NCBI GenBank assembly: GCA_018060625.1
Contig: JAGOVS010000003.1
Span: 1 to 64,000, forward strand
Source: Bacteriovorax sp.
GTDB taxonomy: Bacteria; Bdellovibrionota; Bacteriovoracia; Bacteriovoracales; Bacteriovoracaceae
Length of the DNA stretch: 64,000 nucleotides
Direction: 5' to 3'
A program made the position numbers and the translations under genes. Shown here in pieces: positions 1 through 64,000 of this stretch. Each line of letters opens with the position of its first letter. Position 1 is the stretch's first letter. The notes under the pieces are model-generated. The model ran no database searches, was not told the DNA's origin, and saw nothing but the letters and a program-made list of their open reading frames with translations.

Positions 1-155
1 GGCCCTGGCCTTGAATCGAAATTCTTGGTTGATCGAACTTGCTCCAAGATCGTTTGATAAAAACTAGTGCTCTGGATATTAGTATCGGTATTGGCATGAA
101 CTCCAGTGGTCAATAGAAGGATAAAAATAAGATAAATGACGTTCACTTTTTTCAT
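1..155 (-). CDS. Exported protein, N-terminal part only
   Basis: This is the 5' end of a minus-strand gene that runs off the left edge. The ATG at 155 is preceded by GGAG at a normal spacing. The first 51 codons give a typical signal peptide: Lys-Lys, then a hydrophobic run of about 15 residues, then a VHA cleavage motif near residue 21. The mature part begins NTDTNIQS. Too little is visible to name a family; only export to the periplasm or beyond can be inferred. Confidence 0.6.
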   Translation of the reverse strand, partial: MKKVNVIYLIFILLLTTGVHANTDTNIQSTSFYQTILEQVRSTKNFDSRPG

Positions 156-446
156 AAATAGATCTCCGCATAGAGAGCGAGTTATCTCTTAAAGAATCAA
201 GTGTTGGCAAGCCTGGAGCGTCATTTTTAACGGCGATAAAGTCTTGAAAACTGGGAGCATGTGAGAATAGAGTCTTTAAATAGCAGTCGTTGCTTCTTTT
301 CCTTCAGCTTTTTGTAGCCTGAGAGCATCAGTTGGTAGTGTCGAATTCATGATAAATCTTCAAGGTATAGGTTTAATGATTTGAGAATATTTTCAAATCT
401 GATACATACCAAATTGAATATTTTAATTTTTGACAAGTGTAGATTT
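156..446. other. Intergenic region, nothing recognised
   Basis: This is the divergent gap between the truncated minus-strand gene and the L,D-transpeptidase-like gene. The only minus-strand frame with a start is 24 codons and lacks a clear ribosome-binding site. I saw no tRNA, terminator or strong repeat. Promoters for both flanking genes should lie here, but I could not place convincing -35/-10 pairs. If the TTG at 381 were the true start of the next gene, the gap would be shorter. Confidence 0.4.
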
Positions 447-1244
447 ATGATCTTAAAAAGTAATAGAGTCATTGGTTTTTTTTGTTTTTTTCTCATGTCT
501 GTGGCCCATGCCGATTACCTATCCTGGGATTTAATTGAGACTAAGTTTAAAGAAGAAAGACTTAATCCTAAAATCATCTCTCATGTGAAATGCTTTTTTG
601 AAAAATATGAAGATCGGCAATTTGTTAAAAAAATTCCATTTGTTGTCGAGAGCAATGATCTTTTTAACCGCTGCGAAAGTAGTACGCATGTATCAATAGG
701 CCCCAAAAGGGTTTTTGCGGTTGTCGATTTTACAATCCCTAGTAATGAAAAAAGAATGATCTTGGTTGATAGGTTAACAGGAAAAATTTCTCTTATGGCC
801 GTTGCTCATGGAAGATATTTGGCAGGAATGTTTAATCATAAATTATCATCAAAGAAAAACTCTGTGAAAGATGCAACTGAATTTAGTAACGTGATCAATT
901 CAAATGCCCCTTCGAGCGGGTTTTTTATTGCAGGTACCGATTATATTGGAAAGTTTGGAAGAAGCTTAGTTCTCCATGGATTAGAAAAAGGGGTTAATGA
1001 TAATGCATGCGAACGAGAAGTTGTCTTGCATAAACACTTCCTTGTCTCAAATTCTAAAGCTCATATTTTATCACGAGGATGTTTTATGATTAATAAAGAT
1101 AATCTTGATGATGTGATTAATCTTCTTAAAGGAGAGGCCTCAATAGATGGATGGCCAGAAAAAGGTGGGGCACTTATTTTTGCTTATGGCCCTCGAGAAG
1201 CTGGTTGGGGGGAGTCGACTTGTGGAGAGGGGTTTGATTATTAA
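447..1244 (+). CDS. Exported L,D-transpeptidase-like protein (YkuD_2 family)
   Basis: A 265-residue protein with a signal peptide ending around AHA (residue 22). The frame is open from a TTG at 381, but ATG 447 starts a standard signal sequence and is preferred; neither start has a strong ribosome-binding site. The C-terminal half carries the features of the murein L,D-transpeptidase catalytic-domain family: a HG motif in LVLHGLEKG (His about 177) and the SRGC motif with the likely nucleophile Cys about 212. Family members act on peptidoglycan cross-bridges or on proteins attached to them in the periplasm. The substrate cannot be told from sequence. It is monocistronic as far as can be seen. 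Confidence 0.7.
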   Translation: MILKSNRVIGFFCFFLMSVAHADYLSWDLIETKFKEERLNPKIISHVKCFFEKYEDRQFVKKIPFVVESNDLFNRCESSTHVSIGPKRVFAVVDFTIPSNEKRMILVDRLTGKISLMAVAHGRYLAGMFNHKLSSKKNSVKDATEFSNVINSNAPSSGFFIAGTDYIGKFGRSLVLHGLEKGVNDNACEREVVLHKHFLVSNSKAHILSRGCFMINKDNLDDVINLLKGEASIDGWPEKGGALIFAYGPREAGWGESTCGEGFDY

Positions 1245-1422
1245 ATCTTTCTATGCGCTCTTCTTAATTCCCTGGTTATTCCCTCGACTCCTTTTGTAAA
1301 TCGAACCCCCCAAAGATATTTCGCAAAAACACATCAATTAAAACTGTGAAATTGCTACAGGGTCATATTGTAATTTTTATTTGACCTGTTAAGTTAATTT
1401 CACTAATAACAAGGATTACCAA

Positions 1423-1773
1423 ATGAAAAAAACATTTCTCATTCTTACACTAATCGTTTTATCTTCCCATTCATTTGCTGCTAGTAAAACACACCCGTGT
1501 GCAAAGGACGCTATATGGAATGCTGATAAATTACTACGATTGCATTTCGATCAAGATTCAAATTCAACAAATATTGAAAATCTAGGTATTGAAAATAGAG
1601 TATCAATCAGGCCATCAATTTTAGCACCTTCAAAGAAAGGGAAATATGAAGTTTTGGAAGTATTAGGATATATTTATAAAGCTGATTATCGTATGCGATT
1701 TACTTACGCACGACTTGGTAAGACATGTATATTAATGGGACAAGAAATTTTAGAAATGTCTAATCCCTTTTAA
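1423..1773 (+). CDS. Small exported protein of unknown function
   Basis: 116 residues, starting at ATG 1423 behind AAGGA. An N-terminal signal peptide (MKKTFLILTL... SFAA) gives a mature periplasmic or secreted protein of about 97 residues. It has two cysteines (near residues 26 and 106) that could form a disulfide. I recognise no domain. A strong hairpin terminator follows directly at 1786-1820, so it is probably a single-gene transcript. Confidence 0.6.
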   Translation: MKKTFLILTLIVLSSHSFAASKTHPCAKDAIWNADKLLRLHFDQDSNSTNIENLGIENRVSIRPSILAPSKKGKYEVLEVLGYIYKADYRMRFTYARLGKTCILMGQEILEMSNPF

Positions 1774-1785
1774 GCACAAAAATTA

Positions 1786-1820
1786 TAATAGAGGGCGAGA
1801 GTATTCCTCGCCCTCTATTA
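1786..1820. terminator. Bidirectional intrinsic terminator
   Basis: Perfect 14-bp stem (1786-1799 with 1807-1820) and a 7-nt loop. The stem base is A/T-rich on both sides, so it can work for the + gene ending at 1773 and for the minus lipoprotein gene ending at 1822, whose stop codon begins 2 nt beyond the stem. Confidence 0.8.
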
Positions 1821-1821
1821 T

Positions 1822-1989
1822 TTAGTATTGATTTCCAACATATTGCCGATTGACGATCTTATTATTGCCTGGAGATTCAGGGGATCTTTGCACACTTTGT
1901 TCCTGGGCCACTGTGCGGCCAGTACTTGCGCAACTAACGAAAGAGAAAACGGCAATCAAACAAAGAGCAACGCTTAATAGTGAGCTCAT
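1822..1989 (-). CDS. Small lipoprotein
   Basis: 55 residues. ATG 1989 follows a strong GGGAGG ribosome-binding site; a longer frame from 2013 reads through that site and is less likely. The N-terminus is a lipoprotein signal with lipobox FVSC, the acylated Cys being about residue 20. The mature peptide is only about 35 polar residues (STGRTVAQEQ... ending YVGNQY). It resembles entericidin-like or spacer lipoproteins only in size, and no family is claimed. It lies downstream of a hairpin at 2010-2030 and shares a terminator with the gene on the other strand. Confidence 0.65.
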   Translation of the reverse strand: MSSLLSVALCLIAVFSFVSCASTGRTVAQEQSVQRSPESPGNNKIVNRQYVGNQY

Positions 1990-2009
1990 AAAACCTCCCT
2001 GTAAAAAAC

Positions 2010-2030
2010 GCAAAGAAATCTTTTCTTTGC
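2010..2030 (-). terminator. Hairpin plus U-run in the leader of the small lipoprotein gene
   Basis: On the minus strand a perfect 9-bp stem with a 3-nt loop (2022-2030 pairing with 2010-2018) is followed directly by GTTTTTT, then by the ribosome-binding site of the lipoprotein gene about 10 nt later. The shape is that of a weak, A/T-rich intrinsic terminator or attenuator. It could end read-through from the upstream gene or control the lipoprotein gene. Confidence 0.45.
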
Positions 2031-2101
2031 TTGTTTTAAATAAATGCCAAATTCATGCCACTATAAAAGTGTCAAATAAACACCGAGTCCTTATCTTCTT
2101 A

Positions 2102-2127
2102 AAGCTCTTTAGAAGTTAAAAGAGCTT
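2102..2127 (-). terminator. Probable terminator of the SGNH-like gene
   Basis: A 9-bp stem (2102-2110 with 2119-2127, 8-nt loop), 21 nt after the minus-strand stop at 2148. The tail after the stem on the minus strand is only weakly U-rich, so efficiency is doubtful. Confidence 0.4.
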
Positions 2128-2147
2128 ATTGCCGGATTCCTTTTGGC

Positions 2148-3287
2148 CTAATTGCTGATGCTCAAGATCTTTTTGAGGGTCTCTTTTAGCTCTTGGATCA
2201 TTGTTTGATAGAATATGTTTTGGGGAAAAATCTCATCAATAAAGAGTCCTTCTTTGGAAAGTGATGAGGTCATCAGTTGATCAAAATCCATAAGAGGAAT
2301 TTGATTTTTTAAGGCCTCCCTCTTCAAGATGGCATTATAGACAGCATTGCCTCTCCAATTAGAGCAATCAAAGATGCTGGCCTTTTGAAGCGCCTCGCGC
2401 GCCGTTTTTAACTCACCAAGGCCCATGGCAATTTTTCCTAAAAGATAAAAGGATGTGGCGTTACTGTAAGTCTCATTGGCCAGTTCGAGCGCCAATGGGT
2501 AGGCATTTTTGTAATTCCCAAGACGGATATGCTCAACCAGTTCTTGTTGAACTTCAACAATGGCACTGCTGGATGCCCCAGCACACGTTTCTTTAGGGGC
2601 CACTTCAAGATTGAGGGGAGTTGTGATGAGGATAAGATTACTTTTTTTCTCTTTGATGAGTTCTATCATCTCTTTTAATTCATAATCAAAAAGTTTAAAG
2701 GCCAGCTCTTTTTCATTCATTTTGTCTGTGCCAGAGAGATTATTTTTGTACTCTTTGATTGTGCCTAGTTCATAATAATTCATTTTTCCGTAAAATAATT
2801 GAGAAAGCATTGGGAAGGTAATAATAAGTGAGATGATTTTTTCATCATCATACAGAGAAAAATTTTTAAGCAAAATTGCTTTATCTGAGACATCAAACCT
2901 TTTTTCAAAAAGTTCTGAACTGGCACCGTGATAAATAATGATCGGGGGAAGTTTTTTAAGAGATTTTAATTTAAAAAGGCTGCGGTGGAGCCCCTCGTGA
3001 GGCCTTGACCAGTTATATATTTTAGGGGGGCCCTTGAAGCTGCCGGCCAGAGATTCCTCAAGTTCAGTAGTGTAATTATTTAAGGCCTCTCCCATTCGAT
3101 CCCCCAGGATCAATATGCTGGCGGCTTCAGCGTTCAGAAGTTCATTTTTGAGAGCATTCGAGGCATTTTGATTGAAACTGTAAGGAAATGGGGTCATGAG
3201 TGTTTTTTTGGAAGATAAGGCCCAATAAAGAGCACTGAGCGCGAGGACAAGCAAACAGAGGAGTGCAATAAAAATCTTTTTCATCAT
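2148..3287 (-). CDS. Membrane-anchored SGNH-hydrolase-like protein with TPR segment, probably inactive
   Basis: 379 residues. One N-terminal hydrophobic segment (residues 4-24) anchors or exports the protein. The layout resembles SGNH/GDSL hydrolases: a strand plus block-I-like ILILGDRMGE (about 58-67), an IIYHGASSE segment (about 116-124) and a C-terminal LFIDEIFPQN element (about 350-359) where active members have DxxH. The block-I Ser is Arg here and the C-terminal His is absent, so catalysis is doubtful. Residues about 240-310 look like two TPR helices pairs (NYKNAYPLALELAN..., GELKTAREALQKAS). The start ATG at 3287 is preceded by AAAGAATG. It is divergent from the U32 gene, with 59 nt between. 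Confidence 0.5.
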   Translation of the reverse strand: MMKKIFIALLCLLVLALSALYWALSSKKTLMTPFPYSFNQNASNALKNELLNAEAASILILGDRMGEALNNYTTELEESLAGSFKGPPKIYNWSRPHEGLHRSLFKLKSLKKLPPIIIYHGASSELFEKRFDVSDKAILLKNFSLYDDEKIISLIITFPMLSQLFYGKMNYYELGTIKEYKNNLSGTDKMNEKELAFKLFDYELKEMIELIKEKKSNLILITTPLNLEVAPKETCAGASSSAIVEVQQELVEHIRLGNYKNAYPLALELANETYSNATSFYLLGKIAMGLGELKTAREALQKASIFDCSNWRGNAVYNAILKREALKNQIPLMDFDQLMTSSLSKEGLFIDEIFPQNIFYQTMIQELKETLKKILSISN

Positions 3288-3346
3288 TCTTTGATTGTAT
3301 TCAAAAACTTTGGTATCTAAAAGATTAAAAAAAGGAAATTATAAAT

Positions 3347-4564
3347 ATGAGTTATTGGACACCTGAATTATTATCTCCGGCCGGAAGTTTAGAGAAGCTT
3401 AAAGTGGCCGTTCTTTATGGGGCAAATGCTATTTACCTTGGTGGGCAAAAATTTGGGCTACGACAAGCTTCAGATAATTTTAGCTATGAGGAATTGGCCG
3501 AAGGAGTAGAGTTTGCCCACGCAAGAAAGTGTCTTGTCTATGTTGTTCTTAATAGTTTTTTACATGATAAAGACTTAGAGGAGTTACCAGAGTTTTTAGA
3601 TCTGTTATCTGAGTTGAAAGTTGATGCGGTTATAGTTTCTGATCTTGGCGTGATCACCACCATCAAAAAACAAACTCAATTAGTAGTGCATTTATCGACA
3701 CAAGCAAGTTGCCTAAACGTGGAGTCTGCCAAACTCTGGCAAGAAATGGGTGTTCAACGCATTGTTCTGGGCCGTGAAGTGACAATCCAAGAGGCCGCCA
3801 AAATTAAAAAGGCCACTGGTTTAGAAATTGAAATGTTTGTGCATGGATCAATGTGTATGGCGTTTTCAGGAAATTGTGTGATTTCTAATTATACCCAAGG
3901 CAGAGATTCAAATCGTGGTGGTTGTGCACATTCATGTCGTTTTGAATACTCAATTGATTTTCAATCCAAAGATAATGACCACGCCGAAAAAGAGGCCAAG
4001 AAGGCCTATTTCATGAGTTCCAAAGATCTCGAGGGCATACGATTGCTTCCCGAATTTATAGAAGCGGGAATTGATTCTCTCAAAGTAGAGGGGAGAAATA
4101 AGAGTCATCACTATGCCGGAACAATCTCAAAAGTCTATTCTGAGGCCCTGCGTTTCTACCAAGAGCATGGGCATTTTTTATCTAGCGATATGCTTTCTTG
4201 GGAAGAGGAGCTTAGAAAAGTGAGTCATCGCGATTATACAACCGGAAGTTTAAATCAATACGCAGGAGCGGATTCTATTTATAATCAGCGCGAACATGAC
4301 GAACATGAATTCGTCATATCAGGAATCGTGCTTGAGGCCTTAGAAGGTAAGCATTTACTTGTCGATGTAAAAAGCGCCATTCATCCCGGTGAGGTTTTAG
4401 AAGTAATGCCCTTTAAAGGGAAAACGGCTGAACTTCGAGTTGATTTTCTAAAGTCCCTTTCAGGAGTTGATCTAGAAAAATCTAAACCTGGAAGTGTGGT
4501 GAAAATCCCCTACATTGCAGGAGCTGAGAAATTTAATATTATTCGCAAGGAGCTCAAGGCGTGA
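3347..4564 (+). CDS. trhP: U32-family protein, probable tRNA U34 prephenate-dependent hydroxylase (TrhP/YegQ-like)
   Basis: 405 residues. It starts LLSPAGSLEKLKVAVLYGAN, typical of U32 'peptidases', and contains the family signature around residues 160-200: MFVHGSMCMAFSGNC, then a GGCAHSC motif (Cys spacing CX6C and CX3C). In TrhP/YegQ and UbiU these cysteines bind an iron-sulfur cluster and the enzymes hydroxylate RNA or quinone precursors rather than cut collagen. Length and C-terminal beta domain fit TrhP (about 400-450 aa). It overlaps the next gene by 4 nt (GTGA), so the two are translationally coupled. A related RNA- or quinone-hydroxylase role is possible. Confidence 0.75.
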   Translation: MSYWTPELLSPAGSLEKLKVAVLYGANAIYLGGQKFGLRQASDNFSYEELAEGVEFAHARKCLVYVVLNSFLHDKDLEELPEFLDLLSELKVDAVIVSDLGVITTIKKQTQLVVHLSTQASCLNVESAKLWQEMGVQRIVLGREVTIQEAAKIKKATGLEIEMFVHGSMCMAFSGNCVISNYTQGRDSNRGGCAHSCRFEYSIDFQSKDNDHAEKEAKKAYFMSSKDLEGIRLLPEFIEAGIDSLKVEGRNKSHHYAGTISKVYSEALRFYQEHGHFLSSDMLSWEEELRKVSHRDYTTGSLNQYAGADSIYNQREHDEHEFVISGIVLEALEGKHLLVDVKSAIHPGEVLEVMPFKGKTAELRVDFLKSLSGVDLEKSKPGSVVKIPYIAGAEKFNIIRKELKA

Positions 4565-5742
4565 AGCTTGTTACATATATTGATTCCCTTGAACAATTCA
4601 ATCAGTTTATTCAGCAAAGTAATGTCGATTTAAATTTCGAGGTGATTCTGTCTTGCCAGGAGCTCTCTCGCTATACCAAGACAACTCATGCTGAATTACT
4701 TGTTCTACTAAACCTTGCCCAGAAAAATAGAATAGAAGTAGTCCTTGAGTGGGATGTTCTTTATCAAGAAGAAAAATTCGCGGTTGCGTGTGATTTTCTC
4801 GATCGGCTCCCCCTTCATGATTTTAAAGCGATTCGTCTTCAAGATCCAGGAGCGGTTCATTATATAAAAACCAAGTATTCCTGGTTACCCATCCAGCTTA
4901 TTTTAGAAAATGGGAATCATAATCTTGTCGGTCTTTTAAAGTGGAGTGAATACTTAGGATCGCAGTGTGAACGACTGGTCCTCTCCAATGAACTTTCGAA
5001 AGAAATGTTAAAGCAATATGCAACGACTCTCAAAGTCCCCTTAGAGGTTTTATGTTTCGGGCGTATTTTGCTTTTTTATGCTCCCCGCTTTCTTTTGTCT
5101 CCACTAGATAAAGAAAGGGAGATTAAGTCTTATCTGGAGGCCAGTGGTTCGAGTGAAGAAAGTCCACATTCTGGTTTTCCTATTATTGAAAATCGTCATG
5201 GAACTTTTATGTTCAATGTAAAAGATCTTTATCTCCTGGATCATTTAGACGAATTAGAGAGCATAGGCATAGGTCATGCGCGAGTAGATTTGCGCTTTGA
5301 TCAATATTTTAAGCAGCATTTATCGGCAGTCATCGATTTATTTTCTAAAAGACAACTTGAAAGTGAACTTAATTTAAAAAGTGGTGGAGTAAGGCCATTT
5401 ATTAAAGGCTTTTATAATGTGAACAAAACGGATGTGCTCTTTACTAAGTTAAAGAATAAACGAACTCAAAGACGAGATCAGTTTTACATTGGTGAAGTGG
5501 TTGATGTCGAGCGTGATTCTCAAATCGCCTTATTGGTCAAAACAGATCATTGGTCGACAATAAAAGATCAGTCACTGAAATTGATTACCCCAGAAGGAAA
5601 AGAAAAAGTAGTCATTCCTCATTGGGTGAAAACATCTCAAGGGACCGAAATCTTAACGGCCAAAAAGCACGATTTAATCTTAATTCCTTATGTAAATGGG
5701 GTTACGGTAAAAACTCAAATCTATTTGAATAACCCCACTTAG
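4561..5742 (+). CDS. Divergent U32-family paralogue lacking cluster cysteines
   Basis: 393 residues, GTG start at 4561 inside the stop of the upstream U32 gene. The fold follows the U32 pattern: repeated beta-alpha units, then LEVLCFGRILLFYAPRFLLS (about 160-179), the position where active members read E-x-F-x2-G and then Cys-rich motifs. Here only four scattered Cys are present and no CX3C or CX6C pair. The C-terminal 100 residues resemble the beta-barrel extension of the neighbour. It is likely a partner subunit of the upstream protein, as UbiU pairs with UbiV, or a non-catalytic scaffold; this is inference. Its stop overlaps the convergent gene's stop in TTAG at 5739-5742. Confidence 0.55.
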   Translation: MKLVTYIDSLEQFNQFIQQSNVDLNFEVILSCQELSRYTKTTHAELLVLLNLAQKNRIEVVLEWDVLYQEEKFAVACDFLDRLPLHDFKAIRLQDPGAVHYIKTKYSWLPIQLILENGNHNLVGLLKWSEYLGSQCERLVLSNELSKEMLKQYATTLKVPLEVLCFGRILLFYAPRFLLSPLDKEREIKSYLEASGSSEESPHSGFPIIENRHGTFMFNVKDLYLLDHLDELESIGIGHARVDLRFDQYFKQHLSAVIDLFSKRQLESELNLKSGGVRPFIKGFYNVNKTDVLFTKLKNKRTQRRDQFYIGEVVDVERDSQIALLVKTDHWSTIKDQSLKLITPEGKEKVVIPHWVKTSQGTEILTAKKHDLILIPYVNGVTVKTQIYLNNPT

Positions 5743-7508
5743 AATTGGTCAATGATCGTCAATTCTGAATAAGCATCCGTCATTATTTGGAACTTGGTTT
5801 TTTTATTCGGATCATTCGAGATTTCTAACTTGGCCGTCCCTTTGGTAATCTCTTTTCTTTTTCCTTGATAAATTTTATAAAGGAAATCATAAAGATTTTG
5901 ATTGTTGATACCAGAATGAAGATTTGAGATTCTTTTTAGGTCTTGAAGAATTTCAAAAGCAAATCCTAGTGTTGCCACTGCTGCATTTTTTGGGTCATGG
6001 AGATCGGATTTTTCAAGATGATAAAAATCGACGATTTTTTGAGGAATATTTTTTATTTGGGTAGGCCCTTGGGAGTTTTGGGCCTGATCAAGTCCATTTC
6101 CTTTGGCGATTGAGACAACGACAGGAAGGGCCTCTTTAATCCTATATTTTTTGCTTTCACCAAATTTTGTTTCAACCGCCAAAACGCCATATGAAAAACG
6201 AGCTAATTGATTATAAGTATCTGAGTCCATATTATAAAGCTTCATGAGGTTTTCTTTTTCATCTTCAAGAGATTGCATGAACGCTTGCTTGAAATAGGTA
6301 TAATTTTTATTAATTTTAAATCTGGTCTTAATAAAATAGTTATCTTTTCCAGAATAATTAAACGACTGATAATTCTTTTTTTTGGTCAATGAGTTGAAAG
6401 TAAGGGTGTAGCTATTAATGGCAAAGTTGTGCTCGCTTGGGTTTGACGGTAAAATATAAACCCGGTCACCATCTTCTAAATCTAAATCATTCTTTAAAAC
6501 GTCAAAAAAGCTTAGATCTTTATTATAGAGATTGTGGCGGTTTTCAATATAGTAAATTCCGGCCCCTCCAATGTTTTTACGGTCATCCAGGTTAAGAGAG
6601 TACGAGATAGTTGATAGGAGCTGTGCTTGGTTGTATAGGGAGAGTGTTTTGTTATTCTTGTCTATGACTGCATAATTTTGGTCATTGATAATTTGATGAT
6701 AGTGATGAATGGCATCGAGACCTTCGAGAAAATTTCTTTTAAAGAGGACATTGCCTGATAGCCCATCTCTGTCATCAGACAATTCGTTAGGGTATTGTGT
6801 TTTGATTTCTTCGGGAGTAAAGACTGGGAGATTGAGAATTAATTTATTTTGAAAAGTGACTTTATTCTCTGAGAATTGCAAATCCTCTGAATAGGCGTAA
6901 AAGCGATTAGACAAATCATTAATGTCGCTCAGAGACGGGGACTTCACTGTTTTTCCTAATTTTTCAATCAGGTTTTCGGCCGTTTCGTAGTTCATTCTTT
7001 TTTTATTTTTGCGGGCCCCCGTGAGATTGGCGACACTCGCTGAGAAATTAAACTTTGTTCTTTGAGTATTTTGGAGCCTGTCTGTATGGTGCATAAGCCA
7101 CAAAACAGCAATTTCTTCTTCCGTAAATATTTTCTCTTCAAATGTATTAATGAAAACTAAAATCAAGGCCGAAGAACTGTTCTTAAAGCGTTTGTTGATA
7201 TTCCAGTAATTGCTATTTTGGGCCAATTGAATGAATGCGGGATAACTATTATCAAGGGCAAATTGAGTGAATTTCTTTTTATAAAGAGCAAATTCTCTGT
7301 CGGTAAGAGAACTAAAGCGCTCTGAGGAAAATTCCTCTAATGTATTGTATCCTATTTTGTTGAGGAAATGGGCGGTTTTAAGAATGCTTAATTGATAGGT
7401 TTCAGAGAGGATATTTTCTTTTTGTTCACTAGAGTCTTCTCGATCTAGTTTGGTTTGTCCTGCAAAGCTCACGTTTATTAGAAATAAAATAAATAAGATT
7501 ATTTTCAT
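5739..7508 (-). CDS. Exported lysozyme/lytic-transglycosylase-like enzyme
   Basis: 589 residues with a signal peptide (MKIILFILFLINVSFAG). The C-terminal 150 residues look like a lysozyme-superfamily (SLT-like) domain: LAVETKFGES supplies a candidate catalytic Glu446, followed about 32 residues later by NSQGPTQIK (478-486) and DLHDPKNAAVATLGF (502-516), the usual order E...G-x-xQ/M...D-P--NI. The N-terminal 400 residues are unassigned and include a LEDGDRVYILP segment that could be a SLBB- or LysM-like binding module. It is much longer than a plain transglycosylase. Its probable job is cutting peptidoglycan outside the cytoplasm, its own or that of prey. A peroxiredoxin gene lies 129 nt upstream on the same strand. 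Confidence 0.6.
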   Translation of the reverse strand: MKIILFILFLINVSFAGQTKLDREDSSEQKENILSETYQLSILKTAHFLNKIGYNTLEEFSSERFSSLTDREFALYKKKFTQFALDNSYPAFIQLAQNSNYWNINKRFKNSSSALILVFINTFEEKIFTEEEIAVLWLMHHTDRLQNTQRTKFNFSASVANLTGARKNKKRMNYETAENLIEKLGKTVKSPSLSDINDLSNRFYAYSEDLQFSENKVTFQNKLILNLPVFTPEEIKTQYPNELSDDRDGLSGNVLFKRNFLEGLDAIHHYHQIINDQNYAVIDKNNKTLSLYNQAQLLSTISYSLNLDDRKNIGGAGIYYIENRHNLYNKDLSFFDVLKNDLDLEDGDRVYILPSNPSEHNFAINSYTLTFNSLTKKKNYQSFNYSGKDNYFIKTRFKINKNYTYFKQAFMQSLEDEKENLMKLYNMDSDTYNQLARFSYGVLAVETKFGESKKYRIKEALPVVVSIAKGNGLDQAQNSQGPTQIKNIPQKIVDFYHLEKSDLHDPKNAAVATLGFAFEILQDLKRISNLHSGINNQNLYDFLYKIYQGKRKEITKGTAKLEISNDPNKKTKFQIMTDAYSELTIIDQF

Positions 7509-7637
7509 CGATTGGCCTTCTTTTATTGATTGCTCTTATAGGAATACCAATTCTTGGATAAATCTCAAGAGCTTTAGGTATAAATTATAGGGATTAATTA
7601 CTTTAATTAGCGCTTTAAAGGAAAAAAGGGCCTTGTT

Positions 7638-8156
7638 TTATTTTTTTTGAAGCTCTTCTATTCTATTGGCCACTCTTTGAGCATCGGTAATGGGATCGAC
7701 ATCTTTTGAGATATCACGCACGATAAGCTCAGGATCAATGATATAGGTCCATCTTTTGGAATAGTTCACCACGGCCATTTTGGCATCATAAAGTTTAGTA
7801 ACTTCAGCCTTTTCGTCTGCGAGTAGAGTAAAATTGAGATTGTGATTTTTAGCGAATTCGGCCTGCTCTTTGACGGAGTTGGTGCTAATTCCAAAGACTT
7901 CTGCTTTGAGGGCTCGAATTTTTTTTATATTATCGCGAAAACTACAGGCCTGTTTAGTGCAACCTGGTGTTTCGGCCTTTGGGAAAAAATAAAGGACAGT
8001 CCAGCTTCCTTTTCGGGAGTTAAGATCAAAGAGAGTTCCCTCTTGAGTCATCACTTTAAATGGTTTCGCTGGCCCATTGATTTTGATTTCTTCAGCGGCC
8101 TTTGCCAGCGGAGAGAGAAGGGATAAGAGAAAAATAAGTTTTAATATTTTCGTCAT
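7638..8156 (-). CDS. bcp: Periplasmic peroxiredoxin, Bcp/PrxQ type
   Basis: 172 residues. A signal peptide (about residues 1-20, ending AKA) precedes an AhpC/TSA-Bcp domain. The peroxidatic Cys66 is in ETPGCTKQAC, with the resolving Cys71 five residues later (CX4C), the atypical 2-Cys PrxQ layout. It should reduce hydroperoxides in the periplasm using thioredoxin-like donors; most Bcp proteins are cytosolic, so export is noteworthy but known in some lineages. There is no ribosome-binding site before ATG 8156, and the only good promoter would start transcription at or next to the ATG, suggesting a leaderless mRNA. Confidence 0.85.
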   Translation of the reverse strand: MTKILKLIFLLSLLSPLAKAAEEIKINGPAKPFKVMTQEGTLFDLNSRKGSWTVLYFFPKAETPGCTKQACSFRDNIKKIRALKAEVFGISTNSVKEQAEFAKNHNLNFTLLADEKAEVTKLYDAKMAVVNYSKRWTYIIDPELIVRDISKDVDPITDAQRVANRIEELQKK

Positions 8157-8162
8157 GATCTG

Positions 8163-8191
8163 ATAATATGTTGAAAATTAGGTGCCATCAA
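8163..8191 (-). promoter_or_regulatory. Putative promoter of bcp, -35 inside the palindrome
   Basis: Minus strand: TTGATG (8186-8191), 17-nt spacer, TATTAT (8163-8168). The expected start point is close to 8156, the A of the bcp ATG. The -35 element is part of the left arm of the 54-bp palindrome. Confidence 0.5.
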
Positions 8192-8234
8192 CCAATTTGT
8201 GTCGCAATTGCGACACAAATTGGTTGATGGCACC
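8181..8234. repeat. Perfect 54-bp palindrome
   Basis: Positions 8181-8207 are the exact reverse complement of 8208-8234 with no spacer. The ends read GGTGCCATCAACC and GGTTGATGGCACC; the centre is GTCGCAATTGCGAC. It lies between bcp (-) and the methyltransferase gene (+), ending 17 nt before the latter's ATG. It shares GGTGYCA/TGRCACC ends with the palindrome at 51751-51799. Candidates are a REP-like mobile palindrome, an operator, or a cruciform or terminator-like element; there is no U-run on either side. Confidence 0.9.
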
Positions 8235-8250
8235 CTTCGAGGAAGTAAAA

Positions 8251-8949
8251 ATGAATGGTGTGTTGACATTGATACCGACGCCTCTTTCTGAAGATGGGGT
8301 TCTTGAGCCAGTGGCCTTTGGGATTTTGGAAAAGGCGGCAACGCTTCATAGGGAAACTTCAGTTTTCGTGATTGAGGACTTAAGACCAGGGCGCAGGCGA
8401 TGGTTGCAATTTAAATTACCTCGAGTCGTGGTGGATGAATTTGTCTTGTATAACGAGCATACTGCAGCAAATGTTTCTAAGGACCTTGTTTTGGAATTGA
8501 AGTCGGGAAAAAATGTGTTTTTAATGAGTGATGGGGGACTTCCTGCTTTTTATGACCCGGGAATTGAGTTAGTGAGAATGTGTCACCAGCAGCAAATTCG
8601 TGTGACTTCTACTCCTTTTTGCAACTCTGTCGTATTAGCTTTAGCTCTGTCTGGTTTCTCTCATAAAAAATTTTGGTTTGAAGGATTTTTGCCTCTGGAA
8701 AATACTGAGCGCTTAGCTGTGCTTAAAAAGGCCATTGGGGCAAAGCATACAAGTATTATGATGGACACACCTTACAGGTTAAAGCGCGTTTTAGAAGAAC
8801 TGAGTGAAGTGGGAGTGGGTTCAAAAAAGATATTTGTCGCTCTTGATCTCAATAATCAGAGCGAAGAGCTCCTCTTGGGAAGTCCCACAGAGCTTTTAGG
8901 GCGCATAAAGGAGTTCAAAAGAGAGTTTATCCTGATTGTTTCCGAGTAA
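8251..8949 (+). CDS. RsmI-like SAM-dependent methyltransferase (tetrapyrrole methylase fold)
   Basis: 232 residues from ATG 8251, chosen because GAGGAAG precedes it; a longer frame from 8182 would translate through the palindrome. It begins LTLIPTPLS and contains MSDGGLPAFYDPGIELVRMC (about 92-111) and the CNSVVLALALSG / FEGFLP motifs, matching the RsmI/YraL-like branch with the SAM pocket at GLPAFYDPG. RsmI methylates C1402 of 16S rRNA, but this shorter form belongs to a paralogous set of unproven substrate also found in Bacteroidetes. It is first in the operon with the mevalonate genes, 41 nt before fni. Confidence 0.7.
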   Translation: MNGVLTLIPTPLSEDGVLEPVAFGILEKAATLHRETSVFVIEDLRPGRRRWLQFKLPRVVVDEFVLYNEHTAANVSKDLVLELKSGKNVFLMSDGGLPAFYDPGIELVRMCHQQQIRVTSTPFCNSVVLALALSGFSHKKFWFEGFLPLENTERLAVLKKAIGAKHTSIMMDTPYRLKRVLEELSEVGVGSKKIFVALDLNNQSEELLLGSPTELLGRIKEFKREFILIVSE

Positions 8950-8990
8950 ATACAGATACTTGGTTCGTTAAAAAGACATGACGGCCCACT

Positions 8991-10058
8991 GTGTTCATGA
9001 TAATAAAGTCATCTATGCAAGACATTTCACAAGAGCACAGGAAAAAAGATCATATCGATCTGGCACGAAAGGCCCAGACGAGTCGAGTTTTAGTTGATAA
9101 TCGCTTTTTTTATGAACCTCTGATGTCGGCCCACCCAACAGACGATTGTGATATTGGGACTTCTTTTCTTGGCAAAAAACTTAAGGCCCCCTTTTGGGTT
9201 TCAAGTATGACCGGAGGAGTGGGCGAGGCCCGACATATCAATCAAAATTTAGCACGAGTCGCTCGAGAATTTGGATTGGGAATGGGGTTGGGTTCTTGTC
9301 GGGTTTTATTAGACGATCAGATAGATGATCAAAAAAAGAAAATGTATTTTGAAGATTTTAATCTTCGTCCCATTATTGGAGCTGATTTACCCTTGTTCGC
9401 CAATTTGGGAATTGCCCAGGTAGAGGCCCTTTTATTTTCAGGTGATTGGCAAAAAATAACAGATCTGCTGGGCGCACTTGAAGCAGATGGAATAATCGTT
9501 CATATTAATCCACTTCAGGAGTGGTTTCAGCCCGAAGGAGATCGTTTCAAGTATTCGCCAATAGAGACTCTAAGCCTGCTTTGCTCGAAGATTTCGACAA
9601 AAATAATCGTTAAAGAAGTTGGCCAAGGAATGGGGCCCCGTAGTCTTAAGGCCTTGCTTGATTTACCAATTGCGGCCCTTGAGCTTGCGGCCTTTGGGGG
9701 AACAAATTTTGCTCGTCTAGAGCAAATGAGAAATCCCTCTCAAGCAAGCTGGATGCAATCCCTTAGTCTCATCGGTCACACCGCACCTGAAATGATTCAA
9801 TTTTTAAATGACCTTTTAGAAAAAAATCCTAGTTATAAACAAAAAGAAATCATTATTTCAGGTGGCATTGAAAATGCTCTCGATGGTTTTAACTTAATGC
9901 AAAAATGTCATTACTCTTCTGTCATAGGACAGGCAAAAAACTTTTTAGCTCATGCTGAAAACTATGATGATCTTATGCACTTTGTTCGCTCAGAGATCGC
10001 AGGTTTTAAAATTGCAAAAACATATTTAGAGATAAAAACTCAGGAGTGCAGAGAGTGA
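8991..10058 (+). CDS. fni: Type 2 isopentenyl-diphosphate delta-isomerase
   Basis: 355 residues. It interconverts IPP and DMAPP using FMN and NADPH in the cytosol. Diagnostic segments are RKKDHIDLA near the N-terminus, WVSSMTGG (about 65-72), IIVKEVGQGM, AAFGGTNFARLE and ISGGIENALD, all flavin- or substrate-binding loops of the family. Length is normal. The start is uncertain: the frame opens at GTG 8991, with ATGs at 8997 and 9015; none has a clear ribosome-binding site. It overlaps mvaA by 4 nt, so the two are coupled. Type 1 IDI is unrelated, so the assignment is firm. Confidence 0.9.
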   Translation: MFMIIKSSMQDISQEHRKKDHIDLARKAQTSRVLVDNRFFYEPLMSAHPTDDCDIGTSFLGKKLKAPFWVSSMTGGVGEARHINQNLARVAREFGLGMGLGSCRVLLDDQIDDQKKKMYFEDFNLRPIIGADLPLFANLGIAQVEALLFSGDWQKITDLLGALEADGIIVHINPLQEWFQPEGDRFKYSPIETLSLLCSKISTKIIVKEVGQGMGPRSLKALLDLPIAALELAAFGGTNFARLEQMRNPSQASWMQSLSLIGHTAPEMIQFLNDLLEKNPSYKQKEIIISGGIENALDGFNLMQKCHYSSVIGQAKNFLAHAENYDDLMHFVRSEIAGFKIAKTYLEIKTQECRE

Positions 10059-11380
10059 CAACGCCAATGAACGGATTTTCTAAACTCACCAAGTTTGAAA
10101 AAATTGACCTTGTTGTGAAAAATTATTTTTCTGATTCCGAAGCTGCTCGCTTGCAGTTTAAAAAATATTGGCATGATGATGAAAGTATTCAGAAGACATT
10201 GGATGAGTTTAGCGAAAATACCCTGACAAATTTTCTTTTTCCCTTAGGGGTTGTACCTAATCTTTTAATGAATGGAAAACTTCTGTGTGTCCCAATGGTC
10301 ATTGAAGAGAGCTCTGTTGTTGCCGCTTCTGCACGTTCGGCCAATTTTTGGTTAAGTCGTGGAGGCTTTAAGGCGCAGGTTATTTCGACTATTAAAACAG
10401 GGCAAGTGCATTTTATTTGGCATGGAAAGACGTCGACCTTAGAGCGTTATTTTTCTTCTATTAAGGAAGAGCTCATACAAGAGACAAGCATTTTGACAGA
10501 GAATATGCAAAAGCGCGGAGGAGGAATGCTCTCGCTTGCGCTCATAGATAGAACGGCCGATGAGCCTGGTTACTATCAGCTCTATGCTGAGTTTGAGACA
10601 TGTGATGCCATGGGGGCCAATTTTATTAATTCTGTTTTAGAAGTTATTGCAAAAACTTTTAAAGATAAGGTGTCCCAAGCAGGATGCTTTAGTGCAGAAG
10701 AGAAAAATGTCCAAATCATTATGGCCATTTTGTCTAATTACACACCTGAGTGTTTAGTGCGTGCAAGTGTTGAGTGTCCAATTGCAGACTTGGCCGACAA
10801 TAGTCTGGGAATGTCCGCCCAAGAGTTTGCCGAAAAATTTGCTCAAGCGATTCGAATTTCTAAGATCGATGTGACCCGCGCCACCACTCACAATAAAGGG
10901 ATTTTTAATGGGATTGATGCCGTGGTTGTGGCCACAGGAAATGACTATCGCGCTGTCGAAGCTTGTGGCCATGCCTATGCGGCCCGAGATGGTGTTTATA
11001 GAGGATTAAGTGATGTTGATTTGGCCCGTGATCATTTTAAAATGACTCTCGAAATTCCTCTGTCCGTAGGTACAGTTGGAGGATTGACTTCATTGCATCC
11101 TCTTTCGAGATTATCTCTTGATATGCTTGGGCGACCGAACGCCAAAGAGTTGATGGAAATCATTGCCTGTGTAGGACTGGCCCAAAATTTTGCGGCCGTA
11201 CGATCTCTGGTGACGAGTGGTATTCAAAAAGGACATATGAAAATGCATTTAATGAATATCCTGAATCATCTCGAGGCCGATGAAGTTGAGCGGGCGGCCG
11301 CCAAAACGCATTTTGAAAATGAAATCATCTCTTTTAAATCAGTCAGGGAATTTATTTCACAACTTAGGAATTATGTTTAA
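10055..11380 (+). CDS. mvaA: Hydroxymethylglutaryl-CoA reductase, class II-like
   Basis: 441 residues from GTG 10055, which lies 8 nt after GGAG and overlaps the fni stop as GTGA; an upstream GTG at 10046 and ATG 10067 are alternatives. It reduces HMG-CoA to mevalonate. Family motifs: VPMVIEESSVVAAS with the catalytic Glu, DAMGANFINS, THNKGIFNGIDAV with the catalytic Lys, GTVGGLTSLHP and a C-terminal HMKMHL with the catalytic His. The class II pattern, without membrane segments, suggests a soluble enzyme. Its TAA overlaps the next ATG (TAATG). Confidence 0.92.
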   Translation: MTTPMNGFSKLTKFEKIDLVVKNYFSDSEAARLQFKKYWHDDESIQKTLDEFSENTLTNFLFPLGVVPNLLMNGKLLCVPMVIEESSVVAASARSANFWLSRGGFKAQVISTIKTGQVHFIWHGKTSTLERYFSSIKEELIQETSILTENMQKRGGGMLSLALIDRTADEPGYYQLYAEFETCDAMGANFINSVLEVIAKTFKDKVSQAGCFSAEEKNVQIIMAILSNYTPECLVRASVECPIADLADNSLGMSAQEFAEKFAQAIRISKIDVTRATTHNKGIFNGIDAVVVATGNDYRAVEACGHAYAARDGVYRGLSDVDLARDHFKMTLEIPLSVGTVGGLTSLHPLSRLSLDMLGRPNAKELMEIIACVGLAQNFAAVRSLVTSGIQKGHMKMHLMNILNHLEADEVERAAAKTHFENEIISFKSVREFISQLRNYV

Positions 11381-12423
11381 TGAATGAGTTTAATTTAAAT
11401 CAGATTAATAGTGAGCTTAAGAAATTACCACCAGAGAAGAATCAATATTTTTTTGGCCATGGAAAATTACTTCTTTCTGGCGAGTATTTTGTTCTCGATG
11501 GGGCCCTCTCCTTGGCCCTTCCGACCAAAGTAGGGCAATCACTTTCGGTTAAATATTCAGCTTCTTTTTCACCAACACTTAGTTGGAAGTCGTATGATGT
11601 GCATGGGAATTGCTGGTTTGATAGCAAGTTTGAATTTTGGCATTTTAAATGTCTGGATGAGTCTCCGAGCGAAGAGGCCCTCTTTCTTCAAAAAATTCTT
11701 GGTCAAGTTCGCAAACAAAATTCTCATTTTCTGCGCGATGATGTCGATGTAAAAGTTGAAACGCGCTTAGGTTTTCCACTGGACTGGGGCCTAGGAAGCA
11801 GTTCATCTTTGATATATAATATTGCTCAATGGGCCTATATTTCTCCATTCGAGCTGTTGTTTAAAACCCATGGAGGATCGGGGTATGATATTGCCTGTGC
11901 ACAGTCTGATGGGCCAATTGCCTATAAGAAAATGACGACTGGTCCGCATTGGTCACCCATTTATTTTTATCCAAGTTTTCGGGAGAATCTTTATTTTGTT
12001 TATCTTGGAAAAAAGCAAAATTCTCGCGAGGCCATAAAAGATTATACAAAAAAACGCCCCTTCTCTCAAAATCTCACTGCTAAAATTACAGAATTAACTC
12101 AAGACTTTCTAAGCTCCCAAACACTGAAACAGTTTCAAAGCGCCATGACAACTCATGAGCAAGTTGTGGCCGAAGCTTTAGGCATGACTCCTGTGAAGGA
12201 GAAGTTTTTTTCAGATTTCGAGGGGGCCATAAAATCACTTGGTGCATGGGGGGGAGATTTCGCCATGGTGGCCAGTGAGCAGAGTTTTTCACAAGTAAAA
12301 AACTATTTTTCGCAAAAGGGATTAGAGGTCGTTTATCGTTATGACGATTTGATATCTGCACCAATAGAGGTTACTTCTAAAGACTCAATTAAAATGGGAT
12401 TTTCCAACCACCTTATCCATTAA
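11380..12423 (+). CDS. GYDIA-family GHMP kinase, likely phosphomevalonate kinase
   Basis: 347 residues. GHMP-kinase features: FFGHGKLLLSGEYFVLDGA (24-42), the ATP loop WGLGSSSS (136-143) and GSGYDIACA (166-174), the signature of the so-called GYDIA family. Homologues sit in mevalonate clusters of Bacteroidetes alongside MvaD and mevalonate kinase. The other operon members cover HMG-CoA reductase, mevalonate kinase, the decarboxylase and the isomerase, so the missing phosphomevalonate kinase step is the obvious role; this is context inference. The ATG overlaps the mvaA stop, and mvaD follows after 4 nt. Confidence 0.75.
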   Translation: MNEFNLNQINSELKKLPPEKNQYFFGHGKLLLSGEYFVLDGALSLALPTKVGQSLSVKYSASFSPTLSWKSYDVHGNCWFDSKFEFWHFKCLDESPSEEALFLQKILGQVRKQNSHFLRDDVDVKVETRLGFPLDWGLGSSSSLIYNIAQWAYISPFELLFKTHGGSGYDIACAQSDGPIAYKKMTTGPHWSPIYFYPSFRENLYFVYLGKKQNSREAIKDYTKKRPFSQNLTAKITELTQDFLSSQTLKQFQSAMTTHEQVVAEALGMTPVKEKFFSDFEGAIKSLGAWGGDFAMVASEQSFSQVKNYFSQKGLEVVYRYDDLISAPIEVTSKDSIKMGFSNHLIH

Positions 12424-12427
12424 TCTT

Positions 12428-13468
12428 ATGAATTCAAAATTAATTAAAAAAGTCCAATGGAGTGCTCCTTCAAATATTGCCTTAGTTAAGTATTGGGGAA
12501 AATGGGGAGAGCAATTACCTCAAAATCCCTCTCTTAGTTTTACCCTTAAGCACTCTCTGACGACGATGTCTATTGAGGTTTACGATTTGGGGGCCGGTGA
12601 AATTGAATTTATTTTTGAAGGTAAATTACATTCTCAATTTCAAGGAAAAATTAAAAAGTTCACAGAGAGTATAGAAGAGAGATTTCCCTGGCTCAAAAAT
12701 CATCGTTTTAAAATTGAATCAAGCAATACATTTCCACACTCTTCTGGGATTGCTTCTTCTGCTTCTTCTATGAGTGCCCTTTGCCTTTGTTTACTCTCAA
12801 TTGATGAAGAGATAACTGGACGAGTTCTTGAAGGTGACGTTTTTTTACAAGAGGCATCCCAACTTGCTCGTCTTGCCTCAGGTTCCGCAAGCCGTTCTGT
12901 TTATAAAACAATGGCATCGTGGGGTGAGAGTTCGGCCATTTTACAAAGTTCAAATCTATATGCGAGTCCTTTTGAAGGGCTTCATCCCATTTTTCAGGAT
13001 TATTGTGACAGTATACTTATCGTTGATGATAAAGAAAAATCAGTTTCAAGTAGAGCTGGACACTCCTTGATGGAGAATCATCCCTTTAGACAGGTTCGTT
13101 TTGAAGTTGCTAGAGAAAATATGGGCCACTTAGTGAACGCCCTTAAAAGCGGGGAGCTCAATGACTTTATTCGAATCGTCGAAGAAGAGGCGTTAACTCT
13201 TCATGCTTTAATGATGACTTCACGTCCTTCTTATATTCTTTTGCGTCCAGAGAGTCTTTTTCTGATGAATGAAATAAAATTATTTAGAGAAAAAGAACAA
13301 ATTCCTGCTTGCTTTACCATTGATGCTGGCCCTAATATTCATCTCCTTTACCCAAAAGCACATGCTGGTATTATCCGCCATTGGATTGAGACAACACTTA
13401 CTCAATCGATAATAGGGTTGAAGTGGATTCACGATGAGGTGGGAGCTGGTCCCATAAGATATAGATAA
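12428..13468 (+). CDS. mvaD: Diphosphomevalonate decarboxylase
   Basis: 346 residues. It converts mevalonate diphosphate plus ATP to IPP. Motifs: SNIALVKYWGK (15-25), HSSGIASSASS as the phosphate-binding loop (104-114), LARLASGSASRS (about 147-158) and FTIDAGPN (about 296-303), whose Asp is the usual catalytic residue position of the GHMP fold in this family. Length is normal (about 330-345). Spacing of 4 nt on both sides places it firmly in the operon. Confidence 0.93.
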   Translation: MNSKLIKKVQWSAPSNIALVKYWGKWGEQLPQNPSLSFTLKHSLTTMSIEVYDLGAGEIEFIFEGKLHSQFQGKIKKFTESIEERFPWLKNHRFKIESSNTFPHSSGIASSASSMSALCLCLLSIDEEITGRVLEGDVFLQEASQLARLASGSASRSVYKTMASWGESSAILQSSNLYASPFEGLHPIFQDYCDSILIVDDKEKSVSSRAGHSLMENHPFRQVRFEVARENMGHLVNALKSGELNDFIRIVEEEALTLHALMMTSRPSYILLRPESLFLMNEIKLFREKEQIPACFTIDAGPNIHLLYPKAHAGIIRHWIETTLTQSIIGLKWIHDEVGAGPIRYR

Positions 13469-13472
13469 ACTG

Positions 13473-14393
13473 ATGATTGATAAAAATGCCGAAAAAAAAT
13501 TTTACTCTAAAATAATTCTCTTTGGTGAATACAGCGTTATACAAAACTCTAAGGCCCTTCTCATTCCTTATTCTCTTTTTGAAGGAAAGTTAACCTTTAG
13601 ACGAGATAATACGACAACTATTGACCCTGAGTTAAAGGCCTTCTCTCTTTATTTACGTCAACTCATAGATACGAATCAATTGATTTTTCAATTTGATCAT
13701 ACGTCATTTGATTTTGATATTTCCCAAGGTTTGTTTTTTGATTCGACAATCCCTCAAGGATACGGAGTAGGTAGTTCCGGGGCCCTGGTGGCCGCGATTT
13801 ATGATCGTTATGAGCAAGAAGGACTCGAGCGGGAAAATATTCTTCGATTAAAAAATATTTTTTCACAAATGGAGTCTCATTTTCATGGCGCGAGCTCTGG
13901 AGTTGATCCTTTGATTAGTTATCTTAACTCACCAATACTGATCCAAGGAAAAAGTGAATTAGGGACTGTATCCATTCCTCAGTTTACCAAGGGAGTAGGT
14001 GGGCTATTTCTTTTAAATACCAAACGCTCAAGAAAGACAGAACCACTTGTGAATTTATTTTTAGAAAAATCTCGAAATGAACATTTTTATAATCTTTGTG
14101 AAGATGTATTGAAGCCAATTACAAATGATTGTATTGATAATTTTTTGAATGTGAATACAGATTTGCTCTTAAGGAATTTTAAGTTACTTTCTGCTTTTCA
14201 ACATGAGCACTTCTCGCCCATGATTCCTAAACTTTATAGAGATTTATGGAGTGAGGGCCTTGTGACAAATGATTATTCTCTCAAGTTGTGTGGGGCCGGC
14301 GGAGGCGGATTTCTTATGGGAATAACGAGTGATTTCCAAAAAGTAAAACGCGTTCTAGCGGCCCATGAGTTGAGAATGCTAATTAGTTTTTAG
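13473..14393 (+). CDS. mvk: Mevalonate kinase
   Basis: 306 residues, ATG 13473, 4 nt after mvaD. It phosphorylates mevalonate. Motifs: IILFGEYSVI (14-23), IPQGYGVGSSGA (93-104), the GHMP ATP loop, HGASSGVD (138-145), equivalent to HGxPSGxD of mevalonate kinases and carrying the catalytic Asp, and CGAGGGGF near the C-terminus. It closes the mevalonate operon. The 3' end overlaps the convergent crotonase gene by 11 nt, with no space for a terminator hairpin downstream of the stop. Confidence 0.88.
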   Translation: MIDKNAEKKFYSKIILFGEYSVIQNSKALLIPYSLFEGKLTFRRDNTTTIDPELKAFSLYLRQLIDTNQLIFQFDHTSFDFDISQGLFFDSTIPQGYGVGSSGALVAAIYDRYEQEGLERENILRLKNIFSQMESHFHGASSGVDPLISYLNSPILIQGKSELGTVSIPQFTKGVGGLFLLNTKRSRKTEPLVNLFLEKSRNEHFYNLCEDVLKPITNDCIDNFLNVNTDLLLRNFKLLSAFQHEHFSPMIPKLYRDLWSEGLVTNDYSLKLCGAGGGGFLMGITSDFQKVKRVLAAHELRMLISF

Positions 14394-15180
14394 TTTCGTG
14401 ATTCAGATTTATACCTTTAAATTCAGCAACACTCATAAAACCACTTTCTTTGGTATAATCTTTTGAGTTAACGACAGCATTAAAGAGGTTTTTTTCAAGT
14501 TCTAATTCTTCCACATTTTTAGGTCGATGAATATCGAGCAACCCTCTCTTTGCCTGTATGCGTGCAATAGGGGCCTGATTAAAGATGTTGGCCATAATTG
14601 TACTGGCCTCTAAATCATATTCGCAATGGCCTCCAAGGGCATGAAGACTTTCTTTTTGGAACTCTCTTCCCGATAATAAAAGAGAGCGTAAAACATTTTG
14701 ATTAAGATAAGAGCGTAGGAAAGAAAAGAGCCCGCATGTTGGAGTGAGGCCCAAGGAGAGATGATTTAAGCAATAAATGGCGTCACTTTTAGCGATTCTG
14801 ATATCGGCGGCCAAAGCTAGTTCGAGACCAACTCCACGAGTGCCTTTTTTCATATCAACCACAACCGTTTGTGGTAAGCACATAAGTGATTGGGCGATGG
14901 TACTTAATTTTTGAAAGAGATTTTTTAATTCATCTTCGGAAAGAAGGCGTAATTCTGTTACATCAAAGCCTTGAATAAATTCTTCACCAAAGCTAGTGAT
15001 AGAAAGGCCTTGAACTTCAGTATGGGCCGCAAGCCAAGTAAGAATAGACTCAAGTTCATTTAAAGTGTGAGCATTCAGATAATTTTTTCTAAATTTTATT
15101 TCCAAGGATTTTGTAGGGATTAAAAGTGTAGAAGTAAAAGTATCGTAGCTAAAAACGGGAACTCGAGTGAGTGCTTTCAT
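14383..15180 (-). CDS. Crotonase-superfamily (enoyl-CoA hydratase/isomerase-like) protein
   Basis: 265 residues, ATG 15180 after AAGGAAG. The crotonase core is clear: FIQGFDV (68-74), an oxyanion-hole loop, and GTRGVGLELALAADIRIA (113-130). The Glu equivalent to rat hydratase Glu144 is kept (Glu120), but the second catalytic Glu position is His140 (CLNHLSLGLTP). A standard hydratase reaction is therefore unlikely; isomerase, hydrolase or decarboxylase chemistry is possible. The N-terminal 60 residues are poorly conserved-looking. It follows trxB at 126 nt on the same strand and overlaps mvk convergently. Confidence 0.65.
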   Translation of the reverse strand: MKALTRVPVFSYDTFTSTLLIPTKSLEIKFRKNYLNAHTLNELESILTWLAAHTEVQGLSITSFGEEFIQGFDVTELRLLSEDELKNLFQKLSTIAQSLMCLPQTVVVDMKKGTRGVGLELALAADIRIAKSDAIYCLNHLSLGLTPTCGLFSFLRSYLNQNVLRSLLLSGREFQKESLHALGGHCEYDLEASTIMANIFNQAPIARIQAKRGLLDIHRPKNVEELELEKNLFNAVVNSKDYTKESGFMSVAEFKGINLNHETKN

Positions 15181-15306
15181 TAAACCTTCCTTGGTAATTG
15201 AACACTTAAAATAACAGGGAGGAATCCTTTCTTCCCTTAGGACTATTGTTTCAATATTTAAAAATGACTGTCAAGCTTCGTAGTAAAGAAAAACTGAATA
15301 CTCAGA

Positions 15307-16254
15307 CTAAAGAGCTGATTTTTTATCGTGACAATCTTCCAGAAACCGTTCGGCCCTGATTGCCGCCTGACAACCAGATCCTGCCGCCGAAATGGCCTGA
15401 CGATAATAAGGGTCTTGAACATCACCGCAAGCAAAGACGCCGGCCACACTGGTATCAGGGTGAGATCCTTGGGTTTTGATATAGCCATGGTCGTCCAAGG
15501 CAAGTTGGCCTTTAAGGAATTTCGTATTGGGTTCATGGCCGATGCCTAAAAAGAAACCATCTGTAATGCGCTTAGAAATTTCGTTTGTTTGATTGTTTTT
15601 AACAACAAGTCCTGTAACACCGGTTTCATTAAAAAGGATCTCTTGAACTTCTGTGTTCCAGACAACTTCGATTTTAGGATTATTAAACGTCCTCTCTTGC
15701 ATCGGTTTACTGGCCCTAAAGCTCTCTTTTCTATGCACTAAATAAACTTTCTCTGCAAAGCGAGTCAGAAAATTGGCCTCTTCAAGGGCCGTGTCTCCTC
15801 CACCAACGACATGGACAACTCTGTTGCGATAGAAGAAGCCATCGCAAGTTGCACAGGCGGAAACGCCCTTGCCAATAAGTTGCATTTCGTTTGCAAGCCC
15901 CAAGTATTTAGCTGATGCCCCTGTCGAGATGATGAGGGTTTCGGCCAAAAATTCTTGACCATTTTCACATTTAACATGGAATGGACGCTTACTTAAATCG
16001 ACATCAGTAACTTTTGTCGATAGAAATTCAGTTCCAAAACGCTTCACTTGCGCTTGCATTTTGCTCATGAGCTCTGGGCCCATAATACCTTCTGGGAATC
16101 CAGGGAAGTTTTCAACATCGGTGGTTGTTGTTAATTGTCCGCCAGGCTCATGTCCCTCTATTACAATAGGGTTTAGTCCTGCTCTTGAAGTATAAAGGGC
16201 CGCAGTGTAGCCTGCTGGTCCTGAACCAATAATGATAACTTGTTTAGTTTCCAT
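15307..16254 (-). CDS. trxB: Thioredoxin reductase
   Basis: 315 residues, full length. FAD site GSGPAG (11-16), redox pair CATC (134-137) in the VSACATCDGFF context, NADPH site GGGDTA (151-156) and the C-terminal FAD motif GVFACGDVQD. It reduces thioredoxin with NADPH in the cytosol and could ultimately feed peroxiredoxins such as the exported Bcp nearby only through a membrane relay. It lies 43 nt downstream of a small minus-strand gene, probably the same transcript. Confidence 0.96.
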   Translation of the reverse strand: METKQVIIIGSGPAGYTAALYTSRAGLNPIVIEGHEPGGQLTTTTDVENFPGFPEGIMGPELMSKMQAQVKRFGTEFLSTKVTDVDLSKRPFHVKCENGQEFLAETLIISTGASAKYLGLANEMQLIGKGVSACATCDGFFYRNRVVHVVGGGDTALEEANFLTRFAEKVYLVHRKESFRASKPMQERTFNNPKIEVVWNTEVQEILFNETGVTGLVVKNNQTNEISKRITDGFFLGIGHEPNTKFLKGQLALDDHGYIKTQGSHPDTSVAGVFACGDVQDPYYRQAISAAGSGCQAAIRAERFLEDCHDKKSAL

Positions 16255-16297
16255 GGGTTGGTAAATCCTTGTGCTGAATTCAAGTTCGTAAATCGTT

Positions 16298-16522
16298 TTA
16301 CTCAGTTAATGCTTTAAAGGCAGCATCCTCTTCTTCTTTCATTTTGACTTTGACTTTGATTTCTGTTGGGCGATCGTCTTTTTCTGGGTGCATCTGGTAG
16401 TAGGCAGAAACCGTTGTTAATTCACCTGGGTTTTTAGCCTCATCTGTCGTCTTAAAAACTTCGCCAGTGATCGTGCACTCATATTTATAAATTTTCTTAA
16501 TCTTTTTCTTCATCATTTTCAT
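16298..16522 (-). CDS. Small charged protein of unknown function
   Basis: 74 residues, ATG 16522 behind AAAGGA. The N-terminus is very basic (MKMMKKKIKKIYKYE), followed by CTITGEVFKTTDEAKNPGEL and SAYYQMHPEKDDRP, then an acidic end. There is only one Cys, so a zinc ribbon is unlikely. The good ribosome-binding site and its position directly upstream of trxB argue that it is real. No family recognised. Confidence 0.6.
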   Translation of the reverse strand: MKMMKKKIKKIYKYECTITGEVFKTTDEAKNPGELTTVSAYYQMHPEKDDRPTEIKVKVKMKEEEDAAFKALTE

Positions 16523-16643
16523 TAAATGTCCTTTGGCCTTTGATAGGGAATAAATTACCCTTAGTTATAGAAAAATAATTGCACTGAAGCAAGGATTTCC
16601 CTCATCTGTGCAGAGCGTTTTAGCATGATAAACTAAAGAGACT

Positions 16644-18218
16644 ATGAAATTTTTAAGATTACTTATAACTCCATTGATCTTGGGCCTTTTGGCCGGGCAG
16701 GGCCATGCGGCCTCTTTAGATGAAGTGACTCTGGAGGCGGTGAGCACTTCCTCACATAGTTTAGTGTTAGATCGCGGATCGTTAGAGAATTACACGGAAG
16801 GATTAGTCGGTCGATTTTTTGTTCAAGTGGGTGAAATTCATCATCCTAAAATATTTTTAGTAGGAGAGGGAAGGCTCGTTAAGAGTTTTCCTAAAAAGTC
16901 GTATTGGTATTTACAAAAAATTTATCTGCCAAAACTCATCGCACATGATGCTCGCCTTTTAGTTTTAACTACAACAGATGTGAGTCAAGGAAGACCCTTT
17001 CAGCAAAAGCAACGGCATGTGCTTTTGCCCAGCGAGGAGTATAGCAGTGTAGAAGACTACTTGGGGGAAAATACAAATAATGTTCCGGACAGATTAATTC
17101 AGGATTTAGATTCCTATGAATTAAGTGATGAGCTTTTTGAGTCCAAGCTTGCAAATAAAACTTATAATGCCGATCAATTGATTCAAACTTATGAAGTACT
17201 CAAGAAAAAATCTGGTCAACATTTTAGTGATCAGTATCAAGATGACACAGAAGAGCTTTTTTATGTAGGTCCACAGGTTGTGAATTTGGCCGATCTAAAA
17301 AAAGAGGAAGATCGGAAATTGCTCGAGTCTTTATCACTTGGAATGGTGAAGAAAGTAAATGCTCAAAGATACGCTCTTTCCAATGGACTTTATAAAAATC
17401 AGAAAAAAGCACCGGGCCAGCGTGATATCAATGATCAAATCACAATGAGTTCTGTCTATGAGACTAAAAAAGAAGAGAAACGTGCGCGCACAGTGATTGC
17501 CCCAAAGGCGATTGCAAAATATAAGCGAGATGGACAGGGTTGGTCCGAAGATATGGATGATGAAGCTCTTCGGCGTTATTTTATAGAAACTGGGCTTGAG
17601 CAAGAAAAGCGCAGGAGAGATTTTGCCTTAAATGAATTAGAAGGCAATGAAATACTCTTTCATTACACAGGTTCCTTATCGGATCATTCAACAAGCTCAG
17701 ATAACAATTATAGAAATCTTGGTTACTCGCTTTCTCTCAGTTATGACCTTCATCTCTCGAGAACATCTAAAGATCTAAAAAATTGGTCTTTACAGTTTTC
17801 AGTTGAAAGAGGTGTCTCTGATTATGATCTTGGTGGCCAAAATGCCAGGGGACAGGAAGGAAGTTTTGGCGGGATGGTTAACTATTATTTTATCAATAAT
17901 CCCCTTACTCTTAATTCTGTTATCTTGTTAGGTGGTTTGGGGATTAAGGCCGGTTCTGTCGATATGGGGAATCAGACCCTTTCAAAAGGGTATTCCTATC
18001 AACAACTCACCCTTCCTAGTGCCCAGTTGATGATGAAATATCGTTTTCGCAGTGGGGATTTAACGGAAGACACTGTAAATGTAGGGACAAGTTTCAACTT
18101 TGGGTTGAGTTTTGATCGAAAAAGATTGAGTGTCATTGATAATTTGTCCGACAATATCGGTGGAAAATTTTACGTGAGCGATTTAAAATATATTGTAGGT
18201 TTAGGTTTTTATTTTTAG
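16644..18218 (+). CDS. Exported outer-membrane beta-barrel protein, paralogue of the next gene
   Basis: 524 residues. Signal peptide to about residue 22 (GHAA). Residues about 25-110 form a small domain with SSHSLVLDRGSLENYTEG and a following beta-rich part; the downstream gene has the matching SKKTILINRGAEDGLAVG. The middle is charged and helical. The last 190 residues show alternating beta strands ending in an aromatic residue (VGLGFYF), as outer-membrane barrels do. Function unknown: a surface or pore protein with a periplasmic N-domain. The neighbour starts 12 nt after the stop, so they form an operon. Confidence 0.55.
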   Translation: MKFLRLLITPLILGLLAGQGHAASLDEVTLEAVSTSSHSLVLDRGSLENYTEGLVGRFFVQVGEIHHPKIFLVGEGRLVKSFPKKSYWYLQKIYLPKLIAHDARLLVLTTTDVSQGRPFQQKQRHVLLPSEEYSSVEDYLGENTNNVPDRLIQDLDSYELSDELFESKLANKTYNADQLIQTYEVLKKKSGQHFSDQYQDDTEELFYVGPQVVNLADLKKEEDRKLLESLSLGMVKKVNAQRYALSNGLYKNQKKAPGQRDINDQITMSSVYETKKEEKRARTVIAPKAIAKYKRDGQGWSEDMDDEALRRYFIETGLEQEKRRRDFALNELEGNEILFHYTGSLSDHSTSSDNNYRNLGYSLSLSYDLHLSRTSKDLKNWSLQFSVERGVSDYDLGGQNARGQEGSFGGMVNYYFINNPLTLNSVILLGGLGIKAGSVDMGNQTLSKGYSYQQLTLPSAQLMMKYRFRSGDLTEDTVNVGTSFNFGLSFDRKRLSVIDNLSDNIGGKFYVSDLKYIVGLGFYF

Positions 18219-18230
18219 GGATGAATTTTT

Positions 18231-19397
18231 ATGTTGAAGTCGTTAGTCTTTTTTTCAAGTATTATATTGTTCAATACCCTTCATGCACTTGAAATAGATG
18301 AAAAATTAACTTTACGATTTTTGAAAGTCTCTTCGAGTAAAAAAACGATTCTCATCAATCGAGGAGCAGAAGATGGCCTGGCAGTAGGGGATCATGCCAA
18401 GTTTTTTCGCACTACTGGGGTCATTGCCAGGGGAGTGGTTGAGAAAATTTCACCTTCTCGCTCAATTTGGTCACTTTATCGCATTGTGGATTCTGCTGAA
18501 ATTGAAAATGACCTCGTTCTTAATTTAAAAATTGCCTCTCCTGTGAAAATCACGGTTGATCCCAGCAAAAGCATGAAAGACTCTGGCGAAGAAGAAGGCA
18601 CAGAGATCATGGATATTAATGCACCGGAGACAAGTGAAGCGGGGTTGGCAGGTGATGTTACAGAGTCTGAGAAAAAAGAACTTGAAGACCTGCAAGGGGA
18701 TGAAGAAGGGGTTGTTGGGAAAGCATCTAAAGATGGCCTTGCTCAGAATAAACTAAAGAAAAATAATAAGAAGAAAAAAGAAGAGCTAATGGAAGAAGTT
18801 CTGCCTAACGATTTTTCCTTCAGAAAGGCCTGGGAGTTTTGGGGAACTTTTTATGTAAACTCTCTCTCTGGAACTCAAGAGAGCTCAACTGCTGGAGTTA
18901 ATACGGCCTCAACGGCAACGGTGGGATCGACAATTGATTTCTCCGCAGGCATTGAACATTACTTTTTAAAAGGAAACGACTTTTTTAAAGAGACTTCTTT
19001 AATGCTTTTTTTGCATAAGCGCACGATTGAAACGGGACAAGATTTGAAATTAACTAGTGATTGGATGGAGTATGGAGTTGGTTTTAATTACCATTTTTAC
19101 AATCCGCCCTTTTCGGTGGGAAGGCCTATTGCTTTTGTGAGTTTTGATGGGGGCTTTGGCAATACCAACCTTATCGCAGCAGAAGCTTCAAGCGGAACAG
19201 AAGTAAGTGTAAAAGGCACAAATACTTTTTTCTCATTGGGGCTTGGAGCGAAATATTTCCTGCAAAATGGTTTTGGTGCACGTGCCCTTCTAGATTATTA
19301 TAGCTCCAGTGAAAGTTATGATTATCCAAGCGAAGTCACGGTTAAAAGAACACTCGCGGGGCCACGTATTCAATTGGGAGTCTCTTACCGTTTTTAG
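18231..19397 (+). CDS. Exported outer-membrane beta-barrel protein, second paralogue
   Basis: 388 residues. Signal peptide to about residue 19. The N-domain (about 20-100) contains ILINRGAEDGLAVGDHAKFF and GVVEKISPSRS, reminiscent of the 'xNxGxxDGLxxGD' beta domains of FlgT-like and other envelope proteins. Residues about 110-190 are a highly charged linker with a Lys-rich run near 181. The C-terminal 190 residues look like barrel strands, ending LGVSYRF. It is co-transcribed with the upstream paralogue. Its stop is 1 nt from the convergent glpD stop. Confidence 0.55.
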   Translation: MLKSLVFFSSIILFNTLHALEIDEKLTLRFLKVSSSKKTILINRGAEDGLAVGDHAKFFRTTGVIARGVVEKISPSRSIWSLYRIVDSAEIENDLVLNLKIASPVKITVDPSKSMKDSGEEEGTEIMDINAPETSEAGLAGDVTESEKKELEDLQGDEEGVVGKASKDGLAQNKLKKNNKKKKEELMEEVLPNDFSFRKAWEFWGTFYVNSLSGTQESSTAGVNTASTATVGSTIDFSAGIEHYFLKGNDFFKETSLMLFLHKRTIETGQDLKLTSDWMEYGVGFNYHFYNPPFSVGRPIAFVSFDGGFGNTNLIAAEASSGTEVSVKGTNTFFSLGLGAKYFLQNGFGARALLDYYSSSESYDYPSEVTVKRTLAGPRIQLGVSYRF

Positions 19398-19398
19398 T

Positions 19399-20832
19399 CT
19401 AAAAGTTTTTAATATCCTCTTCTGTGATTGGAAAAAATTTTTTCAGGGTCGGTAAATGACTTAAAAAATAGTCATTGAAATCGAGATGAGGTGATCTAAG
19501 ATTCCATATCGCTCGGCCATGAATACAAAGCCGTCTTCTGACTAAATCTTGAAAATTTTTTGGCATTTCGGTTTCGCAAATCAGGATTAATTCTTCTTCT
19601 GATGGGACTTTCCACTTCAGCGGGAAAATGATGGAAGGTTGTCGAAGAGGTTTCAGGGAAAGCGAATTGTTATAAGAGACACCGTATTTATGGCAGATTT
19701 CTCGCGTGATATCTTGGCCCATAACTCTAAACGTGGTGTATTTTCCACCTGCGATAACGTAAGTGTCATGCATCGGTTGATAGATTTTATGCTCGCGAGA
19801 GGCTTTTCCTAAATCTCCGCCACTTCCCTCTTTGACCAACGGTCTAATACCCGCAAAGCTTGAGAGAATATGAGAGCTTTTCAAGTTGAGATCGGGAAAA
19901 TAATCATTGAGGGCCTTGAGTAAATATTGGATTTCATCTTGGCCTGGATGGGTATCAAAGTAGTCACCGGAAAAAGTGACTTCCGTTGTCCCAACAAGCA
20001 CCTGATCACCTTGAGGAATAACAAAAATGACTCTGTTATCACTTTTTCCATCTTCATTTTTTGGGGTCATCACAATTGGATGCAAAAGAGGCAGATCTTT
20101 TGCGGAAAACCAAAGATGGGATCCTTTGGAAGGGAGTAGGACATCATTCCAATTATACATAGGTATCTTTTTTAAAAAGCGGTCAGTGAAAGGTCCCAAA
20201 GCATAGATGATTTTCTCGGCACTAATTTCATAAGTGGTCTGGGTTAAGAGATTTTTACAAAGAATAGTGTTGTGGCCATTTTCTTTTTTTACATTTAGGA
20301 CTTCTGTATGATTGACGGCACTCGCATTTTTTTCCTTGAGGGCATCAAAGATGACTTCAAGGGTGATTTTCGCATCATCCATAATCGCATCATAATAAAC
20401 ACCTGCTCCTTTTAAACCAAGAGATCTTAAATGAGGAATATCTGTGAGAACTTCATCTCTAGACTTCATTTGGAAAGGAGAGTTTTTAAAACTTGATAAA
20501 AAATCATACAGAAATAATCCAACACGGATCATCCACATGGGGCGTTTGGAGTCTTGAAAAACAGGTAAGTAAAACGGTGTCTCAAAGGCCAAGTGGGGGA
20601 GGAGTTTGAGCCATAAATTCTTTTCGTGGAGCGCTTCGAAAACTAAGGCGAAGTCCATGTTTTCGAGATAGCGAATTCCTCCGTGAAGCATCTTTGAGCT
20701 GCGCTCACTGGTTTGAGAAGAAAAATCCATTTTTTCTATCAGGTGAGTTTCTATTCCATGGAGGGCGAGGTCGCGAAATAGACCAGCACCTACGATGCCT
20801 CCCCCGATGATGACTGTTTTATAGTGTTTCAT
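19399..20832 (-). CDS. glpD: FAD-dependent glycerol-3-phosphate dehydrogenase
   Basis: 477 residues. N-terminal FAD motif GGGIVGAGLFRDLALHG (9-25), then SSKMLHGGIRYLE (about 45-57), both typical of GlpD/GlpA. C-terminal FAD contact IAGGKYTTFR. It oxidises glycerol-3-phosphate to DHAP at the membrane and passes electrons to quinone. It is slightly shorter than E. coli GlpD (about 500), mainly at the C-terminus. It is last in the minus-strand secA operon, 2 nt after the YbjQ-domain gene. No glpK or glpF is present in the window. Confidence 0.9.
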   Translation of the reverse strand: MKHYKTVIIGGGIVGAGLFRDLALHGIETHLIEKMDFSSQTSERSSKMLHGGIRYLENMDFALVFEALHEKNLWLKLLPHLAFETPFYLPVFQDSKRPMWMIRVGLFLYDFLSSFKNSPFQMKSRDEVLTDIPHLRSLGLKGAGVYYDAIMDDAKITLEVIFDALKEKNASAVNHTEVLNVKKENGHNTILCKNLLTQTTYEISAEKIIYALGPFTDRFLKKIPMYNWNDVLLPSKGSHLWFSAKDLPLLHPIVMTPKNEDGKSDNRVIFVIPQGDQVLVGTTEVTFSGDYFDTHPGQDEIQYLLKALNDYFPDLNLKSSHILSSFAGIRPLVKEGSGGDLGKASREHKIYQPMHDTYVIAGGKYTTFRVMGQDITREICHKYGVSYNNSLSLKPLRQPSIIFPLKWKVPSEEELILICETEMPKNFQDLVRRRLCIHGRAIWNLRSPHLDFNDYFLSHLPTLKKFFPITEEDIKNF

Positions 20833-20834
20833 GC

Positions 20835-22112
20835 TTAAGACTCAATTTGGACTACAGCAAGGGTTGCGCTGCAAGTGAGTTGATAACATTTTTGACTCCC
20901 ATCTGATTTCAAAAAAGGAAGGGGAGTGAGTTGATAAGAGAGACCAAGGATGGCGTTGGCCCTCTCTTTTACCGCTTTATTTTTTAGCTGATCAGCAAGA
21001 TCTAAAAAAAGATGAGCAAAGGAGCTCGCTTGTGTCTCTTCAAAAAGGGGCATCTCTGGAAAGGGGATTGGGTCAGAGGACCTTTTGTGCTCTTGAATAT
21101 ATCTTTCGCGCTCTAATTCTTCTTCATCAATGATGCTAAATGCTGTTTGTACACCGATATATTTTTTGATGATATACCCAACAAGAGAGGGAGTGGTGGA
21201 CACAATGATATCTTCCAAGCGAATCTCTTCAGGGCCTAAGATGAAATGTTCTGTTTTATTTTGGTGAAGACTTTCTTTTTTAATAAGTCCTCTCGGATTG
21301 ATTTCGCCATTTTTCGATGGATGGATTTCGTCGGAGAGACCTATTTCAAGATCGCAATCAAAGCGGCGCAGTTTGTGGGCAAGCACAATTGCGCTGTATT
21401 CGCTAATTTGGGGGATGAGCAAGGAGCCAAGCTCAAGCGCTTTGTGAGTGTCTTCTCGGTTGGCCTCATTGATGAGACCAAACTCATTTAAGAGGGTCAT
21501 GATATCTTCTTTATCTTCATGGTAAATGAGATTTCTAAGAAGAAGACTAAAAGGAGGATTGCCTCCACCAAGAATCTGACCATAGGAGAAATTTTGGGCA
21601 AAAGTTTTCACTTCATCAAATTTTTCAGGGGCAAGAGGAGGATCGATAAATGAAGATTCAGTTTCGGAATTTTCCTGGTAAAAGCTAGGGGGATCATCAA
21701 AACTTATGGACTCATCCTCTGAGCTGCTTTGATCATCATCGAGAGGCATCTCAGTTGATAAATCAGTCTGGTTAAATTCACCTGCTTCAAAGGGATCATT
21801 ATTGGTGAATGTTGCCTCATCATCGGAGAAAGAGGGGGGAATATCCTCAGGGGTTTCCTCAAGGCCTTCATCTAAGCCTGTTGGCAGCGGAGGAAGATCT
21901 TTTTCTTCTTCCATTTCTAAATCGCCATTTACTTCTGAGAGTGAGTCTATCTCAGTGAGGGGGGCACTTTCAGTATGATTGAATTGCCCCTGAAGGTCCT
22001 CGAGAATAGATTCAAGTTGAGGATCTTCCTCATGGAGGAATTCCGAAAGATCCTCAATTCTGGTTAGGTCATGGCGATTTTCATCGTCGTCGTTGTCACT
22101 GCCTTGGCCCAT
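20835..22112 (-). CDS. Acidic protein with C-terminal YbjQ-like domain
   Basis: 425 residues, ATG 22112 directly abutting the secA stop. Residues 1-165 are strongly acidic and low-complexity, probably disordered. A helical middle (about 170-255) looks like a LEELGL-type DNA- or protein-binding repeat but is not assigned. From about 302, IIVSTTPSLVGYIIKKYIGV and later KERANAILGLSYQL match the pattern of the YbjQ/UPF0145 fold (putative heavy-metal-binding pentamers). No signal peptide, so cytosolic. The role is unknown; its place between secA and glpD is probably only operonic. Confidence 0.55.
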   Translation of the reverse strand: MGQGSDNDDDENRHDLTRIEDLSEFLHEEDPQLESILEDLQGQFNHTESAPLTEIDSLSEVNGDLEMEEEKDLPPLPTGLDEGLEETPEDIPPSFSDDEATFTNNDPFEAGEFNQTDLSTEMPLDDDQSSSEDESISFDDPPSFYQENSETESSFIDPPLAPEKFDEVKTFAQNFSYGQILGGGNPPFSLLLRNLIYHEDKEDIMTLLNEFGLINEANREDTHKALELGSLLIPQISEYSAIVLAHKLRRFDCDLEIGLSDEIHPSKNGEINPRGLIKKESLHQNKTEHFILGPEEIRLEDIIVSTTPSLVGYIIKKYIGVQTAFSIIDEEELERERYIQEHKRSSDPIPFPEMPLFEETQASSFAHLFLDLADQLKNKAVKERANAILGLSYQLTPLPFLKSDGSQKCYQLTCSATLAVVQIES

Positions 22113-24665
22113 TTAAACGTCCACTCCGTGACATTGTTTATATTTTTTTCCAGAGCCACATGGACAAGCATCATTTCGTCCAACTCTTGGGTTTCCTCTT
22201 TTTATCGCCTGGGCCTCTTCTTTTATGGTTTCGGCCTCAAGTCTTTTTTTATGGGCCTCTAGTTGGGACTCGAGTTCTTCTTGATGACGTTTTTGAAGTT
22301 CTTCTATTTCTTCTTTAGTATAGAGTCTAACCGTAAAGAGGTTAGTGACGATCGAGCGCTTAACTTCCCCTTTCATTGTTTCAAAAAGAGCAAACGATTC
22401 CTTTTTATATTCAGTCAATGGATCTTTTTGGGCATAAGCGCGAAGATTAATTCCTTCTTTGATATGATCCATTTGTAAAAGATGGTCTTTCCAGTGTTGA
22501 TCAAAAGCAGAAAGAAGTATTTCTCTAAGGGCATACTTTACTTGCTCAGGATCATACTGAGAGAACTTCTTTTCAATGAGTTTTTTTGCGACATCACCAA
22601 AATAATGTTCAACCTCAGCGTCGTAATCTTTCATGCATTCTGAAAGATTAATAGTGTAATCAGTATTAAAAGCGCTCTTAAAACCTGCCGTCATCGCCGT
22701 CCAGTCCCAAGACTCAAGGGCGACTTTCTTTTCAGGTCGGTAACCCTCTAAGAGTTCAACCGCGATATCTTCAATCATCTCCCCTACAAAACCGTGGTTA
22801 TCTTGATCATTTAAAATATCTCGTCGAATTTTATAGATGATTCTTCTTTGTTCATTCATGACGTTATCGTATTCGAGTAAGTGTTTACGAATATCAAAAT
22901 TGTGCGCCTCAACCTTTTTTTGAGCCTTGGCAATGGCATTGGAAATCATTTTGTGCTCAATGGGCTCGTCTTCTTTCATTCCAAGAGTGTTCATGAGTCC
23001 AGAAATTTTATCTGAACCAAAAATTCTCATTAAATCATCTTCAAGTGAAAGAAAAAATTTTGAGTTCCCTGGATCTCCTTGTCTTCCAGATCGACCGCGA
23101 AGTTGGTTGTCGATTCGTCGAGATTCATGGCGTTCTGTCCCTAGGATATAGAGTCCACCGGCCGCTTTTGTCTCTGGAGTAAGTTTAATATCAGTTCCAC
23201 GACCGGCCATGTTGGTGGCAATTGTAACCGCTCCTGGTTGTCCGGCATTTTTGATAATTTCAGCTTCACGCTCATGTTGTTTTGCATTTAAAACCTCATG
23301 AGGAATGCCTTCATTTTTGAGGTAGTTGGAAATAAGCTCCGAAGTTTCGATAGCGATTGTCCCGACCAGAACAGGTTGTCCTTTAGCGTGAAGGGTCTTG
23401 ATGAGTTCTGCTACGGCCTTGTATTTTGCCGCTTTGTTTTTGTAAATGATGTCGGCTTCATCCAATCTCTTCATAGGAAGGTTCGTTGGTATAACGACAA
23501 CATCAAGGTTGTAAATCTTTTGAAATTCCTCAGCCTCAGTATCGGCCGTTCCGGTCATCCCAGCTAATTTCTTATAGAGCTTAAAATAGTTTTGGAACGT
23601 AATTGAAGCGAGTGTCTGGTTCTCGGATTTTATCTGTACGCCTTCTTTGGCCTCAACCGATTGATGGAGTCCATCAGACCATCTTGAACCCTCTTTTAAG
23701 CGGCCAGTAAACTCGTCAACGATTATAATTTGACCATCGCGATTGACGTAGTCGACATCAATTTTAAATAAAGCGTGGGCCTTCAGAGATTGGTTCAAAT
23801 GGTGAAGCAAGTTAGAGTGTTCAATGTTGAATAGGTTTTCCAATTTTAGGATTTCTTGGACCATAATGATCCCATCATCCGAGAACATGGCCGTGCGGGC
23901 CTTTTCGTCAATTGTGTAATGAACTCCTTTGGTGAGTTTAGGGATGATATCATTGGCCACGTAATAAAGTGAAGGGTCCCCTTCAGACGGACCAGAAATG
24001 AGCAGAGGCGTTCTGGCCTCATCAATAAGAATGGAGTCAACTTCATCAACAATACAAAAATGATGGGCCCGTTGAACGTATTCTTCAAGTGAGAATTTCA
24101 TGTTATCGCGAAGGTAGTCAAAAGCGAACTCGTTATTCGTTCCATAGGTGATATCTGCTCGGTAGGCCACTTGTCTTTCTTCATCCGAGATTTGGGAGAG
24201 AATACATCCCACAGAGAGACCTAGCCAATTGTAGAGAACTCCCATTTCTAAAGCATCTCTCTTTGCAAGATAATCATTAACAGTGACGACGTGAGCGCCT
24301 TTGCCTTCAAGTGCTACGAGATAAAGGGGAAGTGTGGCCGTTAAAGTTTTACCTTCTCCTGTTTTCATTTCAGAAATAGAACCATTATAGAGAGCGATTC
24401 CCCCCATCAATTGTACGTCAAAGTGGCGCATACCGAGAACGCGTTTTGAGGCCTCTCTGATTGTTGCGAAGGCTTCTGGAAGAAGTTCAGCTGTCGTTGC
24501 CCCTTGAGCAATGCGCTCTTTTAGTTTTGGCGTTTGAGCTTTAAGTTCTTCATCGCTCAATTGTTGCATTTGAGGCTCAAGAGCATTAATTTGCTCCACA
24601 AAAGGCTTTAATTTTTTAAGATCGCGATCGTACTTGGTACCAAAAATAAATTGTAAAGGGTTCAT
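22113..24665 (-). CDS. secA: Preprotein translocase ATPase SecA
   Basis: 850 residues, full length. It drives Sec-dependent export at the inner membrane. Nucleotide site EMKTGEGKT (99-107), [19 protein letters not shown] (the DEAD-like box and preprotein cross-linking region), [12 protein letters not shown], helical wing and scaffold, and the C-terminal zinc motif [17 protein letters not shown] that contacts SecB and ribosomes. Middle gene of a five-gene minus-strand operon behind an M23 peptidase. The abundance of exported proteins in the window depends on it. Confidence 0.98.
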
Positions 24666-24711
24666 GCTTATTAGCTCCTCAATTCTTTTAAAAACATATT
24701 TTTTAGATCAT

Positions 24712-25839
24712 CTAATTTAAAACATAATAAAGGGGATCGACCGGCGTCCCATTGACTCGAACTTCGTAGTGAACGTGAGGACCTGTCGAGTAACCCGTGT
24801 TACCAACAGTTGCAATTTTATCTCCACGAGTAATTTTCTGACCTTTTTTAACAGATAACGAAGAAGCGTGGCCAAAAATTGTTTCAACTCCATAACCATG
24901 ATCGATTTGGACAAAATTTCCAAATCCTGGTTTTGCTCCAGAGAATGTGATGACTCCATCAGCAGGGGCCACGATAGGAGTGCCTGTTGGGGCCCCTATA
25001 TCTAGACCTTCATGCATTTTAATTCTTCCAGCATAGGGACTCATCCGAGGCCCATAATTTGAAGTGAGGTGGCCATTGGCCGGCATGAGGGTTGGAGTGG
25101 AGCGAAGAAAAGACTCTTTATCAAGAAGGTGCTGATCAAGCTCGTGAATATTTACTTCAACATCTTTTAAAAAGCCAACAACCACATCATATTTATAATC
25201 AAATTCAGCATAGAGAGAGGCCATAGATAAACTTTGACGAGTGAGAAATGTCCAATCCTTACTGTAGCTAATGGCACTATCGAGGGCAAAGGAGTTTGCG
25301 ATTTTTTCTTCGTAGAGTTTTTTTGTTTCTAGATATTTTTTATCATCTTCGAATTGAGCGAGTTTCTCATTGGTTTTTTTGGGCAATGATTTAAAAATGA
25401 GAATTTTAGATCCTGGTGTATAGTCACGATCGGGCTCTGCGATTCCATTAGAGCTGACTTTTTCAGGAAATCCAGAAAGAGAGGAAGGGCCGCTGTCAAC
25501 AGTTGTAGCTTTAATGGCCTCAAGCCCAGTGATAGATCTCAACTTCCTTTCGAAGACATTGACGCGTTCAAGATCCTCAGTGATAGAGTTCAGTTTCATT
25601 TGAAAGAGTTGAACTTGTTCTTTGAGTTGACGATTTTCAACCAAGAGGTGCTTGTTTTCATAAACCTGACTTAATACATTCCAATAATCATAAGTCAAAA
25701 TGCCCAAAAGGATAGTGAATGTAACAAATAAAAAAATCAAACTCTTAAAAACCAAACGTGGGATCTTTATTGAGCGCACATCTTTGTTTTTTTCCGGAAT
25801 GATCATTAACGTATAATAGCGATCCAATGGAGACTCCAC
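24712..25839 (-). CDS. Membrane-anchored M23 metallopeptidase
   Basis: 375 residues. A short cytoplasmic N-terminus (RYYTLMIIPEKN), one membrane helix (about 32-52), a periplasmic coiled coil (about 58-100), a linker, then a LytM/M23 domain from about 255. Zinc ligands are visible: HEGLD (His and Asp) and HVH near the C-terminus, so it should be active, unlike EnvC-type activators. It would cut peptide cross-links of peptidoglycan. The start is a GTG at 25839 with no ribosome-binding site; the conserved-looking RYYTLMIIPE segment argues against the ATG at 25806. It lies 46 nt before secA. Confidence 0.85.
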   Translation of the reverse strand: MESPLDRYYTLMIIPEKNKDVRSIKIPRLVFKSLIFLFVTFTILLGILTYDYWNVLSQVYENKHLLVENRQLKEQVQLFQMKLNSITEDLERVNVFERKLRSITGLEAIKATTVDSGPSSLSGFPEKVSSNGIAEPDRDYTPGSKILIFKSLPKKTNEKLAQFEDDKKYLETKKLYEEKIANSFALDSAISYSKDWTFLTRQSLSMASLYAEFDYKYDVVVGFLKDVEVNIHELDQHLLDKESFLRSTPTLMPANGHLTSNYGPRMSPYAGRIKMHEGLDIGAPTGTPIVAPADGVITFSGAKPGFGNFVQIDHGYGVETIFGHASSLSVKKGQKITRGDKIATVGNTGYSTGPHVHYEVRVNGTPVDPLYYVLN

Positions 25840-25922
25840 TTTTTTTAAATAAAAAACGCGTTGAAACGAATCAAAATTTCCTAAGTTAAATTGTAGTTTT
25901 TAAGGGGGGGCATGGCAATAGA

Positions 25923-26666
25923 TTATTGAGCAGTGACAAGAATTGCCGTGATGTTATCTTGACCACCATTATCATTTGCTTCGTCAATGAGTCTTTGAAT
26001 AAGCTTGTCGCAGAGTTCTTGAGTGGCAAGTACTGGGTCGGGTAGGTATTTATTGACGAGAAAAAGAATATCCTCATCGCTGACTTTACCGTGAAGGCCA
26101 TCAGAGCAACAAAGAAAGATATCCCCTTTATTGACTTTATAGACAAACACATCGACGTCCACTTGATCTTCAAAACCGACGGTGCGCACGAGCACATTTT
26201 TTTGAGGATCATAAGCGGCCTGTTCTCGGTTGTAGATGCCAAGATTAAGTTTTTCCTGTACGAGGGAGTGATCGCGAGAAAGTTGGAAAATTTTTTGATT
26301 GTTAATCAAATAGGCGCGAGAGTCTCCGACGTTTCCAATGTAAATATTTTGCCCCTTAAAATAAAGCAAAACAATGGTGGTGCCCATACCTTCAAGGTCT
26401 GCGTTTGTTTCACCAAAACGTTTGATCTGTTGATTCATTTGCTGAATGGACTCAACAAGTTGTTGCGAAGGTTCTAGTTCTGCCTTAGCAGCAATCAATT
26501 CGGGAAGGAACTTGACGACCATCTGCGAAGCAATGTCGCCTCCATTGTGCCCCCCCATCCCATCGGCCACAATAAAGAGTCGGTTATTCAGGTTTGTATA
26601 GAAAGAATCCTGATTCGTTTTTCTCTTTTTTCCAATATCCGTAATGCCCGAGGCAATGAGTCCCAT
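25923..26666 (-). CDS. PP2C-type serine/threonine protein phosphatase
   Basis: 247 residues from ATG 26666; an in-frame TTG at 26690 is less likely. Motifs: TNQDS (17-21), DGMGGHNGGDIAS (34-46), GTTIVLL, GDSRAYL, SRDHS, CSDGLHG and GGQDNITAIL, covering the metal-binding Asp residues of the PPM family. It removes phosphate from Ser/Thr in cytosolic proteins. It is first in the operon ending with glpD and divergent from prkA, a serine kinase gene, so a kinase-phosphatase pair is possible. A good promoter sits at 26715-26743. Confidence 0.92.
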   Translation of the reverse strand: MGLIASGITDIGKKRKTNQDSFYTNLNNRLFIVADGMGGHNGGDIASQMVVKFLPELIAAKAELEPSQQLVESIQQMNQQIKRFGETNADLEGMGTTIVLLYFKGQNIYIGNVGDSRAYLINNQKIFQLSRDHSLVQEKLNLGIYNREQAAYDPQKNVLVRTVGFEDQVDVDVFVYKVNKGDIFLCCSDGLHGKVSDEDILFLVNKYLPDPVLATQELCDKLIQRLIDEANDNGGQDNITAILVTAQ

Positions 26667-26714
26667 AATTCGCCTGAAGTTTTTAATCAATACTATTGTT
26701 TTGTCTCTTTTATA

Positions 26715-26743
26715 ATTCTCAATGTCCGCACCATTTTTGTCAA
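26715..26743 (-). promoter_or_regulatory. Putative sigma-70-type promoter of the PP2C operon
   Basis: Minus strand: perfect TTGACA (26738-26743), 17-nt spacer, GAGAAT (26715-26720). The predicted start is near 26708, about 42 nt before ATG 26666, which supports that start codon. Confidence 0.55.
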
Positions 26744-26869
26744 CGTAAGAGTTGAGAGATCCAAGACTGTTTTTTGAGTGTATTAGTCAGGTTTATAATT
26801 TTAGGAAATACCCTTTTTCTATGTCATACTTATTAAAGATAACAGACTTTTATTAGTTTAGGGGGATCA

Positions 26870-28927
26870 ATGTCGAAGTTAGATATTAACAAATTCATGG
26901 ACGAGAATTATAAAATTGCCGATTTTTCTCATCTTCATTGGACAGGTAATTTTCAACAGTATCTCGATTTAGTTGCAGAAAATCCTCGCATAACAAGAAA
27001 TGCTTTTCAACGAGTTCACGATATGGTGATGACCTATGGATTCACGAATTATACGGAATACAAAAAAGAAGTCACGCGATACCACTTTTTTGATGATCCT
27101 ATACACAATGGAAAAGATGCTGTCTTTGGAATTGACGTTCACTTAATGAAGTTAGTGAATTTTTTTAAGTCTGCGGCAGCTGGTTATGGAACAGAAAAGC
27201 GAGTTCTTTTATTACATGGCCCAGTTGGTTCAGCAAAGTCTTCTATTTCAAGAATGATTAAAAAAGGTCTTGAACATTATTCTCGCTCGGACGCAGGGGC
27301 CCTTTATACATTTGAATGGTTTGATGAGCAGGAGTCTGACATTCTTGGTGGGCAGAAAGTTTTTCCTTCTCCAATGCATGAAGAGCCCCTTAAGTTACTT
27401 CCGATTGAGGTAAGAAAAGCCTTTCTTGAAGAAATCAACAAAGGAAGAAAGGACGGTTATAAAATAAACATTAAAGCGGAAGTCTGTCCTGCTGATCGTT
27501 ATATTCTTGATGGTTATTTAAAAAAATATAATGGGGACTGGAAAAAAGTTTTATCGCATGTCAGAGTGAAACGCCTCTTGCTTTCGGAAAAAGACCGCAT
27601 TGGGATTGGCACATTCCAGCCAAAAGACGAAAAAAATCAAGACTCAACGGAATTAACTGGAGACATCAACTATCGCAAGATTGCACAGTATGGATCAGAC
27701 TCTGATCCTCGAGCATTTAATTTTGATGGGGAATTTAATATTGCTAATCGAGGGATCGTAGAATTTATCGAGATGTTAAAACTGGATGTGGCCTTTCTTT
27801 ATGATCTTCTAGGGGCTTCTCAGGAGCAATCAATTAAACCTAAAAAATTTGCTCAGACGGACATTGATGAGGTGATTTTAGGACATACAAATGAACCAGA
27901 ATTCAGAAAGCTTCAATCAAATGAATTTATGGAAGCCTTAAGGGATAGAACCGTTAAGATAGATGTCCCTTATATTACTCGCTTGGATCAAGAAGTAAAA
28001 ATTTATCAAAAAGATTTTAATGCCGAAAAAATTCCCCATGTGCACATTGCCCCTCATACAATTGAGATGGCCGCAACATGGTCGATACTAACTCGCTTGG
28101 AAGAACCAAAAAAGTCCGACTTAACAAAACTTCAAAAGTTGAAATTATATAACGGTAAAACATTGCCAGGTTATAATGAGGACAATGTAAAAGAATTAAG
28201 AAAAGAGGCCATACGAGAAGGTTTAGAAGGAATATCACCTCGCTATATTCAAGATAAACTTTCAAATTCTCTTGTAAAACATGGTCATGTTGGTTGTCTT
28301 AATCCATTTATGGTCTTCAATGAATTGGAGTCGGGATTAAAGCATCACGGTCTTATTAATTCGCCTGAGCAGTTAGACCATTACAAAGAGATGTTAGCGA
28401 TCGCTCGACAGGAATACGAGGATACAGTTAAAAATGATGTTCAAAAAGCAATTTCAGTGGATGAATCGGCCATACAAACTCTCTGTGCTAACTATATTGA
28501 CAATATAAAGGCCTATACTCAAAAAGAAAAAATTAGAAATAAATATTCTAATAAACTAGAAGACGCTGATGAGCGCTTTATGAGAAGTATTGAAGAAAAA
28601 ATTGATATTCCAGAATCGAGAAAAGACATCTATAGACGCGAGATAATGAATTACATAGGTGCCCTCGCTATCGAAGGGAAGGTTTTTGATTACAAAATGA
28701 ATGAGCGACTTCATCGCGCACTTGAATTGAAACTTTTCGAGGATCAAAAAGATTCTATAAAGCTGACCACAATTATTTCGAAAGTTGTCGACAAGGAAAC
28801 TCAAGAGAAAATTGATGTTGTAAAATCACGTTTAATTAAGACTCATGGTTACTGTGAAATTTGTGCGACTGATGCACTTAATTTTGTGGCCTCGATTTTT
28901 GCTAAAGGTGACTCCGCTAAATCGTAA
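26870..28927 (+). CDS. prkA: PrkA-family serine protein kinase
   Basis: 685 residues, ATG after AGGGGGATCA. An AAA+-like N-terminal domain with Walker [10 protein letters not shown] (117-125) is preceded by the conserved [14 protein letters not shown], and a C-terminal PrkA domain follows. Homologues YeaG (E. coli) and PrkA (Bacillus) act in stress, stationary-phase or sporulation regulation, and reported activities include protein kinase and Lon-like functions. Length is normal (630-690). First gene of prkA-yhbH-spoVR, with 14 nt to the next gene. This operon is divergent from a PP2C phosphatase gene. Confidence 0.93.
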
Positions 28928-28941
28928 AAGGGATCAGGATT

Positions 28942-30057
28942 ATGGATCATCCAATTAAAAGAGATCACGCGCGTTTTAGAAAAATAGTGAAGGGACGTAT
29001 TCGTGATAACCTTCGTAAGTATGTTTCAAAAGGTGAAATGCCATCTCCTAAAGGGGATGGCACCTTTAAAATACCTATGCCCTCTATTGATACTCCAAGA
29101 TTTAAATTTGGCGATAAAAGTCAGGGGGGAATGGGGCAAGGTCAAGGTGAGGCCGGCGACCCGGTAGATGGACAAGCGGGAGAAGAGGCCGGTAGCGGAG
29201 GAGAAGTTGGAAATAGTGCAGGTAATAAAGAACTTGAAGTTGATTTAAGTCTCGAAGAACTCGCTTCGATCTTGGGGGAAGAGCTTGCTCTTCCTCGCAT
29301 TGAACCGAAAGGGAAGAAGGCCATGCCTTCAGTGACAAATAAATACACCTCAATTGGCATGACGGGGCCAAATTCACTTAAACATTTTAAACGCACTTAC
29401 AGAGAAGCGATGAAAAGACAGATTGCCTCTGGCAGTTATGATTTTCTCGATCCTCGAGTGATCCCTGTTAAGCGTGATTTTAGATACAGGGCCAGCGATG
29501 CCAAAGTTGAATTTGAGAATTCTGCAGTAGTTATTTATATGATGGATGTCTCCGGATCTATGGGGGATGAACAAAAAGAAATTGTTCGCACAGAAAGTTT
29601 TTGGATCAATCTCTGGCTGAAAAGCCAATATAAGGACATTGAAGTCCGCTATATTATCCATGATGCTACCGCTAAAGAAGTGGATGCAGAAACTTTTTTT
29701 AAAACCCGAGAAAGTGGGGGGACGCTAATTTCAAGTGCACTTAAGTTGTGTCGGGATATTATCCAAGTTGATTATGACCCCAGTGAATGGAATATATATC
29801 CATTTCATTTTTCCGATGGGGATAACTGGTCAGCGGATGATACAAAACTGTGTTTGGAAATTTTAGATCAAGATCTTCTCCCGGCCTCCAACGTGTTTTG
29901 TTATGGGCAAGTTGAGAGTCGTTATGGTTCCGGTCAATTTTATAAAGATCTTGCCGGTCGCTACGGTGAAGATAATGAGAAGGTGATACTCTCAAAAATA
30001 AAAAACAAAGATGCCATCTTAGATTCAATTAAAGATTTTTTAGGCAAAGGAAAATAA
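28942..30057 (+). CDS. yhbH: YhbH/YeaH-family (DUF444) vWA-like protein
   Basis: 371 residues. The N-terminus [21 protein letters not shown] is typical of DUF444. A Gly/Gln-rich stretch follows (60-95). The C-terminal half is a von Willebrand A-like domain with the MIDAS-type sequence MDVSGSM (201-207). It is always found with PrkA and SpoVR and may act as an adaptor in their stress response. Cytosolic. It lies 14 nt after prkA and 3 nt before spoVR. Confidence 0.92.
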
Positions 30058-30060
30058 TCT

Positions 30061-31560
30061 ATGGCCGATAGAACAAGACCTCTCGATGGTGAGCTTTTAA
30101 GAATAAGAGATGAAATTTATAATTACGCTTTAGAATTTGGTCTGGATTTTTATCCTGTGCGTTTTGAAGTTTGTGATTACGATACAATAAATATATTAGC
30201 GGCCCAAGGAGGCTTTCCAAGTCGGTTCCCCCATTGGCGATTTGGCATGGATTATGATCAACTCTCAAAAGGTTATGCTTACGGACTACAGAAAATTTAT
30301 GAAATGGTGATCAATACAAATCCTTGTTACGCCTATCTCCTCAATGCCAATCATATTGTTGATCAAAAAATCGTTATGGCCCATGTTTATGGGCATGCTG
30401 ATTTTTTTAAGAATAATGCTTGGTTTGCCAATACAGATAGAAATATGATGGCGGTTATGGCCAATCATGGAACAAAAATCAGACGCTACATGGAGCGCTA
30501 TGGGCAAAATAAAATCGAAGAATTTATTGATCGCGTCCTTTCAATTGAGAATCTCATTGATGTAGACATGCTTTTTGAGACTCTGGACTTAAAACGTCAA
30601 AGAGAAGAGCGTTTAATTATTGCCAAAGAAGAAATTGCCAATGCCGAAGATGGACGCTCTAATGCCCTTAAGTCATTTATGCGAACCAAAGAAAAGGCCG
30701 GAAGATTGAGTGACGCTCAAGAAAAAGTTGAGTCACAAGAAATGCGAGAGAAAAAAATTGAGACTCCCAGAGACGTCATGTTTTATCTACTTGAGAATGC
30801 TCCATTAGAAGAATGGGAAGCAGATATTTTAGGAATTCTTCGCGATGAGGCCTATTATTTTCTGCCTCAAAGGTTGACTAAAATTATGAATGAAGGTTGG
30901 GCCAGTTATTGGCATTCACATATCATGACAAACCGAGCGCTGAAGGCTTCTGAAATTATTGATTATGCCGATCACCATGCAGGTGTTATGGCCATGAGCC
31001 GGCAAAATATTAATCCCTACAGAATCGGTATTGAGCTTTTTCGTGATATTGAATATCGTTGGGATACAGGGCGATTTGGTAAAGAATACAACGATTGTGA
31101 AGACATGCATGCAAAGCTCAATTGGGATTCTCAATTGGGTTTAGGACGAAGTAAAATTTTTGAAGTCAGAAAAACGCATAATGATGTCAGTTTTATTGAT
31201 GAATTCTTTACGCCAGAATTCTGCGAGCGTCAGCAGCTTTTTACTGCGAAATATAATCCTCGCACTGGGCGCAATGAAATTGAGACACGAGATTTTGTAG
31301 AAATTAAAAATAAACTTCTCACCCAGCTCTCGAACTTTGGCTCTCCAGTCATTGAAGTGGAGAGTGGAAATTATCAGAATCGAGGCGAGCTTCTTCTTCG
31401 TCACGTTCACCATGGAGTAGATCTCGATTTTGCCTACGCTTCGGATACACTCAGAAATCTGTATGCCCTCTGGAAGAGACCAGTCAACATAACAAGTCGA
31501 CAAGAGGATCAAAACATTACCCTCAGTTTTGATGGATCGGAGTTTAAACAAATCAAATAA
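30061..31560 (+). CDS. spoVR: SpoVR family protein
   Basis: 499 residues. Conserved blocks: HVYGHADFFKNN (108-119), a charged helical middle, and MNEGWASYWHSHIM (about 278-291), whose His/Glu residues suggest a metal site. Named after a Bacillus spore-cortex gene, but in Gram-negative bacteria (YcgB) it goes with PrkA and YhbH in a stress module. Third gene of the operon; nothing shows sporulation. A weak A/T-rich fold follows, with no clear terminator. Confidence 0.93.
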   Translation: MADRTRPLDGELLRIRDEIYNYALEFGLDFYPVRFEVCDYDTINILAAQGGFPSRFPHWRFGMDYDQLSKGYAYGLQKIYEMVINTNPCYAYLLNANHIVDQKIVMAHVYGHADFFKNNAWFANTDRNMMAVMANHGTKIRRYMERYGQNKIEEFIDRVLSIENLIDVDMLFETLDLKRQREERLIIAKEEIANAEDGRSNALKSFMRTKEKAGRLSDAQEKVESQEMREKKIETPRDVMFYLLENAPLEEWEADILGILRDEAYYFLPQRLTKIMNEGWASYWHSHIMTNRALKASEIIDYADHHAGVMAMSRQNINPYRIGIELFRDIEYRWDTGRFGKEYNDCEDMHAKLNWDSQLGLGRSKIFEVRKTHNDVSFIDEFFTPEFCERQQLFTAKYNPRTGRNEIETRDFVEIKNKLLTQLSNFGSPVIEVESGNYQNRGELLLRHVHHGVDLDFAYASDTLRNLYALWKRPVNITSRQEDQNITLSFDGSEFKQIK

Positions 31561-31629
31561 ATCTAGACTGCCCTTTCATTATCAGAGTAGAATAAATGAA
31601 AATTATCAACTCGATCATGAAAGGATGTC

Positions 31630-33492
31630 ATGAGACCAATATTTTTTAATCTTCTTTTTATTTTATCTTTTTTATTCAATACCACTGTCCAGGCAAAACC
31701 TACTCCTATTGCGGAAGTCGTAAAGATTAGAGGTGAGGCGACTGAACTAAGTCCTGGATCCAAGATGGCCAGAAATGTTGTGTTGGGTGATAAATTCATT
31801 GAAGACACTTCAGTTTTGACGGGTCCGAAGAGCTTTCTTAAAATGAGATTTATCGATGGATCAGAGATGAATCTTGGTCCTGAAAGTAAAATTATTATTT
31901 CGGAAATGAAGCAAAACTCAGTCGGGATTATTTCACTCCTTAAAGGGAGGATTCGTACTGAAGTTCAAAAGGATGCCAATCCCACTGGGAATAAGTTTTT
32001 TGTCAAAACCAGAACGGCAGCTATGGGAGTGAGGGGAACCGATTTTCAAACAATATATAATCCTGACAATAAAATGACTTCTCTTCTGACATACAAAGGT
32101 GAAGTGGCCCTGGCCAAGGTTGATGAAAAGACTTTCGAAAAAATTCAAAATGCTGCTCAAAAAGAAGTTGTCAGAAACGAGCAGACTAACTCGCCAGAGA
32201 TCAAAGAAATCCCAGCAAAGCGATTGGATGAAACTGAAGAGTTGAATAAAATCCTTAAAAGTAAAACAACAGTCGTTGTGCCGTCTGGGCAAAATGCATT
32301 TTCTTCAGATACACTTAAAAAAGCGTCACTCCCTGTAAAGATCTCTCCTCTTCAGTTAGAGGCCCTTTACAAAAATCAAGATTTTCAAGAAAAGGCAGCG
32401 GCCAATATCAATCAAAAAGGCGCTGGAGATGAGGCCTCAAAAAAAGGCAGTCTTAAATCGGCCGCTCAGGTGGCGCCTGCCGAAGGTTTTTACAACGATA
32501 AAACAGGAGATTTTGCGCCCAAATCTGGAGGTTTCATTGATTTGGCCACAGGTCTTTATGTTGCGCCTGACAGTGAAGCCAAACTTGATAGTTTGACGGG
32601 AGTTTATGTTTCGAAAAAAATTGGTTCTATTGATGCGGACACTGGGCAATACGTGGCCCCTAAAGGTCTTGTTCTCGATGCAAAAAAAGGATTTGTTCTA
32701 GATGGTGACTCTGAAAAAAAACCAGAATTACTTGCTCTTCGGGAAGACATGAATCGTACGATCGCCAAAGACCTTGTTATTGGCAGTGAAGTGTTGAAAG
32801 GAAATGAGAGTTTTAACATTAACGAAAAGTTCATTCGCGATCGCGTAGCAGTTTCACTTTGGGGAATGGGGCAAAATATAAAATCCAATGCTTCTCAGTC
32901 CAATTCGCCTTATCTTGAATTAGATTCATCGGATGCATTAAAGTTAGCACTTGAATGGAGCATGGCCTCAAATAATCGTTTTTCTCCCATCGTGGGGCTA
33001 GATTACAGCATTTTGAACTACTCAGGAAAAATGGCCAAAGGAGTGACTCAAACGTCGAAAAAAACGCTTGGTCTCTCCCTTGGGGCCGAATATGCAATGA
33101 CGAAAAATATCAATCTCTACGCCAAGCTTGGACTCCACCAAAATCATTATCTTAATCAAAGCGCAGTTGATGCGTACAACTTAGAGAAGATTGTCCTAAC
33201 TCGTTTTAGTTCTGGATTAAACGCAGAGATTTGGAGACAGGATCGTTGGGGAGTCGATGGCAAATTGGAAGGTTTATTGACCTTTCGAAAACGAATTAAC
33301 AATCTAATCGTTCACCCGGGGACCGGATTTTCTTTAGGGCTATTCTCCAAGTATCGCCTTGGAGAGAGAAAATGGTTAGCTCTTGGTTTTAGTTTTGAGC
33401 AACAAAATCAAAGGGTCGTTAGCGCGAATTTTGAAAATCGGATGGAACGAAAGAGCAGTGGGCCTGAATTGAAATATTTAGCTGATTTTTAA
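31630..33492 (+). CDS. FecR-domain protein with short repeats and C-terminal beta-barrel
   Basis: 620 residues, ATG after AAAGGATGTC. Signal peptide to about residue 22 (VQA). A FecR domain (about 25-165) includes the signature TRTAAMGVRGTDF (128-140). A low-complexity linker follows, then four near-repeats of 15-18 residues (about 285-355) of the type GFxDxxTGxYVAP. The last 220 residues are strand-rich, likely an outer-membrane barrel ending LKYLADF. The FecR part faces the periplasm. There is no adjacent ECF sigma or anti-sigma gene, so classical iron signalling is unlikely. Possibly a surface anchor or sensor. The convergent gene ends 11 nt away. Confidence 0.65.
   Translation: MRPIFFNLLFILSFLFNTTVQAKPTPIAEVVKIRGEATELSPGSKMARNVVLGDKFIEDTSVLTGPKSFLKMRFIDGSEMNLGPESKIIISEMKQNSVGIISLLKGRIRTEVQKDANPTGNKFFVKTRTAAMGVRGTDFQTIYNPDNKMTSLLTYKGEVALAKVDEKTFEKIQNAAQKEVVRNEQTNSPEIKEIPAKRLDETEELNKILKSKTTVVVPSGQNAFSSDTLKKASLPVKISPLQLEALYKNQDFQEKAAANINQKGAGDEASKKGSLKSAAQVAPAEGFYNDKTGDFAPKSGGFIDLATGLYVAPDSEAKLDSLTGVYVSKKIGSIDADTGQYVAPKGLVLDAKKGFVLDGDSEKKPELLALREDMNRTIAKDLVIGSEVLKGNESFNINEKFIRDRVAVSLWGMGQNIKSNASQSNSPYLELDSSDALKLALEWSMASNNRFSPIVGLDYSILNYSGKMAKGVTQTSKKTLGLSLGAEYAMTKNINLYAKLGLHQNHYLNQSAVDAYNLEKIVLTRFSSGLNAEIWRQDRWGVDGKLEGLLTFRKRINNLIVHPGTGFSLGLFSKYRLGERKWLALGFSFEQQNQRVVSANFENRMERKSSGPELKYLADF
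32485..32694 (+). repeat. Four in-frame protein repeats (GFxDxxTGxYVAP type)
   Basis: Within the FecR-barrel gene, residues about 286-355 hold GFYNDKTGDFAPKSG, GFIDLATGLYVAPDS, KLDSLTGVYVSKKIG and SIDADTGQYVAPKG, then a decayed fifth unit (LVLDAKKGFVLD). DNA identity between units is low, so the repeat is old. Such units may form a beta-hairpin stack or a binding surface. Confidence 0.7.
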
Positions 33493-33503
33493 ACGTTCAA
33501 AAC

Positions 33504-34955
33504 TTATTTGGTATTCATTTTTATATTCTGGCCATCGAGCTCTTCAATATCTCTTTGGTCAACACTGATCGTTTCTTTAAGAGGGATGATTTCTTTTTTT
33601 TCCTTTAAAGAGTCGAGTGTCATTTCTTTATCACTGAAAATCACTTCATCTCTATTCATCGTTTTTCCTAGATTTTCCCATTGCATGAATTGCAATGAAA
33701 GCCAGCAGCTCATTCCATCAAAAGAACGACAGGCCCTCTCAGTGCTTTCTTCAATGATTCTTTTGTCATATTTTTTTTCACTTGCTCCCAAAACATTGGA
33801 AACGTAACTTTCCATGATACTAACTTCAAAAGGCGGGACTTGTTTAAAATCAATTTTAAGGAGTGCCAATTCTTTTTGGGCCTCTATAAAGCGTTTTTCT
33901 CGGATGAGAAAGGCCACTTTTATCGCTCTTTTATTTCTAGGATCCAGGGATTTGTTGGACTCATTGTCGAGCATACTCAGTCCATCCCCCCATTGATTGA
34001 GAATCCACGCTAAGGGAATGGCCCTCTCTAGTGAGTTTGCAGAATCTTGCTTTTTTTGGAGCGCTAGGCGGAAATGGCCAAAGGCCAATTCGTACTCCTT
34101 ATTTTGAAGATTAATAGTACCTTTGATATTTTCAGCATTGGCCGAATCGATGTCGTCTATAAATGACAGTGCTTTTTGAATATCAGTTGGTGATCCAGAT
34201 CTTAAATACATGAAGGCCACAATTTCTCTCAATCGTTTTGATTGATATGAGCTCTCTGGAAGAAGGGAGAGAAGGTTGAGTAAATCTTTTTCTTTATTTA
34301 AGTAGAGCCCACTTTTTAGCCATAACCTGGCCATCTCGTCATCACTTAAAATGTACTCGACATCTGTTAAAAGATTTTTTTGAACCCCTCTTTGATCTTT
34401 GAGTTTAAGTTTGATCATGGTATCCGTCCAAAAAAGATCTGTCTTAGAAGTCTTTCCCGTGTAGAAAAGACAGGCCTCTTTTTCTTTCTTAAGGGATTCA
34501 AGATTTTCAGTCACCATAAAATTAAGGATGCGCAAAAGGCAAATTTGAGAATAGATTGCAGGATTAGTCAGTTTTTTATCATTTAAATATTCAAGCGATT
34601 CATGGTATCGACCTTCGATAAAAGCAATAATGGCCAGATAGCGGTTCTTAACGACAGCAATTCTGCTTTTTCTGTCATCAATTCGCAAAAGGTAAAATTG
34701 AGCAGATCGTAAATCACCATTGATCAGTTTAAATTTAGCGCGGAGAAGGTTTTCTAAATCAGCGCCTCGTCCTATGGCCTCTTGTTGCAGTTCCAATTCT
34801 AAAGAGGCGGCATTTTTAAATTCATCCTCTTCCAATAGGATTTCATTGAGTGCCGAGGGCGTTATTTGTCCCATATCTTGGGCCTCTCCTCTTTTGATTA
34901 GCTGTAAAAAGAGGAGTGCAGTACTCAGGAATAAAAGGACAGCTCTTTGTTTCAT
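33504..34955 (-). CDS. Exported TPR-like helical-repeat protein
   Basis: 483 residues. Signal peptide ends near GEA (residue 25). The rest is almost entirely helical, with TPR-like pairs such as FIEGRYHESLEYLNDKKL, NLQNKEYELAFGHFRLAL and LIREKRFIEAQKELALL. Two Cys near 395-405 may pair. TPR proteins in the periplasm usually scaffold envelope complexes, but the partner is unknown. The start lies only 36 nt from the divergent gene's start, so the two promoters must overlap or one gene is expressed from inside the other. Confidence 0.6.
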   Translation of the reverse strand: MKQRAVLLFLSTALLFLQLIKRGEAQDMGQITPSALNEILLEEDEFKNAASLELELQQEAIGRGADLENLLRAKFKLINGDLRSAQFYLLRIDDRKSRIAVVKNRYLAIIAFIEGRYHESLEYLNDKKLTNPAIYSQICLLRILNFMVTENLESLKKEKEACLFYTGKTSKTDLFWTDTMIKLKLKDQRGVQKNLLTDVEYILSDDEMARLWLKSGLYLNKEKDLLNLLSLLPESSYQSKRLREIVAFMYLRSGSPTDIQKALSFIDDIDSANAENIKGTINLQNKEYELAFGHFRLALQKKQDSANSLERAIPLAWILNQWGDGLSMLDNESNKSLDPRNKRAIKVAFLIREKRFIEAQKELALLKIDFKQVPPFEVSIMESYVSNVLGASEKKYDKRIIEESTERACRSFDGMSCWLSLQFMQWENLGKTMNRDEVIFSDKEMTLDSLKEKKEIIPLKETISVDQRDIEELDGQNIKMNTK

Positions 34956-34991
34956 ATTTAATCTTTCGGCTAAACTTCCGATAACTTGAAT

Positions 34992-36680
34992 ATGTTTTAC
35001 AAAATGCTTTTTCTCTTATGCCAACTCATAATCTCCATGAATTCATGGGCCCTAGTCCCATTGGAGAGTTTGGTTTTGGGAAATTTTTCTGAGCAGTATT
35101 CAGAGAGTGATTCCGACCCTCTCAATTATGTCTTTACCCGTGAACGAGGCAATAAGGGATCAAATCGAGAGTTAAAGCGAGAATTGGCACTTTATCGTGG
35201 GCTCTATGAAGAAGGAAGAAATATGGGCAACTACTGTAAAAAAAATCGCCCAATTACTTATGGGACTGAATGGCAAAAAATACAAGTTATGCGCTCCATT
35301 TTGTCTGATGTTCAATATATTGGTTTAGATCTAACGAGCCGGGCCCTTCCTGCATATGCCAAAGCACTGGAGTTTAGTAAAGTAGAGTATGAACATTTAG
35401 TTCAAGGACTCGTGGGAAATTATTGCTCAACGAATTTGTCGGTAATCAGCAAGAAAGAGTTACTTAATAATTTATTAATTAAATATGATCGAGAGAGCAC
35501 TTATCGACTGCCAAATGTATCAGGCAACCCTTTCTTTCCAGATCACTTAGAAACTTTTCTCTCTCCAAAGGCCGCACTTGAGCAAGAATTCAAATACACG
35601 GTAAAACTTTTTCAATCCTTATGCTCTTGGGGAGGAAACCCTACCAATGCGGGGTTAATGCTTCCCCTCATAAAGCACCCGGCGATAATGGCGTTTATTT
35701 TTAGACAAATGAATAATCAGGCCATTGAATGGAAAGAGGCGGATAATTCTCTCTATCTAAAAGAAGATAAAAAGACCACCCAGGTCTGGTGTGACAATCT
35801 CATTTGTCGAAAATCAAGTCCGGAAAATTTTTATAGCTCGATCCATTACTCTGTTGGTGGAACTAATTTGAGTGAGGATTTTAAACGACTTTATTGTGAA
35901 GATTTTTTGATGCAAGACTTTAAACCAGCTGAAAACGATGAACGCTTGAATGCGATCATGAGAGCGAGAAGCATTGAAGAAGAAAATTTCATAAACTCAC
36001 AATTGATTGCCCTTATCACGGGTGTTCCTGATTTTTTAATGCGTCTTGAAAAATTTTCCGCTGGTGAGGATCTACTTCGCTCTAGTGTCGATTATACTTG
36101 GAATAAATGGGCCCACACACAAACTGATCAGCTTCATCGCGATCTCTATTTTGAAGAGCCCTTGATGATAGAGTTATTAACTCGTTCTATGTATTTTGAT
36201 CCTAGGGTTTTGCGCTTTAAGGTGGCCTTTGATGTGAATCTTGGAGAATTTGATCGCGCCTCTGAACGTGTCGGGAAAGTGAGATTAAGTTTTAAACTCC
36301 CCCTGCATCGATCATTTATTCATTATTATCGCGAAGCTTTAAAAAACATAGACCCAAGAGATCTAAATGAAAAAGAGCGCCTACTGAAGCGATTCAAAAT
36401 TCAGTTGACGGGGAGCCTCAATCAAGCGCGGGAGAAATTGATCATTCCTCCTTGGAAAGGGGATTTAGAGGGGCTTATCGCCAGAGAGCTCTCCGAACAA
36501 ATCATGAGTTTTTCTGATAAAGACTTCACGCTGATGGAGACGGGCGTTGAAGAAGTACCTATAGAAATCAATTATGGCCTTTTTGCTTTAAAGTATATCA
36601 ATCATCAAAAAACGGTTCAGAATAGACGATCCAATTCCTCATTAAAAAGCACATCTGAAATGACAAGTAAATCAAACTAG
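34992..36680 (+). CDS. Large exported protein of unknown function
   Basis: 562 residues from ATG 34992; TTG 34986 is an alternative, and neither has a good ribosome-binding site. Signal peptide to about residue 20 (SMNSWA). The mature protein is helix-rich, with several Cys (for example GNYCKKN, GNYCSTN, QSLCSWGG, WCDNLICRK) that could form disulfides. I recognise no domain. The C-terminus is Ser/Asn/Lys-rich. Its stop is 15 nt before the sigma factor gene, so both may be on one mRNA. Divergent from the TPR protein gene. Confidence 0.5.
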   Translation: MFYKMLFLLCQLIISMNSWALVPLESLVLGNFSEQYSESDSDPLNYVFTRERGNKGSNRELKRELALYRGLYEEGRNMGNYCKKNRPITYGTEWQKIQVMRSILSDVQYIGLDLTSRALPAYAKALEFSKVEYEHLVQGLVGNYCSTNLSVISKKELLNNLLIKYDRESTYRLPNVSGNPFFPDHLETFLSPKAALEQEFKYTVKLFQSLCSWGGNPTNAGLMLPLIKHPAIMAFIFRQMNNQAIEWKEADNSLYLKEDKKTTQVWCDNLICRKSSPENFYSSIHYSVGGTNLSEDFKRLYCEDFLMQDFKPAENDERLNAIMRARSIEEENFINSQLIALITGVPDFLMRLEKFSAGEDLLRSSVDYTWNKWAHTQTDQLHRDLYFEEPLMIELLTRSMYFDPRVLRFKVAFDVNLGEFDRASERVGKVRLSFKLPLHRSFIHYYREALKNIDPRDLNEKERLLKRFKIQLTGSLNQAREKLIIPPWKGDLEGLIARELSEQIMSFSDKDFTLMETGVEEVPIEINYGLFALKYINHQKTVQNRRSNSSLKSTSEMTSKSN

Positions 36681-36695
36681 GCTAGACTGCAAGGT

Positions 36696-37664
36696 ATGCC
36701 AAAGAAAACATCGTCCCAAGCAAGTACCAAGAAAAAAAATGAAGTGATTCTTCCAGCTCTTATTTCAGATAAGACTCATCATGACTTGGAAGTTGTTCAT
36801 AAAATATTAAATCAAACTCCTCAATTACCCACTAAGGGGCCAGACCCACTCTCTCAGTATGTCAAAGAGATTAGTCGCTACAAGCTATTAACCAGCGAAG
36901 AAGAAGATGTCCTGTTGAAAGAACTCCAGGAGACAGGAGATATTGAAGTTGCCAAAAAATTAGTTCTCGCTAACTTGCGCTTGGTGGTAAAGATTGCCCT
37001 CGAGTACCGATCGGCCTGGCAAAATGTGATGGATCTGATCCAGGAAGGAAATATTGGTCTGATGAAGGCCGTTTCTAAGTATGACGCAACTAAGGGAGCA
37101 AAGCTTTCCTATTATGCGAGTTGGTGGATTCGCTCCTATATTTTGAAATTTATTTTAGATAATTTTCGCTTGGTTAAAATTGGGACTACGAATGAGCAAA
37201 AAAAGCTTTTTTTTAATCTTCTCAAAGAAAAGGAGCGTCTCGTTGGAATGGGAATTAATCCCGATAATAAATTGATCGGCCAGAATTTAGGGGTTTCAGA
37301 AAAGTCTGTGGCCATTATGGATAAGCGCCTAAGCAGTGGAGGGGGAGAGTTATCCATTGAGGCCAAATTAGATGACGATGGACCAAGCTTGGGTGATGTT
37401 TTGACCAATCAGGATGAAATAGCAATCGATGATCGCTTAGCAGAACTTCAAGGTGTTGAAATTTTAAAAGATCATCTGAAACATTTTCTTGATGATTTAA
37501 AGCAGCGCGACCGCGAAATTTTTGAAAAAAGGCTTCTTTCTGAAGTTCCTGCATCGCTTCAAAGCATTGCTGATCAATATGGAGTCTCCCGGGAGAGAAT
37601 CCGCCAAATTGAAGAGAGACTGATAAACAATTTAAAGGTTTACATGTCTGAATTTATCCGCTAA
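36696..37664 (+). CDS. rpoH: RpoH-like (sigma-32 group) RNA polymerase sigma factor
   Basis: 322 residues. Lys/Ser-rich first 50 residues, then sigma-70 region 1.2/2 (DPLSQYVKEISRYKLLT, ANLRLVVKIALEYRS, DLIQEGNIGLMKAVSKYD, KLSYYASWWIRSYILKFIL), an RpoH-box-like TNEQKKLFFNLLKEKE (about 165-180), and region 4 with the helix-turn-helix VSRERIRQIEERL. It directs polymerase to heat-shock-type promoters in relatives. The symbol is by similarity: the delta-group has several such paralogues and this one may not be the main heat-shock factor. rpsO follows after 79 nt. Confidence 0.75.
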   Translation: MPKKTSSQASTKKKNEVILPALISDKTHHDLEVVHKILNQTPQLPTKGPDPLSQYVKEISRYKLLTSEEEDVLLKELQETGDIEVAKKLVLANLRLVVKIALEYRSAWQNVMDLIQEGNIGLMKAVSKYDATKGAKLSYYASWWIRSYILKFILDNFRLVKIGTTNEQKKLFFNLLKEKERLVGMGINPDNKLIGQNLGVSEKSVAIMDKRLSSGGGELSIEAKLDDDGPSLGDVLTNQDEIAIDDRLAELQGVEILKDHLKHFLDDLKQRDREIFEKRLLSEVPASLQSIADQYGVSRERIRQIEERLINNLKVYMSEFIR

Positions 37665-37743
37665 AACACTAAAACTATTATTAGACACCTTTATTTCGGT
37701 TTAAATCAAGGGATTTTTGCTGGAGCATTGGCGAGGAGACATT

Positions 37744-38022
37744 ATGATTACATTAGCAGAATCAACAAAAATCGTTGCTGAATTTGGAAAAGAATTCGGC
37801 TCATCAGAAAAAGACAGTGGATGTACGGCCGTTCAAGTTGCTCTTGTTACAGCACGTATCAACAATCTTGCTCCACACTTTGCAAAAAACAAGCACGACT
37901 ACTCTGGAAACAGAGGTCTATTAAAATTGATTGGTCAAAGAAAGAGACTTCTTTCTTATATTTCAAGAACAGATGAGAAAAAGTATCAAGCGCTCATCAA
38001 GAAACTAGGTCTAAGAAAATAA
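37744..38022 (+). CDS. rpsO: 30S ribosomal protein S15
   Basis: 92 residues from ATG 37744, preceded by GAGGAG; the longer frame from 37717 reads through this site. Diagnostic: QVALVTARINNLAPHF, HDYSGNRGLLKLIGQRKRLLSYI. It binds 16S rRNA helix h22 early in subunit assembly. A strong terminator follows at 38035-38062, then pnp, the near-universal rpsO-pnp order. Confidence 0.97.
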   Translation: MITLAESTKIVAEFGKEFGSSEKDSGCTAVQVALVTARINNLAPHFAKNKHDYSGNRGLLKLIGQRKRLLSYISRTDEKKYQALIKKLGLRK

Positions 38023-38034
38023 AAAAATAAACCA

Positions 38035-38062
38035 AAAAAAGGAACCTTCGGGTTCCTTTTTT
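38035..38062 (+). terminator. Intrinsic terminator after rpsO
   Basis: Stem GGAACC/GGTTCC extended by A/T pairs, UUCG tetraloop at 38047-38050, then six T. A textbook structure, 12 nt after the rpsO stop. Partial read-through into pnp is usual for this gene pair. Confidence 0.93.
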
Positions 38063-38235
38063 GTTTTTAACAGTTAAACTATAACCAAACGGAAAGCCTT
38101 CATTTTTTAGGTGTGGAATTGAGGGATATTTGAAGGATGTGGATTCGTTTGCCAAGACACATCTTTGAAGTATCTTTTAAATCCAACTAAAAAATTAAAG
38201 TCTTTCCATCAACATGTTCAAGATGGAGATTTTCA

Positions 38236-40362
38236 ATGAACGAAAACAAAAAAGAGTACAAATTAAATTATGGTGGAAAAGAAGTCACCATCGAAACAGG
38301 TCGTCTTGCTAAGCAAGCAGATGGTGCTGTTCTCGTTAGCTGTAATGGAACGCAAGTTCTAGTTGCTGTTTGTTCGGCCCGCGAACTAAAAGATGGTCAG
38401 GATTTTTTCCCTTTACTGGTTGAATACCAAGAAAAATTTTACGGGGCCGGAAAATTCTTAGGTGGATTCATGAAGCGCGAAAACCGCCCTTCAACGGCAG
38501 AGATTTTAACTTGCAGAATTATTGACCGCGGTCTTCGCCCAATGTTCCCCTCAGATTATATGTTCGACACTGTCGTAACATGCTCTGTCCTTTCTTATAA
38601 CGAATCAGGAGATCCAGAAGTCCTCGCGGGTCTTGGAGCTTCAGCGGCCATCGCTATTTCAGACATTCCTTTTTCAGCTTCTCTTGGGACTTGTAAAGTG
38701 GGTCGCATCGATGGCGTTCTTACGATCAATCCTAATTTTGCAGATTGGGAAAAATCAGATTTAGAAATTGCCATCACTGCTTCAAAAGACGCCATCTTAA
38801 TGGTTGAAGGTGAAGCGAAAATCGTTCCTGAAAAGGAAGTTTTGGCAGCAATCAATTTTGGACACGATCAAATTAAACAATTTTGTGCCGTTGTTGATCA
38901 AATGCAAAAAGAAATTGGAAAAAAGAAGCGGACCTACACTTCTGCTGAAGCAAACACGACTTTGAGTGCTAAAGTCGCTGCTGATTTCACAACGACAGCG
39001 CGAACTGCTTTAGGAATCAATGATAAGATGCAACGCCAAGAGGCCGTGCGAGCACTTAATAAATCTGTTGCTGACGCCATCAAAGCTGATCCGGCCGCAT
39101 TTGGTTTAAAAGACGATAAAGGAGCTTCAAAAGAAGCTTATAAGGCCGTAGATGGTCTTTTATACGATATGATGAGAAATGATATTCTCTCAGAAGGAAA
39201 AAGAATTGCGGGCAGAAAATTAGACGAAGTCAGAAAAATTGAAACGGAAGTGAGTATTCTCAATGCTCCTCATGGATCGTCTTTATTTACTCGTGGTGAA
39301 ACGCAAGTCATGGCGACTGTTACTGTCGGTGGGTCTCTTGGAGATCAAATGAGTGACCGAATCACTGGTCTTTCGTATAGCAAATTCTATCTTCACTATA
39401 ACTTTCCAGGGTTCTCTGTTGGTGAGGCCAAGGGATCGCGTGGAGCTGGAAGACGTGAATTAGGACATGGAAACCTTGCAGAGCGGGCCCTTAAAGCGGT
39501 TATGCCTCCTCAAGAAAAATTCGCCTATACAACAAGAATTGTGTGTGAAGTTTTAGAATCAAATGGTTCAAGTTCAATGGGTTCAGTTTGTTCGGGCTCA
39601 ATGGCCCTAATGGATGCAGGTATTCCGATTGTTAATCCAGTAGCAGGTATTGCGATGGGATTAATCACTGATGGGTCAAGATATAAAATTCTCACTGATA
39701 TCTTAGGGGATGAAGATCATCTAGGAGATTTGGATTTTAAAGTTGCTGGAACAAAAGACGGAGTGACGGCGATTCAGATGGATATCAAAATTACAGGTCT
39801 TACTCCTCAAATTATTGAAGATGCTATTGGCCAAGCTTATAAGGGAAGAATGCATATCTTAGGGGAAATGGCGAAAACAATTTCTTCTTCAAGAGATGGA
39901 TTTAAGCCAGGTGTTCCAACAATCATGACGGTTAATATTCCAACGGATAAAATTGGAGCTTTAATTGGTCCTGGTGGAAAAAACATCAAGAAGCTTCAAG
40001 AAGAATATAAAGTGACAATTGAAATCACAGAAGAAGGAATGGTAAAAGTTCTGGGTTCTGATACAGACATTCTTAATAAATGTATCACGGCCATCGATCT
40101 TCAGATCAATGGACCTGCCATTGGTTCAATTTTTACAGCTCGAGTTGACTCGATTAAAGAATACGGAGCGTTTGTTGAGTTCGCTGGTATTTCTGGATTG
40201 GTTCACGTCTCTGAACTCTCAGATGACCGCGTACAAAATGTTGCGGATTACTTGAATGAAGGTGAAATGATTCAAGTAAAAGTTATGGAAATTGATAAAA
40301 TGGGACGTATTAAATTATCAGCGAAAGCTGTTCAATCCGTTAAAAAGAAAGAAGGCAAATAG
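38236..40362 (+). CDS. pnp: Polyribonucleotide nucleotidyltransferase (PNPase)
   Basis: 708 residues, ATG after GGAGATTTTCA. Two RNase PH domains, a KH domain (IPTDKIGALIGPGGKNIKKL, about 570-590) and a C-terminal S1 domain (IKEYGAFVEFAGISGLVHVSEL). It degrades RNA phosphorolytically from the 3' end. The 5' leader (38070-38235) is about 165 nt and may hold the usual RNase III and PNPase autocontrol site, but I see only a weak GATGTG/CACATC pairing there. It heads a five-gene operon: pnp, dut, small protein, ferredoxin-like, lysophospholipase-like. Confidence 0.97.
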   Translation: MNENKKEYKLNYGGKEVTIETGRLAKQADGAVLVSCNGTQVLVAVCSARELKDGQDFFPLLVEYQEKFYGAGKFLGGFMKRENRPSTAEILTCRIIDRGLRPMFPSDYMFDTVVTCSVLSYNESGDPEVLAGLGASAAIAISDIPFSASLGTCKVGRIDGVLTINPNFADWEKSDLEIAITASKDAILMVEGEAKIVPEKEVLAAINFGHDQIKQFCAVVDQMQKEIGKKKRTYTSAEANTTLSAKVAADFTTTARTALGINDKMQRQEAVRALNKSVADAIKADPAAFGLKDDKGASKEAYKAVDGLLYDMMRNDILSEGKRIAGRKLDEVRKIETEVSILNAPHGSSLFTRGETQVMATVTVGGSLGDQMSDRITGLSYSKFYLHYNFPGFSVGEAKGSRGAGRRELGHGNLAERALKAVMPPQEKFAYTTRIVCEVLESNGSSSMGSVCSGSMALMDAGIPIVNPVAGIAMGLITDGSRYKILTDILGDEDHLGDLDFKVAGTKDGVTAIQMDIKITGLTPQIIEDAIGQAYKGRMHILGEMAKTISSSRDGFKPGVPTIMTVNIPTDKIGALIGPGGKNIKKLQEEYKVTIEITEEGMVKVLGSDTDILNKCITAIDLQINGPAIGSIFTARVDSIKEYGAFVEFAGISGLVHVSELSDDRVQNVADYLNEGEMIQVKVMEIDKMGRIKLSAKAVQSVKKKEGK

Positions 40363-40820
40363 TGATACCTGTAAAAGTTAAAAAGCTCTCTCATTATGAT
40401 GAGAGCTTTCCTCTTCCTACTTACGAAACGACTGGAGCTGCTGGGGCCGACGTTCGCGCCAGTCTTGGGGCCGGTGAGAGTTTATTGATTAAACCAGGGG
40501 AGCGAGTACTCGTTCCCACTGGTCTTTCCATGGAAATTCCCCATGGCTTTGAAGTTCAAGTTCGCCCTCGTTCGGGACTTTCATTTAAGACGGGACTCAT
40601 GGTCGTCAACGCACCAGGGACAATTGACTGCGATTATCGTGGTGAAGTGAAAATCATTTTGGGAAATCTTGGTGCCAAAGAAGAAATCATCAATCATGGC
40701 GATCGAGTGGCCCAGCTTGTATTGGCCCCTGTGACTCAGGCCCATTACATGGTCTCAAGCGAAGAGCTCTCAGAAACCTCCAGAGGGACTGGGGGTTTTG
40801 GCTCAACTGGAAAGAATTAA
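40362..40820 (+). CDS. dut: dUTP diphosphatase
   Basis: 152 residues. GTG start shares its G with the pnp stop codon, so it is translationally coupled. All five trimeric dUTPase motifs are visible: GAAGADVRA, RPRSGLSF, NAPGTIDCDYRGE with the catalytic Asp and Tyr, DRVAQLVL, and the C-terminal arm RGTGGFGSTG. It hydrolyses dUTP to dUMP, keeping uracil out of DNA. Normal length. Confidence 0.96.
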   Translation: MIPVKVKKLSHYDESFPLPTYETTGAAGADVRASLGAGESLLIKPGERVLVPTGLSMEIPHGFEVQVRPRSGLSFKTGLMVVNAPGTIDCDYRGEVKIILGNLGAKEEIINHGDRVAQLVLAPVTQAHYMVSSEELSETSRGTGGFGSTGKN

Positions 40821-40826
40821 GGATTA

Positions 40827-41117
40827 ATGATTATGGGATTAAAGATAGATTATAAGATGGTCAATGGACCTAAAGAAGCCTATGACAAAGTCAAATCATT
40901 GATAACTCCAGAGTATATTCAGAAGTTTCAAGTGAAGGCCGATGTCTCTTGTGATGACACTAAAAAAATTGTGAAGGCCTCTGGGTCTGGATTTACCTTA
41001 ACACTGCAATTTCTTGAGTCACACTGTGATGTCGATTTAGAACTTTCTCTCATTTTAAGAGCACTGAAATCAAAGATTTTAGAAAAAATCGAACATCAAA
41101 TTACGAAGAATTTATAG
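40827..41117 (+). CDS. Small protein, possibly polyhydroxyalkanoic-acid-system-like
   Basis: 96 residues, ATG 40827 after AAGGATTA. Beta-strand pattern in the middle (KKIVKASGSGFTLTLQF) and a C-terminal amphipathic part (DLELSLILRALKSKILEKIEHQI) resembling the small PHA-granule-region family, whose members are small alpha/beta proteins. The similarity is weak and no PHA genes are near. Cytosolic, in the pnp operon with 6-7 nt gaps on both sides, so certainly translated. Function unknown. Confidence 0.6.
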   Translation: MIMGLKIDYKMVNGPKEAYDKVKSLITPEYIQKFQVKADVSCDDTKKIVKASGSGFTLTLQFLESHCDVDLELSLILRALKSKILEKIEHQITKNL

Positions 41118-41124
41118 GATCTAT

Positions 41125-41847
41125 ATGAGTAAACAATATAAAGTCACTCTAAGACCTTCAGGCGCTGTCGTTGAAGTCGAAGAGGGGAAAAATTTATTAA
41201 GCTGTCTGAGAGAACAAAATATTTATATCAAGTCTAGTTGCGGAGGACATGCAACGTGCTCTGATTGTATTATAAAAGTCGTGGCCGGAGAAGATTATAT
41301 AACTCCACCACCCTTTGATGAACTTAAGCTTCTTGGCAATGTTTTTCATATCACCAAAGAGCGCCTGGCCTGTCAAGTTTGTGTGACTGGCGGGGATGTT
41401 ACGATTGATATCGCAAAACACGATAAAGCAACTGATGAAGATAAATTAAAAAATAAAGCATCTCTTTATTCAAAAAAAAAGAAAGTTCATACAAGGGTCA
41501 GAAAAGAAAATGAAATTGAAAAAATAAGAGCTGATAAAGAGCTTGAACGCGAAGAGTTTGATCGTGTTCAAAAACAAAAAACTGAAGACTGGAAAAATCA
41601 TTGGGAAAAAGAAAAAGAGGGCCCTCTTACTCCCAAGAGGCTCGCAGGAGGCAAGCGCCCTAAGTTTTTTGATACAGATAAAGTTGATTATGAAAAAAAT
41701 GATTATACACGGCCGCTATCACCTGAAAAACAAAAGTTAAGGGATGAGCGATTGGCCGATAAACGTAAAGAAAGTACTGTCGAGACAAAGCAGGTTGATA
41801 AAACGATTTCAGACTCAGAGAAAGATTTTAAAAAATTTCGAGGCTAA
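41125..41847 (+). CDS. 2Fe-2S ferredoxin-domain protein with long charged tail
   Basis: 240 residues. Residues 1-98 form a plant-type [2Fe-2S] ferredoxin domain: Cys39, Cys45 and Cys48 (CX5CX2C) in SSCGGHATCSDC, and Cys83 in RLACQVC. The remaining 140 residues are extremely charged (KKKKVHTRVRKENEIEKI..., many Lys/Glu/Asp), predicted helical or disordered and without further Cys. The tail may bind RNA or nucleic acid, or act as a spacer. Electron donor role likely; partner unknown. Operon position after pnp and dut makes an RNA link tempting but unproven. Confidence 0.75.
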   Translation: MSKQYKVTLRPSGAVVEVEEGKNLLSCLREQNIYIKSSCGGHATCSDCIIKVVAGEDYITPPPFDELKLLGNVFHITKERLACQVCVTGGDVTIDIAKHDKATDEDKLKNKASLYSKKKKVHTRVRKENEIEKIRADKELEREEFDRVQKQKTEDWKNHWEKEKEGPLTPKRLAGGKRPKFFDTDKVDYEKNDYTRPLSPEKQKLRDERLADKRKESTVETKQVDKTISDSEKDFKKFRG

Positions 41848-41857
41848 GGAGATCTTA

Positions 41858-42862
41858 ATGAAAACGATTGCCCTTCTTTGTGTATTGCTTCTCTCTCAAA
41901 ACGTGTTTGGCATAAGTGAAAAAAATTATGAACTCAATTATGCCATAAAAGTCCTCCCATTTCTTTTAAGGATGCAAGAAGGGACTTTTACCGGTCAAGA
42001 AAATATCTCAATTCATTACCGACATTATATTCAAAAAGAAGCTAAGAATTGCCTGATGATTCTTCCGGGAAGATCTGAGCCTGTAGAGAAATATGCAGAA
42101 GTTATCTACGATCTTCATCAAACACCTTCTGGAAAAAATCTTAATTTCTTTTTATTAGATCACAGAGGGCAAGGACAATCTGCTCGAATGACTTCACCAA
42201 GCGACATGGGGCATATCGATGAGTTCGAAAATTATATTCTCGATCTTGAAACGTTTATGAAATTGATGAAGCTAGGTGAGCGGTGTGAACATAAGTTCTT
42301 ATTGGCCCACTCGATGGGAGCAGGGATTGGAACTTCTTTTATTTTGAAATACCCAAATAGCTTTGAAAAAGTGGCCTTTGTTTCACCAATGCTTAAGATT
42401 CAGACAGGGGATTATTCTTATGCTGTGGCAAGGGCGATCGTTCAAGCTCAAAATTTGATTGGGCGAGGGGATCAATTTGCCATAGGACAAATGGGTTATA
42501 ATCCTGATGCCACATTTGAAAAAAATAAGGTCACGACGAGCCCCGCAAGGTTTAAAATGTCGCAAGCTCTGAATGATCTTTATCCAAAGACCAGACTTGG
42601 AGGCGTTTCAAATCGATTTGTGCTTGAAACAATGCGCGGGACTAATCCTCTTCGATCACGATACCATCTGATATCTGCTCCTCTGCTGGTATTTACTGCT
42701 GGCATCGAAAACTATTCTGTCCCAGAAGAAATGACAAGGTTATGCTCTGAATCCGCAAATTGTCGGCCCTCTTTTTTTGCTCAAGCAAAACATGAGATTC
42801 TAATGGAACGTGATGAGTTTAGAGATCAAGTCATTAAAGAGCTCGAAAATTTTTTTCAGTAA
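41858..42862 (+). CDS. Exported alpha/beta hydrolase, lysophospholipase-like
   Basis: 334 residues from ATG 41858 after AAGGAGATC; an in-frame start at 41744 would overlap the ferredoxin gene and hide the signal peptide. Signal peptide ends near VFG (18). PldB-like lipase pattern: DHRGQGQSAR (101-110), nucleophile Ser152 in AHSMGAG, late segment FTAGIENYSVPEE where the acid would lie, and catalytic His in QAKHEILME. It probably cleaves lysophospholipids or monoacylglycerols in the periplasm or outside. Last gene of the pnp operon; its stop is 3 nt from the convergent gene. Confidence 0.75.
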   Translation: MKTIALLCVLLLSQNVFGISEKNYELNYAIKVLPFLLRMQEGTFTGQENISIHYRHYIQKEAKNCLMILPGRSEPVEKYAEVIYDLHQTPSGKNLNFFLLDHRGQGQSARMTSPSDMGHIDEFENYILDLETFMKLMKLGERCEHKFLLAHSMGAGIGTSFILKYPNSFEKVAFVSPMLKIQTGDYSYAVARAIVQAQNLIGRGDQFAIGQMGYNPDATFEKNKVTTSPARFKMSQALNDLYPKTRLGGVSNRFVLETMRGTNPLRSRYHLISAPLLVFTAGIENYSVPEEMTRLCSESANCRPSFFAQAKHEILMERDEFRDQVIKELENFFQ

Positions 42863-42865
42863 AAT

Positions 42866-43435
42866 TTAATATCGATCCAGCAGATCTTTTAATTTTAAAA
42901 GATCTGCCTTTCGTGAATGACGGTCTATTAAAATATCCACTCCCGCACTTTTTGCCTTCAGTTCAAAATAACCTCTATTTTCAAAGGCCTTAAGTTCAGT
43001 TTTGTTATAGATTTTGGCCATGTTTGGTGAATCCATGAAGTGGTTTACACTAAGGGCCTCAGAGGAGTCTAATAGGATTGTTTTTTGAGCGACAGGAATA
43101 AAAAATATTTTGTAAATTAATTTGAGTTTGTTGCCAGATTTTTTGATTTGCTTTTCATAGAAAAAAAATCCTAAGAGAATGATGGGTGTTAAAATTAAGG
43201 TAAATTTTACCATGAGCCCCAGGGCCACCAATCCCTTGTCCTGATAAGAAATGAGCTTGTCTAAAGTCGACCTTGAGGCAAGCCACATACTGGCCAGAAC
43301 AATGAGGCCTGCGGCCAAATAGCCCCAAAAAATATAGGGAAGACCAAAGGTTTTTAGGATAATTGTTTTATCTTCTTTGATCTCGACTCGATCCCCTTCA
43401 TTTTCGCTTACTGGAAAGATGTACATTAGTCCCAT
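42866..43435 (-). CDS. Membrane protein of unknown function, two transmembrane segments
   Basis: 189 residues, ATG 43435 after AGGATTTTC. Two hydrophobic helices (about 35-53 and 70-92) are followed by a cytoplasmic or periplasmic beta-rich domain of about 95 residues (ILLDSSEALSVNHF... RHSRKADLLKLKDLL) that resembles a PH-like fold in strand pattern only. It lies 77 nt downstream of dppF on the same strand and may be expressed with it. No family recognised. Confidence 0.5.
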   Translation of the reverse strand: MGLMYIFPVSENEGDRVEIKEDKTIILKTFGLPYIFWGYLAAGLIVLASMWLASRSTLDKLISYQDKGLVALGLMVKFTLILTPIILLGFFFYEKQIKKSGNKLKLIYKIFFIPVAQKTILLDSSEALSVNHFMDSPNMAKIYNKTELKAFENRGYFELKAKSAGVDILIDRHSRKADLLKLKDLLDRY

Positions 43436-43512
43436 ATGAAAATCCTAAATTCTTTACTGTTTGAAGGCCTATCATAGAAGTTCAGGGCCAGAAAATAAAG
43501 GCAAATCCTTCA

Positions 43513-44457
43513 TTATGCATTAAAGCAGGCCACTTCTCGTCCCTCAATATTTTTCAGCAATGGAGTATTTTCTTTACATTGCTCAGACACACTTGGGCAA
43601 CGTGATTGAAATGCACATCCTCTCGGCAAATGGTGGGGAGAAGGGAGCTCTCCTGAGATTATAGGAGTGTGATTTTTATTTTCTTGATTGGTTGAAGGAG
43701 CACTCTCTAATAGGATTTTGGTGTAAGGGTGAAGAGGGTTGTTAAAAATATGGTTTCGGTCACCATATTCCACGACACGACCTAAATACATGACTAAAAT
43801 TCGATCAGACATATGTTGGATGACTGAGAGATCGTGAGAGATAAAGAGATAGGAAAGGGAGAATTCCTCTTGAAGTTCGAGCAAAAGATTTAAAACCTGG
43901 GCCTGGATAGAAACATCTAAGGCAGAGACGGGTTCGTCGAGAATGAGAATTTGGGGTTGAAGCATGAGGGATCTGGCAATACCCAGACGCTGGCGCTGCC
44001 CACCACTGAAATGGTGAGGATAGCGTTTTGAAAACTCCTCGCGAAGTCCTACTTTTTTCATCATGCTAAAGACGAGCTCACTTATCTCTTCTTCTGATTT
44101 ATCTGTATTTATGTAAAGTGGGTCGGCAATGATATCAAAGGCCTTTTTTCTGGGGTTGAGTGATTGATAAGGATCTTGGAAAACCATTTGAATGGCCGAA
44201 TGAAAATCCTTACTGCTCATTTGATCAAAATCTTTTTCAAGGAATTCGATTTGACCTCTTGTTTTGGTTTCTAATTTCGTCAATACTTTTGCCAGAGTGC
44301 TTTTCCCACATCCAGATTCGCCTACGATCCCCAGGGTTTCTTTTCTTCCCAAATGAAAGTGGATGTCAGTTAAGGCCTGAAGCTTTAATGACGGTTTTAA
44401 AAATTTTTTGATGTCGTACGTTTTATCAAGATTTGAAACTTTTAATAAATGATTCAT
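43513..44457 (-). CDS. dppF: Dipeptide ABC transporter ATP-binding protein DppF
   Basis: 314 residues. Walker A GESGCGKS, signature FSGGQRQR, Walker B LILDEPVSALD, H-loop ISHDLS, and the OppF/DppF C-terminal extension with a Cys-containing GCAFQSRCP. It powers peptide uptake with DppD. Start codon overlaps the dppD stop by 4 nt. Last gene of the transporter set. Confidence 0.92.
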   Translation of the reverse strand: MNHLLKVSNLDKTYDIKKFLKPSLKLQALTDIHFHLGRKETLGIVGESGCGKSTLAKVLTKLETKTRGQIEFLEKDFDQMSSKDFHSAIQMVFQDPYQSLNPRKKAFDIIADPLYINTDKSEEEISELVFSMMKKVGLREEFSKRYPHHFSGGQRQRLGIARSLMLQPQILILDEPVSALDVSIQAQVLNLLLELQEEFSLSYLFISHDLSVIQHMSDRILVMYLGRVVEYGDRNHIFNNPLHPYTKILLESAPSTNQENKNHTPIISGELPSPHHLPRGCAFQSRCPSVSEQCKENTPLLKNIEGREVACFNA

Positions 44458-45440
44458 GGATGGGCCTCACTTAGAGGGTAAAGGCATCGGACATTATTCT
44501 CAAGAGCAATGGACATTTTTGAGCAATTGTCTTGGATGATTGGGCAACGAGGGTGAAATTGACATCCAGACGGCCTTTGGTGAAAGGCCGGGACGATTCC
44601 TGAAATAGAAGGAAGTTTGCTTTTTGCTTCTCTTATGAGTGCACCAGGGCGCGAGGCGAGAAGACCTTTTGTATAGGGGTGATGAGGGTGAGAGATTAAC
44701 GATTTAGTGTCTCCACTTTCTATTATCTCTCCTGCGTACATGACTTGAACTCTGTCACTATATTCGCTGACGACTCCGAGATCGTGAGTGACAAGGATAA
44801 TCGACATATTATTTTTTTCTTGTAGTGATTTTAAAAGCATCAAAATTTGTTTTTGAATGGTTACGTCTAGGGCCGTCGTTGGTTCGTCAGCAATAAGTAA
44901 CTTGGGTGAGGTTGAGATGGCCATGGCAATCATTACTCTTTGGGCCATGCCACCAGAAAGCTCAAAGGGATAGGCCTTCATTCGCTCTTTCGGGGAAGGG
45001 ATTCCAACCAAAGAGAGAAGGTCGATCGCTTTTTCTCTGGCCACTTTTTTAGTCAATCGTGTATGGGCCAGAATTGTTTCTACAATTTGAAATTCAACAG
45101 TAAGAAAAGGATTAAGGGCCGTCATCGGATCTTGAAATATCATGGAAATTTCTTTTCCTCTGATTTCTTGCCACTGTGATTCAGAAAGATTTAGGAGATC
45201 TCTATTGTTAAACTGACAAAGATGCGCCTGAACTTTAGAGTTCTCTCCAAGAATGCCCATCAGGGCGAGATTTGTGATGCTCTTGCCAGATCCAGATTCT
45301 CCAACAACTCCTAGCATTTCACCTTGCTTAAGAGTAAAAGAGAGGTCCCTTACAGCGTGAATGGGTTTAGGATTTTTATCTGATTGAAAAAAAATATTCA
45401 ACTTATCTACTTCTATTAGCCATTCATTTTTGATCGTCAT
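44454..45440 (-). CDS. dppD: Dipeptide ABC transporter ATP-binding protein DppD
   Basis: 328 residues. Walker A GESGSGKS, signature LSGGMAQR, Walker [13 protein letters not shown] and the OppD/DppD C-terminal domain with four Cys around GCQFHPRCP, which in some homologues bind an Fe-S cluster. Pairs with DppF at the inner membrane. It starts 11 nt after dppC. Confidence 0.92.
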
Positions 45441-45451
45441 TCAATGATCCT

Positions 45452-46318
45452 CTAATTCTGTTTTTTCAGGCGTGGATCAAGAGCATCTCTTAGGCCATCA
45501 CCTAGCAGGTTGAACGATAATACTGTCAACAAAATACATAGACCCGGAAGCGTGACCATCCAGGGAGAGGAGTCAATAAAACTTCGGGCATCAGAAAGCA
45601 TTGTTCCCCATTCTGACATGGGGGCCTGAGCACCAAGGCCTAGAAAGCCTAAGGCCGCACAATTAAGGATTCCATCACTAAATCCTAAGCTCGCTTGAAC
45701 AATAAGAGGGGCCATGCAGTTTGGGAGGATTTCTCTAAACATAATCCGGAAGGAGCCCGCTCCAAAAAGCTTTGCAGCAAAAACATATTGTCGAGTCTTT
45801 TCAACCATGACTTGCGCACGAATAATGCGAATGAAGTTTGGAGCTGCAACAACTGCAACAGCGATAATGGCATTGGTGATGCCTGGACCTAGAACGGCCA
45901 CGATGACGATGGCAAAGAGAATACTGGGTAAAGACATGATGAGATCCGTAAGTCTCATAATCACTCTATCGATAACACCTCCGTAAAATCCCGCTAATAC
46001 ACCTAAGAGGGTTCCACTAACGAGAGCGATCACAACGACACTAAGGCCTACTGCAAGTGAAATTCTAGATCCGTAGATAAGTCTGCTTAAGAGATCTCTG
46101 CCTAAGTCATCAGTGCCAAAAAGGAATTCCCTTTTTCCTCCTTCTAGGAAGCTGGGGGGAAGGCGTAGATGCTCAGTAAAAATCTCGGATGGATTATGAG
46201 GGGCAATGATTGGTGCCAAGAGTGCGATAAATAGACTTGTGAGAATGATGATCAAACCAATCATTGCTCCGCGGTTTTTTTTGAGTTCGAAATAGAGTTC
46301 TCTAAAAAATAATTTCAT
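45452..46318 (-). CDS. dppC: Dipeptide ABC transporter permease DppC
   Basis: 288 residues with about six hydrophobic helices. The N-terminal OppC-type segment (RGAMIGLIIILTS) and the EAA-like loop GAGSFRIMFREILPNCMAPLIV contact the ATPases. FGTDDLGRDLLSRLIYGSR is diagnostic of DppC/OppC. 7 nt after dppB. Confidence 0.93.
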   Translation of the reverse strand: MKLFFRELYFELKKNRGAMIGLIIILTSLFIALLAPIIAPHNPSEIFTEHLRLPPSFLEGGKREFLFGTDDLGRDLLSRLIYGSRISLAVGLSVVVIALVSGTLLGVLAGFYGGVIDRVIMRLTDLIMSLPSILFAIVIVAVLGPGITNAIIAVAVVAAPNFIRIIRAQVMVEKTRQYVFAAKLFGAGSFRIMFREILPNCMAPLIVQASLGFSDGILNCAALGFLGLGAQAPMSEWGTMLSDARSFIDSSPWMVTLPGLCILLTVLSFNLLGDGLRDALDPRLKKQN

Positions 46319-46325
46319 TGTATTT

Positions 46326-47342
46326 TTAGTTTCGCATTTTGGGGTTTAAGAAATAATAAAGAATATCGACCAGAATATTGGTTGAAATGATAATAAATGA
46401 AATAATAAGCACTCCTCCTTGGATCACTGGATAATCTCGCGAGGTGATACTTTGAACAATCCATTTACCAATCCCTGGCCAAGAGAAAATAGTCTCAGTG
46501 AGGATGGCCCCGGTGATAATAGAGCCAAAAAGAAGGGCAAGGGTGGTAATGATAGGGATAAGAGCATTTCTAAGAGCATGGATATAAACGATTCGCCATT
46601 TACTTATTCCCTTAGCTCTTGCCGTACGAATATAGTCTTCGCTTAAAACCTCCAGCATAGAAGATCTCGTCATGCGGGCAATGACGGCAAGAGGAATTGT
46701 ACCGAGAGCAGTTGCTGGTAAAATAAGATGTTTTAAAGCACTAAAGAAGGGAGCAAATCCATCGCTTTTAAGAACGCTCGCTTGAAGGGTGTCGATCAAA
46801 TACAGGCCGCTAAAGGCCGGGATATCAAAAGTGAGATCAATTCTACCACTAACTGGAGTTAGTCCTAGTTTAACAGAGAAGATGAGAATGAGAATAAGGC
46901 CCCACCAGAAAATAGGCATTGAGTAGCCGATCAAAGAGGCACTCATTAAAAAATAATCAAAAAAACTATTGCGTTTTAGGGCCGCATAAATGCCCATAGG
47001 AACACCTATTAGTGTTGCAAAAAAAAGAGCAACCATTCCTAATTCAAAAGTTGCAGGAAAGCGCTCCATGAATTCTGACCAGACAGAGTTGCTAGAAACA
47101 ATTGATGTACCGAGATTGCCCTGAAGGGCATTTTTTATAAAATGCCAGAACTGTTCAATGATGGGTAAATCAAGTCCCAAGGCCTTTTTCATTTCGGCAT
47201 ATCGGACTGGGTCAATCCCTCGCTCTCCGGCAAGATTTAATACGGGGTCCCCCGGTATGAGTCTAATTAAGAAAAAGCAAATAAGACTTATTCCTAGGAT
47301 GGTAGGAATAAGATCAAAAAATTTTTTGAGAAAAAATTTCAT
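46326..47342 (-). CDS. dppB: Dipeptide ABC transporter permease DppB
   Basis: 338 residues, about six membrane helices. N-terminal ICFFLIRLIPGDPVLNLAGE and the EAA-like loop ARAKGISKWRIVYIHALRNALIP are typical of DppB/OppB. ATG overlaps the dppA stop (TAATG), so it is coupled to the binding protein. Confidence 0.93.
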   Translation of the reverse strand: MKFFLKKFFDLIPTILGISLICFFLIRLIPGDPVLNLAGERGIDPVRYAEMKKALGLDLPIIEQFWHFIKNALQGNLGTSIVSSNSVWSEFMERFPATFELGMVALFFATLIGVPMGIYAALKRNSFFDYFLMSASLIGYSMPIFWWGLILILIFSVKLGLTPVSGRIDLTFDIPAFSGLYLIDTLQASVLKSDGFAPFFSALKHLILPATALGTIPLAVIARMTRSSMLEVLSEDYIRTARAKGISKWRIVYIHALRNALIPIITTLALLFGSIITGAILTETIFSWPGIGKWIVQSITSRDYPVIQGGVLIISFIIISTNILVDILYYFLNPKMRN

Positions 47343-48925
47343 TATTCAACATTCACATGTGTAAAAGTATCGTGACCTAAGGGATCCATTTTATAACCCT
47401 GGATATTTTTCGCCATTGCTTTAAAAACGGTAGAATGAGCAATGGTTACCCATGGGGCCTGCTGTTTGAAAATGACTTGAGCCTCTTTGTAAAGTGCCGT
47501 TCTTTTTTTGAGGTCTGTGGTTGCTTTGGCAAGTTGCACGGCCTTATTAAATTTAGGGTCACACCATTTTGAGTAATTACTTCCATCTTTTACGGCCCCA
47601 CAACCAAGTAGGGTATTGAGAAAATTATCAGGATCGCCATTATCACCAGTCCAGCCCATTTGAAGAAGTTGATGATCACCTTGAGCAGCTTTCTTTAAAT
47701 AAGTTGGCCAATCATAGCTGACGAGTTTGATCTTTATGCCAATTTTTGCCAAATCGGCCTGCATGAGTTCGCCCATTTTTTTTCCATTAGGGTTGTAAGG
47801 ACGAGAGACAGGAAGAGTCCAAATTTCACTTTCAAATCCATTTGGATAACCGGCCTTCGCAAGCAGAGCACGGGCCTTTTCGATGTTGAAGTCATAATCT
47901 ACAACGGCCTCATTATAAGACCAGATTGTTGGTGGAAGAGGATTTTTTGCAATGACGGCATTTCCAAGATAAATGGCATCGATATAAGATTTTTTATTAA
48001 GGGCCATATTCACTGCCTGGCGCACAAGGAGATTATCAAATGGTTTTTTTGTAACATTCATTGAAAGATAGCCGACATTTAGACCAGGAGCTTGCATGAC
48101 TTTTAAGGCCGTATTTTTCTTCATTGCTGGAATATCGGCCGGACTTGGCTCGTTGGCAAATTGGCATTCTCCCGTTTTCAATTTCTGATAGCGAACATTG
48201 GCATCTGGAGTAATGGCAAAGATGAGTTTATCTATATTACCATGAGTCCCCCAATAGTTTGGATTGCTCACAAATTTTATCACACTATCTTTAGTGTAGG
48301 ATTGAAAAATAAAAGGGCCTGTGCCTACAGGTAAATTATCAATGTCTGCTTTTTTATTAGCGAGAGCTAGTTTGTTTGCGTATTCCTCAGAGTGAATAAC
48401 CATGAAACTCATGGCCATGTTGGCAAGAAAAGTTGCATCCGGAAGAGAGAGAATCAACTGAATTTTATAAGGATCAAGAATTTTTATTTCTTTAATCGTT
48501 TTCCCCATTTCCATACCATCAAAATATTCATACTTCGCTCCTCCTATGGTGTGATAAGGATGAGTCGAAACTCTTTGGCGGTCAATTGAGAACAAAACAT
48601 CTGTGGCATTAAAGTCACGCGTTGGAGTAAAGTATTTTGTTGTATGAAACTTAACTCCCTTACGAAGATTAAAAGTGTAAACTAATTTATCTTTCGAAAT
48701 CTCCCAAGAGGTTGCCAGCATGGGAATGATTTTAGTAGAACCTTCCTCAAAACCTACAAGATTGTTAAATACAGTTGAAGAGCTTGCATTGGTTGAAGTC
48801 CCATCAGTGACAATTTGGGGATTAAATGAACTTGGTGAACCTTCAGAGCAGTAGACGAAGTTTTTTGCATGAGCGTTAGAAAGGCAAAATGTTAACAAGA
48901 AAAGAGTGGATAAAAAAATCTTCAT
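47342..48925 (-). CDS. dppA: Dipeptide-binding periplasmic protein DppA
   Basis: 527 residues, signal peptide to about residue 20 (AHA). SBP family 5. The mature N-terminus FVYCSEGSPSSFNPQ and the segments FSIDRQRV, YEYFDGMEMGKTI and APGLNVGYLSMNVTKKPFDN closely follow enterobacterial DppA, so dipeptide rather than nickel or oligopeptide binding is likely; haem binding is also known for DppA. It captures peptides in the periplasm, useful for an organism living on digested protein. First gene of dppABCDF in the E. coli order. A promoter is proposed at 48970-48998. Confidence 0.92.
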   Translation of the reverse strand: MKIFLSTLFLLTFCLSNAHAKNFVYCSEGSPSSFNPQIVTDGTSTNASSSTVFNNLVGFEEGSTKIIPMLATSWEISKDKLVYTFNLRKGVKFHTTKYFTPTRDFNATDVLFSIDRQRVSTHPYHTIGGAKYEYFDGMEMGKTIKEIKILDPYKIQLILSLPDATFLANMAMSFMVIHSEEYANKLALANKKADIDNLPVGTGPFIFQSYTKDSVIKFVSNPNYWGTHGNIDKLIFAITPDANVRYQKLKTGECQFANEPSPADIPAMKKNTALKVMQAPGLNVGYLSMNVTKKPFDNLLVRQAVNMALNKKSYIDAIYLGNAVIAKNPLPPTIWSYNEAVVDYDFNIEKARALLAKAGYPNGFESEIWTLPVSRPYNPNGKKMGELMQADLAKIGIKIKLVSYDWPTYLKKAAQGDHQLLQMGWTGDNGDPDNFLNTLLGCGAVKDGSNYSKWCDPKFNKAVQLAKATTDLKKRTALYKEAQVIFKQQAPWVTIAHSTVFKAMAKNIQGYKMDPLGHDTFTHVNVE

Positions 48926-48969
48926 AAAGACGGCCTCTTTTAAATAGTCTGTTAATGACGGGGATTTAA

Positions 48970-48998
48970 ATTCTTTAATAATTGAGACCGTTTGACAA
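48970..48998 (-). promoter_or_regulatory. Putative dppA promoter
   Basis: Minus strand: TTGTCA (48993-48998), 17-nt spacer, AAGAAT (48970-48975). The predicted start is about 38 nt before the dppA ATG. Confidence 0.4.
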
Positions 48999-49043
48999 TG
49001 ACTTCCATGTCAAAATGTTGAGGTAATACTTCAGTGACGCGGT

Positions 49044-49071
49044 TTGACGTGTGCTGGCGTTTAATTCTATT
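49044..49071 (+). promoter_or_regulatory. Putative promoter of the coiled-coil protein gene
   Basis: TTGACG (49044-49049), 16-nt spacer, TCTATT (49066-49071). The start would be near 49078, leaving about 60 nt of leader before GTG 49138 and excluding the earliest open start at 49051. Confidence 0.35.
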
Positions 49072-49137
49072 CGCGACCATGTTATCCTTAGTACATGCCT
49101 ATATAAAATGAAGGGCCACTTTAAACAGGGAAATAAT

Positions 49138-49599
49138 GTGATAAAAATAAATAGTCCATTGTTGATTTCTTTTCTTCTTTTTCTCTTACCAGTTCTAAGT
49201 CTTTCAGAAATACCTCCCTATCATTCAACTGAAAATGTTGGTCAAAATAAAAAAGAACGCATCGATTCGGTTGAAAAGTATCTTATCGATCTCTCTCAAT
49301 CGCTTCGAGAAATGGATACAAAAATTGATGAGAACGCAAAAAAAGTGAAAGGACTTGAGGAGTCAGTTAAGGACACGCTTAAGGAGTTAAGAAGTCTTAC
49401 TGATAAAAAGGAGCAAGCGAGTATTGACGATAAAAAGACTCTTGTCTCCAAAGAGGCAAGAGTTGATAAGAGTGAGATGGATAAAATCAGAGAAGATATT
49501 CTTTTTCTTAAAAATAAGGATATTGAAAAATTAAAAATCGACTTTGATGAGCTTCGTGAACTCGTCAAGCGACTTGAGCAAAAAGAGAGAGTTCGTTAA
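49138..49599 (+). CDS. Exported coiled-coil protein
   Basis: 153 residues from GTG 49138, chosen because AGGG precedes it and it begins a signal peptide (MIKINSPLLISFLLFLLPVLSLSE); ATG 49108 is an alternative. The mature part is one long charged coiled coil (ERIDSVEKYLIDLSQSLREMDTKIDE... ELRELVKRLEQKE). Function unknown; similar helical periplasmic proteins act as spacers or bind peptidoglycan or outer membrane. The stop overlaps that of the convergent deacetylase gene in TTAA (49596-49599). Confidence 0.5.
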   Translation: MIKINSPLLISFLLFLLPVLSLSEIPPYHSTENVGQNKKERIDSVEKYLIDLSQSLREMDTKIDENAKKVKGLEESVKDTLKELRSLTDKKEQASIDDKKTLVSKEARVDKSEMDKIREDILFLKNKDIEKLKIDFDELRELVKRLEQKERVR

Positions 49600-50381
49600 T
49601 TCTGCTCTTTGGTTGACCAGTCAATATCATTGAGGGTTGAAAATTTAAAACCACGGGTTTGCAATTGGGGGATTAATTTCTCCAGCATCTCTGCTGATTG
49701 GGGACGTATATCGTGCATAAGGACAACCCCCCCTTTTTTCGTTTCAATTTCATTTATATACCCACTCATGCATTCATCAATAGTAAGAGCAATCGGTTTT
49801 TTTGACCAACAGGCCCAGTCGGCCGCTTGTAGGTATTGACCATCAACTAATTCAATCTCTCCTCCAATGTCCCAAAAAACAGGTCCAATATAGGCCCTTC
49901 CAATTTCAGTTTCATTGAGAAAGTGGGCATAGTCTTCTCCCCCCCAAGCGCCTTCTGGGGCCCTAAAATAGAAATGCTTATTGTTAACAGTGTAGGGACT
50001 GAGAACCTTGTGAGCGTTCATAATTTCAGCTTTCACTTTTCTTTCTTTAAAAAAGAACCCCACTTTATTGAGATTGATATGATTCATTGAATGATTTCCG
50101 AGAATATGACCTTCATTCATGATTCTGTTCATGAGGTCAGGATAGCGGGCGGCATTGGCACCAACGACAAAAAAAGTGGCCTTAAGATCATAGGTTTTTA
50201 AGATATCTAGAATTTTATCAGTGACACCAGGAGTAGGTCCATCATCGAAAGTAAGAATGACTTCATTTGTTCCTTGATGAATATTCACTAGGCTATAATC
50301 GGAGAAGTCTTTTTCAGTAATGTCTATGGCATAGGCTTGATTTGCAATAAGAATAAAAAGAATAGTTAATGATTTTAGCAT
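49596..50381 (-). CDS. Exported polysaccharide deacetylase (NodB domain, CE4)
   Basis: 261 residues. Signal peptide to about residue 18 (AYA). CE4 motifs: TFDDGP (44-49) with the catalytic base Asp, metal His97 and His101 in GNHSMNH, RAPEGAWG, FWDIGGE and LMHDI with the late His. It removes acetyl groups from N-acetylated sugars such as peptidoglycan GlcNAc or chitin-like polymers. In Bdellovibrio, exported peptidoglycan deacetylases mark prey walls for a later lysozyme, so a predatory role is possible but unproven. 125 nt downstream of a small exported protein gene, behind a terminator. Confidence 0.85.
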   Translation of the reverse strand: MLKSLTILFILIANQAYAIDITEKDFSDYSLVNIHQGTNEVILTFDDGPTPGVTDKILDILKTYDLKATFFVVGANAARYPDLMNRIMNEGHILGNHSMNHINLNKVGFFFKERKVKAEIMNAHKVLSPYTVNNKHFYFRAPEGAWGGEDYAHFLNETEIGRAYIGPVFWDIGGEIELVDGQYLQAADWACWSKKPIALTIDECMSGYINEIETKKGGVVLMHDIRPQSAEMLEKLIPQLQTRGFKFSTLNDIDWSTKEQN

Positions 50382-50458
50382 GATAATCCCCGCTTATTAA
50401 AAGTAGGAATTTTTAGCATGAGTTTTTTAATGCGAAAAATGGAAGTTTAAAGTAGGTA

Positions 50459-50497
50459 AAAAGTACATACCTCGATTAGGCAGAGGCATGTACTTTT
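50459..50497 (-). terminator. Intrinsic terminator after the small exported protein gene
   Basis: On the minus strand a 15-bp stem (50483-50497 with 50459-50473) with one G-U pair and a 9-nt loop is followed by TTTTT. It lies 10 nt after the stop at 50507 and should separate that gene from the deacetylase gene. The single mispair on the + strand shows that it works on the minus strand. Confidence 0.75.
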
Positions 50498-50506
50498 AAT
50501 AAAAGG

Positions 50507-50824
50507 TTACTCGACGACAAAGCCGACAAACTCTGAAGCGTCGATTTCTGTTTCTTGAACCTTGATGAGCACGATATCTGATATTTTTGGGTCTATTTTA
50601 TTTTTGACAATTATTTTTTTACAATCTGCCTTCATGAGTACGCCTTCAGGTAAAACAAGGCCTTGAAGATGATTGAGTGAGATTTTTGATCCTGCTCCAG
50701 TCAGCTCACCCATTTGTACCGACATTCCTTGACGAATAAGGACTTCTTGAGGAGTGAGCTCAAGGGATGCGGCCGATTGGATAAGCAAGGGTAATAGAAG
50801 CACGATTGAAACGATTCTTTTCAT
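50507..50824 (-). CDS. Small exported protein of unknown function
   Basis: 105 residues. Signal peptide to about residue 20 (SAASLE). The mature 85 residues are mixed beta/alpha with one Cys (ADCKK). The ATG overlaps the upstream regulator stop by 4 nt, so it is coupled to it and may be part of its response. No family recognised. Confidence 0.55.
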   Translation of the reverse strand: MKRIVSIVLLLPLLIQSAASLELTPQEVLIRQGMSVQMGELTGAGSKISLNHLQGLVLPEGVLMKADCKKIIVKNKIDPKISDIVLIKVQETEIDASEFVGFVVE

Positions 50825-51726
50825 TGGAGAACTCCTGAAGATGATTCTTGATTAGTTGTAGGTCCTAAAATGTCGGAGAGGATAACGGCAAAGTAAGGAA
50901 TATGTCCTTGGTAGCAACTATCGCTCATAATATCAAATATTTTTTTGACAGCATTTTTTTCTATATCTTTAATTTGTCTGATGCCTTCTTCTGTCATTGC
51001 TTCGGACAGAGAGTAGAAAAGGTTGAATCCTTTTTCAACATCGCGAGGTTTGTATTGATCAACTAAAGAATGGGTAAGGGTGTGGCCTAAAGCAAGATCA
51101 ACGGTGAAATTTTTTTCTCTGGCGTGAAGCCTCTCTGGTTGATCTGTCTTGCTAATAATCCAATTGAGTTCAATGAGATCGTTAAGTTTTTCAAGGCCCA
51201 CGAGACCAAAAATGTTTTTAATTTCAATCACGCTTGTGCCACAGATATTTGCAGCAAGTTTGTAGATTAGGTAAGTGGTTTTATCTTGAAAAAGAGAGTT
51301 TAAATCTTGATCCATTTTATGATCGGAAGATTTTTCATCAAAAATAAATTGATCAAATGAGCGATTGAGAAGATCACTGACAGGTCCGGATACTTTTTTT
51401 AGCAGACTTGATATTTTTTTCTCTTTGAGCAGGTAAGAAACGAGTGAGAGTACAGTGTGAGGAGCGAGCTCTTGGCGTTGTTCTTCTTGCATTAAACGCC
51501 TCAAGGTTGTTGCAGGTACACCTGATCGAGATGAGAGGGCATTGAGAGTTAGTCCTGGGTGCTTTTCAAGGTAGATATTAACCATCGATCTAAGTTGATT
51601 GTTGACATTGGTTTGTGAATTTTCATTTTGTGAAAGGTTCATCATATGTTTATTTTTTATCAGCTCGAAGGTGTTTACGAAATATAAAAGCAGTGAGTGA
51701 GAGAAAGAGTTAGTTTCGGCCTTCAT
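50821..51726 (-). CDS. Putative helix-turn-helix regulator
   Basis: 301 residues from ATG 51726; GTG 51738 and the ATGs at 51645/51642 are alternatives. Residues about 45-65 look like a Cro/LacI-like helix-turn-helix: LTLNALSSRSGVPATTLRRL. The remaining 230 residues are helical and unassigned (GLVGLEKLNDLIELNWIISKT, EGIRQIKDIEKNAVKKIF), resembling the long C-terminal part of uncharacterised regulators common in Bdellovibrionota. It is coupled to the small exported protein and lies next to an imperfect palindrome at 51751-51799. Confidence 0.5.
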   Translation of the reverse strand: MKAETNSFSHSLLLYFVNTFELIKNKHMMNLSQNENSQTNVNNQLRSMVNIYLEKHPGLTLNALSSRSGVPATTLRRLMQEEQRQELAPHTVLSLVSYLLKEKKISSLLKKVSGPVSDLLNRSFDQFIFDEKSSDHKMDQDLNSLFQDKTTYLIYKLAANICGTSVIEIKNIFGLVGLEKLNDLIELNWIISKTDQPERLHAREKNFTVDLALGHTLTHSLVDQYKPRDVEKGFNLFYSLSEAMTEEGIRQIKDIEKNAVKKIFDIMSDSCYQGHIPYFAVILSDILGPTTNQESSSGVLQ

Positions 51727-51750
51727 AGAGTTCACCACTTGCGCGAAATT

Positions 51751-51799
51751 GGTGTCAAATGGATTCCTCGATAGCTATGCGAGGATCCAAGTTGACACC
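51751..51799. repeat. Imperfect palindrome with GGTGTCAA/TTGACACC ends
   Basis: Arms 51751-51770 and 51780-51799 pair over the outer 8 bases and the inner CCTCG/CGAGG, with bulges between; the centre is ATAGCTAT. The ends match the ends of the perfect palindrome at 8181-8234 (GGTGYCA...TGRCACC). It lies 25 nt upstream of the regulator ATG and 32 nt after the end of the DUF4360 gene. Probable REP-like element or operator. Confidence 0.7.
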
Positions 51800-51831
51800 A
51801 CTTTTGATTTTCTAACTTGTCTTTATCAATT

Positions 51832-52608
51832 CTATTGGCAAACCATAGTAGGGCGATTGTCTAAGCGGATCACACGACAGTTCCTTCTTTCTCCTCTTCG
51901 TGGGCCTTCGGTTGAAGGATTACGAACACATCTTGAAGTGAGCGCTCTAAGACGAATACCTCCTTTTAGGTCAGATGAATCCATTGTAATGGTTCCTTCT
52001 GCTAATGGGCCTTGGGAGTTCATTAAGATTTGAGTGCCTAGTTGATGTTGGAGGTGAAGGGCCACACGATCAGCATTAGGTCCATTCCCACATTCTGAAT
52101 TAAGTGCAATGACTTTCGTTGTTTGAAGGAGAAAGTCTTCTTCTTGGTCTATCGAAGTATTGAGCCATTTTTTTTCTTGCAATAAAATATTTCGTTGTGT
52201 TCTTTCGGCCCCAAGACCATTGGCACTGATAAGGTAGCTCTTAAAACTTCCTGCAACTCCTTCGTTCAAAAAAGTGTGTCCTCGCATATCATAAGAAATT
52301 TCGAGGGAGTCAAGCTTTTGTCCTGGAGCTAATCTAATATCTAAAAAGAGATTGCAGTTTAAAAGTGATATATTGGTTGTTCCTCCCTTAGGATTTGGGG
52401 CCGTTGGAACATGTGATTCAAAACTTTGGAAGAGAAGGCTGGCAGAAGTAAGATCAGGCGAAGTAACAATTTGAGTAATGTCTGATGGACAACCCGTTCC
52501 TCCTACGCGGATATTTTGGAACTCAAATGAAGATGCCCTAGCATGAGATAACATAGAACTTATAAGGACTGAAGATAGAAAAAGGTATAATTGTTTTCTT
52601 GTTGTCAT
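51832..52608 (-). CDS. Exported DUF4360 family protein
   Basis: 258 residues. Signal peptide to about residue 25 (HARAS). The core fits DUF4360: NIRVGGTGCPSD, a LFQSFE strand, LLNCNLFLDIRLAPGQKL, then ISYDMRGHTFL, with Cys pairs likely disulfide-bonded. A Cys/Arg-rich tail (SRCVRNPSTEG... ERRNCRV) extends beyond the domain. Secreted; function unknown in the family, sometimes associated with fungi-like and predatory bacteria. Divergent from a second DUF4360 gene with a long hairpin in between. Confidence 0.65.
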   Translation of the reverse strand: MTTRKQLYLFLSSVLISSMLSHARASSFEFQNIRVGGTGCPSDITQIVTSPDLTSASLLFQSFESHVPTAPNPKGGTTNISLLNCNLFLDIRLAPGQKLDSLEISYDMRGHTFLNEGVAGSFKSYLISANGLGAERTQRNILLQEKKWLNTSIDQEEDFLLQTTKVIALNSECGNGPNADRVALHLQHQLGTQILMNSQGPLAEGTITMDSSDLKGGIRLRALTSRCVRNPSTEGPRRGERRNCRVIRLDNRPTMVCQ

Positions 52609-52681
52609 AATATTGATCCCCCTATTTAAGTATTATTAAAATAAGATCTTGGTTCTTACAATGGAGAAAAAGAAGAAGGAT

Positions 52682-52741
52682 TACTTTGATCGCCAGGTGG
52701 CGAACATCTAAGCTTTAAAAAACCACATGGCGATCAAAGTA
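52682..52741. promoter_or_regulatory. Long inverted repeat between divergent DUF4360 genes
   Basis: Arms 52682-52700 and 52723-52741 (19 nt each) match at 18 positions, with a 22-nt spacer. The core is TTTGATCGCCA. Neither side has a terminator-like T-run and both flanking genes point away, so it is more likely an operator or a control RNA fold than a terminator. Confidence 0.65.
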
Positions 52742-52842
52742 GGGTCTTTAATCTTTTGGCCATGTATTTTAAAAATAAATCGATTATAAAAAGATTAACG
52801 AAAGCAAATCGCTTTTAGAATTTTAATTTTGAGGGGGAACAC

Positions 52843-53457
52843 ATGAGAGACAATTTAAAAATGATAAAGACCGCTATCTTTACTCTAGGTCTTGTTAGTG
52901 GCGTACTTGTACAGGCCGCTGATAGTATCCAATTAGGAACACCGGCCTATGGAGGAAATGGTTGTCCGGCGGGAACGGCATCCGCGGTATTAAGTCCAGA
53001 CGCTAAATCGTTATCACTTATTTTTGATCAATTTATCGTTGAGGCAGGTGGTGCAAATAGATCGCTTGAGAGAAAAACGTGTAACGTGGCCATTCCTGTA
53101 CATATTCCACAAGGCTTCAGTGTGTCTGTTGTTGATGTGGATTACCGAGGTTATGTTTCACTTCCTGAACGGGCATCGGCCAGAATGACGGCCGAGTACT
53201 TTTTGGCCGGATCGGCCGGGCCAAGGTTTGATAAAATGTTTGTGGGAAGAACGGATACAGATTTTCAATTTTCTAATAAATTAGATATCAATGCTGTTGT
53301 ATGGTCACCATGTGGGGCCGATACAATCTTAAGAGTTAATGCGGCCATGCTGGTGAGGACAAATCGTTTTAACGATCAAGCAACGGCGACGGTTGACTCG
53401 GCAGACTTTAAAACAGGTATTTTATACCAACTACAATGGAAGAGATGTTCGATGTAG
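52843..53457 (+). CDS. Exported DUF4360 family protein
   Basis: 204 residues, ATG after GAGGGGGAACAC. Signal peptide to about residue 24 (QAAD). DUF4360 core: AYGGNGCPAGTASAVLSPDAKSL (segments near 33-55), LIFDQF, KTCNVAIPVHIPQGF, VDYRGYVSL and the C-terminal WKRCSM. Shorter than its divergent paralogue at 51832-52608, lacking the Cys/Arg tail. It is followed by a strong bidirectional terminator. Confidence 0.7.
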   Translation: MRDNLKMIKTAIFTLGLVSGVLVQAADSIQLGTPAYGGNGCPAGTASAVLSPDAKSLSLIFDQFIVEAGGANRSLERKTCNVAIPVHIPQGFSVSVVDVDYRGYVSLPERASARMTAEYFLAGSAGPRFDKMFVGRTDTDFQFSNKLDINAVVWSPCGADTILRVNAAMLVRTNRFNDQATATVDSADFKTGILYQLQWKRCSM

Positions 53458-53478
53458 CTTAGTTATTTGATGGATAAT

Positions 53479-53507
53479 AAAAGGGCCTTCGTAAGAAGGC
53501 CCTTTTT
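53479..53507. terminator. Bidirectional intrinsic terminator
   Basis: 12-bp stem AAAAGGGCCTTC/GAAGGCCCTTTT, GTAA loop, flanked by A-run and T-run. It serves the DUF4360 gene ending at 53457 (+) and the C45-like gene ending at 53519 (-). Confidence 0.9.
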
Positions 53508-53518
53508 ATTTGTCAGAA

Positions 53519-55141
53519 TCATGGCGTATAAATATAAATGACATCCATTAAATCTATTCGAGGCATCATCATTTTTTTTGTTGTCAGATGGAAAATCGCC
53601 TTCGGAATTTTTAATTCAAGTTGATAGATGGCACGCAATTTAGGGTGGAGGATTTTATCTTCTTCTAAAGTATGCGATATTCCCAAGATTCTCTCCAATC
53701 TTCCGATGAAAAGTAAGCAATGATCATTAAGATTTTGGGGAAGATGATCCTCCATTTTTTTAAAACTATGAAGGAGGTTCATTAAGACCTTTGGATGTGT
53801 TTCATATAAGTACTGTGCAATAAGAAAATAGAACTCGCCAACGCCTTTTTCGAGGTGCCCCTCTAAATGATCTATAGAAAATTGCAAATGGTGATAAATT
53901 TCTTGAGGATTAAAAAGGTCAAAGCCTTTTTGAGCACTCATGAGTGATTGCATTCCTCTATAATAGTCGGGCGAGGCGCCTTTTGTTTTTTTAGGAGGTT
54001 TTAACGCTTTTTGAGTGGGGTTGCTAAAGCACTGAGTAAGATGAATGAGATTGTCACGATAAATTTTGGGGGCCAGATCATCGACATAATAACACTGAGC
54101 TGAACTTGGATTCATCGTCATGACCTGTATACTGGATGGAGTAAGAGGGTCCATTTTATAGTGCTCGTAGTGACCGGGATGTTTGATTTTTTGATCGTAG
54201 GGAGTGGCCATCATTTTAATGAGTTCTAAATCACTTTGCTCTTTTTTTAGAAGGAAGTGGTGTATTTTTTTTGCTGCGACTTCCTCTCGCATTAGATTGT
54301 ATTGGTGAAATCCTGTAGGTAAATAGAGCTCTTGATTGATCGTCTTATTCTCCAGGTGATTGCAAAAATAAAGAACTCCTTTATCTGGAATGGAGTACTC
54401 AGAAAGCGAGAGCTCCTTACCCATTAGGTCTGCCCCAAGAACATCTCCATTTTTAAAAGAGATATAAAGACACCATGTTGTTATGCTTTGATGAGTTTGG
54501 AGATACTCAATGACTGATTTTTTATCGCGAGCATTTTTGACGAGGTCGAAAATATATTCAAAGATGGACATGCCATCTTTGTTAAAGACATTTGTGAATT
54601 TCTGATGAAGAGCGAGCGTCATCCCATCCTCTGTCATTAAAGTGATTGAGGGATAGGGGATGCCTGTTGCTCCAAAACCTAAGGTTTTTGGCATACCCGA
54701 GAGATCATAGAGAATGGCACGCTCATGGACATCAAATGAGCCCTGCAGCGGAAAATCCAAAATACGGCCATGGACGACCTCTCCCAAATGATTTCTCATG
54801 AAAAAACTTGAACATCCTAAGTTTCCTCTAATGAGGCCGGGGGCCCATTTGCTAACACAGCTAACTAATTCTGGGACAAGCATAGTGTAGGCCGCTTCTT
54901 CGATGGGAATTTCAAGGCCTTCACTGTAGCTTTTGAGGTGACTGTAATAGTCAGAGTTTTTAAGTAAGGAGTTTTTAATAACGAGCTTGCTTGCTTCTTC
55001 AATGATCTTATTTAATGGTTTCCATGGGCCATTCAGCATTAATCTGACATCGCGATGGACTTCTTTTGCCGTTTGCCGATCCCTTAATCCTAATTGATAA
55101 AAATTTTCATCACTATCGCCGATGAGAGTAAAGAGTTCCAT
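53519..55141 (-). CDS. C45-like Ntn hydrolase (acyltransferase/amidase family)
   Basis: 540 residues. No signal peptide visible. The central part fits the C45/acid-ceramidase-like Ntn family: NLGCSSFFMRNHLGEVVHGRILDFP (segments at 107-131) with Cys110 as the candidate nucleophile and self-processing site, plus TLGFGATGIPYPSITLMTEDGM. These enzymes cleave amide bonds of acylated amines or beta-lactams after autocleavage before the Cys. The C-terminal 180 residues are helical and unassigned. Substrate unknown; N-acyl signals or lipids are possible. Divergent from a small membrane protein gene with 27 nt between. Confidence 0.65.
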   Translation of the reverse strand: MELFTLIGDSDENFYQLGLRDRQTAKEVHRDVRLMLNGPWKPLNKIIEEASKLVIKNSLLKNSDYYSHLKSYSEGLEIPIEEAAYTMLVPELVSCVSKWAPGLIRGNLGCSSFFMRNHLGEVVHGRILDFPLQGSFDVHERAILYDLSGMPKTLGFGATGIPYPSITLMTEDGMTLALHQKFTNVFNKDGMSIFEYIFDLVKNARDKKSVIEYLQTHQSITTWCLYISFKNGDVLGADLMGKELSLSEYSIPDKGVLYFCNHLENKTINQELYLPTGFHQYNLMREEVAAKKIHHFLLKKEQSDLELIKMMATPYDQKIKHPGHYEHYKMDPLTPSSIQVMTMNPSSAQCYYVDDLAPKIYRDNLIHLTQCFSNPTQKALKPPKKTKGASPDYYRGMQSLMSAQKGFDLFNPQEIYHHLQFSIDHLEGHLEKGVGEFYFLIAQYLYETHPKVLMNLLHSFKKMEDHLPQNLNDHCLLFIGRLERILGISHTLEEDKILHPKLRAIYQLELKIPKAIFHLTTKKMMMPRIDLMDVIYIYTP

Positions 55142-55168
55142 AGCACTTTGATTCCTTTGGGGTGAATT

Positions 55169-55405
55169 ATGTATGATATTGTAAGCGCAAATAGTTTGAT
55201 GGGCAATCAGTGGTTTAATATCACTCTGCTTTTAGTTGCAGTTTTGAGGGTTTATTTAGAGATCATCAAATTTGATTTTTTTGCTCTGCCGTTGACTAAA
55301 GGCATTTTTAAAACAAAAGAAGAAGCTCATAAATTTCACCGACATGGTCTCTATATGTCCTTAGGTTATATCATTTTATCTGCACCTTTTACGCTTTTTT
55401 CTTGA
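55169..55405 (+). CDS. Small membrane protein of unknown function
   Basis: 78 residues, ATG after GGGGTGAATT. Two hydrophobic segments (about 15-32 and 61-76) with a charged loop (KTKEEAHKFHRHG) between. The good ribosome-binding site supports it, although its last 40 nt overlap the convergent gene. Possibly expressed with the divergent Ntn hydrolase gene. No family recognised. Confidence 0.5.
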   Translation: MYDIVSANSLMGNQWFNITLLLVAVLRVYLEIIKFDFFALPLTKGIFKTKEEAHKFHRHGLYMSLGYIILSAPFTLFS

Positions 55406-56526
55406 AGTCTTTTGAGTTGATCGTATTCGTCTTGGTACAAACCATCGTACATTTCAATTAAGTCTAGGAGTTTTTTTTGTTTCAAAAAAATGTCTGGGGG
55501 AGTGAGCTGGTCGGCCAAAAATCGTTTTCGTATGTAGATTTTGATATTAGGACGTTTGGTATTTTTGTCTTTTCTTTTTCGAGTGAGTAAATTATCAAGT
55601 TGGTAAATTTTGTTGAGGAATTGGGAATTTTGTTTTTTCTTCAGCTGGAAAATATCTTGTTTTTTTATATTGTTCCATATAACCCAGGGATCAATATCCT
55701 CTCTTAGGATTTTGGCCAAGGTGAGATAAATGGCCGGGTCAGATTCGAAATTATCGCCCATAAGCACGAGCTCATCAGGCACTCCTGTCATAAGTAAAAT
55801 GTCGAGCAAATGATTAAGTTTATAGAGTCCTTGAGACTTTAAGTCTTTAGTCGTAAGTTCTCCTTCTAAGAAAGAAAAGAAATGGCGATAATCTTTAAGA
55901 AAAATACCAGCAGAAAAGATATTATTTTTATAAAGCCAATCTCTCATCGAATCTTCATAGAAATGGGGAGAGGCCGAAAGAATAAAGGGGTGATGGCCTT
56001 TATTGATATAGCGGTGGAGGAGATTCACACTGCTGGCAACTGTGGGATTGGCGTCAATGGGTCGAGTGAGGGAGCGGTAAAGCTCTTTAGTGGTTGAATA
56101 CTTAGTGTCGACAAGTGTTTTATCAAAATCACAAATAATGAGTTTTTTAGGAGAGAAGATGCGCAGTGGAATATAGCTTCCTAAGTGCAATTCAAGTCCT
56201 GGGCGCTTTTTTACTTCAAAAAGTTGAAGTATTTCAATGTGACTTCTTTCTTCAGTCAGCGGAATTTTAAAATTAAAATTACCGAAGGAGTCCGATTCAA
56301 ATGATTTTTTATAGATCTCTCTTTGGTCTTTGGCCATTCCGACTATTTTCATCGTGAATTGGTAGGCGTTTAAAAGTCGCAATGCCTGGATGGGGAATTT
56401 CGGTGTGGGAATATCCAAATCCAAATTTTGGGCCATCAAATTCTCTTTAAGTGTGATCGATGCCTTGATGTTGATTGATTCATCAGTGACTATGGCCAAA
56501 AAATGCACGAGATGTGGTCTTTTCAT
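55366..56526 (-). CDS. App1-like phosphatase (DUF2183/HAD fold)
   Basis: 386 residues from ATG 56526; the frame is open from 56640, but that stretch is a hydrophobic leader without a ribosome-binding site. The HAD-like catalytic core is visible: DFDKTLVDT (133-141) with the Asp nucleophile, ILSASPHFYED (about 178-188) and LVLMGDNFESDP (about 250-261). DUF2183 proteins include yeast App1 phosphatidate phosphatase, so a lipid phosphate is a plausible substrate. The N-terminal 120 residues are beta-rich and may bind membrane. The C-terminus is Lys-rich and helical. It overlaps the small membrane gene convergently by 40 nt. Confidence 0.7.
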   Translation of the reverse strand: MKRPHLVHFLAIVTDESINIKASITLKENLMAQNLDLDIPTPKFPIQALRLLNAYQFTMKIVGMAKDQREIYKKSFESDSFGNFNFKIPLTEERSHIEILQLFEVKKRPGLELHLGSYIPLRIFSPKKLIICDFDKTLVDTKYSTTKELYRSLTRPIDANPTVASSVNLLHRYINKGHHPFILSASPHFYEDSMRDWLYKNNIFSAGIFLKDYRHFFSFLEGELTTKDLKSQGLYKLNHLLDILLMTGVPDELVLMGDNFESDPAIYLTLAKILREDIDPWVIWNNIKKQDIFQLKKKQNSQFLNKIYQLDNLLTRKRKDKNTKRPNIKIYIRKRFLADQLTPPDIFLKQKKLLDLIEMYDGLYQDEYDQLKRLQEKSVKGADKMI

Positions 56527-56641
56527 AATTAGGGATTTGGTCTTATAATAGATTATTAGCTTCTTTATGATTATAGCAAAAGGCAGGGCCTGATAAAAGC
56601 TAAAACAAAAATTAATCACCAGAATAAGGAATGAACACAAA

Positions 56642-57391
56642 ATGATTATTTCAAACGAAACCGTTTTTATCGAACATTTAGGCCAAGTCGATACTTACCT
56701 TGGAATGGGGATAAAGATTGTGACTGGCTTAGTTCTAGGAAGTCTTGTCGGGTATGATCGCGAACAAAAAATGAAGAACGCGGGGATTAAGACGAATGTA
56801 CTCATTTGTCTTGGGGCCACTTTATATACGGCCATCTCAATGCTTGGTCATAGTCAGGGGGGAGGTATTACTTATGATGCCGCAAGAATTCCGGCCCAAA
56901 TTGTCTCAGGGATTGGCTTCTTGGGTGCTGGTGCAATCATGCAGGATAAGGGTAATATTATTGGCCTCACGACAGCAGCGACCATTTGGGTAGTGGCGGC
57001 CATAGGAATGACCGTAGGTTATGGTTTTCCTCTGATGGCCACTATTTTTACTTTAACTATCCTTTCAGTTCTTAGACTTTTAGGACCTATTTATCAAGGG
57101 TTTGAATCCACAAAAAATCACCGTTATTTTCATATAGAGATTCTCTCCAAAGGAGATATTAAAAATTTCGTAAAAGAAATTGTTTTTAATATAACTGATC
57201 GCATTGACGAGCTTCATGAAGAGATTCTTGATAAAGAAAAAAACCAACGTCATATTGATTTTTATGTTTTTTTACATCCTAAGAAGATGAGAATCATGGG
57301 GGACGAGCTTCGTGATATTGTTCAGGTCGAAAAAGTGCACTATCACCAGATTGAGAGCAAGTCGATTAAAAAGCAAATGGCAGACGACTAA
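56642..57391 (+). CDS. MgtC/SapB family membrane protein
   Basis: 249 residues. Four to five hydrophobic helices in the first 150 residues with the family motifs GLVLGSLVGYDREQKMKNAGIKTN, ICLGATLYT, IVSGIGFLGAGAIM and GLTTAATIWVVAAIGM. The C-terminal 100 residues form a cytoplasmic ACT-like domain. MgtC proteins adapt cells to low Mg2+ and inhibit F-type ATP synthase in pathogens; in free-living bacteria the role is less clear. No Mg2+ leader element was seen. 2 nt separate its stop from the convergent gene's stop. Confidence 0.9.
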   Translation: MIISNETVFIEHLGQVDTYLGMGIKIVTGLVLGSLVGYDREQKMKNAGIKTNVLICLGATLYTAISMLGHSQGGGITYDAARIPAQIVSGIGFLGAGAIMQDKGNIIGLTTAATIWVVAAIGMTVGYGFPLMATIFTLTILSVLRLLGPIYQGFESTKNHRYFHIEILSKGDIKNFVKEIVFNITDRIDELHEEILDKEKNQRHIDFYVFLHPKKMRIMGDELRDIVQVEKVHYHQIESKSIKKQMADD

Positions 57392-57393
57392 TC

Positions 57394-58569
57394 CTAGAGT
57401 TTTTGAATCTTATAAGTTAGAACACCGTCTTCATATTTCTGAGTCATTAACTTAGGGTTTAAGATATCTTTAGATGAGAACTCCTTGCTGTAGAGTTCAT
57501 TTTTAGTGGATTTATTAATTGTGCCATCTTCCTCTTTCAAGCTTTCCGTGTATTTTCTTGTCATCGTCATTTTTACTTCTCGCCCATGGACGGAAAGGTG
57601 TACACTTTCTTTTTCGTGCTCGGGTACTTTTAATGATACGAAGTAGGCCTTGGCTGTTTCTTGGACAGTTGGATGGAGTGTCTCAATTCGATAGAACTTA
57701 TCATCTTTTTTATTGGCAATCATTCTTTTTTGCGCAGATGTATCACTGATCATTTTCCTTATGTCATGTTCGAGGTGGGATTTAATTTCAGCTATCGTTG
57801 CATCGTGCTCTTTTACGATATTCTCGTAACGAACTTTAAAATCAGCATCTTTTTGGGAAATCATTTCTTTTTGATGGTTTTCTAGAAAAGTAAGCTCATC
57901 TTTTTGAACTTGAACTTTTTCTTGCTCTAGTCGTTTTCCTTGTTGCATCGTCTTGCTCATGGAGGTTTTTAACTCATCTCTTTGAAGCCTAACTTCTTCC
58001 TCATGGGCCTTGATGTTGGCCTCAACTTGAGCGCGAAAATTCTTTTCGTTATTAATTTCTTTATGATTGTACTCAGTTGAGAGAGCATTGAGTTCAAATT
58101 GAGCGTTTCGTTCAAGATGATTTTTTTCTGCACGAGATTTGTCTGCAATGAGTTTTACGGTATTATCAATTTGTGATTCTACTGCTTCTTGAGATTCTTT
58201 GGCATTTCTGAACTGGTCATGAATATTATTGATATTTTGAGAGCGAGCACTTCTCATTTTCTCTTCATGTTCATTTTTTAAAGCGAGTTCTTCCTGTGCT
58301 ATGTTTTTTTGGGTTTGGGAGAGGTTTTCTTTGTAACTGTTAAGCTTTTCTTCATAGTCCTTGGTTGCACCAATAATGCGCTCTTCATTTCTCTTAAGAG
58401 CGCTGACATATTTTTCTTCACCAAGCTCGCTGGTTTCAGCTATTTTTTGATCATAGATCTGTTTTAATTTTTCAATTTCTGCTTCTTTGACACTGTTGTG
58501 ATGTTTTCGTTTTTCATCAAGCTGATGAGAATAGTCAGCAGCTTGGGTTATAGATTCATTGACTCTCAT
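57394..58569 (-). CDS. Long coiled-coil protein with C-terminal Hsp20-like domain
   Basis: 391 residues. Residues 1-295 are an almost uninterrupted charged coiled coil (EEKMRSARSQNINNIHDQF..., KTMQQGKRLEQEKVQVQK). From about 309, YFVSLKVPEHEKESVHLSVHGREVKMTMTRKY leads into YSKEFSSKDILNPKLMTQKYEDGVLTYKI, the strand order and A-x-x-x-G-V-L end motif of alpha-crystallin/Hsp20 domains. No signal peptide, so cytosolic. A filament- or bundle-forming chaperone is suggested. It is translationally coupled (4-nt overlap) to the upstream small exported protein. Confidence 0.65.
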   Translation of the reverse strand: MRVNESITQAADYSHQLDEKRKHHNSVKEAEIEKLKQIYDQKIAETSELGEEKYVSALKRNEERIIGATKDYEEKLNSYKENLSQTQKNIAQEELALKNEHEEKMRSARSQNINNIHDQFRNAKESQEAVESQIDNTVKLIADKSRAEKNHLERNAQFELNALSTEYNHKEINNEKNFRAQVEANIKAHEEEVRLQRDELKTSMSKTMQQGKRLEQEKVQVQKDELTFLENHQKEMISQKDADFKVRYENIVKEHDATIAEIKSHLEHDIRKMISDTSAQKRMIANKKDDKFYRIETLHPTVQETAKAYFVSLKVPEHEKESVHLSVHGREVKMTMTRKYTESLKEEDGTINKSTKNELYSKEFSSKDILNPKLMTQKYEDGVLTYKIQKL

Positions 58570-58874
58570 TGTTTACCTTCAGATTCTTTGAGGGGGGATT
58601 GGGCCAGTTCGTTTCCATCGCTGATTGTGCAGACTGGGGATTTTGATGTATTTCCCATGCATTGCCAAGAACGTAGGAGATTGACCTCTACAGCATCCCT
58701 TCCTCCGTGATAAGCAATATAAGCGATAGGGTTGAGTGTTGAAGTGACGAGCTCTGATTGCAAGGGGGTAATATTTTGTATTTTAGATCTTATGTAATAT
58801 TGATAGACTCGATATTCGGCGAAAATCGTGGGAGAGAAAATCATTGATAATAAAAGAATGAAGTTTATTTTCAA
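58566..58874 (-). CDS. Small exported protein of unknown function
   Basis: 102 residues. Signal peptide to about residue 19 (IFAEY). Two Cys (LRSWQCMGN... SPVCTIS) could form a disulfide. The C-terminus is polar. It directly abuts the upstream gene and overlaps the coiled-coil/Hsp20 gene by 4 nt, so it is certainly part of that operon even though one product is exported and the other is not. Confidence 0.6.
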   Translation of the reverse strand: MKINFILLLSMIFSPTIFAEYRVYQYYIRSKIQNITPLQSELVTSTLNPIAYIAYHGGRDAVEVNLLRSWQCMGNTSKSPVCTISDGNELAQSPLKESEGKQ

Positions 58875-59321
58875 TTAGTGGATCTCTGGTTTTTGATCGA
58901 GGATTTTCCCTTCGACCAATCTTAAAAATGCTTTCATGAAAAGTTTTCGGTCATCTTCTTTCATAGAAAGGAGAACAATCTTTTTGTGTTCCAATTGCCG
59001 ATGGTTTGAGATGATTTGAAAAAGCTTCTTCGCTTTCGCTCGCTCAAGCCCTGTAATTTTAGAAAATTTCTTTTCTTTGATTTCCGGATCGGTTAGCCAT
59101 GAGGCGTGAAAGAGAGGGAAATGACCTTGAGTCCCCAGTTGAATAAGGGCCTTCATTGATTCTTCAGGGCGATAGTGAATTTCCAAAAATTCCTCCACGT
59201 AATTTATCTGCTTCTTTAATACTAATGGAAGTTTTTCATGATTTAGGAGAGGGTAACTCTTTCCCAAAGGATATAAAAATATAAAAACAGGGACTTGCAC
59301 AAAAAAAAGAATACCGGTCAA
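58875..59321 (-). CDS. Protein of unknown function, possible membrane-anchored N-terminus
   Basis: 148 residues from an uncertain TTG at 59321; a GTG or another TTG a few codons in is also possible. The first 20 residues are hydrophobic. The rest is helical and basic (EEFLEIHYRPEESMKALIQLG, KITGLERAKAKKLFQIISNHRQLEHKK, MKEDDRKLFMKAFLRLVEG). No ribosome-binding site is seen. First gene of the three-gene operon ending at 57394. No family recognised. Confidence 0.45.
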   Translation of the reverse strand: MTGILFFVQVPVFIFLYPLGKSYPLLNHEKLPLVLKKQINYVEEFLEIHYRPEESMKALIQLGTQGHFPLFHASWLTDPEIKEKKFSKITGLERAKAKKLFQIISNHRQLEHKKIVLLSMKEDDRKLFMKAFLRLVEGKILDQKPEIH

Positions 59322-59436
59322 ATTTGCTAGGGTTAAGTGGAGGATGCACTTTTTTTAATTTCAAGTTATCCTATTCAAGGGACGCAAGAGGTGTTCTTAA
59401 AAAATTGAAAAAATGATGTTAAAGGATTGGTACAAA

Positions 59437-60306
59437 ATGAAAAACTTTTTCACCAGCGTATTTTCACTATCGCTTCTCATCGGTTCATCAAATGTTTGGG
59501 CCCTCGTTGATTATAGTGAGCCTAGCTCAAGCACAGGAGGGGCCAATAAAATTTCGACTAAGCCTACAGCTATTCCAGAGTCAAAGGGGCTTATTTGGAA
59601 ATCAGATATCTCTTTGACGACTCACTATGAAGCTAGCGAATACCAATCAAAAAAAATGGGGATTCTCAATTTTAATACCCATCTTCAGACCCCTTTCAAT
59701 ATTTATCTTGATCTTACCTATTGGCAGGGCCAAGGTAAAACGGCTTCGGGGAGCGGAAATCCAAAAGTGATTTTAGGATTTAATTGGCTTAGATTTGGAT
59801 CCCCTAGCGATGAAGCAAGATTTGATTTTTATGGGGGAGCAAGATTTTCAGGAAAAAGTGAGTTAGCAAGTTCACGGACAGATAAAATTTTTGGTGTCGA
59901 AACAACCAAGCGTTTTGGTACTTTTGGACTAGGGCTTGGCTATGATTTGACTTTAGTGGGTACTCCCTCCAGGGAGACTGATATGAGTATTGGAAATATT
60001 CATCGAATTTCAGTAAGTGGAGGCTGGATGGTTTCTAATGATATTCAGTTTGAATTAGAAATGGAGAGTTTTAAAGTTTCAGAATCAAGTCAAAGTAATG
60101 GGAATACCTTAAATAAAAGTCTTAGCTTTTCAACATTATCACCCAAGTTGAATTTGACCATTCTCCCTTCAGTTACTGTTGAATTAGGAGCACGTTTTAG
60201 AACGAATAAACCTAAAAGTGAGCAGGATCTTAGTGCTGCAAAGTTAATAGATTTACATGGGGCCTATTCCAATTCCTTGTTTGCGGGTGTAAGCTTCAAC
60301 ATCTAA
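59437..60306 (+). CDS. Exported outer-membrane beta-barrel protein
   Basis: 289 residues from ATG 59437, chosen because it starts a signal peptide (to about VWA, residue 22) behind AAAGGA; ATG 59413 is upstream. A Ser/Lys-rich linker precedes about ten beta strands (FNIYLDLTYWQGQGKT, DFYGGARFSGK, FGLGLGYDLTLVG, VTVELGARFRTN), ending LFAGVSFNI. Likely a small outer-membrane barrel of unknown function. Its TAA overlaps the next ATG. Confidence 0.6.
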   Translation: MKNFFTSVFSLSLLIGSSNVWALVDYSEPSSSTGGANKISTKPTAIPESKGLIWKSDISLTTHYEASEYQSKKMGILNFNTHLQTPFNIYLDLTYWQGQGKTASGSGNPKVILGFNWLRFGSPSDEARFDFYGGARFSGKSELASSRTDKIFGVETTKRFGTFGLGLGYDLTLVGTPSRETDMSIGNIHRISVSGGWMVSNDIQFELEMESFKVSESSQSNGNTLNKSLSFSTLSPKLNLTILPSVTVELGARFRTNKPKSEQDLSAAKLIDLHGAYSNSLFAGVSFNI

Positions 60307-61208
60307 TGATGAAGTTTGGCCATCCCCTCTATTTTTGTACTGAATGCAAAAAAGTAGTCGAAAAAATCGACGAATTGCAATTCATCGAAGAGCAATCCTC
60401 AAAAGGATTTTGTTCAGAGCAATGCATAGAAGATTTTTATGCCCCTCTGATTCTTCATTTTGAGTCTCTTGAGATCAAACATAGGAAGCTCTTAGGCATC
60501 GAGCATGAGACCATTTTTCAACAAAAAGATGATAAAAGTTTAATTGAAGAAGCATTGAGTTTTCCTAGTGAAGTATGGCAATTGCAAAATGAATTGGGAG
60601 ATTCATTCTATCATTACCTTCGTCACCATGAAGATTATAGTATTATTGTCATTTGCACACTTTATCATGGTCAAGCATCCTTTGTTTTTTTTAAAACGGT
60701 GACTCGGTCACGAGAATTTTTGGCCGAATTTCGGCCTATCAAAAATGAAAATGAATCGCTTGAAGAAAATCATCCATCCGAAGAGTTAGACGAAGGGATG
60801 AGTAGTGAGTTGGGTAAAGAAATGACTGAAGAGGATTTTCTTTTTATGCAGGAACTTGAAAATAAAAAATCCAAGCTCCTGGCCGATTTATTGGTAAAGC
60901 GTAAAGATGATGATATTTCTTTTGAAGCTTTTTCCGAGTATGAATATTGTTTCCAAGATTGTCTTGATTCTCCAGATGAAGTCTTTGAAAATAAGGACAA
61001 TGAAGGAGATACCCTTTTTACTTATATCAAATCATTTATTAAAGACAGTCAAAATTACTTCTATATTATAACTTGTCTCAAGAAAAAATCACTTGAAGAT
61101 GGCCTTGCGGTCAATGTCTTTCCGGTTTTGGCCTTTCCTACAAATGATATGGATCTCTATCTTGAGTTTAGGGCCGGCATTCGTATCTCTGGGCCTCTTA
61201 AAAATTAG
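60306..61208 (+). CDS. Protein with N-terminal four-Cys knuckle and duplicated domain
   Basis: 300 residues, ATG inside the stop of the barrel gene. Residues 11-40 hold CX2C-X21-CX3C (Cys 11, 14, 36, 40), a probable zinc knuckle. Two similar domains follow: 81-143 (FPSEVW...YHYLRHHEDYSIIVICTL) and 217-289 (SPDEVF...FTYIKSFIKDSQNYFYIITCL), each ending near LAEFR/YLEFR. Between them lies an acidic linker. The P-x-E-V-W...IVI pattern resembles the PBECR nuclease-fold repeats at a glance, but I cannot prove it. Cytosolic. Its stop overlaps the convergent lipoprotein gene's stop in TTAG. Confidence 0.55.
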   Translation: MMKFGHPLYFCTECKKVVEKIDELQFIEEQSSKGFCSEQCIEDFYAPLILHFESLEIKHRKLLGIEHETIFQQKDDKSLIEEALSFPSEVWQLQNELGDSFYHYLRHHEDYSIIVICTLYHGQASFVFFKTVTRSREFLAEFRPIKNENESLEENHPSEELDEGMSSELGKEMTEEDFLFMQELENKKSKLLADLLVKRKDDDISFEAFSEYEYCFQDCLDSPDEVFENKDNEGDTLFTYIKSFIKDSQNYFYIITCLKKKSLEDGLAVNVFPVLAFPTNDMDLYLEFRAGIRISGPLKN

Positions 61209-61942
61209 AATTGCTTGTAGACGTACTGACCTAAACTTTTAAAATAGGCACAATCGACTGAATTGCCAATTTCACTGAGCATGCTCATGCATGTTTTATA
61301 GGCATCAAGAGTATTGATTCCAATATTATACATTGGTCTGTAGCTTCCATAGTTGTCTTTAAGATAGAAGACAGGATAGATCCAACTGAGATCTTTAAAA
61401 AAAATTACTCCATTGATGTTGGCATTTGAGTATTGGGCGTATTTTATGAACGTAATTTTTCGAAGTTCCTTGGAACTTTTAAAAAGACCACACATGGGGT
61501 TTCCGACATAAATAGATGTATTTCCTGTGCTGGTTGTAGGAATAAGACAAATGCTGACATCCCCACGACTATTTACAGGAGGAGTTTTTAGTTGAAAATA
61601 AAATGAATCTTTATCCGTTGAACTTTGACAGAGGGTATATTCACCTAGATGCGAGCTCGTTGATTCAAAATTACTCGTGCCATCGGTTGAAATTTTGCAA
61701 TGACTTGTATCACTTGGTGTACTCGGAGTAGTTGAAGTGGTATTGCTTGTTCCAGTGGTATTGGTTGTTCCGTTAGATGAATTTGAAGAATTATCAAGAT
61801 TGATTGGGTTACTGTTGGTATTATTTGTTAGGACTGATGAGGAAGACTGGCCTGTAAGCGCCCGCTGACTTCGAGGAGAATCACAAGAAGTGGCCAAAGA
61901 CATAGCGAAGATAATGAGAGAGAGTGTCGTATTTGTTTTCAT
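61205..61942 (-). CDS. Lipoprotein with Ser/Thr/Asn-rich linker
   Basis: 245 residues from ATG 61942 behind AAAGGTG; the frame is open from 61984. Lipobox LATSC puts the acylated Cys near residue 20. Residues about 30-80 are almost only Ser, Thr and Asn (SNSSNGTTNTTGTSNTTSTT), a flexible spacer that would lift the C-terminal Cys-containing domain (about 165 residues) off the membrane. The domain is unassigned. Likely surface-exposed or outer-membrane lipoprotein. Confidence 0.65.
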   Translation of the reverse strand: MKTNTTLSLIIFAMSLATSCDSPRSQRALTGQSSSSVLTNNTNSNPINLDNSSNSSNGTTNTTGTSNTTSTTPSTPSDTSHCKISTDGTSNFESTSSHLGEYTLCQSSTDKDSFYFQLKTPPVNSRGDVSICLIPTTSTGNTSIYVGNPMCGLFKSSKELRKITFIKYAQYSNANINGVIFFKDLSWIYPVFYLKDNYGSYRPMYNIGINTLDAYKTCMSMLSEIGNSVDCAYFKSLGQYVYKQF

Positions 61943-62085
61943 AAAGCGAATCACCTTTAATGAGTAAGTCATTTCATTAGTCATTGTACTTCTCGGACGC
62001 TTATATAAATAGTTGAGGCGAATATTTGCCTAGTTTGATGCAATTTAGACTCATCTTTTTAGGCCATTTTCCGAAAATAAGGGAT

Positions 62086-63357
62086 ATGTTAAAAAAAAGC
62101 CTATTCCTGACTGCATTGATTGGTTTATTTGTAGTGACGCTCTTTTTTGTCGCGATTGCCCCTTTTCATATTTATACTTTGACACTCACTGAAGGGGTTT
62201 CAACACGTTTTCTAACGATGAAGCCCAGCTCTTTGGCCCTCTATGATGGACATGATTTTCACTTGGCCAATATCACTCATGGAGGAGGGGACAATGCCCT
62301 CTATGCACCCATTCATTTTTCAAACTTTATTCTGCCTCTTCCCATAAATCATCCATCGTTTACTTTTATTCCTAATATTAAAATGGATGGGAGTGGTCCA
62401 CGATTAGGGGCCAGTTTTCTTGACGGAAAAAGAAATGAACTTATCTCTTTTATGATAGAGAGAAACGTCAAATTAGAAACAACCCTAGGAGAGCAAAAGA
62501 TTTTTCAATTACCTGTTTTTAAAAATTATATTTTGAGGAAAGGACATGAGGAGTTTTGGGGGGATTTATTTTCTAAGGGGCTTTCTCTTCCTGCAAGTGG
62601 CAAAGGGAATTTCTTTGAGTCTCTTCTGATTTTGCGCAAAGTAAGTTATAGTGATCTGGTTTATAATCTTTATGTTCTCTATAATCGAACTCATCTTTTA
62701 CCGGCCGACACTATGAAAATCTCATTCGACAATGAGAGTAAACACGGACTTGTGGAGCTTGTTAGTCCAGATCCTCTATACCGACTTGAGAAACTTTATT
62801 TGATAGATCAAGGAATTATATATTCTCTTAAATTGAAGACTAAAATTGGCCATGAGGGGGCGGAGCATTTTCGAAATAAACTGCTTAAGGAGACGCGTTT
62901 TAAAAATAGTACAACCGATTCTGCTGTGGCCATCTATGCACAATATAAGAATATCTCCTACGAACAACGAGTTGATCAAATGGGAATGAGTTATTTGTTT
63001 GCCGCTTGGTCTCATGATCTTTTAAATAAAGAATTTGTCAGGGTGATTATTCTTTTTTTAGAAAGAGGAAAGTCTAATCTTATCTATCTTAAGCCTTTTT
63101 ATGAATACGCCTATAAGCGGTTTGGGTCTAATCTTTCATCAGAGAATGAATATTTAATGGAGACTCCTGATCAGAAATTAAAGCGACAGATGCATGATGA
63201 GTTAGAAGGAGAGGTAAAAAAAGAAGAACTTTCTAACACTCCTAAGTTTGAAGGAAGTGTTAATGATCCAAATGAAAAAATTAAGCTCAATTTGCAAAAG
63301 GCCCGTGAGAACAAGAATAACTCAGATGATTCTGAGAAAATGCTCCTGCAAGAATAA
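62086..63357 (+). CDS. Membrane-anchored protein of unknown function
   Basis: 423 residues from ATG 62086 (GGG close upstream); ATG 62038 is an alternative that adds 16 residues. One strong hydrophobic helix (about 5-30) anchors a large periplasmic part of mixed structure (SSLALYDGHDFHLANITH, NIKMDGSGPRLGASFLDGK, AVAIYAQYKNISYEQRVDQMGMSYLFAAWSHD). The C-terminal 80 residues are charged and Asn/Lys-rich, likely disordered. No domain recognised. The stop is 4 nt from the convergent gene at the right edge. Confidence 0.5.
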   Translation: MLKKSLFLTALIGLFVVTLFFVAIAPFHIYTLTLTEGVSTRFLTMKPSSLALYDGHDFHLANITHGGGDNALYAPIHFSNFILPLPINHPSFTFIPNIKMDGSGPRLGASFLDGKRNELISFMIERNVKLETTLGEQKIFQLPVFKNYILRKGHEEFWGDLFSKGLSLPASGKGNFFESLLILRKVSYSDLVYNLYVLYNRTHLLPADTMKISFDNESKHGLVELVSPDPLYRLEKLYLIDQGIIYSLKLKTKIGHEGAEHFRNKLLKETRFKNSTTDSAVAIYAQYKNISYEQRVDQMGMSYLFAAWSHDLLNKEFVRVIILFLERGKSNLIYLKPFYEYAYKRFGSNLSSENEYLMETPDQKLKRQMHDELEGEVKKEELSNTPKFEGSVNDPNEKIKLNLQKARENKNNSDDSEKMLLQE

Positions 63358-63361
63358 AAAA

Positions 63362-64000
63362 TTAAATCTCGAATGAAAATCCTAAAGAAATATCCACTGC
63401 ATTGATGCGTTTAATTCCGTTGATGGCAGCATCATTTGAATCATAAAGAGTTTCAATTCCAATCACTCTGTAGCCTCGATAAGCAACTCCGCCATGGACG
63501 TGGTATTTGAGGTCTGGAAAAAAGACTATGCGTGCACCAATATGGGGGCCCCATACAAAGGCCGATGGCTCTTTCATGGTGTTATTGCTTATCTTGAGTT
63601 GCCCATTAAGTGAAAGATCGAGGGCAAAATGTAAATCAACGAGAAAGAGCGAAGTCCTAAGAGGGGTGAAACCCATGAGCGGTCTTACTAGAAACATCCC
63701 AAAATTAATATTGCTGCTTGAGATGACATTGTATTCAAATCCGGCCCCCCAAAAGAGTCTCCCGGGAATTTGGCGATGAATTAAATCGACGCCATAGCCT
63801 AAATAATTTTCTTTATCACTTCCATCCACGGTAGCAAAAAGATTTCGGGTTTCTTCACCACCAGAAAATTGTTGTAAGTTGAAGAATACTGAATTATTTT
63901 CGGAAAGTTTTTCTTCTGGTTTATCCAAAATAATATCAATATTGTGCTCTCTGGGTGCACCTCTTTTACTATTTTGGGATTCAGTGCCTTTTTCTTCGAA
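63362..64000 (-). CDS. Outer-membrane beta-barrel protein, truncated by the window edge
   Basis: The reading frame is open without a stop from 63362 to the right edge (212 residues visible); no ATG with a ribosome-binding site appears, and the TTG at 63928 is unlikely to be the start. The N-terminal visible part is charged (KGTESQNSKRGAPREHN...). The remainder shows repeated strands (NLFATVDGSDKENYLGYGVDL, LFWGAGFEYNVIS, FALDLSLNGQLK, WGPHIGARIVFF, VDISLGFSFEI) ending with a hydrophobic residue, as barrels do. Function unknown. Confidence 0.55.
   Translation of the reverse strand, partial: FEEKGTESQNSKRGAPREHNIDIILDKPEEKLSENNSVFFNLQQFSGGEETRNLFATVDGSDKENYLGYGVDLIHRQIPGRLFWGAGFEYNVISSSNINFGMFLVRPLMGFTPLRTSLFLVDLHFALDLSLNGQLKISNNTMKEPSAFVWGPHIGARIVFFPDLKYHVHGGVAYRGYRVIGIETLYDSNDAAINGIKRINAVDISLGFSFEI

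Follow-up and report, generated by a model that had tools for sequence, protein, structure and literature searches.

A 54-bp palindrome between bcp and rsmI in Bacteriovorax sp. as a probable mobile repeat of a resident RAYT system

What is a perfect 54-bp palindrome doing between a peroxiredoxin gene and an isoprenoid operon? The palindrome occupies positions 8181-8234 of the 64,000-nt stretch of Bacteriovorax sp. DNA analysed here (the window), where it is the sole long perfect palindrome. An earlier note, based on the letters of the window, had considered a REP-like mobile element, an operator for a dimeric regulator and a cruciform switch, and had raised the concern of an assembly fold-back. 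We followed these options with searches of the same genome and of its relatives, with folding predictions and with comparisons to published repeat systems.

The palindrome and its neighbours

An inverted-repeat search reproduced the geometry given in the earlier note, a spacerless palindrome with exact 27-nt halves: the arms, 8181-8207 and 8208-8234, are 100% complementary with 0 nt between them. By our own arithmetic (4^-27 x 3.3e6) the chance of a 27-bp perfect arm pair in 3.3 Mb is about 1e-10, and as a DNA hairpin the element has a predicted energy of -31.6 kcal/mol (z -13.4). The features of the site are as follows.

7638-8156, minus strand: bcp-like peroxiredoxin gene, a host neighbour (ORF list, profile searches)
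8163-8168, minus strand: -10-like TATTAT for bcp, with a spacer of 17 to TTGATG
8181-8234, no strand assigned: 54-bp perfect palindrome, two inverted 26-nt arms about a central AT; putative non-autonomous repeat element (repeat search, family copies, folding)
8181-8206, plus strand: left arm GGTGCCATCAACCAATTTGTGTCGCA, with one mismatch to the family arm pattern
8186-8191, minus strand: possible -35 hexamer TTGATG for bcp within the left arm, a weak match used with the -10-like TATTAT
8204-8211, no strand assigned: tip GCA-AT-TGC, common to both arms (copy comparison)
8209-8234, minus strand: right arm, whose minus-strand reading is the 26-nt sequence of the left arm (repeat search, arm pattern)
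8239-8245, plus strand: ribosome-binding site GAGGAAG directly downstream of the palindrome (sequence)
8251-8949, plus strand: rsmI-like 16S rRNA methyltransferase gene, a host neighbour (ORF list, profile search), kept in all 13 congeneric genomes

The bcp start codon (8156, minus strand) and the ATG of the rsmI-type gene (8251) are at distances of 24 and 16 nt from the palindrome. The earlier note had thus placed it correctly, beside bcp and just before the ribosome-binding site (about 8239-8245) of the first operon gene. Its description of the operon as a mevalonate operon holds for the isoprenoid genes that come next (idi-2, HMG-CoA reductase, MVD and a GHMP kinase), but not for the first gene, which is the rsmI-type methyltransferase. 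The palindrome is absent upstream of rsmI in 13 of 13 congeneric genomes; in three of them (G006, G011 and G004) bcp and rsmI lie divergently side by side without it. Since none of the 13 relatives has it there, the palindrome most likely arrived at this site by insertion in the lineage of the window. Comparison of the family copies revealed no target-site duplication at the insertion.

The repeat family and its transposase gene

The genome searched is a Bacteriovoracaceae MAG (3.26 Mb, 296 contigs, 90.8% complete), and copies were counted by sequence searches. A whole-genome search with the element, as the earlier note had proposed, returned 26 alignments (both strands) at 13 places, and the arm pattern, allowing up to 3 mismatches, gave 21 arm matches on 14 contigs vs 0 for a reversed control pattern. 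The window palindrome is one of about 13 dispersed copies. The others comprise seven copies with both arms, one end being damaged in two of these, and five half-copies. These copies, and the transposase gene that carries the same arms, are located as follows.

C38, C84, C104, C177, C216 (the window) and C241: two-armed copies, all 54 bp
C162: two-armed copy with the end of one arm lost
C119: two-armed copy with the outer left arm replaced
C173, C179, C215, C238 and C127: single-arm copies
C201:183-818, minus strand: RAYT gene (PF01797 above cut-off; arms on both sides)
C201:176-985, no strand assigned: 810-bp element, the RAYT gene within terminal inverted repeats (arms 176-201 and 960-985)

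The majority of the copies are intergenic and mostly adjoin gene 3′ ends, several at 2-9 nt from the end of an ORF, and terminator-like T-runs precede the copies at C173, C127 and C201. The basic unit is about 31 nt long (GGTGCC...GTCGCANNTGC) and is found single, in inverted orientation at the two ends of the RAYT gene, and in inverted pairs; the 54-bp palindromes are such pairs, overlapping at the tip GCANNTGC. All five half-copies break at one point, GTCGCA-NN-TGC followed by AAA, so that they stop after the equivalent of GCANNTGC and before the AAA. A single unit folds no better than its shuffles (MFE about -1 kcal/mol). The central dinucleotide differs among copies (AT, GT, AG, AC, GG), and because the centres of the sibling copies vary, the zero loop of the window copy reflects a chance AT at an unconstrained centre. 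In G007 and G002 a spacer of 6-7 nt lies between the inverted units, and in G004, G011 and the window's genome the units overlap at the tip; the palindrome is therefore an inverted doublet of a unit of roughly 24-31 nt.

Searching 36 relatives with the full element returned just one half-copy, in G004, and a scan of 84,980 species genomes, a set from which the window's own genome may have been left out, gave no match to the exact 38-nt core. The G004 half-copy (C82, L020), which belongs to the window's own family, lies right after a terminator T-run. Rfam gave no match above its gathering score, and its sub-threshold matches, to miRNA hairpins only, were discarded. The pattern GGTGYCA...TGRCACC, also put forward in the earlier note, led (gaps 8-38) only to an unrelated single-copy quasi-palindrome at 51751-51799 and not to the family. 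Over 51746-51804 this quasi-palindrome reads GGTGTCAA...TTGACACC, with a 9-nt loop.

Five Y1 transposase genes were found in the window's genome by a PF01797 search. One of them, present in a single copy, is the RAYT gene on C201, flanked by 27-bp perfect inverted repeats with outer ends at 176 and 985; its stop codon falls inside one of these arms. No comparable flanking inverted repeats were seen at other Y1_Tnp genes of the genus, including the four paralogues in the same genome. The protein (about 190-211 aa) matched NF047646 (REP_Tyr_transpos) with E 1e-16, a value that is nevertheless below that model's cut-off, and NHYH and Y-x-Y-QNP (the Y---NP type) are invariant across the RAYT alignment. 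The window arm AACCAATTTG differs from the RAYT gene's own arms AACCCAAATG, and therefore the window copy was not derived directly from the C201 element.

An orthologous RAYT, 45-65% identical, is encoded in 10 of the 13 congeneric genomes, and arm-like repeats border the gene in at least four congeners (G011, G004, G003 and G002). Inverted arm copies lie at the gene in G011 (GGTGCCACTAGACTT), G004 (GTTCCAGGAGACTTTTGGGGA) and G003 (GGTGCCAGCAGACTTGTGGTAG, one copy being more distant), and in G002 and G005 sequence related to the arm reaches into the end of the gene; in G009, G001, G008, G010 and G006 a matching pair of long inverted repeats at the two gene ends was either not found or is degenerate. 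More widely, terminal inverted repeats of 15-39 nt flank many genes of the RAYT clade in Bacteriovoracaceae, Halobacteriovorax and Bdellovibrionales records. Dispersed copies of an arm are strongly concentrated in the genome where that arm borders the RAYT gene: the G011 arm has 41 matches in G011, 25 in G007 and at most 3 elsewhere, and the G004 arm has 26 in G004 and at most 6 elsewhere. Despite its 25 matches, G007 yielded no RAYT of this clade, and the repeat family and the transposase can thus be uncoupled. Many of the G011-type matches in G007 are half-copies ending in YGC (L070, L078, L083, L085, L087, L089, L091, L093, L186-L195). In G011 several palindromes cluster on both sides of the RAYT gene, with a BIME-like look (C94:128000-141500). 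Short tandem duplications border many palindromes in G011, G004 and G007 (L172, L174, L175, L176, L179, L181, L182, L184, L193); they consist of an arm terminus plus 5-12 nt of flank (for example GGAACCTATTTGGAACCTATTT and GGCACCTGCTCAGCGGCACCTGCTCAGC), which looks like a double copying of the junction.

Mobile repeat or regulatory switch

Because the family is dispersed, a cognate RAYT gene carries the same inverted arms, and the orthologous sites of the relatives are empty, the palindrome is probably a non-autonomous mobile repeat of the resident RAYT/TIRYT (Y1 HUH transposase) system, a reading to which we assign a probability of about 0.88. Of the options named in the earlier note, this is the REP-like mobile element, and it gains support from these comparisons.

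The main competing explanation, which we regard as improbable, is that the palindrome serves bcp, the rsmI-isoprenoid operon or both as an operator for a dimeric regulator or as a cruciform or mRNA-hairpin switch. Its placement between two divergent genes would suit such a role, and two features of the site speak for it. As the earlier note had claimed, the palindrome supplies a promoter element to bcp, a -35-like TTGATG (8191-8186) 17 nt from TATTAT, although the match is weak (9 of 12 consensus positions) and chance alone would give 0.8 such sites in the region. A transcript that reaches rsmI by way of the palindrome is predicted to form a very stable 25-bp hairpin that ends before the ribosome-binding site, the predicted 123-nt rsmI leader folding at -56.8 kcal/mol. 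Against a regulatory element stand the copies at more than 10 unrelated loci, mostly adjoining gene 3′ ends, the lack of the palindrome upstream of rsmI in every congener, arms that flank a transposase gene, and the drift of the arm sequence among copies, unlike operator half-sites. The operator and switch options thus found no support, and neither did a dedicated regulatory role in general; the -35-like box and the leader hairpin would be by-products of any insertion here. A modest effect on expression, through the 5′-leader hairpin or the -35 box, is possible. The earlier note had also argued that the lack of a T-run speaks against an ordinary terminator. In the minus direction a stem followed by ACCTAATTTT does score as terminator-like, yet one such site is about what shuffles yield (0.8 expected), and a terminator was rejected as the primary explanation.

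Even less probable is a MITE of a classical DDE insertion sequence, with the RAYT gene at the same locus only by coincidence. A transposase gene enclosed by terminal inverted repeats of 26-27 bp, together with short non-coding derivatives, does resemble an IS/MITE pair, but the only ORF of at least 60 aa that fills the 810-bp element is the Y1 RAYT itself, orthologous RAYTs elsewhere are bordered by their own repeats, and no target-site duplication is visible. An IS200/IS605 insertion sequence was also rejected, as the motif is Y---NP and not Y---Q and the gene is not present in several near-identical copies.

An assembly fold-back, although the bin is fragmented and the palindrome loopless, is very unlikely and the weakest reading of all: the flanks are unique and non-inverted and continue into bcp and rsmI, a gene pair also adjacent in three relatives, the family sits at more than 10 other loci, many sibling copies have non-palindromic centres, and analogous elements occur in independently assembled genomes. 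The premise that so long a perfect palindrome is unstable through SbcCD cleavage is weaker than the earlier note had it, because the SbcCD study, by its accessible text, used a 460-bp palindrome (PMC4245961) and because several intact palindromes of 51-54 bp occur in the window's genome and in G004.

Copying of the palindromic form and its known counterparts

The family copies vary at arm positions 11 and 14-18 (AACCAATTTG, AACCAAATTG, ACCCAAAATG, ACCCTTTTTG and others), and the opposite arm is changed in complement. Among eight two-armed copies, 96.2% of pair cells are standard and six pairs show double changes, a score reached by none of 500 shuffles; when arms were re-paired across random copies, equally few mismatches arose in 0.3% of permutations (P 0.003). 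Arm sequences diverge between copies but agree within each copy, so it is the hairpin form that is copied or maintained. A plausible course of events is that the single-stranded palindrome would fold into a hairpin during replication, that the RAYT would cut and join the folded strand at the unit ends, and that copies would be joined into single-stranded DNA elsewhere, in many cases next to gene 3′ ends and terminators. The match between the arms could persist in either of two ways: the folded form may itself be the unit of copying, or fold-back synthesis may template one arm from the other. What is recognised should be the doublet hairpin or a pair of units, since a unit on its own does not fold.

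We consider it rather doubtful that the perfect palindromes of this RAYT clade arise in place through fold-back synthesis. Here the transposase would cut a single unit at its self-complementary tip GCANNTGC, and the 3′ end would snap back (GCA with TGC) and prime copying of the arm, leaving an exact second arm and an uncopied NN loop. The five half-copies ending at the tip and the matching of arms within copies fit this idea, as do inverted flank extensions in G004, where inverted sequence carries on for 6, 7, 6, 4 and 8 nt into the copy-specific flanks of five perfect-arm palindromes and for 0 nt in three imperfect ones (L178-L182). In permutation tests of three genomes the extension was significant in G004 (P 0.00035), marginal in G011 (0.054) and absent in the window's own genome. 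The same pattern would arise if the elements had inserted into short palindromic targets.

Among known systems, a RAYT repeat of this kind comes closest to the TIRtron/REPIN class and, going by the accessible text of Di Nocera et al. (2013, PMC3733652), fits the TIRtron/TIR-family description better than that of the GTAG REPs, because the GTAG foot motif and the unit hairpin are absent. As described there, long inverted repeats with no relation to GTAG REPs enclose a Y1 transposase gene and can overlap its end, and TIR families are dispersed and moderately abundant, with single or dimeric members, some wholly self-complementary. Correspondingly, our RAYT carries the class 2 Y1 HUH signature (HUH and Y---NP), and its long terminal inverted repeats (C201:176 and C201:985) belong to a dispersed family. 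By inspection the arm lacks the motif GGGGWSAS, which in that text is common to some TIRs only, the others being unrelated to each other. The units here start with GGTNCC and end with YGC, and the dimers overlap at the tip, giving near-perfect palindromes with covarying arms. No Bdellovibrionota example was found in the accessible text of that paper, and a literature search found no paper on such repeats in Bdellovibrio-type bacteria, which falls short of proving their absence.

By its anatomy the system appears to work like a REPIN/REPtron. The accessible texts on those (Nunvar 2010, PMC2817692; Bertels and Rainey 2011, PMC3116915) likewise describe non-autonomous, dispersed, genome-specific inverted doublets of a short unit and a cognate RAYT gene flanked by inverted units. 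There, units fold into hairpins with a 5′ GTAG/GTGG at the foot, whereas here a unit by itself stays unfolded, and the foot is GGTGCC, with no conserved GTAG or GTGG before it in the copies; REPs usually exceed 100 copies (PMC2817692), and the arms here number about 20-40 per genome. Double-foot REPs of TnpAY1 subclass 2.4, for which an origin from an inverted REP dimer by deletion of its centre has been suggested (Quentin et al., 2018, PMC6006769), also form one long hairpin symmetrical at both feet; they differ in the foot (GT[AG]G/C[TC]AC vs GGTGCC/GGCACC here) and in the Y motif (YIxNNP vs YIYQNP here). E. coli TnpAREP (PDB 4ER8) is of the same HUH/Y1 family by profile match (E 8e-8 with the RAYT family profile), but its subclass has DHLH, YIHYNP and a median length of 165 aa.

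As about 13 scattered copies belong to a repeat that also forms the ends of a transposase gene, the palindrome is best read as a passenger mobile element that probably landed between two genes, rather than as a gene switch or an assembly error. An odd isolated palindrome thereby becomes part of a documented RAYT-linked repeat system in Bdellovibrionota, in a genome group with several RAYT lineages, each with its own palindromes at modest copy number. Such genomes lend themselves to work on the copying of RAYT repeats, on the reason for their palindromic form and on the possible templating of one arm by the other.
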